Assembly (NCBI GenBank): GCA_012799185.1
Contig: JAAZLS010000079.1
Location: forward strand, 1-42,178
From: Bacillota bacterium
GTDB lineage: Bacteria; Bacillota; Dethiobacteria; DTU022
Reading direction: 5' to 3'
Length of the DNA stretch: 42,178 bases
Numbering within the stretch: the stretch's first letter is position 1; every line of letters begins with the position of its first letter. The translations under genes were made by a program, and so were the position numbers. The notes beneath the pieces are model-generated. The model made no database searches. It worked only from the letters and a program-made list of their open reading frames with translations, and had not been told where the DNA came from. Shown piece after piece: positions 1-42,178 of the stretch.

Positions 1-137
1 AAATGGTAAAAATATCGCTTCCTGAGGCTATAAATATGGTCTCCCGGGGAGAGATAAAGGATGCCAAAACAATTATAGCCCTGGGCTTGGTTACCGCCGC
101 CAGCAGGGGTAGCATAAATCAGTCCTCCGATACATAA
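1..137 (+). CDS. C-terminal end of a probable NUDIX hydrolase (ADP-ribose pyrophosphatase), truncated by the window edge
   Basis: Open frame 3 reads MVKISLPEAINMVSRGEIKDAKTIIALGLVTAASRGSINQSSDT* with stop at 135-137. The '..EA..M...GEIKDAKTI..L' tail is typical of NUDIX ADPRase, which often precedes spoIIM/xerD. Confidence 0.6.
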   Translation, partial: MVKISLPEAINMVSRGEIKDAKTIIALGLVTAASRGSINQSSDT

Positions 138-168
138 AGATAATTGATTTAAGGCGGGAGGGGGACAG

Positions 169-798
169 TTGCGCCGAATACAGAAGGAGATCGGGGAATA
201 TCTTGGAGAAAATACGGGGATATATATTTTTATTATCGTTCTCTTTATCGCCAGTGTTCTTGCCGGGGCGTTTCTGGTTCGGGGGCTGGAGGCAGGTCAG
301 CATGAGACCTTGTACCATTATTTTAACCTATTCATAACCGATTGCCTGGAAAGCCCGGCCCTCGAGGGAAGGGTAATTCTGGGACAATCTGTAAAGATCA
401 ACCTGCAATACCTGTTTTTAATCTGGCTCTCCGGTTTATTTATATTTGGTTTTCCGCTGACCATGATTTTAATCGGTTGGCGGGGTTTTTCGCTGGGGTT
501 TGCGGTAGGATTCTTGGTAAAAAGATCTGCCTTACGAGGGGTACTCTTTGCCCTGGGGGCCATTCTTCCGCATAGCTTATTGATCGTTCCGGCGTTGATC
601 ATCGTCACCGTTACCGGGTTTTCCTTCTCCTGGTTAAGGTTTAAGGGGTACCTAAAGAAGGAGTCGTACCCCAGCGGGCGGCGGCTCCTTTTCTATACGG
701 CGGTTAACCTCCTGTTAGGAGTATTATTGTTGGCCGGCTGCCTGGTAGAGGCCTATATCTCGCCGGTATTTATGAAACTGTTGCTCCCTTACCTCTAA
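169..798 (+). CDS. spoIIM: Stage II sporulation protein M
   Basis: 209 aa, TTG start, multi-TM protein with SpoIIM/DUF95-like pattern; located directly upstream of xerD. Confidence 0.85.
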   Translation: MRRIQKEIGEYLGENTGIYIFIIVLFIASVLAGAFLVRGLEAGQHETLYHYFNLFITDCLESPALEGRVILGQSVKINLQYLFLIWLSGLFIFGFPLTMILIGWRGFSLGFAVGFLVKRSALRGVLFALGAILPHSLLIVPALIIVTVTGFSFSWLRFKGYLKKESYPSGRRLLFYTAVNLLLGVLLLAGCLVEAYISPVFMKLLLPYL

Positions 799-904
799 CC
801 GGTTGAAATATTTCGTGGCCATCTTCCACATATAAAGGGATTCCAAGATATACTGTGGAATAGGTAGTAAGATTTGCCATATTTAGCGAGGGTTGCATCT
901 ATAG

Positions 905-1792
905 ATGAAAACAAACCTGGGCGATTTTATTTATTACCTGACGGTGGAAAAGGGCCTGGCCAAAAACACCCTGGAGTCTTACCGGCGTGATATCGGGCAA
1001 TTTCTGCAATACCTGGCCAAAAACAAGGTTGGTTCCCTGGCACAGGTTAACCGGCAGGTAATAGTAAAATATTTAGGCCAACTAAAATCGAAGGGGTATG
1101 CTAGCTCTACTATATCCCGTAATATCGCCTCTATGCGTTCTTTTTTTAATTTCCTAACCCGGGAAAAAATTATCCAGGACAATCCGGCTTTACAATTAGA
1201 GTCGCCCCGCCCGGAAAAAAAACTTCCCCGGGTGCTCTCTTTAAAGGAGGTAGATCTACTTTTAAGCCAACCTTCATTAAGCACGGTCAATGGGCTGCGG
1301 GATAAAGCGATGATGGAGCTGTTGTATGCCTCCGGGATCCGGGTTACCGAGCTGGTATCGCTAAATATGTTGGATTTTAATTATGAGGTAGGTTTCTTGC
1401 GCTGCCGGGGAAAAGGGATGAAGGAGCGGATAGTCCCGGTAGGAACCACCGCGATTAATTTCGTCCGGCGGTATCTAAAGAAAGGGCGGATCAAATTAGT
1501 TAAAGGCAGCGATGAAAAATCGCTTTTTGTCAACCACCATGGGCGGCGGCTCACCCGCCAGGGTTTCTGGAAGATACTCAAGAAATATGTGGGCAGTGCC
1601 GGATTACCGGGGGAGGTAACGCCCCATACCCTGCGGCATTCTTTTGCCACCCATCTCCTGGAAAACGGGGCTGATTTGCGTTCCGTGCAGGAGATGTTAG
1701 GGCACTCCGATATTTCCACCACCCAGATCTATACCCATATTACTCGAAAAAAGATTCGTGAAGTCTATGATCGGGCCCACCCCCGGGCATAA
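905..1792 (+). CDS. xerD: Site-specific tyrosine recombinase XerD
   Basis: 295 aa with ASGIRVTEL, HTLRHSFATHLLENGADLRSVQEMLGHSDISTTQIYTH (tyrosine recombinase RHRY motifs). Confidence 0.95.
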   Translation: MKTNLGDFIYYLTVEKGLAKNTLESYRRDIGQFLQYLAKNKVGSLAQVNRQVIVKYLGQLKSKGYASSTISRNIASMRSFFNFLTREKIIQDNPALQLESPRPEKKLPRVLSLKEVDLLLSQPSLSTVNGLRDKAMMELLYASGIRVTELVSLNMLDFNYEVGFLRCRGKGMKERIVPVGTTAINFVRRYLKKGRIKLVKGSDEKSLFVNHHGRRLTRQGFWKILKKYVGSAGLPGEVTPHTLRHSFATHLLENGADLRSVQEMLGHSDISTTQIYTHITRKKIREVYDRAHPRA

Positions 1793-1823
1793 GCCCCCCC
1801 GGAATGGGGGGCGTAGGGGGCGG

Positions 1824-2981
1824 GTGATCGTGGCGATCCTAGACGGTGCGGGGGCGGGGGCTGCCCCTGATGCCGCCGATTATGGTGATCAGGGGGCTCA
1901 AACCCTACGGTCGGTAATAACGGCCGGCAGTCGGTTGTCTCTACCCCACCTGTATAGCCTGGGGTTGCACCTGGTTCTCGGCCTGCCTGCCCTCCTCCCG
2001 GAGAGTGAGGTCTGTGGCTACTACGGCCGGTTAGCCCCCCACTCCCCGGGGAAAGATACAACCAGTGGCCACTGGGAACTGGCGGGGCTAGTATTGGCGA
2101 GACCCTTCCCAACTTACCCCGACGGTTTCCCCCCGGCCATCATTGCTCAATTTGAAAAGGCGATCGGGCGAAAGGTACTGGGAAACCTGGTGGCTTCGGG
2201 GACAGAGATTATCGAGCAGTTGGGCCGACGCCATCTTGATTCCGGAGGGCCGATCGTCTATACATCGGCCGACAGCGTCTTTCAGATTGCCGCCCATGAA
2301 AAGGTGGTTCCGGTAGAAACGCTTTACTCTTGGTGTCGGACTGCCCGGCAGATCTTGCGGGATCCCCATGGGGTGGGCCGAGTTATTGCCCGCCCCTTCG
2401 TAGGCCGACCGGGCAGTTTTCAGCGTACTCCTCGCCGGCGCGACTATTCCCTCCCCCCCCCGGGAGAGACAATCCTTGATCGGGTTCATGGCAGGGGGCT
2501 CCCGGTGGGGGTTATCGGCAAGGTGGCCGATATCTTTGATCACCGGGGGATAACTGCCCATCTCCCGGGGAAAAACAATGATCAGGTCTTCGCCAGCCTG
2601 CTAAAACTCATGGGTATGCTCCCGGAGGGGCTAATCTGGGCGACCTTTGGTGATTTTGACAGCCTCTACGGCCACCGTAACGATGTACGGGGATTTGCCC
2701 GGGCCCTAGAACAATTTGACCGCTGGATTCCCTTGTTAAAAGAAAAAATGGATCCGAAAGATCTATTTCTAATTAGTGCCGATCATGGTTGCGATCCCTC
2801 CTACCCGGGGACCGATCATACCCGGGAATATGTTCCCCTATTGGCCTGGCACTCCGCCCTTTCCCCGGGGATAGACGCGGTGAACCTGGGTAGCCGGTCC
2901 GGCATGGCCGATTTTGCGGCCGGTATCGCCGGGTGGCTTGCCCTTCCGCCACTCGTCCGGGGAAACAACTTTTTATCTTAA
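1824..2981 (+). CDS. deoB: Phosphopentomutase (ORF opens at 1758; GTG at 1824 is the likelier start)
   Basis: VIVAILDGAGAGAAPDAADYGDQGAQTL, HSPGKDTTSGHWELAG, FGDFDSLYGHRNDVRGFARALEQFD, ISADHGCDPSYPGTDHTREYVPLL are DeoB alkaline-phosphatase-superfamily signatures. Confidence 0.92.
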   Translation: MIVAILDGAGAGAAPDAADYGDQGAQTLRSVITAGSRLSLPHLYSLGLHLVLGLPALLPESEVCGYYGRLAPHSPGKDTTSGHWELAGLVLARPFPTYPDGFPPAIIAQFEKAIGRKVLGNLVASGTEIIEQLGRRHLDSGGPIVYTSADSVFQIAAHEKVVPVETLYSWCRTARQILRDPHGVGRVIARPFVGRPGSFQRTPRRRDYSLPPPGETILDRVHGRGLPVGVIGKVADIFDHRGITAHLPGKNNDQVFASLLKLMGMLPEGLIWATFGDFDSLYGHRNDVRGFARALEQFDRWIPLLKEKMDPKDLFLISADHGCDPSYPGTDHTREYVPLLAWHSALSPGIDAVNLGSRSGMADFAAGIAGWLALPPLVRGNNFLS

Positions 2982-3017
2982 GTGCACCCCCCCCCTTACT
3001 ACCGCCTCCTAATTACT

Positions 3018-3046
3018 GTATGCAATTTTAGTCGACAGGAGAAAAT
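3018..3046 (+). promoter_or_regulatory. Predicted sigma-F promoter of dacF: GTATG-N15-GGAGAAAAT
   Basis: Matches the sigma-F consensus GYATA-N15-GGnnAnAnT except the last -35 base. Lies about 30 nt upstream of the dacF start; dacF is sigma-F controlled in B. subtilis. Confidence 0.6.
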
Positions 3047-3076
3047 ATCATAAACCATTGAAAGGAGTTAACTGGC

Positions 3077-4255
3077 GTGAAACGTTTCGGATGCCTGTTT
3101 CTGCTGCTTGGATTGCTATTTTTACCATCTTCTGTTGCGGGGGCTACGGTTTTATTGGAAGGGGAACCGCCGGTAGAGGTAAATGCCGAGGCCGCCCTTT
3201 TAATGGAGGTGGAGAGCGGCACCCGGATCTGGGAGGCGGCGAGTCATAAAAAGCTATATCCTGCCAGTATCACGAAGATAATGAGCCTGCTGCTCGTGAT
3301 GGAACAACTGGAGGAGGGTAAAATATCTCTTCATGATCAGGTAACGGTTAGCGCCCGAGCCTCTGCCGTGGGCGGTACCGAACTATTTTTAAGTGAGGGG
3401 GATCAGCTATCCCTGGAAGAATTATTAACCGGGATGGCAGTAGGCTCTGCCAACGATGCCGCGGTAGCGGTTGCGGAACATGTGGCCGGTTCCCAGGAGG
3501 CATTCGTGGAGCTGATGAATAAGCGGGCACGCCAACTTGGCCTAACCGCCACCCATTACTGTAATCCCCATGGGTTACATCACCCGGAACATTATACCAC
3601 TGCTGCCGATGTGGCGAAGGTAAGCTGTGCCCTGTTGGAACATCCCCGGATTCACCGTTATCTAACGATCTGGATGGATGAGCATTACCTGGAGGGTAAA
3701 ATAAAAGCGGGTGAGGTATTTTTAAGCAATACAAACCGCCTGGTTATGTTTTATCCCGGGTGTGACGGTTTAAAGACCGGCTACACCCGGGAGGCCGGAA
3801 ACGGGATAGCGGCGACCGCCCGCCGGGGGGATAGCCGGTTTCTAGCAGTGGTCCTAAATGCCCCTACGGTAGAGGAGCGTTACGAGGCGGCTGTCAACCT
3901 GTTGGACTACGGGTTTAATCATTACAAAAGCGTGCCGGTTATGGAAAAGGGAGAGATAGTAGCCGTCTTACCGGTAGATAAGGGGAGTCCACCGCAGGTA
4001 AAGATAATACCCCGGGCCCAGTTAAGTCTTTTCATGGAACGGGGAGAGCCGGAAGAATTTGAACAGGAAATTTTATTGCCCGAGAGGCTGACCGCCCCGG
4101 TTGAAGAGGGCCAGGTGGTCGGAGAAATTGTCGTTAGCCATGGGGAGCGGGGCGAGACCCGGCTCGACCTTGTAACCGGTGAACCGGTCTCCCGCTGTTC
4201 CTTATTCACCTTCTTCCAACGCCTATTGTGCAGTTGGTGGCGATTTGGGAGGTAG
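3077..4255 (+). CDS. dacF: D-alanyl-D-alanine carboxypeptidase (DacF-type)
   Basis: 392 aa, signal peptide, PASITKIMSLL (SxxK), SGN-like SAN, KTGYT motif; directly upstream of spoIIA. Confidence 0.9.
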   Translation: MKRFGCLFLLLGLLFLPSSVAGATVLLEGEPPVEVNAEAALLMEVESGTRIWEAASHKKLYPASITKIMSLLLVMEQLEEGKISLHDQVTVSARASAVGGTELFLSEGDQLSLEELLTGMAVGSANDAAVAVAEHVAGSQEAFVELMNKRARQLGLTATHYCNPHGLHHPEHYTTAADVAKVSCALLEHPRIHRYLTIWMDEHYLEGKIKAGEVFLSNTNRLVMFYPGCDGLKTGYTREAGNGIAATARRGDSRFLAVVLNAPTVEERYEAAVNLLDYGFNHYKSVPVMEKGEIVAVLPVDKGSPPQVKIIPRAQLSLFMERGEPEEFEQEILLPERLTAPVEEGQVVGEIVVSHGERGETRLDLVTGEPVSRCSLFTFFQRLLCSWWRFGR

Positions 4256-4305
4256 CCGGCGGGCCCGGTTGCCAGCAACTTGGCCCCCGTGTTAACTTAT
4301 GGAAG

Positions 4306-4332
4306 AAAAATACCCGGCCGGGTATTTTTTTT
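4306..4332 (+). terminator. Terminator-like palindrome between dacF and spoIIAA
   Basis: AAAAATACCCGGCCGGGTATTTTTTTT: self-complementary GC-core stem flanked by A5 and T8. Confidence 0.7.
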
Positions 4333-4388
4333 GCAGGGAATGACCAAAAAATGGAGAAAGATCTCTCAGGATGGGCGGGAGGTATAAG

Positions 4389-4733
4389 ATGGAAGTCGAT
4401 CTTCGGCAAGACGGGGAAAATTTAATTGTACGGCTAACCGGTGAACTAGATCACCATAGTGCAACCCGCCTGCGGCGGACTATCGATCGCCGGCTGGATA
4501 AAGGGGAGGTAAGAAACCTGATCTTAAATTTTCAGCAGGTTTCATTTATGGATAGCTCCGGGGTGGGGGTTATATTAGGCCGCTACCGGCGGGTCAAGGG
4601 ACGGGGCGGTAAGATGGCGCTATGCCTGATCCCAGCTGGGATCCTCAAAGTTTTAGAAATCTCGGGGGTGCCGAAAATAATTCCTTTTATGGAAAGTGAA
4701 AAGCAGGCTTTAGAGGCGGTCAGCCAGTGGTAG
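4389..4733 (+). CDS. spoIIAA: Anti-sigma F factor antagonist (ORF opens at 4371; start at 4389 preferred, after GGGAGG)
   Basis: STAS protein with LNFQQVSFMDSSGVGVILGRYR. Confidence 0.93.
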   Translation: MEVDLRQDGENLIVRLTGELDHHSATRLRRTIDRRLDKGEVRNLILNFQQVSFMDSSGVGVILGRYRRVKGRGGKMALCLIPAGILKVLEISGVPKIIPFMESEKQALEAVSQW

Positions 4734-4758
4734 ATGTAGGTAAAAGGAGGTTTAAAAT

Positions 4759-5211
4759 GTGACCGGTTCAGGTTCTTTCATGAAATTGGAGATACCGAGT
4801 CGCTCCGAGAACGAGGCTTTTGCCCGGGTGGTGGTGGCCGCCTTTGTTTCCCGGCTTGATCCCACCCTGGAGGAGATAAGCGATATTAAAACCGCCATCT
4901 CCGAGGCGGTAACCAATGCCGTCATTCATGCTTACGAGGACCGGGTAGGGTTAATTGTTATTAAGGCCTCTCTGGAAGGGAACAGGCTGATCGTCGAAAT
5001 TATCGATTACGGAGTAGGCATAGAGGATATCGAACAGGCCCGCCAACCTTTTTTTACCAGCAAGCCGGAGCTGGAGCGTTCCGGGATGGGGTTTACGATC
5101 ATGGAAAATTTTATGGATGAGGTCAGTATCCGGTCAGAAAAAGGGCGGGGGGTAGCGGTAACCATGAGCAAGTCGATCCGCTCCCGGGATCCTATTCCCG
5201 GATTAGAGTAG
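4759..5211 (+). CDS. spoIIAB: Anti-sigma F factor (serine kinase)
   Basis: ISDIKTAISEAVTNAVIHAY, IEIIDYGVGIEDIEQARQPFFTSKPELERSGMGFTIMENFMD: GHKL kinase boxes. SD AAAGGAGG upstream of GTG. Confidence 0.95.
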   Translation: MTGSGSFMKLEIPSRSENEAFARVVVAAFVSRLDPTLEEISDIKTAISEAVTNAVIHAYEDRVGLIVIKASLEGNRLIVEIIDYGVGIEDIEQARQPFFTSKPELERSGMGFTIMENFMDEVSIRSEKGRGVAVTMSKSIRSRDPIPGLE

Positions 5212-5212
5212 C

Positions 5213-5905
5213 ATGGCTGCTAAAAAGATCCGGGAGCTGGTGATTCGGCTGCAAAGGGGAGAAAAGGAGGCCGGTGGGGAGCTGGTGACACTACTTACCC
5301 CCCTGGTGCGGGCCTTTGCCGCCAGGTTGGCCCCCCCCTCCGAGCGGGAAGATCTTTATCAGGTGGGCATAATTGGACTGCTCAAGGCTGCCGACCGGTT
5401 TGATCCCGGCTCACCGACCCGGTTTACTACCTACGCCGTCCCCTGGATTCAGGGTGAAATTAAACAATACCGGCGGTCCCACCTAGGGCCGGTAAAGGTC
5501 AGTCGCCGCCTGCGGGAACAGTGGTTGACTTTAGAGCGCCAACGCCAAAAGCTAAGCCAGCGGCTGGGCCGTTCTCCTACGGTTTCGGAGCTGGCCCAGG
5601 AGGTCGAGTTTTCTCCGGAGGAGATCGGTTTGATCCTGGAGGCGGCTCAACCGGCGCTCCCGCTGGCGGAAGATATGTTGTCTTTGTCGCCCGGTTTAAC
5701 AGAAGAATCTGCGCTGGTGGATCAAATCAGTCTCTATGAGGGTATCTCCCGGCTAGCTCCCCTGGATCGAGCCCTCATTGAAATGCGATTTTTTCGCGAA
5801 CAGACCCAGGCAGAGACCGCTAAACAGCTCTCATTAACCCAACGCCAGGTATCCCGCCTGGAAAAAAGGGTCCTCAACCAGCTTAAATGTTACCTCCAGG
5901 TTTAA
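5213..5905 (+). CDS. sigF: RNA polymerase sporulation sigma factor SigF
   Basis: sigma-70 regions 2-4 (EDLYQVGIIGLLKAADRFDPG...TYAVPWIQGEIKQYRR); third gene of the spoIIA operon. Confidence 0.95.
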   Translation: MAAKKIRELVIRLQRGEKEAGGELVTLLTPLVRAFAARLAPPSEREDLYQVGIIGLLKAADRFDPGSPTRFTTYAVPWIQGEIKQYRRSHLGPVKVSRRLREQWLTLERQRQKLSQRLGRSPTVSELAQEVEFSPEEIGLILEAAQPALPLAEDMLSLSPGLTEESALVDQISLYEGISRLAPLDRALIEMRFFREQTQAETAKQLSLTQRQVSRLEKRVLNQLKCYLQV

Positions 5906-5907
5906 CC

Positions 5908-5936
5908 GTATAGAAAAGATATATTTACCCATACTA
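5908..5936 (+). promoter_or_regulatory. Predicted sigma-G/sigma-F promoter for the spoVA operon: GTATA-N17-CATACTA
   Basis: -35 GTATA at 5908-5912 and -10 CATACTA at 5930-5936. This fits the forespore sigma-G class expected for spoVA. Confidence 0.65.
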
Positions 5937-5966
5937 GGATCGCAACTACCCGGTAGGAGGACTGGT

Positions 5967-6146
5967 ATGTTTACGGGAGGAAAAACTCAGAGACCGGCAG
6001 CGGTTATTTTTATGCTCTTGCTGCTGTTTATAATTGTGCTGACCGGGTTCCTGGTTTATTACCAGTGGTTTCCCCGGATCCCCGCCCCCCCGTTGCGTTC
6101 CCGGCCCGTACTGGGGCTAGGAGCCAAACAACTTTATGGGCGATAA
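5967..6146 (+). CDS. Small single-TM protein, 59 aa, first ORF of the spoVA operon
   Basis: SD GGTAGGAGG 9 nt upstream of ATG. Translation MFTGGKTQRPAAVIFMLLLLFIIVLTGFLVYYQWFPRIPAPPLRSRPVLGLGAKQLYGR*. Below the size cut of the supplied ORF track. Confidence 0.7.
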   Translation: MFTGGKTQRPAAVIFMLLLLFIIVLTGFLVYYQWFPRIPAPPLRSRPVLGLGAKQLYGR

Positions 6147-6167
6147 AGGAAAATAGAGGAGAGCGCC

Positions 6168-6629
6168 ATGGCACCACGAATCCCCTCCAGGTTAAAGTTA
6201 ACCCAACAAGAATTTGATCAAATTACCCAAAAGATTACCCCCAGGCCGCCCCTGGCTCGCAATGCGGTGATCGCCTTTCTAAGCGGGGGCCTGATCTGTC
6301 TTATCGGGCAGCTTTTACAGAACCTATATGCCAGCTTTGGATATTCGACCCAGGAGGCCTCTAGTGCTACCGTGTCGACAGTAATATTTATCGGCTCCCT
6401 CCTAACGGGACTGGGGGTCTTTGATCAGATTGCCCGGTTCGCCGGTGCTGGAACGGCTGTACCAGTTACCGGCTTTGCCAATTCATTAACCTCTGCCGCC
6501 CTGGAATTTAAAAAAGAGGGACTGGTAACCGGCCTTAGCTCAAAGATGTTTACATTGGCCGGTTCGGTAATTGTGCTTGGGGTAGTTACCGCATTTGTAG
6601 CAGGGATAATAAAATCTTTGTTTTTATAA
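6168..6629 (+). CDS. spoVAC: Stage V sporulation protein AC
   Basis: 153 aa membrane protein with ARNAVIAFLSGGLICLIGQ, FAGAGTAVPVTGFANSLTSAALEFKKEG. Confidence 0.93.
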   Translation: MAPRIPSRLKLTQQEFDQITQKITPRPPLARNAVIAFLSGGLICLIGQLLQNLYASFGYSTQEASSATVSTVIFIGSLLTGLGVFDQIARFAGAGTAVPVTGFANSLTSAALEFKKEGLVTGLSSKMFTLAGSVIVLGVVTAFVAGIIKSLFL

Positions 6630-6656
6630 GATCGTAATAACGTCCGGGGGAAAAAG

Positions 6657-7661
6657 ATGAGCCAACGGGTTGGAACCCAAAGCGTATTACTAGACCCCCC
6701 ACCCTATTTAAGTGCTACGGCCACGGTGGGGGGCCCGATGGAAGGCCAGGGTCCCCTGGCCGGTGATATGGACCGTATCTACAACCGGCTTTTAGCCGGG
6801 GAGAAAAGTTTTGAGGCAGCCGAATTAAAGATGCTGGAAGAATGTTGTCTCCTGGCCCTGGGAAAGGGCAATTTGAATGTAGATGAGATCGACTATTTTA
6901 TTGCCGGGGATCTTCTAAACCAGACTATCAGCTCCGGGTTTTCTGCCCTTAAGCTCTCTATCCCCTACCTGGGGGTATATGGGGCCTGTTCCACCCTTAA
7001 CCTGGCCCTCTCCCTGGGGGCCTTACTGGTAGCCGGCGGGGTAGCCCAACATGTGATGGCGGCTACCTCCAGCCATAACAGCAGTGCCGAGCGACAGTAT
7101 CGTTATCCGACCGAATATGGTTTTAAACGCCCTCCCCATGCCCAGTGGACAGTTACCGGGGCGGGGGCGGGAATCATCAGCCGGGAGGGGGGCGGACCCA
7201 AAATTACGGCAATCACTACCGGTAAAGTGGTCGATTTGGGGGTAAAGGATCCCCTGGCCTTAGGGGCGGCGATGGCGCCCGCCGCCGCCTCCACCTTGAT
7301 CAGCCATTTCCAGGAGTTGGAGAGGGATCCCTCTTACTACGATCTAATCTTGACCGGGGACCTGGGGCAGGTGGGCCGGCAGGTGTACCAGGAGATAATG
7401 GTTCGCGAAGGATACAGTCTTCCCCGTTATCATGACTGTGGAACCATGATTTATAATTTGGAGCGGCAACCGGTGGATGCCGGGGGCAGCGGTTGTGCCT
7501 GTATTGCGGTAGTGGCCCTGGGGCATATCTACCAGCGGATCAGGAGAGGGGAGTTCAACCGAGTACTACTGGTTGCTACCGGCGCTTTACATAGCCCAAC
7601 CACCTGCCTGCAGGGTAATAGTATCCCGGTAATCGCCCATGCCCTGGCCCTGGAAAATTAA
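6657..7661 (+). CDS. spoVAD: Stage V sporulation protein AD (thiolase-like fold)
   Basis: 334 aa with GVYGACSTLNLALSLGALLVAGG, TGDLGQVGRQVYQEIM, GNSIPVIAHALALE. Confidence 0.95.
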   Translation: MSQRVGTQSVLLDPPPYLSATATVGGPMEGQGPLAGDMDRIYNRLLAGEKSFEAAELKMLEECCLLALGKGNLNVDEIDYFIAGDLLNQTISSGFSALKLSIPYLGVYGACSTLNLALSLGALLVAGGVAQHVMAATSSHNSSAERQYRYPTEYGFKRPPHAQWTVTGAGAGIISREGGGPKITAITTGKVVDLGVKDPLALGAAMAPAAASTLISHFQELERDPSYYDLILTGDLGQVGRQVYQEIMVREGYSLPRYHDCGTMIYNLERQPVDAGGSGCACIAVVALGHIYQRIRRGEFNRVLLVATGALHSPTTCLQGNSIPVIAHALALEN

Positions 7662-7675
7662 GGGGGATTTTTAAA

Positions 7676-8026
7676 ATGGACTATTTAACAGCTTTTGTCG
7701 TAGGGGGCCTGTTTTGCCTCCTGGGACAGCTTTTATTTGATCTGACGCCTTTTTCACCGGGCCATATCCTAGCAGGATTTGTAGTCGCCGGGGGAGTTTT
7801 AGGGTCGGTCGGAGTTTATGATCGGTTAATTGAGTTTGCCGGTGCCGGTGCCTCCCTTCCTATAGCTAGTTTTGGAAACTCGTTAGTCAAAGGGGTCCTG
7901 TTAGAAGCCGAACGTCATGGTTTGATCGGGGTGCTAACCGGGATGTTTGAGCTGACCAGTAGCGGGATCGCCGCCGGCATAGTCTTTAGCTTTTTCATTG
8001 CGTTAATTTTTAATCCCAGGGGGTAA
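7676..8026 (+). CDS. spoVAE: Stage V sporulation protein AE (SpoVAEb type)
   Basis: 116 aa, paralogous to SpoVAC: FAGAGASLPIASFGNSLVKGVLLEAERHGLIGVLTGMF. Confidence 0.9.
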   Translation: MDYLTAFVVGGLFCLLGQLLFDLTPFSPGHILAGFVVAGGVLGSVGVYDRLIEFAGAGASLPIASFGNSLVKGVLLEAERHGLIGVLTGMFELTSSGIAAGIVFSFFIALIFNPRG

Positions 8027-8029
8027 CCC

Positions 8030-9514
8030 GTGGCTAGGCAACAGGAAACAGAGAAGGTATTTAAAAAGCTAGATGAAAACCTGGGTTATTTAAAAAAACG
8101 CCTGGATATCGGGGAAGTGAATTTTGACGTTATCCTCCGGGAACTGGCTATCGGTGGCAAGAAAAGTGCTTTCCTTTTTGTCGACGGCCTGACCAACAAC
8201 GAGGTTTTTACCCTCCTTCTGCAGATTTTAACCCGATTAAAAAAGGAAGATCTGCTTCCCAACCCGGTCCAAAAGCTAGTAGAGGAGGCCCTCCCCCATA
8301 TGGAGATCACCCTCTCCGAGGACCTGGAGGAGCTGATCAAAGAGGTTTTGGCCGGGCAGGTAGCCCTTTTTATCGATGGGGAGAGGCAGGCAGTTGTTAT
8401 CGATATCCGGGAATACCCGATTCGCTCACCGGAAGAACCGGATATTGAGAAAATAACCCGAGGCTCCCGAGACGGCTTTGTTGAGACCCTGGTTTTTAAC
8501 GTGGCCTTGATCCGCCGTCGGATTAGGGATCCCCAGCTCCGGGTAGAGGCGATTAAAATTGGGCGTCGCTCCAGTAGTGACGTGGTTCTTATGTATATCA
8601 AGGATATTGCCTCTCCGTCAATCATAGAAGGGATCCGGTCGCGCATTAACCGTATCGATGCCGATGCCTTCCCGATGGCGGAGAAATCGCTGGAGGAATC
8701 GATCGCCGGGTCCTCCTGGAATCCTTTCCCAAAGGTCCGCTACACGGAACGGCCCGATGTGGCGGCGGCGACCCTCCTGGAGGGTCACGTGGTGATCTTG
8801 GTCGATACCTCGCCCTCAGTAATGGTGGCCCCGGTTACTTTTTTTCACCACCTCCAGCATGCCGAAGAGTACCGGCATAACTCTTTAACCGGCACCTATA
8901 TTCGCTGGGTACGGGCGGCGGGGGTCTTGCTCTCCTTTTTCCTCATACCGGTTTGGTTGCTGTTGGCAACGGAGGCCAAGTATCTCCCTCCCTTCCTCTC
9001 CTTTATCGGTCCCAAGGAAAAGGCCAATTTGCCGTTATTTCTTCAATTTGTAATCGCCCATTTCGGCCTGGATCTCATCCGGATGGCCAGTGTTCATACC
9101 CCCACCCCCTTTGCGACTGCCTTGGGGCTGGTGGGGGCCCTGTTAATCGGTGAGATTGCTGTCGAGGTCGGTTTTTTTACCCCGGAGGTACTATTGTACA
9201 CCGGTATTATTGCGATCGGTGTATTTTCGACCCCCAGCTGGGAATTAAGTATGGCCAACCGGGTGGTGTTATTGGCCCAGATTGTGCTCACCGGGCTATT
9301 CAAGTTGCCCGGATTGTTGATCGGGGCGGGCCTTTTGCTATTGGGGTTGGCTACCACCAAATCCTTTGGATTTCCTTATCTCTGGCCGCTGATCCCCTTC
9401 GAAGGGAAGGCGCTTTTCCGGATCTTTTACCGGCAACCCTTCTATGCCCAGCGATTTCGCCCCGGTTTTCTCCAAACTATCGATCGGGACCGGCTTAAAG
9501 AGCCCCCCAAATAG
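8030..9514 (+). CDS. spoVAF: Spore germination protein, SpoVAF/GerA family
   Basis: 494 aa GerA-family: RGSRDGFVETLVFNVALIRRRIRDPQLRVEAIKIGRRSSSDVVLMYI; follows spoVAE. Confidence 0.9.
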   Translation: MARQQETEKVFKKLDENLGYLKKRLDIGEVNFDVILRELAIGGKKSAFLFVDGLTNNEVFTLLLQILTRLKKEDLLPNPVQKLVEEALPHMEITLSEDLEELIKEVLAGQVALFIDGERQAVVIDIREYPIRSPEEPDIEKITRGSRDGFVETLVFNVALIRRRIRDPQLRVEAIKIGRRSSSDVVLMYIKDIASPSIIEGIRSRINRIDADAFPMAEKSLEESIAGSSWNPFPKVRYTERPDVAAATLLEGHVVILVDTSPSVMVAPVTFFHHLQHAEEYRHNSLTGTYIRWVRAAGVLLSFFLIPVWLLLATEAKYLPPFLSFIGPKEKANLPLFLQFVIAHFGLDLIRMASVHTPTPFATALGLVGALLIGEIAVEVGFFTPEVLLYTGIIAIGVFSTPSWELSMANRVVLLAQIVLTGLFKLPGLLIGAGLLLLGLATTKSFGFPYLWPLIPFEGKALFRIFYRQPFYAQRFRPGFLQTIDRDRLKEPPK

Positions 9515-9600
9515 CCCGGGGTCGGGGCCTCCCTATTTATGGTATAATTAGTGCGGATATTTAACCGCTTAAGGTTTTCAACCAGTAGGAGGTTTAACCA

Positions 9601-11574
9601 TTGGGGTTGCTCATTCCCTGTTCCGCCAAAAATTTTGATACCCTGGCGGGGGTACTGGCTGCCAGTAAAATTTATGCTGGAAGTAGACCCTATCTTATGA
9701 CGCCGCCGGCCCAAAAAATTAAAGCCTTTCTTGCTGTATACCCCCGGCTCCTCCCCCCGGTTATCGGCGGCGAACCGCCGGCTAATCCGGGCTTAGTAGT
9801 GGTGTTGGGACCGTGTCCCGGCGGGGTATCCGAATCTTACCGGGCGGTACTAAGCCGGGCAAAGGATATCCATCTCTTTTCCAACTGCCCCGCCGATCGG
9901 GATCTCTTCCCGGGGGCCCGACCGTTCCTCCGGGCGGTGGCGGCGGTGACTACGATCTTAGTGGAAGAGATCCGCCGGCGCAATATTCCTTTAAGCGATT
10001 CCGAGGCCGGCCTGCTGGCTTTAGGGATCTACGAGGCGACCGAGGCGCTTACCTCCCCGGTTACTACCGCGCTCGATGTAACGGCGGTGCAATATCTCTG
10101 GGAATCCGGCCTGGAGCTGGGGATTTTAAGAACGGGGCTCCAGTGTGGTGATAATGCCGCATCCACTATCGTTACTCCCCGGGTCCCGCCGGGAAATGCA
10201 ACGGGGCCGCCGGGGGTTAGCAGCGATAGTAAGGAAGAGGAAGGTTTTAACGATGATCTGCCGGGGGAACCGGCCTGGTTAGGGTGGGAAAGCCTACTCC
10301 CTCTGTTGGCCGGTAAGGTCCCGGAGCGGTTCCGGGGCAAGTTACTGTTGGTAGGGCAGGCGGCAGCGCGGCGGGAATCGGAGGTCTACCTGGTAGGGGG
10401 GATAATCCGCGATCTCCTCCTGGGGAGGGAGCCGGCCAACGATCTCGATTTAATCGTTATCCCCGCAGCGATCCCCCTGGCCCAGGATTTACAGAAGAAG
10501 CTGGGGGGAAAAATAGTTACCTATGAAGAACTGGGTACCGCCACCCTCTTTTTACCCGGTGGTACCCGCCTGGATTTGGCCACCGCCCGCCGGGAACTTT
10601 ATCCCTTGCCGGGCGCCTTACCCCGGGTCCAACCCTCCAACCTCAAATTTGATCTCTATCGGCGGGATTTTACCATTAATTCGATGGCCTGTTCACTGCT
10701 TCCGGAATCTTTCGGGCAATTATTTGACTATTTTGGCGGGCGTCGGGATCTTGTTGACGGCCTGCTACGCACGATGTACAACCTAAGTTTTGTTGATGAT
10801 CCCCTGCGGATCTTGCGGGCGGTACGCTTTGAAAAAAGGTTAAATTTCCGTTTGGAAGATAGCACCCGAAAATCGATGCTTAAGGCCATCAATGGCCGGG
10901 CCCTGGAAAAGGTAAGCCGGCACCGCCTGGCTCAGGAAATGAATGCCCTCTACCTGGAACCGGATCCCCCGGGGATATTAAAAAGATTGGCCGAATTGGG
11001 AGCCCTCGGTTTTATCTATCCCCGCCTGCAGACCTCTGCCGCTACTTGGCAGCGCTTGGACCGGATGGCCGAGGCGCTCCGCTTAACCCGGCATTGGGAT
11101 TGGGAGAGTCCCCCCGAGCTCGTCCCGGCTTACCTTTCCGCCTTGCTTTACGATATGGAGGAGGACGGAAGAGTAGTGCTGTTAAGCCGACTATTTCTTT
11201 CCCGGGCCGGTTCCCGGCGGGTACTTGCCGCCTGTGCCGGTACCCCCCGGGTTCTGCGCCAGCTTTCAAGGGGGGAGCTCCGGCCCAGTACCCTGGTTAG
11301 GCTGTTGCAGGATTTCCCCCCGGAGGGGATACTTCTAACCTACCTTTTGGCGGAGAGCGGGCCGGCCCGGGAACAGCTGGAGGCCTATGTGAATCAGTTT
11401 CGCCGGGTGCGTACCCGTCTCGGGGGCAATGATTTAATCGCAATGGGGTTATCCCCCGGTCCTATTTTTCAGCGTATCTTAAAAGGTCTCCGGGAGGCGG
11501 TGCTAGATGGGCGGGTCCACTCGTTGGAGGAGGAACGAGACTATATAAAATCTTTTATTCAAAGGGAGGGTTAA
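9601..11574 (+). CDS. Class II tRNA nucleotidyltransferase (CCA-/A-adding) with a degenerate DHH-like N-terminal domain
   Basis: NTase motifs YLVGGIIRDLLLGREPANDLDLIV, RRDFTINSMA, FVDDPLRILRAVRFEKRL. N-terminus resembles DHH phosphoesterase (LLALGIYEATEALTSPVTTALD). Confidence 0.85.
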   Translation: MGLLIPCSAKNFDTLAGVLAASKIYAGSRPYLMTPPAQKIKAFLAVYPRLLPPVIGGEPPANPGLVVVLGPCPGGVSESYRAVLSRAKDIHLFSNCPADRDLFPGARPFLRAVAAVTTILVEEIRRRNIPLSDSEAGLLALGIYEATEALTSPVTTALDVTAVQYLWESGLELGILRTGLQCGDNAASTIVTPRVPPGNATGPPGVSSDSKEEEGFNDDLPGEPAWLGWESLLPLLAGKVPERFRGKLLLVGQAAARRESEVYLVGGIIRDLLLGREPANDLDLIVIPAAIPLAQDLQKKLGGKIVTYEELGTATLFLPGGTRLDLATARRELYPLPGALPRVQPSNLKFDLYRRDFTINSMACSLLPESFGQLFDYFGGRRDLVDGLLRTMYNLSFVDDPLRILRAVRFEKRLNFRLEDSTRKSMLKAINGRALEKVSRHRLAQEMNALYLEPDPPGILKRLAELGALGFIYPRLQTSAATWQRLDRMAEALRLTRHWDWESPPELVPAYLSALLYDMEEDGRVVLLSRLFLSRAGSRRVLAACAGTPRVLRQLSRGELRPSTLVRLLQDFPPEGILLTYLLAESGPAREQLEAYVNQFRRVRTRLGGNDLIAMGLSPGPIFQRILKGLREAVLDGRVHSLEEERDYIKSFIQREG

Positions 11575-11580
11575 CCGCCG

Positions 11581-12201
11581 GTGGGAGATTTTATCTATCA
11601 AGCTGTTCTACGCCTTCCGGTTTTATTGATCGCGATTACTGTTCATGAATATGCTCACGCCCGGGTAGCTTACTATTATGGTGATCCTACCGCCAAGGCC
11701 CAGGGACGGTTGAGCTTGAACCCGCTGGTCCACCTGGATCCCCTGGGGGCCCTTATGCTGCTAACTGTCGGGATCGGTTGGGCCAAGCCGGTACCGATAA
11801 ATCCCTACAATTTCCGGGACTACCGTTCCGGTTTACTATGGGTTTCCTTTGCCGGGCCGCTGGCGAACTTTATACTGGCGTTTGCTAGCCTTTTTCTACT
11901 ACGGATTGTCCGGTGGGATTTTATTGGGGGGCAGACCCTATTCCTGCTCTTATATGTACAGGCAACCATAAATATTGCCTTGGGAGTATTTAACCTGGTC
12001 CCTGTCCCCCCGCTGGATGGCTCCAAAATATTTGCATCGCTGGCCCGGGGCCCGGTATTGGCTTTTTATCGCCGGTTTGAGCCCTATGCTCCCCTTCTCC
12101 TGGTGGTATTGCTTATTACCGGCTTCCTAGGCAGGATTATCTGGCCGGTTACGGAAATTATTAAACAGGGAATGCTCCGGATATTGCAATTTATATCCTA
12201 G
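11581..12201 (+). CDS. Site-2 protease family (M50) metalloprotease
   Basis: ITVHEYAHARVAYYYGDPTAKAQGRLSLNPLVHLDPLG, NLVPVPPLDGSK: HExxH and DG motifs. Confidence 0.92.
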   Translation: MGDFIYQAVLRLPVLLIAITVHEYAHARVAYYYGDPTAKAQGRLSLNPLVHLDPLGALMLLTVGIGWAKPVPINPYNFRDYRSGLLWVSFAGPLANFILAFASLFLLRIVRWDFIGGQTLFLLLYVQATINIALGVFNLVPVPPLDGSKIFASLARGPVLAFYRRFEPYAPLLLVVLLITGFLGRIIWPVTEIIKQGMLRILQFIS

Positions 12202-12231
12202 GCCATAAACTTGTTATCGAGGTGAACGGTT

Positions 12232-13212
12232 ATGGGAAATAAAAAAGTTGTGCTGAGCGGAATGCGCCCCAGCGGTCCCCTGCACCTGGGAAACTATAGC
12301 GTATTAAAGGATTGGATCCGGCTTCAGGAAGAGCATGACTGTTATTACTTTATTGCTGATTGGCATGCTTTAACCACCGGTTACCGGGAAACCGGGGAAT
12401 TATCCGGGAATATTCAGGAGATGTTGTTGGATTGGCTTAGTGCCGGGTTGGACCCGGAGCGGTCGGTGCTCTTCCGCCAGTCGGCGGTCCTGGAGCAGGC
12501 GGAGCTCTACCTGCTACTGGCCATGATTACCCCCATTGCCTGGTTAGAGCGTTGCCCGACCTTTAAGGAACAGCTCAGGGAGTTAAAGGGAAAAGAGATT
12601 AACACCTACGGTTTTTTAGGTTATCCGTTATTGCAGGCGGCGGATATATTAGCCTACCGTGCCGATGCAGTTCCGGTAGGGGAGGACCAGGCGCCCCATT
12701 TGGAGATAACCCGGGAAATCGCCCGGCGATTTAATCACCTGTACCGGAAGGTATTTCCTGAACCAGAGAGCCTCTTTGGCTCTGCATCGCTGGTGCCGGG
12801 GACAGACGGTCGAAAGATGAGTAAAAGTTACGATAATTACATTGTTCTCTCCGCCTCTCCGGAGGAGATTAAGAAAAAAATTCGCTCGATGATCACCGAT
12901 CCTCGGCGGGCCCGGCGCAGTGATCCGGGGCGGCCCGATGTATGCACAGTTTATGAATTTCAGAAGGTCTTTAACCCGGGGGAGCGGCAAGAGATCGAAG
13001 AGAGTTGCCGGCAGGCCGGTATCGGATGTGTCCAGTGCAAGGAGCGGTTGGCTAGTCGTCTCTGCCGATACCTAGAACCCTTTGCCGAAAAGCGGCGGGA
13101 GCTACAAGGTAAACCCCACCGGTTACAGGAAATCCTGGAGGCGGGGAACCAGAAGGCGGCCCGGGTGGCCCGGCAAACCTTGGAGATGGTGCGGGAGGCA
13201 ATGCAACTATAA
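12232..13212 (+). CDS. trpS: Tryptophanyl-tRNA synthetase
   Basis: GMRPSGPLHLGNYSVL (HIGH region), KMSKSYDNYI (KMSKS). Confidence 0.96.
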   Translation: MGNKKVVLSGMRPSGPLHLGNYSVLKDWIRLQEEHDCYYFIADWHALTTGYRETGELSGNIQEMLLDWLSAGLDPERSVLFRQSAVLEQAELYLLLAMITPIAWLERCPTFKEQLRELKGKEINTYGFLGYPLLQAADILAYRADAVPVGEDQAPHLEITREIARRFNHLYRKVFPEPESLFGSASLVPGTDGRKMSKSYDNYIVLSASPEEIKKKIRSMITDPRRARRSDPGRPDVCTVYEFQKVFNPGERQEIEESCRQAGIGCVQCKERLASRLCRYLEPFAEKRRELQGKPHRLQEILEAGNQKAARVARQTLEMVREAMQL

Positions 13213-13234
13213 AGGGATAAACGAGGTACTAGAC

Positions 13235-14023
13235 ATGGAACAGTCGGGCTGTACGATCCGGTTACCGGTTTTTGAGGGCCCCTTCGATCTTCTGTTTCAT
13301 CTGATTACCAGGGCGGAAGTTGATATCTGGTTAGTATCGATTGCTGAAATTACCGATCAATACCTGGATTACCTTCAGTCGATGCGGGAGCTTAACCTGG
13401 ATCTGGCCAGTGAATTCCTGGTAATGGCGGCTACGTTACTGCGGTTGAAATCAAAGATGCTCCTACCGCTCCCTTCCCGGGAAGAGGAGGAAGAAGAAGA
13501 GCTATTTGCGTTCAGCTCCCCGGAGGAGCTTTTCAGCCGGCTGGAGGAATACCGCTCTTTTAAGGCGGTTGCCGAACAGCTAAAAGCAAAAGAGGCGGAT
13601 CAGCAAAAGATATTTCTACGTTCTACCAGCGGCAAGAAGGTACTGGTGTCGGACCGGCGGCAACAATCTTATTATACCCTTTGGGGTGGGGTTCAGGCAC
13701 TCCAGGAGATTATGCAGCGCCACCGGGAGCAGGCCGCCGCTATCTCCAGTGCTCCTTATCTCCCCTCCGAAAAATACTCCCTGCGGGAGAAGATCGGTCT
13801 CGTTTTACGCCGGCTACGCCATCGGGAGGGACCGGTTACTTTTCGGGCGCTCATCGCTGAAAACGGGGAGCTAATTTATACCTTTATTGCCCTCCTCGAA
13901 TTGGTTCGCCGTCAAAAAATTGCACTTTTTCAAGATCGACTTTTCGGGACAATCCTGATTTATGCCGGCCGGAAGAGGGAGGAAAACGGTAATGGATCCA
14001 ATAAAAGCGAAAGCGCTAATTGA
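13235..14023 (+). CDS. scpA: Segregation and condensation protein A (ORF opens at 13082; ATG 13235 preferred)
   Basis: VFEGPFDLLFHLITRAEVDIWLVSIAEITDQYLDYL, LDLASEFLVMAATLLRLKSKMLLP. Confidence 0.95.
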   Translation: MEQSGCTIRLPVFEGPFDLLFHLITRAEVDIWLVSIAEITDQYLDYLQSMRELNLDLASEFLVMAATLLRLKSKMLLPLPSREEEEEEELFAFSSPEELFSRLEEYRSFKAVAEQLKAKEADQQKIFLRSTSGKKVLVSDRRQQSYYTLWGGVQALQEIMQRHREQAAAISSAPYLPSEKYSLREKIGLVLRRLRHREGPVTFRALIAENGELIYTFIALLELVRRQKIALFQDRLFGTILIYAGRKREENGNGSNKSESAN

Positions 14024-14564
14024 GGCTGTCCTTTTTTTACATGAAGAGCCGGTTAAACTTAGCCAGCTGGGCCGGGTAATACCCCTTCCCCCGGAGCAGA
14101 TAGCCAAACTACTCGAGGAGCTTAAAGCAGAGCTAAACTGCCCGGCTCGGGGCCTAAGGATTTTTGAACGGGCCGGCGGTTACCAGGTGGGCACCCGCCC
14201 GGATCTGGCCCCCTATTTAGAGGAACTTTTTGCCGATGATACCACCGGTAAACTATCATCGGCCGCCCTGGAAACCCTGGCGATCATTGCCTACCGTCAA
14301 CCGATAATTCGCGTGGAAATAGAATCAATTCGGGGAGTAAAATGTGATCATGTTTTAGATAACCTTCTCCGGCGAAAACTTATTCGAATTACCGGGAGGA
14401 AACCGGGGCCCGGCCGGCCTTTTATCTATCGGACTACCCCCGAATTCTTAAAATATTTTGGTTTACCGGATCTCTCCTCCTTGCCGCCTCTTGAGAGCCC
14501 TACTTATAATAAAACCGAAAAGGAAGAGGTGCAGAATTCGGAGGAGCCGGTCGAAAGGATTTAG
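13992..14564 (+). CDS. scpB: Segregation and condensation protein B (start 13992 preferred over 13962)
   Basis: KALIEAVLFLHEEPVKLSQL, LSSAALETLAIIAYRQPIIRVEIESIRGVKCDHVLDNLLRRKLIRITGR. Confidence 0.95.
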   Translation: MDPIKAKALIEAVLFLHEEPVKLSQLGRVIPLPPEQIAKLLEELKAELNCPARGLRIFERAGGYQVGTRPDLAPYLEELFADDTTGKLSSAALETLAIIAYRQPIIRVEIESIRGVKCDHVLDNLLRRKLIRITGRKPGPGRPFIYRTTPEFLKYFGLPDLSSLPPLESPTYNKTEKEEVQNSEEPVERI

Positions 14565-14625
14565 CCGGCGCATCCTGTTAGGGTTCTTCCCCGGCCTGAA
14601 TATAGCTGTTTTTAATAGAATAGTT

Positions 14626-14673
14626 GGGCAAATTAAAACCGCTGGGGCTGGACCGGGCGGTTTTAATTTGCCC
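14626..14673. repeat. Perfect 17-bp inverted repeat (14-nt loop) between scpB and the DUF2953 gene
   Basis: GGGCAAATTAAAACCGC (14626-14642) / GCGGTTTTAATTTGCCC (14657-14673). Confidence 0.85.
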
Positions 14674-14724
14674 TGTTCTGGCCTGCTCTTGGGGGCGCCG
14701 CGATGGGCCGGGGAGGATGAATAA

Positions 14725-15237
14725 ATGGCGGCAGGTCTCTGGTTGCTTACCGTTGTATTGCTTCTTTCTGCCTTCTACTACTTGTGGCCGCTACGCATAT
14801 TTATCCGGTACCTTAGGAAAAATAGTAACGCAAAATTTAAGGTGTACCTATTGATTGGGAGCCGGAGGATCCGGCTTGGGATGGCTCCAGGCGGGGGTGG
14901 GGGGGCGGCATTAAACCAGGATCTTTTCAGAAAACTGGCCGGTGAAGGGAAAAAATATCGCCGGCAGCTGTACTTTAATCGATTTCTCCTCCGGGTTGAA
15001 CTGGGGTTTGAAAATCCAGCGATTACCGGGATGGCGATCGGGGGGGGATGGGCACTGGGGGGGAGATTCCTGCCCCTTCTGTTGAAATACTTTCATTTTA
15101 GGACCCGGCCCCTGGTTACAATCATCCCCGATTTCCATCATCGCGGTTTAAGGGTCTTATGGGAAGGGGAGCTGGTCGCTCCCTTATGGCTATGGATAAG
15201 ACTGTGGTCTTTACTAAAAATAAGCAGGAGGTCCTGA
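14725..15237 (+). CDS. DUF2953 domain protein
   Basis: N-terminal TM, ...FENPAITGMAIGGGWAL...TRPLVTIIPDF...LRVLWEGELV; located directly upstream of ytfJ. Confidence 0.75.
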   Translation: MAAGLWLLTVVLLLSAFYYLWPLRIFIRYLRKNSNAKFKVYLLIGSRRIRLGMAPGGGGGAALNQDLFRKLAGEGKKYRRQLYFNRFLLRVELGFENPAITGMAIGGGWALGGRFLPLLLKYFHFRTRPLVTIIPDFHHRGLRVLWEGELVAPLWLWIRLWSLLKISRRS

Positions 15238-15239
15238 GG

Positions 15240-15659
15240 ATGGAAGATCACCCGATCGAAGGTTTAATGAAAACTGCCATGGAGAATTTGAAAGAGATGG
15301 TAGATGTAAATAAAATTGTGGGGGATGCTGTCGAGACACCCGATGGTAACGTTATTATCCCTATCTCCCGGGTGGCCTTCGGATTTGCTGCCGGGGGCAC
15401 CGAGTTTGAAAACCAGGAGGAGGGCCGTGGAGCGCCGGCAAACAGTTCCCGACCAGATCTTCCCTTTGGCGGTGGCAGCGGGGGGGGAATCTCGGTTCAG
15501 CCGGTGGCTTTTTTAGTGGTTGGCCAGGGGCAGGTTAGGCTGTTGCCGGTACACCACCATGCCATGTTGGACCGGTTAATCGATTTGGCGCCCCAGCTAA
15601 TCGACCAGGTGCGGGGCATGTTTGAACGGGATCGGGTTGCCAGCGATGAACTTTACTAG
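15240..15659 (+). CDS. ytfJ: GerW-family sporulation protein YtfJ (ORF opens at 15159; ATG 15240 preferred)
   Basis: HPIEGLMKTAMENLKEMVDVNKIVGDAVETPDGNVIIPISRVAFGFAAGGTEF. Confidence 0.92.
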   Translation: MEDHPIEGLMKTAMENLKEMVDVNKIVGDAVETPDGNVIIPISRVAFGFAAGGTEFENQEEGRGAPANSSRPDLPFGGGSGGGISVQPVAFLVVGQGQVRLLPVHHHAMLDRLIDLAPQLIDQVRGMFERDRVASDELY

Positions 15660-15688
15660 AAAACCTTTGATTATTCATAAATAGACCC

Positions 15689-15717
15689 GGTATAGAATAA
15701 CAATAAAGCATACCAAT
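15689..15717 (+). promoter_or_regulatory. Predicted sigma-E type promoter of dacB: GGTATAGAA ... CATACCAAT
   Basis: -10 CATACCAAT (15709-15717) resembles the sigma-E CATAnnnT class. -35 GGTATAG at suitable spacing; dacB is sigma-E dependent in B. subtilis. Confidence 0.5.
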
Positions 15718-15745
15718 TCCAGCCGCCGGCACAGGGGTTGTCTCT

Positions 15746-16870
15746 ATGATTAAATATTTAACCGGTGCGGTTGTTTTGATCCTGATCCTAGCCCTGGGGA
15801 TGGTTGGGTCCTTGAAAGTCGGGGCGCAGGAACTGGAGATTAGCGCTGAATCCGCCATCCTGATGGATCGGGAGTCCGGCCGGGTGCTTTGGGAAAAAGA
15901 TGCCCACCGGGCCCTACCCATGGCCAGCGTTACAAAGATCATGACCGCGTTGCTGGCACTGGAGTTGGGAGAGCGCCGGGAGTCGGTGGTGATTAGCCGG
16001 GAGGCGGCCCATACCGGGGGCTCTTCAATCTGGCTGGAGGCGGGTGAGATTAAAACCCTGGAGGAACTACTTTATGGCCTAATGCTCTGCTCGGGTAACG
16101 ACGCGGCGGTAGCGATCGCCGAACAGCTGGCGGGCACGGTAGAAAACTTTGCCCTGCTGATGAACTGGCGGGCGCGGCAACTGGGGGCGGTCAATAGCTC
16201 TTTTATTAACCCCCACGGTTTACCCGATGAGCGCCATTATAGCACAGCCTACGATTTGGCCCTGATCTCCTGCCAGGCCCTGAAGAACCCCTTGTTTCGG
16301 GATATTATCTCCACGGATTGCTGGGTTATTACCTGTCCGCATAATGACGAGGGGCGATTTCTAAATAATCAAAATCGACTACTTAAGCTCTACCCCGGGG
16401 GCGACGGGATTAAAACCGGATGGACTAAAAAGGCCGGATCATGTTTTGCCGGTTCGGCCACTAAAAGCAATTGGCAGCTAGTGACGGTAGTTCTAGATGC
16501 CCCCCGGATGTGGGAAGATACTATCAGTTTGCTGGATTACGGTTATCGTACCTATACCAGGGAAAAAATAATTTCGGCCGGGCAGGTGCTAGCCTATGTT
16601 CCGACGGATTATAAATCTGGATATATCCAGGCAGTGGCGGAAAAGGATTTTTACCTCCCCCTCCGGCCCGGTGAAGGAGAAGGGTTACAGTACAAATGGC
16701 GGTTAATAGATCTTCATCGCCCCTCCTCCGGGGGGCGGCTAGGAAAGGTGGAAATATATTTAGATGGCCTACTCCTGGGATCGGTGCAGTTAAAGGCCGG
16801 TCTTAATATTAAAACGCAATCGTTCTGGAGCCAGTTTGTTCGGCTGTCTCTTAGGCTGCTGGGAGGCTAA
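15746..16870 (+). CDS. dacB: D-alanyl-D-alanine carboxypeptidase (DacB-type, spore cortex)
   Basis: MASVTKIMTALL (SxxK), CSGNDAAVA (SGN), KTGWT (KTG); upstream of spmA-spmB. Confidence 0.92.
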   Translation: MIKYLTGAVVLILILALGMVGSLKVGAQELEISAESAILMDRESGRVLWEKDAHRALPMASVTKIMTALLALELGERRESVVISREAAHTGGSSIWLEAGEIKTLEELLYGLMLCSGNDAAVAIAEQLAGTVENFALLMNWRARQLGAVNSSFINPHGLPDERHYSTAYDLALISCQALKNPLFRDIISTDCWVITCPHNDEGRFLNNQNRLLKLYPGGDGIKTGWTKKAGSCFAGSATKSNWQLVTVVLDAPRMWEDTISLLDYGYRTYTREKIISAGQVLAYVPTDYKSGYIQAVAEKDFYLPLRPGEGEGLQYKWRLIDLHRPSSGGRLGKVEIYLDGLLLGSVQLKAGLNIKTQSFWSQFVRLSLRLLGG

Positions 16871-16909
16871 TCCAAGTTTTTATTATTGCGGGAAAGGGGT
16901 CTGTAATAC

Positions 16910-17491
16910 TTGATCGGTTATCTTTGGGCGGCGATGATCTGTATTAGCATACTGGTAGCCGGTCTAACAGGAAAGATCGCAGTAATAACACCCAGTATTT
17001 TTTCGGCGGCAGAACAGGCGGTAACACTTGTAATTGGATTAATTAGCGTGATGACCTTCTGGTTGGGCATAATGAAGCTGGTTGAGCACTCAGGATTAAT
17101 CGAAATCATTAAGGTGATCCTGCGTCCCGTAGTACGGCTGCTATTTCCATCGATACCCCGCCACCATCCGGCGATGAATGCGATCCTGATGAATATGAGT
17201 GCCAACCTACTGGGAATGGGAAACGCTGCTACCCCCTTTGGCATCAAGGCCATGGAAGAGATGCAGGAGCTAAATCTGCACCGGGAGAGGGCTTCAGACG
17301 AAATGTGCACCTTTCTGGCTTTGAATACCTCCAGCCTAAGCCTGCTCCCGACTACCGTTATCGGTTTACGGGCGGCCGCCGGTTCATTAAATCCGACCGA
17401 AATTGTTGGCACGACCCTGCTGGCCTCGGCCTGTTCTTGCCTGGCGGCATTGGCGGCGGACCGCCTCCTCCGCCGGTGGGGTAAATTCTGA
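16910..17491 (+). CDS. spmA: Spore maturation protein A
   Basis: MNMSANLLGMGNAATPFGIKAMEEMQELN, nucleoside-recognition (Gate) domain. Confidence 0.95.
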   Translation: MIGYLWAAMICISILVAGLTGKIAVITPSIFSAAEQAVTLVIGLISVMTFWLGIMKLVEHSGLIEIIKVILRPVVRLLFPSIPRHHPAMNAILMNMSANLLGMGNAATPFGIKAMEEMQELNLHRERASDEMCTFLALNTSSLSLLPTTVIGLRAAAGSLNPTEIVGTTLLASACSCLAALAADRLLRRWGKF

Positions 17492-18027
17492 TGATTGCCC
17501 ACCTGGTTGACCTGGTGTCCCAATGGGTTATCCCGATTTTAATTGGGACGGTGATCCTTCTGGCCCTCCGGCGTAAAACAAACATCTTTGATCTTTTCGT
17601 GGAGGGAGCGAAGGAGGGAGTTGGAATGGCTCTCCGGCTCATACCGTTCCTAGTAGGAATCCTGGTGGCGATCGGGCTTTTCCGCGATTCCGGGGCACTG
17701 GAGCTACTGATCGGCGGGCTCTCCCCGTTGCTAGCGAAACTTAACCTCCCCCCGGAAATCATTCCGCTGGCGGTTATGCGCCCTATCTCCGGCAGCGGCG
17801 CCCTGGCTATTACCGCCGAAATAATCCAGCGTGACGGGCCCGACTCATACTTGGGCCGCCTCGCTTCAACCATGCAGGGCAGCACCGATACGACCCTTTT
17901 CGTTTTAACCGTCTATTTTGGGTCGGTCATGATTAAAAAATCCCGCCACGCTCTATTTGCCGGGTTGATCGGGGATTTTTGTGGAATTATCGCCTCAGCC
18001 CTTATTTGCGGGGCGGTATTTAGGTAA
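17491..18027 (+). CDS. spmB: Spore maturation protein B
   Basis: MRPISGSGALAITAEIIQRDGPDSYLGRLASTMQGSTDTTLFVLTVYFGSV. Confidence 0.95.
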   Translation: MIAHLVDLVSQWVIPILIGTVILLALRRKTNIFDLFVEGAKEGVGMALRLIPFLVGILVAIGLFRDSGALELLIGGLSPLLAKLNLPPEIIPLAVMRPISGSGALAITAEIIQRDGPDSYLGRLASTMQGSTDTTLFVLTVYFGSVMIKKSRHALFAGLIGDFCGIIASALICGAVFR

Positions 18028-18064
18028 AGGGGTGTAAAATTATCTCCGGCAGGGGGATTACGCA

Positions 18065-19354
18065 ATGAGCCGGTTGATCGTGGTTGGAGGCGGTTGGGCC
18101 GGGTGCTCAGCAGCGCTGGCAGCCGCCAAAAAAGGGTTGCCGGTAACTCTGGTTGAAAGAACAGATCGACTTTTGGGTTCGGGCCTGGTGGGTGGGATCA
18201 TGCGCAACAACGGACGATTTACCGCCGCCGAAGAGCTGAAGTTGATGGGTGGAGGGGATCTGGTGGAGCTGACCGATACCCTCTCCCGGCATGCTAATTT
18301 AAATTTTCCCGGGCACCGGCATGCCTGGCTATATGATATTGAGCGGATCGAAGGGGCGGTAATCCGACTATTAAAAAAATGGTCGGTAAAAGTTTGTTAC
18401 AAAAAGAGAGCGGTGGAGGTGGAGTTGGCCGGCCGAAGGATAGCAGCGATAAGGTTGGCGGATGGGGGAACAATAAAGGGAGAGATCTTTATCGATGCCA
18501 GCGGTACCGCCGGGCCGATGGCCCACTGTCGCCGATTTGGAAACGGTTGCAGCATGTGTATCTTCCGTTGTCCGTCCTTCGGTTCCCGGGTAAGCATCGC
18601 GATTAAAGCCGGGCTTAAAGAGAGGATGCTCAGAAGAGAAGATCAGCAGCCCGGTTTTTTTAGCGGTTCCTGTGAATTGGAACCCGGTTCCTTGGACCGG
18701 CGGTTGCTTTCCGAGGTGAGGAAGAAGGGGGCGGTAGTCCTACCGGTACCACCGGGGCTATGGCCCGGGGGTCCGGGGAGATCCCTACTAAAAGCTAAGG
18801 TCTGTCGCCAGTATACCCGGCAAGAATACGCCGACAACCTAGTTCTGCTCGATACCGGCCCGATTAAAATAATGGCCCCATATTTTAGCCTGCGCAAGTT
18901 GCGCCGTCTTGATGGTCTCCGGGAGGCGGTCTATAGGGATCCATTGGCCGGGGGTATAGGAAACTCGATCCGGTTTACCTCTTCCATTGCAGTCGAAGCT
19001 GACCTGCTGGTGCCCCCTTTTTCAAACCTGTTGGCAGCCGGTGAGAGGGCCGGTTTAATGGTTGGCCATACGGAGGCGATGGTTACCGGCACCCTGGCCG
19101 GCTACAACGCCTGGCGGTTAACGCGGGGGGAGAAGCCGTTAAGCCTGCCGGGAGACACCGCCTGCGGGGAGCTGATTGCCTTTGGGCGGGAAGTTATGAC
19201 CGGCCCGGAGGAGGGCCGGGAGATGTATACCCTCTCCGGGGGAACCCTTTGGAAAAACCTGCTCCGTAAAGGTCTCTACTCCACCGATCCGGCTGAATTA
19301 AGACCGCGCCTGCAGAAAGCTGGCCTACTGTCGCTATTTACCCACATGAGTTAA
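18065..19354 (+). CDS. FAD-dependent oxidoreductase with Cys cluster (CSMCIFRC)
   Basis: N-terminal Rossmann GGGWAGCSAALAAAKKGLPVTLVER; C-terminal GHTEAMVTGTLAGYNAWR resembles TrmFO/GidA-type FAD proteins. Confidence 0.8.
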   Translation: MSRLIVVGGGWAGCSAALAAAKKGLPVTLVERTDRLLGSGLVGGIMRNNGRFTAAEELKLMGGGDLVELTDTLSRHANLNFPGHRHAWLYDIERIEGAVIRLLKKWSVKVCYKKRAVEVELAGRRIAAIRLADGGTIKGEIFIDASGTAGPMAHCRRFGNGCSMCIFRCPSFGSRVSIAIKAGLKERMLRREDQQPGFFSGSCELEPGSLDRRLLSEVRKKGAVVLPVPPGLWPGGPGRSLLKAKVCRQYTRQEYADNLVLLDTGPIKIMAPYFSLRKLRRLDGLREAVYRDPLAGGIGNSIRFTSSIAVEADLLVPPFSNLLAAGERAGLMVGHTEAMVTGTLAGYNAWRLTRGEKPLSLPGDTACGELIAFGREVMTGPEEGREMYTLSGGTLWKNLLRKGLYSTDPAELRPRLQKAGLLSLFTHMS

Positions 19355-19402
19355 GGGGACGGAGGCTTTTACTCATGAGTTAAGGGGACGGAGGCTTTTA
19401 CT
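19345..19402. repeat. Perfect tandem duplication of a 29-bp REP-like unit
   Basis: CATGAGTTAAGGGGACGGAGGCTTTTACT occurs at 19345-19373 and again at 19374-19402, followed by CAT. Each copy is bounded by ATGAGT/ACTCAT. Confidence 0.95.
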
Positions 19403-19459
19403 CATTGCTATAATTGTTATAATAAAAGTGAAATCCTGGGAAAAGGAGAGCGAGCGCGC

Positions 19460-20182
19460 TTGCGTATAACCAAATTTTTGGCCCGAGCGGGGGTGGCCTC
19501 CCGTCGGAAAGCGGATCAACTGATTGCCGGTAACCGGGTAAAAATTAACGGGGTTATTGTTACAAAACCTTTTACCCGGGTTAATCCCGGAGATAAGGTA
19601 ACGGTAGACGGGACCAGGGTATTTAGGCCGGAGCCTAAAGCCTATCTTTTATTGGACAAGCCCCCCGGTTATCTATCTACTGTAAGTGATCCCCATGGTC
19701 GCAAGACGGTTATGCATCTGCTGCCTGATAGGGAGACCAGGCTTTACCCGGCAGGACGTCTGGATGCGGATTCGGAGGGGCTGTTATTGATGACTAATGA
19801 TGGCGAACTGGCCTATCGGTTAACTCACCCCCGGTTCCAAGTTCCCAAAACCTACCGGGTTTTGGTGGAGGGGGTTCCTACCGGAGAAAAATTAAAGCAA
19901 ATGCGCAGCGGCTTAGAGTTGGAGGGCACGCTTACCGCTCCGGCAAAGGTTAAACTGCTTAAACCCGGAGGGTCCCGGCGCTCCTGGCTGGAGATTACAA
20001 TTCACGAGGGACGAAAAAGACAGGTTAAAAAAATGTGTGCCTCTATTGGGCACCCGGTTATTAAACTACGGCGAACAAAATTTGCCCTATTGACCGCCCG
20101 CGGGCTTCGGGTGGGGCACTATCGGCGGTTAACCGTTTCCGAAATAAAGCAGCTTTATCGCCTGGTGGGTCTCCCGGGCTAG
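19460..20182 (+). CDS. rluB: Ribosomal large subunit pseudouridine synthase B family
   Basis: S4 domain MRITKFLARAGVASRRKADQLI; PAGRLDADSEGLLLMTNDGELAYRLTHPRF. Confidence 0.93.
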   Translation: MRITKFLARAGVASRRKADQLIAGNRVKINGVIVTKPFTRVNPGDKVTVDGTRVFRPEPKAYLLLDKPPGYLSTVSDPHGRKTVMHLLPDRETRLYPAGRLDADSEGLLLMTNDGELAYRLTHPRFQVPKTYRVLVEGVPTGEKLKQMRSGLELEGTLTAPAKVKLLKPGGSRRSWLEITIHEGRKRQVKKMCASIGHPVIKLRRTKFALLTARGLRVGHYRRLTVSEIKQLYRLVGLPG

Positions 20183-20226
20183 GTAACTAATCGCTGTAAC
20201 TTATAACAACCGTGGCAAATAGTTCC

Positions 20227-20255
20227 TTGCATTATCAACAGGTATAAAATATAAT
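20227..20255 (+). promoter_or_regulatory. Sigma-A promoter for the riboswitch-btu operon: TTGCAT-N17-TATAAT
   Basis: Near-consensus -35 and perfect -10 with a 17-bp spacer, just 5' of the riboswitch. Confidence 0.75.
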
Positions 20256-20261
20256 GCAGTT

Positions 20262-20450
20262 AACGCTAGCCCTTGCAGGTGCTGTCGTTTAGTTAATAGG
20301 GAAACAGGTGCAAATCCTGTGCGGTCGCGCCACTGTAACCGGGATCCGGGGCCGGTTAACCACTCTGCCCGAAGGGCGGGGGAAGGGGGCCTCGGGGATG
20401 AATGGGAGCCAGGAAACCTGCCTGCAGGCAACGTACTTACCCTTCGCGAA
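20262..20450 (+). ncRNA. Cobalamin (AdoCbl/B12) riboswitch aptamer
   Basis: Conserved core ATAGGGAAACAGGTGCAAATCCTGTGCGGTCGCGCCACTGTAACC and B12 box AGCCAGGAAACCTGCC (20407-20422), upstream of B12 transporter genes. Confidence 0.95.
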
Positions 20451-20481
20451 ATAAAAAGGAGGTGCGTCTATAATGAGATAC

Positions 20482-20520
20482 GGGTTCGGTCCGGGTTCAT
20501 GACCGGGCTTTTTTATTTTT
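20482..20520 (+). terminator. Riboswitch expression-platform terminator
   Basis: GGGTTCGGTC-CGGGTTCAT-GACCGGGCTTTTTTATTTTT: stem with G-U pairs followed by a U-tract. Confidence 0.8.
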
Positions 20521-20588
20521 CAGCTACTAGACCCGGCTCCCCGGTAAAGAGGTACCTATGGTTAAATATGTAAAAAGGAGAGTAAACA

Positions 20589-21479
20589 ATGAACAGGAAC
20601 AGAATATTTTTGGCCGCCTGGCTGCTGATCATACTGTTGTCAATTATTGCTACCGGCTGTAATAGTGATTCTTCTCTACCGCAGACGGTAGAGGATGATT
20701 TGGGGCAAGAGATTACCCTGGCAAAACCTCCAGAGCGGATAATTTCTCTAATGCCCAGTAAGACGGAGAAACTTTTCGCCCTGGGACTAGGTGATAAAGT
20801 GGTTGGGATAACTGATCTATGCAATTATCCAGAGGAGCTATTGAAAGAAAATATTGAGAGAGTAGGCGATGCGTTTAATTTAAGCCTGGAAAATATTGTA
20901 GCCCTGGAGCCTGATTTAATCGTTGCCAACTGGCTTCCAGAAGGGATGGTTGGACAGTTAGATTCACTGGGCATTCCGGTGTTTTTAACCGCTCCGGTCG
21001 GGATAGAGGATACCTTACGTAGTATTGAAGGGCTAGGCAGGTTAACCGGCAAACTGCCGGAGGCGGAGAGGCTGGTCGCCGGGCTTAAGGAACAGATCGT
21101 TGGAGTAACTGCCGCCATTGAGAGGAGAGAGCCGGCGGAGAGACCGAGGGTGCTCTGTCTCCTGGATGAGGGGCTGTTTGTGGCCGGGAGGGAAACCTTA
21201 CAAGATGAGCTGATTACCCTGGCCGGTGGAATAAACGTTGTTGAAGAGAGCGGTTGGATAGAGCTTAGCGAAGAAGCGTTGCTGTTACTTGATCCCGATG
21301 TAATATTGTATACCTTTCCCGGGGGTGAGCAGGTACTGACCCGGCTTGAATGGCAGGGGTTGCATAGTATCCAGCAGGGAAAGGTTTATAAGCTTGATGA
21401 GGATCTCTGTTCGCGAACCGGTCCCCGGTTGGTAGAGGGGTTGAAGGAGATCTACAGTTTCCTTTATCCCGAAAATTAA
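20589..21479 (+). CDS. btuF: Cobalamin ABC transporter substrate-binding lipoprotein
   Basis: Lipobox IIATGC, VEDDLGQEITLAKPPERIISLMPSKTEKLFALGLGDKVVGITDLCNYP; downstream of the B12 riboswitch. Confidence 0.9.
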   Translation: MNRNRIFLAAWLLIILLSIIATGCNSDSSLPQTVEDDLGQEITLAKPPERIISLMPSKTEKLFALGLGDKVVGITDLCNYPEELLKENIERVGDAFNLSLENIVALEPDLIVANWLPEGMVGQLDSLGIPVFLTAPVGIEDTLRSIEGLGRLTGKLPEAERLVAGLKEQIVGVTAAIERREPAERPRVLCLLDEGLFVAGRETLQDELITLAGGINVVEESGWIELSEEALLLLDPDVILYTFPGGEQVLTRLEWQGLHSIQQGKVYKLDEDLCSRTGPRLVEGLKEIYSFLYPEN

Positions 21480-21492
21480 TAAAGGAGTACTT

Positions 21493-22521
21493 ATGCGGGG
21501 CAAGAAGTTAACCTTACTTTTTATACTGGCCGGTCTTTGCCTACTTATGATGTTTTTTTCGATCGGGATCGGGGCGGTGCCTATCGCCCCCCAAAAAACG
21601 GTACAGGTGCTAATTAAGCATTGTACTCATCCTCCGTTATCGGTGCCGGTTGATACGACAGGGGCGATAATCTGGCAGCTTCGCTTGCCCCGCATTATAC
21701 TGGGGTTTTTGGTGGGGGCCTCCCTGGCGGTGGCCGGGACATCGTTTCAAGGCCTGCTCCGAAATCCCCTGGCCGATCCCTATACCCTGGGTGTCTCCAG
21801 CGGGGCTGCCCTGGGGGCTACCGCCGCCATGCTGTTTATTCCGCAGGGGAGTATAAGTTTATCCTTTTCTATTCCCCTTTTCGGATTTGCCGGAGGCTTA
21901 CTGGCTTTATTAATTGTTTACCGCCTGGGTAGGGTCGGCGGCCGCCTACCGGTAGTCACCGTCCTGCTGGCGGGGGTGATCATTAGCTCGTTTTTCTCCG
22001 CCTTAATTTCGCTAGGGATGATCTTTGCGGGCCAACAACTTCGCAGTATCTACTTCTGGCTGGCCGGCGGCCTGGCTTTAAAGGGATGGCCGTACGTGGT
22101 CTTAATTATTCCATACTTTATAGTCGGCTTGTTAGTACTCCTATACTATGCCGGTGATTTAAATATAATTTTGCTTGGTGAGGAGAGCGCCCTTAGCTCG
22201 GGGGTAGAGGTGGAGAAGGTAAAAAAGGTAGTGCTGGTTGCAGCCTCCTTGGTGACTGCCGGGGCGGTCTCGGTTAGCGGTATGATCGGTTTTGTGGGGT
22301 TAATTGTACCCCATGCCATGCGAATAATAATGGGCCCCGATCACCGCCTGCTGCTTCCGGCGGCGGCTTTGGGAGGGGGGCTCTTCCTGGTGGCGGTAGA
22401 TACCGCCGCCCGGACTGTGCTCGCCCCGGTGGAGATACCGGTGGGAATCGTTACCGCATTTTTAGGAGCCCCTTTCTTTATTATATTGCTGCGGCGTTAC
22501 CGTGATCAATACCGGTTTTAA
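21493..22521 (+). CDS. btuC: Cobalamin ABC transporter permease
   Basis: LRLPRIILGFLVGASLAVAGTSFQGLLRNPLADPYTLGVSSGAALGA; VSGMIGFVGLIVPHAMRIIMGPDHRLLLP (FecCD family). Confidence 0.95.
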   Translation: MRGKKLTLLFILAGLCLLMMFFSIGIGAVPIAPQKTVQVLIKHCTHPPLSVPVDTTGAIIWQLRLPRIILGFLVGASLAVAGTSFQGLLRNPLADPYTLGVSSGAALGATAAMLFIPQGSISLSFSIPLFGFAGGLLALLIVYRLGRVGGRLPVVTVLLAGVIISSFFSALISLGMIFAGQQLRSIYFWLAGGLALKGWPYVVLIIPYFIVGLLVLLYYAGDLNIILLGEESALSSGVEVEKVKKVVLVAASLVTAGAVSVSGMIGFVGLIVPHAMRIIMGPDHRLLLPAAALGGGLFLVAVDTAARTVLAPVEIPVGIVTAFLGAPFFIILLRRYRDQYRF

Positions 22522-22534
22522 GGCAGGTGAGAGG

Positions 22535-23806
22535 ATGGCCGTTGGCATTAAGATCCGTGAACTCTGTTTTAGTTACGGTTCCCAAGAGGTACTTAGTGAA
22601 ATAAATATGGTGGTAAAGCCGGGAGATTTTATTGGGATAGTAGGGCCAAACGGCAGCGGCAAATCAACCTTACTTAAAAATATGGCCGCCCTATTGCGCC
22701 CCACCCGGGGGGCGATAGAGATTAACTCAACTGGAATTGAAGATTATAAGCGGTTGGAACTGGCCCGGCTAATAGCCCTGGTCGGCCAGGATCAACAGCC
22801 TGGTTTTAATTTTCAAGTTGAAGAGGTGGTTTATACCGGTAGATATCCCTACAAAGAAAGGTTCCGTCCACCGGCAGGGGTGGATCGGCAGGCGGTGGAG
22901 CGGGCGATGTACCTGACCGGTTGCTACCACTTAAAAGATCGGGATCTCTTCTCTCTGAGCGGCGGAGAACGCCAGCGGGTCTTCCTGGCCCGGGCACTGG
23001 CCCAGGAAACACCGGTATTATTGCTAGATGAACCGACTGCATTTTTAGATATGGGCTACCAGGTGGAGCTGTTACAGCTTCTACAAGGGCTAAATCTAAG
23101 GGAAAAATTGACGGTGGTAGCGGTAATGCATGATTTAAACCTGGCCTCCCGCTACAGCCGAAAGCTGGTTATGCTAAATCGGGGAAAGATATTTGCCCGG
23201 GGTTCTCCGGAAGAGGTTTTAACCAGGGACCATATTTTAGAGGTATACCGGACGGAGGTGCTCCTTGAACCCCACCCGATGGGGGGCCCCCCCCAGATAA
23301 TTCCTATCTCTCCGCCAACCGGCAGGAAAGGCCGTGAGCGGGGCAGAAAGATTCACGTTATCGGAGGAGGAGGCAGCGCCACCGGGATCATTAACCAGCT
23401 GTTTCTAAAAGGGTTGACCCCTTCGGCCGGGGTTCTAAGTATTGGGGATAGTGATTGGGTTACCGCCCGTCGGTTGGGGTTAGAGATGGTGGAAGAGTCA
23501 CCATTCTCACCGATTGGCCTGGAGCAGCACCGGAAAAACCTGGGCCTGGTGGCCGACGCTTCATTGGTGGTGCTCGCCCCCCTCTTCCTGGGGCCGGGCA
23601 ACCTGTTAAATATTGAGGCGGCTCTATGGGGCCTGGAGGAGGGCAAAACGGTACTGGTCTTGGAACCTTCTTCAGCTGGGCGGCGGGATTTTACTGGGGG
23701 GCCGGGGGGGAAACTTTATCAACGTTTGGTGGAAGGTGGAGCCCTACTCATGGAGCAGTTTGATTTAGAGAAGATCGATGCCTTACTGGCAACCGGAGCG
23801 GGTTAA
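22535..23806 (+). CDS. btuD: Cobalamin ABC transporter ATP-binding protein with about 155-aa C-terminal Rossmann-like extension
   Basis: Walker A GPNGSGKST, LSGGERQRVFLARALAQ, Walker B VLLLDEP. Extension starts near GRKIHVIGGGGSATGIINQLFLKG. Confidence 0.9.
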   Translation: MAVGIKIRELCFSYGSQEVLSEINMVVKPGDFIGIVGPNGSGKSTLLKNMAALLRPTRGAIEINSTGIEDYKRLELARLIALVGQDQQPGFNFQVEEVVYTGRYPYKERFRPPAGVDRQAVERAMYLTGCYHLKDRDLFSLSGGERQRVFLARALAQETPVLLLDEPTAFLDMGYQVELLQLLQGLNLREKLTVVAVMHDLNLASRYSRKLVMLNRGKIFARGSPEEVLTRDHILEVYRTEVLLEPHPMGGPPQIIPISPPTGRKGRERGRKIHVIGGGGSATGIINQLFLKGLTPSAGVLSIGDSDWVTARRLGLEMVEESPFSPIGLEQHRKNLGLVADASLVVLAPLFLGPGNLLNIEAALWGLEEGKTVLVLEPSSAGRRDFTGGPGGKLYQRLVEGGALLMEQFDLEKIDALLATGAG

Positions 23807-23828
23807 TTTATTTCGATCTGAAAAAAAT

Positions 23829-23857
23829 GCAGGATTTTGCAACTACTTATCGAATTT
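23829..23857 (+). promoter_or_regulatory. Predicted sigma-H promoter: GCAGGATTT-N11-ATCGAATTT
   Basis: All constrained positions match RnAGGAwWW-N11/12-RnnGAATww; located about 70 bp upstream of the 168-aa ORF. Confidence 0.7.
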
Positions 23858-23927
23858 AGCCTAAGGCTTAAAAGGCTGTTTATTTAAGATAAACGGAAGA
23901 TTCTATATAAATTAGGAGTTAGGGGAA

Positions 23928-24434
23928 ATGGAGATGCAGATCACGCAGGCCCATCCCAGGCATTTGGAAACAGGTATCGTCGGTGATGGGGTAAAAAAAG
24001 AAAAAATGGCGGAACAGCCGGCTAAAATAAGGGTACGCATTCGTTTTGATTACCGGGGTACACCCCGGCCGGCCCGGTTTTTTTTCGGGGGAAAGGGAAC
24101 CAAAGAGGTGGCTGAGGAGCGCCGGGAACAACAGGCTACCATGTGGAGGAATGTTCCCCTACAGGGGATCCGGGTGGAAGATATCGCCTTCCTGGAACTA
24201 TATTCGGTATATGAAGATGAGGAGGAGGGTGAGATTACCTATGCCCCGCTGGAGCTATTAATATCCCTTGATTCCCTGGAAGACAGCCTGCAGTTCATCA
24301 GCCGTGATGAATTTAAATGCTTGGAGGTTATTGAACCAGATCGAGTTAATTTAACCGGCCGTGAATTGGAACGGATTCTTTACCGGTTTAGTGTGACTCT
24401 TCAGCACAAACTGCAAGAAAGGGAGGATGTTTAG
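23928..24434 (+). CDS. Uncharacterised 168-aa protein
   Basis: Good SD (AGGAGTTAGGGGAA) and clean ORF with acidic/basic soluble composition; no family recognised. Confidence 0.75.
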   Translation: MEMQITQAHPRHLETGIVGDGVKKEKMAEQPAKIRVRIRFDYRGTPRPARFFFGGKGTKEVAEERREQQATMWRNVPLQGIRVEDIAFLELYSVYEDEEEGEITYAPLELLISLDSLEDSLQFISRDEFKCLEVIEPDRVNLTGRELERILYRFSVTLQHKLQEREDV

Positions 24435-24496
24435 CAGGGCGGGCTGGGAAGTGTATAAAATTTCCCCCTTAACATAAAATTTAGCGGGGGAAAAAG

Positions 24497-24697
24497 ATGA
24501 ATCGATGGCAACGCTGGTTTTATAACCTTTCATCGGGGGTGGAGCGGTTTTTATGGGGCTCCCTGCTCTTGCTGTTAATTCTTACCATGGCTGGACAGGC
24601 TTTACTGGGCCTGGAGATGGGACGCCGTTTGCTAAACCCGGTTGAATCGTTGGAAGGTATACCCTGGCCCCCGGAGCCGGGGCCCGATCCGGGTTAG
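24497..24697 (+). CDS. Small single-TM membrane protein (66 aa), possibly YpfB/DUF5359-like by position
   Basis: MNRWQRWFYNLSSGVERFLWGSLLLLLILTMAGQALLG...; sits upstream of cmk/plsC as ypfB does in B. subtilis. Confidence 0.6.
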   Translation: MNRWQRWFYNLSSGVERFLWGSLLLLLILTMAGQALLGLEMGRRLLNPVESLEGIPWPPEPGPDPG

Positions 24698-24760
24698 GAT
24701 ATTTATCCCGGCTGTTGGGGGAACTTGGAGCCATAGGTGTACTGAAGGGGTTGGAAAAAG

Positions 24761-25135
24761 ATGACTTTGGTTAGAGGGATCAGGGGAGCAATTACCGTCC
24801 CGGCTAATGATGACGGCGAAATTATTAAAGCTACCCAGCTACTCTTGAAGAAAATGATGGAAGCAAATTGCTTGGAAATAGATAATTTGGCTGCAGTCTT
24901 ATTTTCATCTACTGTCGACCTTAACCGGGCCTTTCCGGCCCGGGCAGCCCGAATGTTGGGATGGAAGCATGTCCCCTTGATGTGCCAGGTGGAAATAGAT
25001 GTTCCCGGGGCCCTGCCGCGCTGTATCCGAGTGCTGATGCTGGTTAACACCGAGCTAAAGCCGGAGGAGGTGCGGCATATCTATTTAGGGGAGGCCCGGC
25101 TATTAAGAGAAGATCTTTTGGCGGACGGGCAATAG
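24761..25135 (+). CDS. aroH: Chorismate mutase, AroH type
   Basis: RGIRGAITVPANDDGEIIKATQLLLKKMM...AAVLFSSTVDLNRAFPARAARMLGW. Confidence 0.94.
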   Translation: MTLVRGIRGAITVPANDDGEIIKATQLLLKKMMEANCLEIDNLAAVLFSSTVDLNRAFPARAARMLGWKHVPLMCQVEIDVPGALPRCIRVLMLVNTELKPEEVRHIYLGEARLLREDLLADGQ

Positions 25136-25220
25136 AGTGGATTTTTGCTGACAGGTTTAAATATTTCTTTTAATAATAATTTAAAAAGGGAATTTTTACT
25201 TTTACCTCGAAATTACTATT

Positions 25221-25919
25221 ATGAAACCAGACAGAAAGATTACAATTGCTATTGACGGGCCGGCGGGGGCCGGGAAAAGTACGGTGGCCCGGGAGGTAGC
25301 CCGACGGCTGGATTTAAAATATCTTGATACGGGAGCCATGTACCGAGCAGTTACCCTGAAGGTTATACGGGCTCAGCTTGCCCTAGATGAACCGGGAGAG
25401 CTGGAAGCTCTCCTAGGGGAAATAAAAATAGAATTTGGTACCGGGGAAGGCGACGGCAAGGTCTTTTTGAACGGGGAGGATGTTACCGCTGAGATTCGGG
25501 GGGTGCCGGTAAATAAAAGGGTTTCCGAAGTCTCATCTATCTCCATGGTTCGAAAAAAGATGGTTGCCCTACAACGAGAGATTGCCGTCCGTTCCCGGGG
25601 CATAGTGGTGGAGGGTCGCGATATCTGTTCCCGGGTGCTTCCGGAGGCAGATTTCAAGTTTTACCTTGAGGCCCGGCTCTCCGAAAGGGCGCTCCGACGT
25701 TGGAAAGAACAGGTGGCCGGTGGGATGAAGGTATCGCTTGGGCAGGTTCAGGATGCTATTAAGATGCGCGACAGTATTGATTCCCAACGACGGGATTCGC
25801 CGCTGACAGTTGCTCCCGGGGTAACGGTAATCGATACGACAGAACTAAGTTTGGAAGCGGTTATCAATAAGGTGTTGAGCATAGTTAATGTTGGTGGGAC
25901 GGCGGTGGAGGGGGAGTAA
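25221..25919 (+). CDS. cmk: Cytidylate kinase
   Basis: IAIDGPAGAGKSTVAREVARRLDLKYLDTGAMYRAVT; VVEGRDICSRVLPEADFKFYLEA. Confidence 0.96.
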   Translation: MKPDRKITIAIDGPAGAGKSTVAREVARRLDLKYLDTGAMYRAVTLKVIRAQLALDEPGELEALLGEIKIEFGTGEGDGKVFLNGEDVTAEIRGVPVNKRVSEVSSISMVRKKMVALQREIAVRSRGIVVEGRDICSRVLPEADFKFYLEARLSERALRRWKEQVAGGMKVSLGQVQDAIKMRDSIDSQRRDSPLTVAPGVTVIDTTELSLEAVINKVLSIVNVGGTAVEGE

Positions 25920-25921
25920 GG

Positions 25922-26560
25922 GTGGTTTATCGCCTGGGACATCTGTTATTTAGTTGTTACTTTAAGTTGGTTTATCGGTGGCAAATATTTGGTCTGGAAA
26001 ACATTCCTGCATCAGGGCCCTTCATTATCTGCTCCAATCATATCAGCTGGTTTGATCCCCCCTTGATCGGATGCTCGATACCTCCTAAGTTAATGGTCTA
26101 TTTTATGGCCAAGCAAGAGCTTTTCAAAAACTTTATTTTTGGGGCCATACTAAAAAAAATAGGGGCTTTCCCGATTGATCGTAATAAAGTAGATTATGCG
26201 GCAATCCGCACATCTTTTCAATTGTTGGCCGAGGGTAAGGTGATCTGCCTGTTTCCAGAGGGGACCAGGAGCAAAAGCGGGCGGCTACAGCCGGCCCACC
26301 CCGGCGCGGCCATGATTGCCGCCCGTAGTAAGGCGCCGGTTTTGCCGGTGGCAATTACCGGGCCGTACCGCCCGGGGAGGCCCCTGCTGGTAAATTTTGG
26401 CCCTGTATTCTACTTGCCCAACCTGGAAAGGGGGAATCGTAAGGATAATTTGAAAGCGCATAGTAAAATAATTATGAGCCGGATTGGAGAGCTGTTAATT
26501 CCGGATCAGGAAAGGGAGTTACAGCGAGGAAAAATGGAAGCTTGGAATTCCAGGGAGTGA
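25922..26560 (+). CDS. plsC: 1-acyl-sn-glycerol-3-phosphate acyltransferase
   Basis: SNHISWFDPPLI (NHxxxxD), FPEGTRSKSGRLQPAHPGAAMIA. Confidence 0.94.
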   Translation: MVYRLGHLLFSCYFKLVYRWQIFGLENIPASGPFIICSNHISWFDPPLIGCSIPPKLMVYFMAKQELFKNFIFGAILKKIGAFPIDRNKVDYAAIRTSFQLLAEGKVICLFPEGTRSKSGRLQPAHPGAAMIAARSKAPVLPVAITGPYRPGRPLLVNFGPVFYLPNLERGNRKDNLKAHSKIIMSRIGELLIPDQERELQRGKMEAWNSRE

Positions 26561-28623
26561 AGGTGTTGGAGATAAAGGTTGGTGAGCATGCCGGTTTTTG
26601 CCCCGGGGTTAGGCGGGCGGTAGAAATGGCCCTTAATGAGGCGGCCGGGGGAAAGAAGGTGTGTACATTGGGTCCCCTGGTTCATAACGAATCGGTCGTT
26701 CGCTATTTAACCGACCGGGGGATCCGGGTAGTTGAGCATCCAGAACAGGCAGCTGGCGCCACCCTAATTATCCGCAGTCATGGGGTAGCCCCGCAGGTTA
26801 TAGAGCAGATTAAAAGTCTATCGTTCAACTTTTTAGATGCAACCTGTTCAAGGGTCAAGCGAGTTCAGAAGATGGCTGCCAGGTTAATGGAGGAGGGCGT
26901 TAACCTGGTCATATTTGGTGAAAGTAACCATCCCGAGGTGATCGGGATAGCAGGTTGGGCCGGTGGAAAGGCAGCGGTAGTTTCCAGCGTAGAAGAGCTT
27001 GAGGCTTTAGATATTGAGCATCCGGCGGCCCTAATCACACAGACCACCGGGAATAGCGCTTTATTTGAGAAAATCAAGGAAGCGTTTTTAACCCGGGTAC
27101 CTGCGGGCCAGGTATTTAATACTTTATGCCCGGAGGTCACTTTAAGGCAGGAAGAGGCGCGGCAGATAGCAAAAGAGGTAGAGGCAATGATAGTTGTAGG
27201 CAGTGCTACCAGTGCCAACACCGGGTCGTTGGTAGAAGAATGCCGGCGCGTTAGGCCAACCTGCCGGGTGGTCGACGCCGGGGAGTTAAAGGGTGAGCTT
27301 TTGCGCCGATATAGGTCAGTCGGGGTAACAGCCGGGGCATCTACTCCCCATTGGACGATTAAGGAGGTTGTTGAAAAAATGGAAAATGAAAATTATGAAG
27401 TCGAGAATGAAGAACAATTTGCCTATCAGGATACAGTGAAAACCTTTCTGGTAGGCGAACAGGCCGGGGGGCGGGTAGTCCAGGTTGACTCTGACGAGGT
27501 TCTAATTGATATCGGTTACAAGACCGAGGCCATACTACCGCGGTCCGAGGTCCATATGAGCGAGGGGGAGACCCTATCCGATCTCTTTGCGCCGGATACC
27601 GAGGTAGAGGTAACTGTTATTGAGAGCGATGAAGAGGAGGGTAAAATAGTAGTCTCCCACCGGCGCTTGGCAAAGGAGAAGCGCTGGAAGGAGCTGGAGG
27701 AGTCGCTGGAGAACCAGTCACTGGAAGAAGGCCGGGTTAAGCAGGTTGTTCCTGCCGGTATGGTATTAAGTTTAGGGGCTGGAATTGAGGGTTTTATGCC
27801 CGGTTCGCTGGTTGATATTCGGTATGTTCCTGATTTCAAGCCGTTTCTGAACGAAATGGTACAGTTCAAGGTAATCGAGATTAACCGCGAAAAAGACAAA
27901 ATAATTCTGTCGCGTAAAAAATTAATTGAGGAAGAGGTAGCCCGTAAAAGGGCCGAAACATTAAGCTCCCTAAAGGCGGGAGAGATTATAGAGGGCGTGG
28001 TCCGCCGGTTAACCGACTTTGGGGTTTTTGTCGATGTCGGTGGCATTGACGGCCTGGTCCATATTTCGGAGCTTTCCTGGGAACGGGTGGGACATCCCCA
28101 GGAGGTATTAAAGGTTGGCGAAGAGATTTCAGTAAAGGTGCTCGATGTAAACCCGGAGCGGGAACGGATCAGCCTTAGCCTGAAGCAGGCCCTGCCCGAT
28201 CCCTGGACCGGTGTAGAGGAAGATTTTAAAGCAGAGATGATTGTAACAGGTAAAATCACCCGCATTGTTAATTTCGGTGCTTTTGTCGAACTTAAGCCCG
28301 GGCTGGAAGGGCTAGTTCACATTTCACAGATTGCCGACTACCACGTTAAGCATCCTTCAGAAGTTTTAACCGAGGGCGAAGAGATTAAGGTTAAAATCCT
28401 AGATGTAAAACCGGAGGCCAAGCGGATTAGTCTCAGCGTCAGGGAGGCCAGGGATGCGGAAATGCCCGATAAAAAGGACTCCCATGAAGAAGAGAGTAAT
28501 TCCGGGGTCACATTAGGGGATGTATTTGGTGATCTTTTTGAAAACAAAGCAGGGGATAAGAATGACGGCGATGAACCGTCGGAAGAGGCCGGGGAGGAAG
28601 CAGCTAATCCCCAGGAAGAATAG
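26542..28623 (+). CDS. ispH: Fusion: 4-hydroxy-3-methylbut-2-enyl diphosphate reductase (IspH) + S1-domain (RpsA-like) protein
   Basis: N-terminus EHAGFCPGVRRAVEMA...DATCSRVKRVQ (IspH); C-terminus with serial S1 repeats (GRVVQVDSDEVLIDIGYKTEAILP; GVVRRLTDFGVFVDVGGIDGLVHISELSW; GKITRIVNFGAFVELKPGLEGLVHISQIA). Confidence 0.95.
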   Translation: MEFQGVKVLEIKVGEHAGFCPGVRRAVEMALNEAAGGKKVCTLGPLVHNESVVRYLTDRGIRVVEHPEQAAGATLIIRSHGVAPQVIEQIKSLSFNFLDATCSRVKRVQKMAARLMEEGVNLVIFGESNHPEVIGIAGWAGGKAAVVSSVEELEALDIEHPAALITQTTGNSALFEKIKEAFLTRVPAGQVFNTLCPEVTLRQEEARQIAKEVEAMIVVGSATSANTGSLVEECRRVRPTCRVVDAGELKGELLRRYRSVGVTAGASTPHWTIKEVVEKMENENYEVENEEQFAYQDTVKTFLVGEQAGGRVVQVDSDEVLIDIGYKTEAILPRSEVHMSEGETLSDLFAPDTEVEVTVIESDEEEGKIVVSHRRLAKEKRWKELEESLENQSLEEGRVKQVVPAGMVLSLGAGIEGFMPGSLVDIRYVPDFKPFLNEMVQFKVIEINREKDKIILSRKKLIEEEVARKRAETLSSLKAGEIIEGVVRRLTDFGVFVDVGGIDGLVHISELSWERVGHPQEVLKVGEEISVKVLDVNPERERISLSLKQALPDPWTGVEEDFKAEMIVTGKITRIVNFGAFVELKPGLEGLVHISQIADYHVKHPSEVLTEGEEIKVKILDVKPEAKRISLSVREARDAEMPDKKDSHEEESNSGVTLGDVFGDLFENKAGDKNDGDEPSEEAGEEAANPQEE

Positions 28624-29698
28624 AGATAAAAGAATCAGGCTGCGTCGTAAAGACGAGCACCTCTTTTTTGCCCAGGGGCAGCGGCCGGGATTTGCCGATT
28701 TTACTGATATACATTTTATCCATAACTGCCTGCCCGAACTAAATATTCAAGGGGTGACCATCTGTACCTCCCTTTTAGGGAAAGTACACCGGTCGCCCCT
28801 TTTTATTAATGCGGTTACCGGGGGAACCCGGCGTGCCAGCAAAATTAATGCGGATCTGGCCTGGGTGGCCAAAAAAAGCAGCCTCCCGATGGCGGTGGGA
28901 TCGCAGCTGGTTGCCCTCGACTATCCCCCGGCAATTCCTTCATTTAAGGTGGTCCGGCAGGTTAACCCGGCCGGTGAAATTTGGGCCAATCTGGGAGGGT
29001 ATGCCACCCCGGAGCAGGCCCGCCGGGCGATCGAGATGGTTAACGCCGACGCCCTACAGATTCACCTAAATGTTCCACAAGAGCTGGCCATGGCGGAGGG
29101 GGATACCTCTTTCCGGGGAATTCTAAATAGAATAGCCGAAATAGTAGTCCAGGTGAATGTGCCGGTAATAGTGAAGGAGGTAGGTTTTGGAATCGCCCGG
29201 GAAGAGGCCCAGGAACTAAAAAAAATTGGGGTGGCCGCCATCGATGTCGGGGGGAAAGGCGGGACCAATTTTATAAAGATTGAACAGAGCCGGCAAAGCA
29301 AGGCGCTTTACCCCAGTTTACAGGATTGGGGGCTACCCACAGCGATTACCCTAATTGAATCCTTAACCGCTACTGGCGGCAAGGTTGATATTTTTGCCGC
29401 CGGGGGGATGGCCTCTGCATTAAATATAGCCAAAGCCCTGGCTTTAGGTGCGGCGGGTATAGGTTTGGCCGCCTGGCCAGTCTATATATTATTAAAAGAG
29501 GGGCGAACAGCCCTTCTTAGAAAGATCCAAGCCCTGGAGCAGGAATTGCGGGCGATTATGCTCCTGGTTGGTGCCGCCGATATTGCAAAGTTGCAAGAAG
29601 TGCCCCTGGTGATTACCGGTTTTACCGCTGAATGGCTCCGGCAGCGAGGGTTAGATCCGGGGGCGAGGGCCCCGTTTTGTCATCCATGTAAGCGATAG
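28562..29698 (+). CDS. fni: Type 2 isopentenyl-diphosphate delta-isomerase (start uncertain; overlaps ispH-rpsA end)
   Basis: RRKDEHLFFA, FINAVTGGT, GSQLVALDYP, QIHLNVPQELAMAEGDTSFRG, IDVGGKGGTNFIKIE. Confidence 0.92.
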   Translation: MTAMNRRKRPGRKQLIPRKNRDKRIRLRRKDEHLFFAQGQRPGFADFTDIHFIHNCLPELNIQGVTICTSLLGKVHRSPLFINAVTGGTRRASKINADLAWVAKKSSLPMAVGSQLVALDYPPAIPSFKVVRQVNPAGEIWANLGGYATPEQARRAIEMVNADALQIHLNVPQELAMAEGDTSFRGILNRIAEIVVQVNVPVIVKEVGFGIAREEAQELKKIGVAAIDVGGKGGTNFIKIEQSRQSKALYPSLQDWGLPTAITLIESLTATGGKVDIFAAGGMASALNIAKALALGAAGIGLAAWPVYILLKEGRTALLRKIQALEQELRAIMLLVGAADIAKLQEVPLVITGFTAEWLRQRGLDPGARAPFCHPCKR

Positions 29699-29769
29699 AA
29701 AACCGAATAATATGGCTAACCTAGGAAAAGATATCAAAAGTAGCTAATCCCACGAGGAGGGGGATAGTT

Positions 29770-30459
29770 ATGCCTACAGGCATGATTATATTGTTGGCCA
29801 TATCGGTGCTGGTATTTTTAGGATTGGCCCAACGGGTTCTTGATCGTCTGCAGTTAACGGATCGGGCGGCCCTGCTATTTGTTGGGGCGATGATCATCGG
29901 GGGGTTTTTACCTGCCCTACCGCTTACATCCAACCTATCTGTAAATATCGGGGGGGCAATCATTCCGCTAATTTTGGTGCTCTACCTGTTTGCCAAGGCA
30001 GGGACGCCGGCTGAGAAGAGCCGGGCTGCCTTGGCAATATTGATCACTACGGTAGTAATATACGGTGTTCTAAAGGTATTCCCGGTGGAACCCACCTATG
30101 CCTTTCTCTTGGATCCGCTCTATGTGGTGGCTCTGGTAGCGGGGGTGGTCGGTTACCTCTCCGGCCGTTCCCGGCGATCGGCCTTTATGGCCGGTGTGGG
30201 GGCGGTTTTGCTCAACGATATTATTACCCGGATTGAGGTACTTTTTACTGGGGGCACCGGGAAGATGGTTATTGGCGGGGCGGGGATATTTGATGCAATC
30301 TTGATCTCCGGAATGATCGCCTTGGGCCTGGCGGAGTTAATTGGGGAGATCAGGGAACGATTAGCCGGGGGACCGGATATGGAGCGCCCGGAGGCCCTGC
30401 TGCATGGTTTGCGTGGTTCCGAGGAGGAGGGGGATGAACATGAAGAACCGGGGCGGTAG
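29770..30459 (+). CDS. DUF1614-type membrane protein
   Basis: 229 aa, multiple TMs, SNLSVNIGGAIIPLILVLYL...GYLSGRSRRSAFMAGVGAVLLND. Confidence 0.75.
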   Translation: MPTGMIILLAISVLVFLGLAQRVLDRLQLTDRAALLFVGAMIIGGFLPALPLTSNLSVNIGGAIIPLILVLYLFAKAGTPAEKSRAALAILITTVVIYGVLKVFPVEPTYAFLLDPLYVVALVAGVVGYLSGRSRRSAFMAGVGAVLLNDIITRIEVLFTGGTGKMVIGGAGIFDAILISGMIALGLAELIGEIRERLAGGPDMERPEALLHGLRGSEEEGDEHEEPGR

Positions 30460-31660
30460 CCGGCGACAGGAGATAGTGATCAACCCAGATCGAGCGGGTA
30501 GATTCCGCTCGCTGTCGGCTATGCCGATACTGCCGGTGTTATTATTATCCCTGTTGATAACCGTCGGCCTGGCGGTATTGCCGGTTTCGCCGGCAAGGGC
30601 TACCGGTACCGACTATTTTGATCTGCAACATCGGGATGAGCGAACGACCGGCTATTTTTCGATTAAGGATGAGGCTACCGGCCGGGTTATTTTAACCACT
30701 GCGCGGGTATTGCATGAGGGGGACCAATATATTGATAGTGGAAATGAATGTTACCTGGTCACCCGGATTGAGCAGGATACGGCCTGGGCCAGAATTAGGC
30801 GGGGAGAGGAGGGGGGAGAAACCCTGGAGGGGCAGGCCGGGGGTACAGGGACCGCAATCCCGGAGCGGCAAGAAAAGGAAGCGGTTGGCATCTACCATTC
30901 CCATGGGGCCGAATCTTATGTCCCCAGCGATGGTACCGATAGTAATGATACCGGGGGTGGGATAATTGAGGTGGGCCGCTCCTTCCAGGAGGCCCTGCGA
31001 AATAGGGGCATCACGGTAAAACATGTGCAGGAAACCCATGTTCCCCATGATGCGGGGGCCTATAATCGTTCCCGCCGAACGGCGATCAATTTGGTGGAGG
31101 ATAACCTGGATGCAATCTTTGATGTTCACCGGGACGCGGTTCCCGCAGAGGCCTACGACCGGGATATCGATGGACGGGAATTGGTCCAAATTATGATGGT
31201 GATCGGTCGCCAGAATCAGAACATGGGCAACAATAAATCCTTTGCCGAAGGGTTAAAACAGGTGGCCGATTCAAACCATCCGGGTTTAATTAAGGGGATC
31301 CTGCTTGCCCATGGAAACTATAACCAGGATCTTTCGCCCCGCTCCATCCTGCTGGAGGTAGGTGGCCACGAAAATTCGCGGCGCCAGGCCGAGCAGTCAA
31401 TTGCTTTATTTGCTGATGTAGTCGATACCTACCTTTATGCTCAACAGGGCCGGGCTAGGGGGGGCGGTATTGCTTTCCAGGGTACCCTGAAGCTGCTTAT
31501 TGCCCTATTGCTGGCGCTATTTATTTACATGTTAATCTCCGCCGGTAGCTGGAAAGAAATGAAAAGAAAGGTATTCTCTTTTTTCCAGCGCGAATTTGCC
31601 GATTTGGGGCGGGGCTTTAAAGGAAAAATCAAACCGGAAGATGATGAACCGGATTCGTAA
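30434..31660 (+). CDS. spoIIP: Stage II sporulation protein P (ORF opens at 30404; ATG 30434 preferred)
   Basis: VGIYHSHGAESYVPSDGTDSN, FDVHRDAVPAEAYD, LLEVGGHENSRRQAEQSIALFADVV (SpoIIP amidase). Confidence 0.94.
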   Translation: MNMKNRGGSRRQEIVINPDRAGRFRSLSAMPILPVLLLSLLITVGLAVLPVSPARATGTDYFDLQHRDERTTGYFSIKDEATGRVILTTARVLHEGDQYIDSGNECYLVTRIEQDTAWARIRRGEEGGETLEGQAGGTGTAIPERQEKEAVGIYHSHGAESYVPSDGTDSNDTGGGIIEVGRSFQEALRNRGITVKHVQETHVPHDAGAYNRSRRTAINLVEDNLDAIFDVHRDAVPAEAYDRDIDGRELVQIMMVIGRQNQNMGNNKSFAEGLKQVADSNHPGLIKGILLAHGNYNQDLSPRSILLEVGGHENSRRQAEQSIALFADVVDTYLYAQQGRARGGGIAFQGTLKLLIALLLALFIYMLISAGSWKEMKRKVFSFFQREFADLGRGFKGKIKPEDDEPDS

Positions 31661-31673
31661 TAACAGTTAAAGG

Positions 31674-32570
31674 GTGGATATGGAAAAATATACTGCCGCT
31701 ACCTCCCTGGGAATCGCCTTCGGAGTAATTACAAGGTATTTGGTTCTACGTTCCGACTACCGTCAGTACCCCGGGTATCCGCATGGCTATATCACTCACC
31801 TCTCCCTGGGCCTGATTGCGGCGGTTTTAGGTGCGCTGGCTATCCCAGCATTAGCTGAGAAGGAATTTACTGCAGTTACCTTCCTATCGCTGGCGGCTAC
31901 CCAGTTTCGGGATGTTCGGGAGATGGAACGTAAAACACTGGCCGGCCTTGATTTAACCAACCTGGTATCCCGCGGGCCTGACTATATCGAGGATATATCC
32001 CGTATTTTTGAAGCCCGCAACTATCTGGTTATGCTTATCGCCCTATTGGTCGGCGGGGTGGCCTACTATACCCATTATGCAATCGCCTTGGTAAGCGGAG
32101 GGTTGGCCCTGATCGGGGCCCGCTATTTAATGCACGGCCGGGTTGTTGGCCAGGTGGCCCAGGTGCGGCCGGGCAAGGTTCATTTTGAAGGACCCAATCT
32201 ATTTGTAGAAGATATTCATATGATGAACCTGGCTCGGGAAGAGGTCCGCCAGCAGGTAAAAAAGAGGGGGCTAGGGGTTATATTGGAACCCTTCGACGAT
32301 GATGCTCGTGCTATCCTGGGAAATAGTGGCCAGCGGATGGCGATTGCCCATGATGCTTCAGTACAGCTGGGGATTTATAAAGATGTCGACACCGCCGAAT
32401 TTACACCGCTTCTAAGGCGGGATCTGGATACGGGGCGGGTGGCGATGATTATTTTACCCCTGGAGATGGATCTGGAATGTCTGCTGCTGGCTATAACCCG
32501 GGTGCCCGTTTTGGAAAGTGCTATCAACCGGCCGTTAAAGTCACGGGCCGGTTACCGGGCAGCCGATTAG
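31674..32570 (+). CDS. YIEGIA family membrane protein
   Basis: GPDYIEDISRIFEARNYLVM (variant of YIEGIA), ATSLGIAFGVITRYLVLRSDYRQYPGYPHGYITHLSLG. Confidence 0.82.
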   Translation: MDMEKYTAATSLGIAFGVITRYLVLRSDYRQYPGYPHGYITHLSLGLIAAVLGALAIPALAEKEFTAVTFLSLAATQFRDVREMERKTLAGLDLTNLVSRGPDYIEDISRIFEARNYLVMLIALLVGGVAYYTHYAIALVSGGLALIGARYLMHGRVVGQVAQVRPGKVHFEGPNLFVEDIHMMNLAREEVRQQVKKRGLGVILEPFDDDARAILGNSGQRMAIAHDASVQLGIYKDVDTAEFTPLLRRDLDTGRVAMIILPLEMDLECLLLAITRVPVLESAINRPLKSRAGYRAAD

Positions 32571-32600
32571 CGGCGGGGGGGGGAAGGTGGGGTAGGCCGG

Positions 32601-32795
32601 TTGGCAGTTTCAATAAACAAGCTTATTTTGGCGGTAGTTACCTTGAACCATGACCTGGTAAGCGGTGGTGGCGCCCCGGTTTTCCTGGCCGAGGATCAGG
32701 CCGAACTTGATCGGATCTCGACCTACCTCTCCCGGATTACCGGCGGGGTAACCCATGATTTAGAGAATGGCGTCTACATTGTAGTCCGGCATTAA
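32601..32795 (+). CDS. Capping complex subunit for YIEGIA (64 aa)
   Basis: AVSINKLILAVVTLNHDLVSGGGAPVFLAEDQAELDRISTYLSRITGGVTHDLENGVYIVVRH, immediately after the YIEGIA gene. Confidence 0.75.
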   Translation: MAVSINKLILAVVTLNHDLVSGGGAPVFLAEDQAELDRISTYLSRITGGVTHDLENGVYIVVRH

Positions 32796-33362
32796 ATGGT
32801 TATACCTTCTGATGGCGATGCACCGGTAAAGTTGGCCCTTAAAACCCTAGGTTCGCTGGACGGTGTGCTTAAAAATCCCGGCAAAAGGCTGTTAATTTTT
32901 CAGTGCTACGGTGGGACCCACTCCTCAGTAACCGCCGCCTCTATCTACCTTAATCTTCTTCCCCGAGATCGGGTACCGACCAACCGGGAGCTGCTCCGGT
33001 TGCCCTATTTTGACCGGGTTAATAATGACGAGGTCGGACCGTTACGTTTTATGGGGCGGGATCGTCATGGCGCCAGTGTCTATATACTAGGCAGCCGGCA
33101 ATGGAGAAAGGAGATCAAAATTTTGCTGCAAGAAATATTGTTGCTATTACCGGTGCCCTCGGCTGGGGTAATCTTAATGGGTTGCCTTACCAGGTTAAAC
33201 TGGCTAGCCCGAATTGGCGGCTTTATCTCCCGCCGGCTGGGCTTAACATCTATCGGACGCCCCCTGGTATGTTACGGGATACGTTTAAACTACCGGCATT
33301 TTATTCGCCATGTTGAGCTGTTGGAGAACCGGCCGGAGCTATTCACCTTAATGTCGAATTGA
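32796..33362 (+). CDS. DUF3189 family protein
   Basis: LLIFQCYGGTHSSVTAASIYLNLLPRDRVPTNRELLRLPYFD. Confidence 0.78.
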   Translation: MVIPSDGDAPVKLALKTLGSLDGVLKNPGKRLLIFQCYGGTHSSVTAASIYLNLLPRDRVPTNRELLRLPYFDRVNNDEVGPLRFMGRDRHGASVYILGSRQWRKEIKILLQEILLLLPVPSAGVILMGCLTRLNWLARIGGFISRRLGLTSIGRPLVCYGIRLNYRHFIRHVELLENRPELFTLMSN

Positions 33363-33410
33363 CAATTACTCCCCCGCCTAACCTCGTTAACCCGATCCCT
33401 TAGCATCCGG

Positions 33411-33439
33411 TTGCACTAAATTCATGGATCTGGGATAAT
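33411..33439 (+). promoter_or_regulatory. Predicted sigma-A promoter TTGCAC-N17-GATAAT upstream of the DUF512 gene
   Basis: Five of six matches at each hexamer with a 17-bp spacer; about 45 bp upstream of ATG 33485. Confidence 0.6.
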
Positions 33440-33484
33440 TAACGCGGTATACTTTGAGTAATTTTCCCAGGAAAGGGGTTCGGC

Positions 33485-34813
33485 ATGGGTGGGGTTCTAA
33501 TTGGCGGGGTTATCCCCGGCTCCCCGGCTGCGAGAGCCGGGTTTAAAGCTGGAGACCGGTTGTGGAGACTGGGCTGCCAGGCGGAGGGGGATATAATTGA
33601 TTACCGGATCTGGGAGGCTGATGAACAGCTGACCCTATTGGTGCAAACGGGTAACGGACCCCTGCGCCGGAGGGTTATTCGGAAAGCCCATAATGAGCCG
33701 CTGGGGGTACAATTCGATCCTCCGACCATCACCCCCCTCCTCCGTTGCCGCAATCGTTGCCTCTTTTGCTTCATTGACCAAAACCCCAGCGGTCTGCGCA
33801 GTTCCCTCTACCTGAAGGATGACGACTACCGCCTCTCATTTCTTCACGGGAACTATATTACCCTTAATCATCTTACCGCTCGGGAACGGGAGCGTATAAT
33901 AAAACTACAACTATCCCCGCTCTATGTTTCGGTACACTCCACCGATCCGGATATACGCAGCCGGCTCTATCGGAACCGGCAGGCCCGGCGGGGTCTAGAT
34001 AATTTAAAATTTTTGGTCGGGGCCGGGATTAAGATTCATGCCCAAGTAGTACTCTGTCCCGGCTATAATCTTGGTGAGGAACTGTTAAGGACTGTAAAAG
34101 ACTTGGAGAATATGGGGGAGGCGCTCTTAAGTGTAGCGGTGGTCCCGGTGGGGCTAACCGCCCACGGCCGCCCCCCGGCGATACTTCGCCGAATAACCCC
34201 GGCCGAAGCCGCCGAAATTGTAGAGGGGATCCACCGACTGCAATCGGGGTTTTTGAAAAAGCGGGGGAGCCGGTTTGTATTTTTGTCTGATGAAATATAC
34301 TACCGGGCCGGCGCCCCCTACCCGGAGCGGGAGCATTATGAGGGATTTCCGCAGCTAGAAAACGGGGTAGGGATGGCTCGCCTTTTTTTAGATGAACTGC
34401 CGGCGGTGGAAAGCTCACTGCCAGAGGCCTCCCCCCGCCCGCTTAAGATAACCCTGGTTACCGGAATTGAGGCCGCTCATCTTTTAAAACAGCTGATGCG
34501 GCGTCTCACTGCCGTTCGGCAGCTAGAGGCGGGTCTGGCGATTATTGAGAACCGTTTTTTTGGGAAATCGGTGACCGTTGCCGGCCTGCTAACGGGGGAG
34601 GATTTGGAAAAGGGTTTGCAGGATCAGACCGCCGGCGAAGCGGTTTTTATCCCCCAGGAGATGCTTCGGGAGGGCGGCGACCTATTCCTGGACGGTTTAA
34701 CTTGGGGTGAGCTGGAGCAACGCCTGCATACCTCCCTGATTCCGGTCAGGGGGCCCCTACATTTTGCCCGGGAGCTGAAGAGGCTAACCGGGGCCGTCGA
34801 GGGAGGGAATTAA
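33485..34813 (+). CDS. DUF512 family protein (PDZ-like + radical-SAM-like + DUF512)
   Basis: GGVIPGSPAARAGFKAGDRLW (PDZ), CRNRCLFCFIDQNPSGLRSSLYLKDDDYRLSFLHGNYITLNH (Cys motif). Confidence 0.92.
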   Translation: MGGVLIGGVIPGSPAARAGFKAGDRLWRLGCQAEGDIIDYRIWEADEQLTLLVQTGNGPLRRRVIRKAHNEPLGVQFDPPTITPLLRCRNRCLFCFIDQNPSGLRSSLYLKDDDYRLSFLHGNYITLNHLTARERERIIKLQLSPLYVSVHSTDPDIRSRLYRNRQARRGLDNLKFLVGAGIKIHAQVVLCPGYNLGEELLRTVKDLENMGEALLSVAVVPVGLTAHGRPPAILRRITPAEAAEIVEGIHRLQSGFLKKRGSRFVFLSDEIYYRAGAPYPEREHYEGFPQLENGVGMARLFLDELPAVESSLPEASPRPLKITLVTGIEAAHLLKQLMRRLTAVRQLEAGLAIIENRFFGKSVTVAGLLTGEDLEKGLQDQTAGEAVFIPQEMLREGGDLFLDGLTWGELEQRLHTSLIPVRGPLHFARELKRLTGAVEGGN

Positions 34814-36145
34814 ATGACGGGTAACTTGGTGGCGATTGTTGGTCGTCCCAATGTGGGGAAATCCACTTTATTTAACCGGCTCACCGCCGGGCGCACGGCG
34901 ATCGTGGAAAAGGTACCGGGGATTACCCGGGATCGGCTTTACGGCTTGGTGGAGTGGCGTGACCGGCAATTTACCCTTGTTGATACCGGGGGGATTACCT
35001 TTGAACGGGAGGAGCCGTTGGCCCACCAGGTCCATCGGCAGGCCGAGATGGCGATCGCCGAGGCGGAGATAATTCTGCTTCTCCTTGATGCCCGGGAGGG
35101 GCTTAATCCCCTGGATGAGGAGATAGCCTCTTTTCTACGCCGTAGCGGGAAAGAGATAATACCGGTGGCAAATAAGATCGATACCCAGGATGATCGGCAA
35201 TTAAAGTATATATTTTTTAGCCTGGGGTTGGGGGAGCCTCACCCGATATCCTCCGCCCATGGCCGGGGGATAGGTGATTTGCTGGATGCTATTTATGACC
35301 TGCTTCCGGAGCAGGGGGACCCGATTTATCCCCCCGATTCGATAAAGGTGGCGATAATTGGAAGACCCAATGTGGGCAAGTCTTCCCTGGTTAACACCGT
35401 GCTCGGTGAAGAGCGGGTTATCGTTAGTGAAGAGCCGGGAACAACCCGGGAGGCGGTTGATAGCCGGTTTCAGTATAAGGATCGGGACTATATATTAATT
35501 GATACGGCCGGTGTAAGAAGGAAGAGTCAGGTCAAGGAGAAGGTGGAGTATTACGGCGTGTTGCGCTCCCTGGGCGCGGTAGATCGTTCGGATATTGCCC
35601 TGCTGCTATTGGATGGACCGGAGGGGGTTACCGAGCAGGATGTTAAGCTGGCCGGCTATATTGATCGCGCCGGCAAGGGGCTGGTGCTGGTAGTCAACAA
35701 ATGGGATCTGATCGATCAAAGGGGCGAGACCCGCCGGGAATTAAAGGAGAGGCTTCGCTCCAAAATTGCCTTTGCCGGGTATGCCCCGGTTGCCTTTATC
35801 TCCGCCTTAACTGGGTACCACGTAAAGGAACTCTTCCCTATAATTGACAGGATATGGGGACAGCAGCGAAAACGGTTGCCGACCTCCTGGTTAAACCAGC
35901 TTATTTCCGATGCGGTACTGATGACCCCGCCTCCTACAGTCAAGGGACGGCGATTAAAAATTTATTACGCTACCCAGCCCCGGGTTGCCCCCCCTACCTT
36001 TGTCCTATTTGTTAATGAACCCCGGTTAATGCATTTTTCGTACCTACGCTACCTGGAAAACCGGCTCCGGGAGGGTTTTGAATATTATGGAACGCCGGTT
36101 CGATTTGTTATAAAAAAACGATCAAGGAAAGGAGAATGGTGGTGA
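34814..36145 (+). CDS. der: Ribosome biogenesis GTPase Der (EngA)
   Basis: Two GTPase domains: GRPNVGKSTLFNRL and GRPNVGKSSLVNTV, with DTGG and DTAG. Confidence 0.97.
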   Translation: MTGNLVAIVGRPNVGKSTLFNRLTAGRTAIVEKVPGITRDRLYGLVEWRDRQFTLVDTGGITFEREEPLAHQVHRQAEMAIAEAEIILLLLDAREGLNPLDEEIASFLRRSGKEIIPVANKIDTQDDRQLKYIFFSLGLGEPHPISSAHGRGIGDLLDAIYDLLPEQGDPIYPPDSIKVAIIGRPNVGKSSLVNTVLGEERVIVSEEPGTTREAVDSRFQYKDRDYILIDTAGVRRKSQVKEKVEYYGVLRSLGAVDRSDIALLLLDGPEGVTEQDVKLAGYIDRAGKGLVLVVNKWDLIDQRGETRRELKERLRSKIAFAGYAPVAFISALTGYHVKELFPIIDRIWGQQRKRLPTSWLNQLISDAVLMTPPPTVKGRRLKIYYATQPRVAPPTFVLFVNEPRLMHFSYLRYLENRLREGFEYYGTPVRFVIKKRSRKGEWW

Positions 36146-36771
36146 CCGGTTATCTATCGGTTATTCTTGCTTACCTTTTGGGCTCTATTCCTTTTGGGTA
36201 CCTGGCCGGCCGCCTGCTCCGGCGGGAGGATATCCGCGATTACGGAAGCGGTAATATCGGGGCCACCAACGTGATGCGCCTGCTAGGTCCCGCCACGGCG
36301 CTGCTGGTTCTGGCGCTCGATGTAGGTAAAGGTGCAGCAGCGGTATTGCTGGCCCGCTCTTTAACCGGGCAGGAATACTTTTGGTGGATGGCGGCGTTGG
36401 CGGTATTGGTTGGACACTGTTGGCCCCTTTTTTTAGGTTTTAAAGGTGGGAAAGGCACCGCTACTGGCCTGGGTATTCTACTAGTACTGGTAAAGGCACC
36501 GATTTGGGGAATAATTCTAATTCTGGCTGGAATAGTGATCGCCTTAACCCGCTATGTTTCCCTGGTCTCCATTACGGCAGCGGTCTCATTTCCGATATTG
36601 TTATGGCTGTTTCGCTATGCCCCGGCCTATATTTGTTTTGGGGTAGTTATTGGGGCACTAGTAGTTGTGCGTCACCAGGCCAATATCCGGCGTCTAATAA
36701 ATGGGACCGAATCCCGGTTGGGTCAAAAAGTCGGTATTTTAAGAAATAAGGGAGGGGGTTCTTCTGAGTGA
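36136..36771 (+). CDS. plsY: Glycerol-3-phosphate acyltransferase PlsY
   Basis: LLGSIPFGYLAGRLLRREDIRDYGSGNIGATNVMRLLG, GFKGGKGTATGLG. Confidence 0.96.
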   Translation: MVVTGYLSVILAYLLGSIPFGYLAGRLLRREDIRDYGSGNIGATNVMRLLGPATALLVLALDVGKGAAAVLLARSLTGQEYFWWMAALAVLVGHCWPLFLGFKGGKGTATGLGILLVLVKAPIWGIILILAGIVIALTRYVSLVSITAAVSFPILLWLFRYAPAYICFGVVIGALVVVRHQANIRRLINGTESRLGQKVGILRNKGGGSSE

Positions 36772-37790
36772 AGGTAGCGGTTATTGGTGCCGGGGGTTGG
36801 GGAACAGCACTGGCTACGGTTCTCTCCGCGAAAGGCTACCAGGTAGATTTATGGGTTAGAAATGTCGAGCTATATAAAACAATTATCCTAAAACGGATTA
36901 ATGAAACTTACCTGCCCGACATTAAATTGCCCGCACTGATTCGTCCTACGCTGGCTCTGGAGGAGGCCCTCTGGGGGAAAAGTCTGATCATCCTAGCGGT
37001 CCCCTCCCATGGGATCCGACAAATTGCTAGGAAGATTGCTGCTTTATTGCCGCGACAAGCCCCAATTGTTAATGTGGCCAAGGGTTTGGAGGATGGTACT
37101 TACCAACGTCTCTCCCAGGTGCTCCAGGAGGAGCTACCGGAGGGGCACCACCGGCGACTAGCTGTTCTCTCCGGGCCCAATCATGCCGAGGAGGTCTCCC
37201 GGGGTTTACCCTCGGCCACGGTAGTTGCCTCTGCCGCCATCGATACGGCCCGGCAGGTGCAAGAGAGGATGATGGCCCCCAACTTGAGGGTATATACCAG
37301 CACCGACTTGGTGGGGGTGGAGTTGGGCGGGGCGCTAAAAAATATTATTGCCCTTGGTGCGGGGATCCTGGATGGATTAGAGATGGGCGACAATATAAAG
37401 GCTGCCCTGGTAACCCGGGGCCTGGTAGAGATAACTCGCCTGGGGGTAGCCCTGGGCGCCCGTCCCGCGACATTTTCCGGGCTCTCCGGGGTAGGTGACC
37501 TGTTTGCAACCTGTGCCAGCCGGCATAGTCGGAACCGCCGGGTAGGTTACAAGTTAGGGCAGGGAATTCCCCTGGAAAAAATCAAGGAGAGAATGCCGAC
37601 CGTAGCCGAGGGTATTATCACTACTCGGGCGGCTTATCAGCTTTCCCGGCAGGTTAAGGTTGAGATGCCGATTACCGAAAAGATTTACCAGGCACTCTAT
37701 CAGGGTAAAGCCCCCCGGGAAGCGGTTCAGGAGTTAATGCTGAGGGAAGCGAAAAAGGAGATGGAAGATATCGGGCCCGGTAACTTCTAG
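36768..37790 (+). CDS. gpsA: NAD(P)-dependent glycerol-3-phosphate dehydrogenase
   Basis: VAVIGAGGWGTALA, NVAKGLEDGTYQRLSQVL, LSGPNHAEEVSRGLPSATVVAS, GALKNIIALGAGILDGLEMGDNIKAALVTRGL. Confidence 0.97.
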   Translation: MKVAVIGAGGWGTALATVLSAKGYQVDLWVRNVELYKTIILKRINETYLPDIKLPALIRPTLALEEALWGKSLIILAVPSHGIRQIARKIAALLPRQAPIVNVAKGLEDGTYQRLSQVLQEELPEGHHRRLAVLSGPNHAEEVSRGLPSATVVASAAIDTARQVQERMMAPNLRVYTSTDLVGVELGGALKNIIALGAGILDGLEMGDNIKAALVTRGLVEITRLGVALGARPATFSGLSGVGDLFATCASRHSRNRRVGYKLGQGIPLEKIKERMPTVAEGIITTRAAYQLSRQVKVEMPITEKIYQALYQGKAPREAVQELMLREAKKEMEDIGPGNF

Positions 37791-37891
37791 AATACCCTAG
37801 GTAATAATATGCTTGCCTGCACATATATATATAATGTTAGATTAGATCTCGATCCTCCCGCAAGGGTGGAAAGGAAAGGAGGGATGAAGCT

Positions 37892-39367
37892 ATGGAGTAT
37901 GATCTGTTTAATGATCTGGTGGAACGTACCGGGGGCGATATTTATTTAGGTGTGGTCGGCCCGGTCCGAACTGGCAAATCGACCTTTATTCGCAAATTCA
38001 TGGAGCTATTTGTCTTACCTAAAATAGATGATCCTTTAGAGCTTGAGCGAATCCGTGATGAACTTCCCCAGGGAAGCATGGGAAAAACTATTATGACCAC
38101 CGAACCCAAGTTTGTACCCGATGAGGCGGTGGAGATCATCGTGGGCGAAAATATATCCATGAACATTAGGATGGTCGATTGTGTAGGATACACCGTAGAG
38201 GGTGCCGCCGGGTATGAAGATGAGGAAGGGCCCCGCATGGTTTCCACTCCCTGGTTTGATTACGATATCCCCTTCCAGGAGGCGGCCGAGACGGGCACCC
38301 GCAAGGTAATTGAGGATCATTCTACGATCGGAATTGTGGTCACTACGGATGGCACGATTGCCGATATACCCCGGGAAAATTATCAGGAGGCCGAGGAAAG
38401 GGTAATTTCGGAGCTGAAGGAGTTGGGAAAACCGTTCGTAGTGCTAATTAACTCCATCCACCCGGGGGCGGAAGAAACTCGGGCCCTTCAAGGTGAACTG
38501 GCCGGGCTCTATGATGTGCCGGTTATCCTTTTAAATTGCATGGAACTTAGCCAGGGCGATCTATCCCTAATATTGGAAGAGGCACTTTACGAGTTCCCGG
38601 TGCGGGATGTTACCGTGCGGTTGGCTCCCTGGGTAGAGGCGCTGGAGACGGGGCACTGGCTTAAATATAGTTACGATGAAAGTATTGATGAAAATGTGGC
38701 AAGTGTAAACCGGGTTCGGGAGGTTAACAGCCTAGTCGAAAAATTTAGGGAGTATTCCTTTATAGAGGAGGCCACCCTAAGCCGAATTGATCTTGGAAAA
38801 GGCGAGGTTGAAATAGAGCTTAGACCCCCCGCCGGATTATTTGAGAAGATACTAACTGAATACAGCGGGGAAGAGATAACAGGCGATGGCGACATACTGA
38901 GGGTAGTGCGAGACTATTCCTATGCCAAGCGCGAATATGACAAGGTGGCGGAGGCGCTTTACCAGGTTAACGAAGTCGGGTACGGAATAGTACCGCCGGT
39001 ACTGGAGGAAATGGCCCTGGAAGAGCCGGAAATTATCCGCCAGGGAGGGCGATTCGGGGTAAGGTTGCGGGCCAGCGCCCCCTCATTACATATTGTGCGG
39101 GTAGATGTAAAATCGGAATTTGCCCCGGTGGTCGGTTCGGAGCGGCAGAGCGAAGAACTGGTGGGTTATCTCCTGGAAGAATTTGAAGAAAACCCAAAAA
39201 AAATATGGGAATCGCAAATATTTGGTAAATCCCTCCATGAGCTGGTTCAGGACGGCATTACCGGGAAATTAGGCAACATGCCCCCCAATGCCCAGGAAAA
39301 GCTTCAGGAAACATTGGAGAAAATTGTTAATGAAGGAAGCGGTGGGCTCATAGCGATTATCCTTTAA
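37892..39367 (+). CDS. spoIVA: Stage IV sporulation protein A (spore coat ATPase)
   Basis: DIYLGVVGPVRTGKSTFIRKFMELFVLP, GSMGKTIMTTEPKFVPDEAVEI, DCVGYTVEGAAGYEDEEGPRMVSTPWFD. Confidence 0.97.
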   Translation: MEYDLFNDLVERTGGDIYLGVVGPVRTGKSTFIRKFMELFVLPKIDDPLELERIRDELPQGSMGKTIMTTEPKFVPDEAVEIIVGENISMNIRMVDCVGYTVEGAAGYEDEEGPRMVSTPWFDYDIPFQEAAETGTRKVIEDHSTIGIVVTTDGTIADIPRENYQEAEERVISELKELGKPFVVLINSIHPGAEETRALQGELAGLYDVPVILLNCMELSQGDLSLILEEALYEFPVRDVTVRLAPWVEALETGHWLKYSYDESIDENVASVNRVREVNSLVEKFREYSFIEEATLSRIDLGKGEVEIELRPPAGLFEKILTEYSGEEITGDGDILRVVRDYSYAKREYDKVAEALYQVNEVGYGIVPPVLEEMALEEPEIIRQGGRFGVRLRASAPSLHIVRVDVKSEFAPVVGSERQSEELVGYLLEEFEENPKKIWESQIFGKSLHELVQDGITGKLGNMPPNAQEKLQETLEKIVNEGSGGLIAIIL

Positions 39368-39390
39368 ACATTTGACTGCCAATAAATAAC

Positions 39391-39419
39391 TTAAATACCC
39401 CTTTTACAGGGGTATTTAA
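39391..39419 (+). terminator. Terminator-like hairpin after spoIVA
   Basis: TTAAATACCCC-TTTTACA-GGGGTATTTAA: 11-bp perfect stem. Confidence 0.65.
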
Positions 39420-39488
39420 TTACAATTAAACAAAATCGGGCTCGGTTAGTTATAATAGAGTTAAGGCTAGAACAGGGGGGCATCGGTA

Positions 39489-40682
39489 ATGATTAGTAAA
39501 CAGCTTCTTAAACTGTTGTTTGAAGCGGCCAGTATTCAGCGCTGGAACGATCATATCAGGCCGGAGCATTTTACAGAGTTAGACAAGCAGGCTCATAAAA
39601 TGGTTTATGCCTATGTTTTAGGAAAAATGGAGGAGACTGACCGCGGTGTTACTATAAATTGGCGAAGTTTAATTGAAGGCGCTCTATTTGAGTTTTTTCA
39701 CCGGATAGTACTTACCGATATCAAGCCGCCTATTTTTCACAAACTTATGGCGGAGAAGGGAGAGCAATTAAACCGGTGGGTCCTATACAAAATAAGCGAT
39801 CATATCGCCCCCTTAAGGGGAAATTTTTTACAGCGGATGGTAAACTATTACCGTTCAGCTGATCATTATCTACTGGAGAGAAAAATACTTAGGGCTGCCC
39901 ACTACCTGGCGACCGACTGGGAGTTTAAAATAATATATCACCTTAATGCCGGTCTCTATGGATTAGAGGAGACCAAGGAGGCTATCAAAAACCAGTTGGA
40001 AGAACATTACGATCTGGCCGGTGTACAAAAGATCACCTTGCAAAAAAAGACCAGCCATTTTTTAGACCTGGTGGGCCAGCTACGTTTCCAACAGCGGTGG
40101 GCCCAATCGCCACGACTTCCACGGACATCGGTCATGGGTCATATGTTAATTGTGGCTATCTTAGCCTATCTCTGTTCCCTAGAGCTTGATGCCTGCGTAC
40201 TTAGGAGTTATAACAATTTTTTTGCCGGCCTCTTTCACGATCTGCCTGAGGTAATTACCCGGGATATTGTCTCTCCGGTTAAACAGTCGGTAGCCGGTCT
40301 TGAAGAGTTAATTACAGAGATTGAATTATGGCAGATGGAGGCGCGCATCTACCCCCTGCTACCCCCCTCTTGGCACCGGGAGATCAAATACTTTACCGAA
40401 AATGTTTTTGAAAGCAAGATTGTCAAAGATGGGGAGGTATGCATTAAGGATTCGGCCGGGATAAACGAGAATTATAACCAGGATTCTTACTCACCCCTGG
40501 ATGGGGAGATCATCCGGGCCTGTGATCATCTGGCCGCCTATATGGAGACCTACCTTTCGATAACCCACGGCGTCAAATCGCCCCACCTGTATGAAGCCAA
40601 CCGGGAGTTATTCATGCGCTACCGGGAGAAGGAGATCGCCGGCATTGACTTTGGGCGAATGTTTGCAGAATTTAAAATATAA
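39489..40682 (+). CDS. HD-domain protein (YfbR-like phosphohydrolase)
   Basis: SVMGHMLIVAILAYLCSLEL...NNFFAGLFHDLPEVITRDIVSPVK...IIRACDHLAAYMETYL. Confidence 0.8.
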   Translation: MISKQLLKLLFEAASIQRWNDHIRPEHFTELDKQAHKMVYAYVLGKMEETDRGVTINWRSLIEGALFEFFHRIVLTDIKPPIFHKLMAEKGEQLNRWVLYKISDHIAPLRGNFLQRMVNYYRSADHYLLERKILRAAHYLATDWEFKIIYHLNAGLYGLEETKEAIKNQLEEHYDLAGVQKITLQKKTSHFLDLVGQLRFQQRWAQSPRLPRTSVMGHMLIVAILAYLCSLELDACVLRSYNNFFAGLFHDLPEVITRDIVSPVKQSVAGLEELITEIELWQMEARIYPLLPPSWHREIKYFTENVFESKIVKDGEVCIKDSAGINENYNQDSYSPLDGEIIRACDHLAAYMETYLSITHGVKSPHLYEANRELFMRYREKEIAGIDFGRMFAEFKI

Positions 40683-40732
40683 GGGTGGCAGCACGGTAAT
40701 AAAAGCCTGTTTTTTAAGGGGAGCGTAAAGAG

Positions 40733-41836
40733 ATGATTAAGGTGCTTGTGATTTTTGGGACCCGTCCGGAAGCAATTAAAATGGCACCGCTGGTAAAAGT
40801 TCTTCGGGTCAACCCTAAAATAGAATGCCGGGTATGCATTACCGCTCAGCACCGGCAGATGTTGGATCAGGTCTTGAGCCTTTTCAAAATTAAGCCTGAT
40901 TACGATCTTAATATTATGGAGAGGGGGCAAGCTCTATCCAATATTACCGTGAAGGCTCTTGGGGGTTTGGAGAATATTATCCAAAAGGTACAGCCGGATC
41001 TCGTGCTGGTCCATGGTGATACAACTACCACTTTTGCTGGGGCGCTGGCCGCTTTTTATCACCGGGTGGCGATCGGTCACGTGGAGGCGGGGCTTCGGAC
41101 AGGGGACAAGTATTCACCGTTCCCAGAGGAGATGAATCGCCAGATGGTAGATTGCCTGGCCGATATGTATTTTACTCCTACGGAAGAAAGCCGTCAAAAC
41201 CTATTGGCAGAAAATCGGCCGGAGGCGGATATATATGTTACCGGTAACACCGTTATCGATGCCTTGCGTACTACCGTCCGGGCGGGCTACACCCACCCGA
41301 TTCTCGAATGGTGCCGGGGCAGCCGGTTATTGTTATTAACCAGCCATCGCCGTGAAAACCTGGGTCAACCGATGCGCAATATCTTTCGGGCGGTAAATCG
41401 GATTACCCACGAATTTAGCGATGTGAGGGTAGTATACCCGGTACATTTGAACCCCCGGGTGCAGAAGATCGCCGCCGAAATACTCGGTAAGAATAAACAG
41501 GTGCGCCTGATTGAACCGTTGGAGGTCTTAGATTTCCATAATTTCATCAATGCTGCCTACTTTATTCTAACGGATAGCGGTGGTATCCAGGAGGAAGCCC
41601 CCGGCTTAGGCAAGCCTGTTTTAGTGCTCCGAGATACTACCGAACGGCCGGAGGGTATAGCGGCGGGAACCTTAAAACTGGCCGGCACCGATGAAGAGCA
41701 GATTTATCGTCTATCCAAGGAGCTATTAACGGATCCAAAAGCATACCAGAAAATGAGCAAAGCAAGTAACCCCTACGGGGACGGTTACGCCAGTGAGCGG
41801 ATTGTCAAGGCGATTATCAGGCGTTTTAGTGGGTAG
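40733..41836 (+). CDS. wecB: UDP-N-acetylglucosamine 2-epimerase (non-hydrolysing)
   Basis: FGTRPEAIKMAPLV, VHGDTTTTFAGALAAF, HVEAGLRTGDKYSPFPEEMNRQ, LTDSGGIQEEAPGLGKPVLVLRDTTERPEG. Confidence 0.96.
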   Translation: MIKVLVIFGTRPEAIKMAPLVKVLRVNPKIECRVCITAQHRQMLDQVLSLFKIKPDYDLNIMERGQALSNITVKALGGLENIIQKVQPDLVLVHGDTTTTFAGALAAFYHRVAIGHVEAGLRTGDKYSPFPEEMNRQMVDCLADMYFTPTEESRQNLLAENRPEADIYVTGNTVIDALRTTVRAGYTHPILEWCRGSRLLLLTSHRRENLGQPMRNIFRAVNRITHEFSDVRVVYPVHLNPRVQKIAAEILGKNKQVRLIEPLEVLDFHNFINAAYFILTDSGGIQEEAPGLGKPVLVLRDTTERPEGIAAGTLKLAGTDEEQIYRLSKELLTDPKAYQKMSKASNPYGDGYASERIVKAIIRRFSG

Positions 41837-41846
41837 CAAGGCATGC

Positions 41847-41882
41847 AAAAACCCTTTAACCTCCGAAGGTTAAAGGGTTTTT
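41847..41882. terminator. Bidirectional terminator between convergent wecB and tRNA-Pro
   Basis: AAAAACCCTTTAACCT-CCGA-AGGTTAAAGGGTTTTT: 16-bp perfect stem with A-tract and T-tract at its two ends. Confidence 0.9.
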
Positions 41883-41885
41883 CAC

Positions 41886-41962
41886 TGGTCGGAGCGACAG
41901 GATTTGAACCTGCGACCTCTTGACCCCCAGTCAAGCGCGCTACCAAGCTGCGCCACGCCCCG
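41886..41962 (-). tRNA. tRNA-Pro (anticodon GGG), CCA encoded
   Basis: Reverse complement CGGGGCGTGGCGCAGCTTGGTAGCGCGCTTGACTGGGGGTCAAGAGGTCGCAGGTTCAAATCCTGTCGCTCCGACCA. Acceptor, D, anticodon (CTTGA/TCAAG) and T (GGTTCAAATCC) arms all fold. Confidence 0.95.
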
Positions 41963-41973
41963 GCGACAGATCT

Positions 41974-42002
41974 ATTATAAATGATCCGGGGGAAGGAGGC
42001 AA
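41974..42002 (-). promoter_or_regulatory. Sigma-A promoter of tRNA-Pro: TTGCCT-N17-TATAAT
   Basis: Minus strand; the perfect -10 ends about 11 nt before the tRNA 5' end. Confidence 0.75.
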
Positions 42003-42069
42003 GGGAAACAGGCTACAATTGCTAACATGCGCCTAGTAACGGTTAATACGATCCATGCTCACGCCCTGT

Positions 42070-42098
42070 TTGACAGGGCCAAATCGACATGGTACAAT
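42070..42098 (+). promoter_or_regulatory. Sigma-A promoter TTGACA-N17-TACAAT for a gene beyond the window
   Basis: Perfect -35 and 5/6 -10 with a 17-bp spacer. An SD-like CCGGAGGGTG occurs at the window end. Confidence 0.7.
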
Positions 42099-42178
42099 TT
42101 TCGTATTTCCATATAACCGGGGGAGCTCAATTTTAGTAATGGAATATAATAAAATGCTATTAAAGCCGGAGGGTGTTA

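Follow-up and report, generated by a model that had tools for sequence, protein, structure and literature searches.

The stretch of DNA analysed here (the window; 42,178 nt) contains a gene coding for a 168-aa protein, P0001, which is preceded by a predicted sigma-H promoter and followed by a gene whose product, a small membrane protein, is related to YpfB. Taken jointly, a sigma-H promoter, a new protein family and a sporulation-linked gene unit make up the reading that we consider probable. Sigma-H is the master switch at the start of sporulation. By gene content the uncultured source organism is a spore former, since its genome encodes SigH (360 bits; cut-off 294.8), SigE (398 bits) and SpoIVA, the gene for the latter lying on the same contig as P0001. 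The features referred to in the text are these:

16910–18027 (+), two Gate-domain proteins in the spmA/spmB position, named by position and domain
19460–20182 (+), rluB/rsuA-type pseudouridine synthase, a conserved flank
22502–23806 (+), corrinoid/iron-type ABC ATPase (BtuD-like), the upstream neighbour, which stops 22 nt before the -35 element
23829–23837 (+), -35 element of the predicted sigma-H promoter, GCAGGATTT; exact consensus, near-invariant across orthologues
23849–23857 (+), -10 element of the predicted sigma-H promoter, ATCGAATTT; exact consensus, its GAAT near-invariant across orthologues
23863–23868 (+), predicted transcription start, placed from the position of the -10 element alone
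23914–23918 (+), AGGAG, probable ribosome-binding site, as read from the sequence
23928–24434 (+), P0001 (168 aa), member of an unnamed protein family, with orthologues; AlphaFold2 model, pLDDT 86.8
24497–24697 (+), 66-aa single-pass membrane protein, a short form of the YpfB/DUF5359-like partner
24761–25135 (+), aroH, chorismate mutase type I (TIGR01796, PF07736)
25148–25177 (+), sigma-70-like site upstream of cmk, a consensus match not above chance
25221–25919 (+), cmk, (d)CMP kinase, a flank kept in asporogenous relatives
37892–39367 (+), spoIVA, sporulation marker (TIGR02836, 762 bits)

An earlier note on this DNA had described a sigma-H promoter matching the full consensus with an 11-nt spacer, and both the coordinates and the match proved exact. 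The two elements agree with RnAGGAwWW/RnnGAATww at all constrained positions; the spacer between them, TGCAACTACTT, is 11 nt long, within the 11–12 nt expected, and the distance between the AGGA and GAAT cores is 17 nt. This consensus is the established one for sigma-H of Bacillus subtilis. It agrees with the AGGA-17/18-GAAT arrangement of sigma-H promoters in Sporomusa (PMC12456013). When both strands of the window were scanned, GCAGGATTT-N11-ATCGAATTT was the sole exact match, where chance would provide 0.02–0.025 per window (about 2e-5 per 100 nt on one strand). Across the 1.54-Mb genome the strict motif in its GCAGGA form was counted five times and the reversed control not once; that control is imperfect, because GCAGGA is frequent in coding sequence too. 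All five sites are intergenic, with the -35 element 43–100 nt ahead of a co-oriented ORF; these ORFs code for an lgt-like protein, a NuoE-like subunit, P0001, a LemA-family protein and formate-tetrahydrofolate ligase (fhs). The four sites other than that of P0001 (L031–L034) echo the metabolic SigH regulon of Sporomusa. In relatives, some strict-motif matches resemble coding sequence, as judged by eye, and a GGnTAnAATA-like second element was spotted, also by eye, downstream of the -10 element in some of them.

The conservation of the promoter was analysed in 80 loci fetched from Dethiobacter, Desulfotomaculum-type, Syntrophomonas-type, Thermincola and Desulfosporosinus genomes, the 200 nt upstream of each orthologue being scanned. 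Of the 80 regions, 57 contained the motif with no more than one mismatch (20 exact, 37 with one mismatch); in shuffled regions it appeared 25 times in 1600 at one mismatch and never as an exact match. Exact matches reached a density of 1.25 per kb upstream of the orthologues and 0.005 per kb elsewhere in the same loci, where they were about 270 times rarer. Some orthologues lack the motif, as in genome G276 (f87). An alignment of 51 sites deviating from the motif by no more than one nucleotide gave close to 2 bits per position in the core elements, a value inflated by picking the best match per region, and 0.04–0.75 bits in the spacer and flanks; the second position, unconstrained in the consensus, was C in 43 of the 51. 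The classical sigma-H gene spoVG served as a positive control: its upstream regions in these relatives contained the motif, at one mismatch or fewer, in 19 of 29 cases, compared with 6 of 580 shuffles. The source genome itself (97% complete) gave no spoVG match, though most of the f1 relatives searched have the gene. It could be argued that the motif is a chance match kept merely by common descent, the more so as the loci are related by descent and the counts are not independent. However, both elements are near-invariant while similarity in spacer and flanks has been lost, and the spoVG genes of the relatives bear the same motif; a chance origin is extremely improbable and was rejected on the conservation upstream of orthologues. 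This conservation beyond background, the motif at spoVG and the presence of SigH in the genome together support the proposed promoter, and the sequence argues strongly for the site at 23829–23857 being a genuine one.

The ORF behind this promoter is real, as indicated by orthologues in 63 of 100 relatives and in 138 of 399 genomes of the phylum; the alignment of orthologues suggests that translation probably begins at Met3 (23934). The protein had been said to belong to no recognised family, and searches bore this out: P0001 has no Pfam or NCBIfam match and no sequence relative in the PDB, so that assignment to a known family was rejected, and 61 members of its family gave only scattered, chance-level matches to Pfam and NCBIfam. 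AlphaFold2 confidently predicted an alpha/beta fold (mean pLDDT 86.8, with values above 90 in most core blocks), in which a first strand and helix are followed by three strands and a further helix, then by a strand and a last helix. At E ≤0.001, Foldseek returned no PDB structure for this model, nor was anything found at that threshold in a viral structure library; the best PDB matches were ferredoxin-like folds of the bS6 type, with E no better than 1.7e-3 and a TM-score by query of about 0.3. These data support the view that P0001 represents a previously unnamed, widespread protein family. A paralogue of the P0001 domain was observed in f33 (L127 1626-3467 in G396; L128, L129), where it is the N-terminal part of a 613-aa protein and is fused to a membrane domain of the DUF1616 type; the gene adjoining this fusion codes for Fe-S cluster and CCG-type motifs. 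In three spoIVA-bearing genomes of f92 (G268, G372, G426) the P0001-family copies contain in-frame stops and are possibly decaying.

The gene order around P0001 is usually ytfJ, D-Ala-D-Ala carboxypeptidase, two Gate-domain proteins, rluB, P0001, the membrane protein, aroH, cmk, plsC and ispH-rpsA. In the window, rluB and P0001 are separated by a BtuFCD-type operon. It is headed by a cobalamin riboswitch (20260–20439, +; Rfam RF00174, 96 bits) and ends just before the promoter. A tRNA gene lies near the end of the contig (41889–41962, -). P0001 is located ahead of a ypfB-like gene and cmk, that is, in the slot occupied in Bacilli by ypfA, which codes for a PilZ c-di-GMP receptor; synteny with the ypfA-ypfB-cmk arrangement confirmed the position proposed earlier. 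The claim that P0001 lacks the PilZ motifs RxxxR and DxSxxG needs one correction, as an RxxxR string is present (RFDYR), but the PilZ order of RxxxR followed by [DN]x[SG]xxG was found in none of the 61 family members. Further, Pfam searches and hhalign (probability 0.1%) detected no PilZ or PilZNR domain in P0001, and no PilZ structure appeared among the best 50 PDB matches of its model. The true ypfA neighbours in Bacilli-like loci do score against PF07238 and PF12945, and three Bacilli-like genomes show a PepSY-type gene, a PilZ gene, a YpfB-like gene and cmk. Homology of P0001 to PilZ proteins or YpfA was rejected on the absence of the signature and the hhalign value.

The gene for the membrane partner was found at most 2.5 kb downstream of the P0001 orthologue in 49 of the 80 loci, and 30 of the 80 had none nearby. 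The protein is usually about 170 aa long and comprises a single membrane helix and an outer beta domain (AlphaFold2 pLDDT 82.9), but in the window it has only 66 aa; it occurs both in a short form (about 66 aa) and in a long form, which has the outer domain (window; L050–L119). Its model gave no structural match in the PDB at E ≤0.001. Profile comparison with a YpfB-like protein of Bacilli indicated similarity (hhalign 96.3%, E 1.7e-9), the Bacilli target itself scoring 21.7 of 25 bits on DUF5359. The Pfam gathering score for DUF5359 (PF17313) was not reached by the partner family: the window copy gave no match and the best relative 21.6 of 25 bits. DUF5359 was not mentioned in the literature searched. 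ypfB has been listed as a stage III–VI gene of most bacilli and of no clostridia (PMC3533761); the partner family extends it to Dethiobacter, Desulfotomaculum-like and Desulfosporosinus bacteria. Ahead of the start of the membrane protein gene, a short inverted repeat (24440–24497), TTTCCCCC...GGGGGAAA, could mask its ribosome-binding site.

The distribution of both genes was studied in 399 genomes of the phylum at least 90% complete, a sample whose counts are not phylogenetically independent. The P0001 family was present in 138, of which 135 contained spoIVA (p 1.4e-8), and the membrane partner in 168, of which 166 contained it (p 8e-13). The P0001 family was missing from 205 of 340 spoIVA-bearing genomes, and is therefore not a core component. 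A large clade within f1 has no spoIVA; each of the 14 fetched members with rluB and cmk on one contig had kept these flanks and lacked both genes. The asporogenous f1 genomes keep rluB-(aroH)-cmk and lack exactly P0001 and the YpfB-like gene. The tree places this joint loss in one clade, as a single event, so that a count of many events was rejected. In G013, an incomplete genome outside this clade, the partner was still visible at the contig edge. Four genomes (G050, G055, G065 and G477) keep P0001 without spoIVA, their SigE scores being only at the level of housekeeping sigma factors; the membrane partner was not found near P0001 in any of the four. The motif is weaker in the first three, and is missing in G477 and in its spoIVA-bearing sister G276. 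The lack of a spoIVA match in G167 is probably an assembly gap, because SigE is present there. The association with sporulation genes is strong, with these four exceptions, and the working idea of strict sporulation specificity was weakened by the asporogenous genomes that keep P0001.

These exceptions bear on the other reading that a sigma-H promoter allows, in which P0001 serves stationary-phase or energy metabolism and its link with spore formers is lineage history. The four asporogenous carriers fit it, as does the retention of SigH in asporogenous relatives, and the other strict sites of the genome precede fhs and the NuoE-like, lgt-like and lemA-like genes. In Sporomusa the SigH regulon is expanded and partly metabolic, with 322 members that include Wood-Ljungdahl genes (PMC12456013); SigH in this group is not specific to sporulation. 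We nevertheless hold this reading to be rather unlikely, since spoIVA accompanies nearly all P0001 carriers, both genes were lost along with sporulation in f1, and the exceptions have no nearby partner and, in three cases, a weaker motif. Taken singly, sporulation explains the distribution of P0001 best, short of proof. The earlier suggestion of an early-sporulation or stationary-phase gene is thus upheld as to the association, which includes the f1 co-loss, but not as to strictness, and early sporulation as such is not established because SigH is kept in asporogenous relatives and its Sporomusa regulon is partly metabolic.

The promoter might alternatively serve mainly the housekeeping run aroH-cmk-plsC-ispH-rpsA, raising or sustaining its expression at the transition, with P0001 as a passenger. 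The genes are co-oriented, their order is kept in many loci, and a scan whose results were not above chance returned no terminator-like site in the interval from P0001 to aroH; since no such site precedes aroH, sigma-H control of cmk-plsC-ispH-rpsA is possible. Asporogenous f1 relatives, however, retain rluB and cmk in the absence of P0001 and its partner, and a sigma-70-like site, itself not above chance, lies ahead of cmk, so we regard this explanation as unlikely; the proposal that the run is partly under sigma-H was left unestablished, neither scan exceeding chance. It is very unlikely that P0001 is a functional stand-in for the c-di-GMP receptor YpfA. The shared slot, with ypfA-ypfB-cmk in three Bacilli-like loci and P0001, a YpfB-like gene, (aroH) and cmk here, speaks for it, but an identical slot is not an identical function, and the family shows none of the PilZ traits looked for in signature, profile or structure.

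In the preferred reading, that of a sporulation-linked unit, the sigma-H promoter would drive P0001 as cells enter stationary phase or sporulation, SigH-dependent transcription being what we infer from its sequence. P0001 and the gene for the single-pass membrane protein related to YpfB (DUF5359) would form a small unit in the ypfA-ypfB place before cmk. The most likely role for P0001 would be that of a cytosolic, ferredoxin-like alpha/beta adaptor or regulator working with its membrane partner early in differentiation; this is a weak step and, suggested by the neighbouring membrane gene and the fusion to DUF1616 alone, a doubtful one. It is quite possible, and we propose it tentatively, that P0001 and an extended YpfB-like protein replace the ypfA-ypfB pair of Bacilli in clostridial-type spore formers, launched by sigma-H early in differentiation. 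If so, the clostridia possess an as yet unrecognised equivalent of a locus thought to be specific to Bacilli, one whose cytosolic component differs. Lists of sporulation genes draw on Bacillus and a small number of clostridia, and a family missing there stays nameless: the P0001 family occurs in about one third of the phylum genomes sampled, its sigma-H promoter is conserved and its place by spore genes is fixed, yet it has no Pfam or NCBIfam entry. For Dethiobacter, Desulfotomaculum-like and Desulfosporosinus bacteria, P0001 is a testable new candidate for a part of the early programme.

Compared with known systems, the promoter resembles the sigma-H promoters of B. subtilis, Clostridioides difficile and Sporomusa in its constrained positions, 11-nt spacer, 17-nt core distance and location before a start codon, but differs in that it is predicted from sequence and its target gene belongs to a family nameless in Pfam and NCBIfam. 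The likeness of P0001 to bS6 and other ferredoxin-like folds, seen in the order of strands and helices of its AlphaFold2 model, is weak and limited to topology, and homology is not claimed. The partner has the transmembrane N-terminal region and the EG motif in common with YpfB/DUF5359 (PF17313), although its family stays below the Pfam gathering score. As regards the ypfA-ypfB-cmk locus of Bacilli, the slot, the order and the succession of a YpfB-related membrane protein and cmk are all alike; in contrast, the first gene here codes for an unrelated alpha/beta protein rather than a PilZ protein, the partner carries an additional extracytoplasmic beta domain in most cases, and aroH often intervenes.
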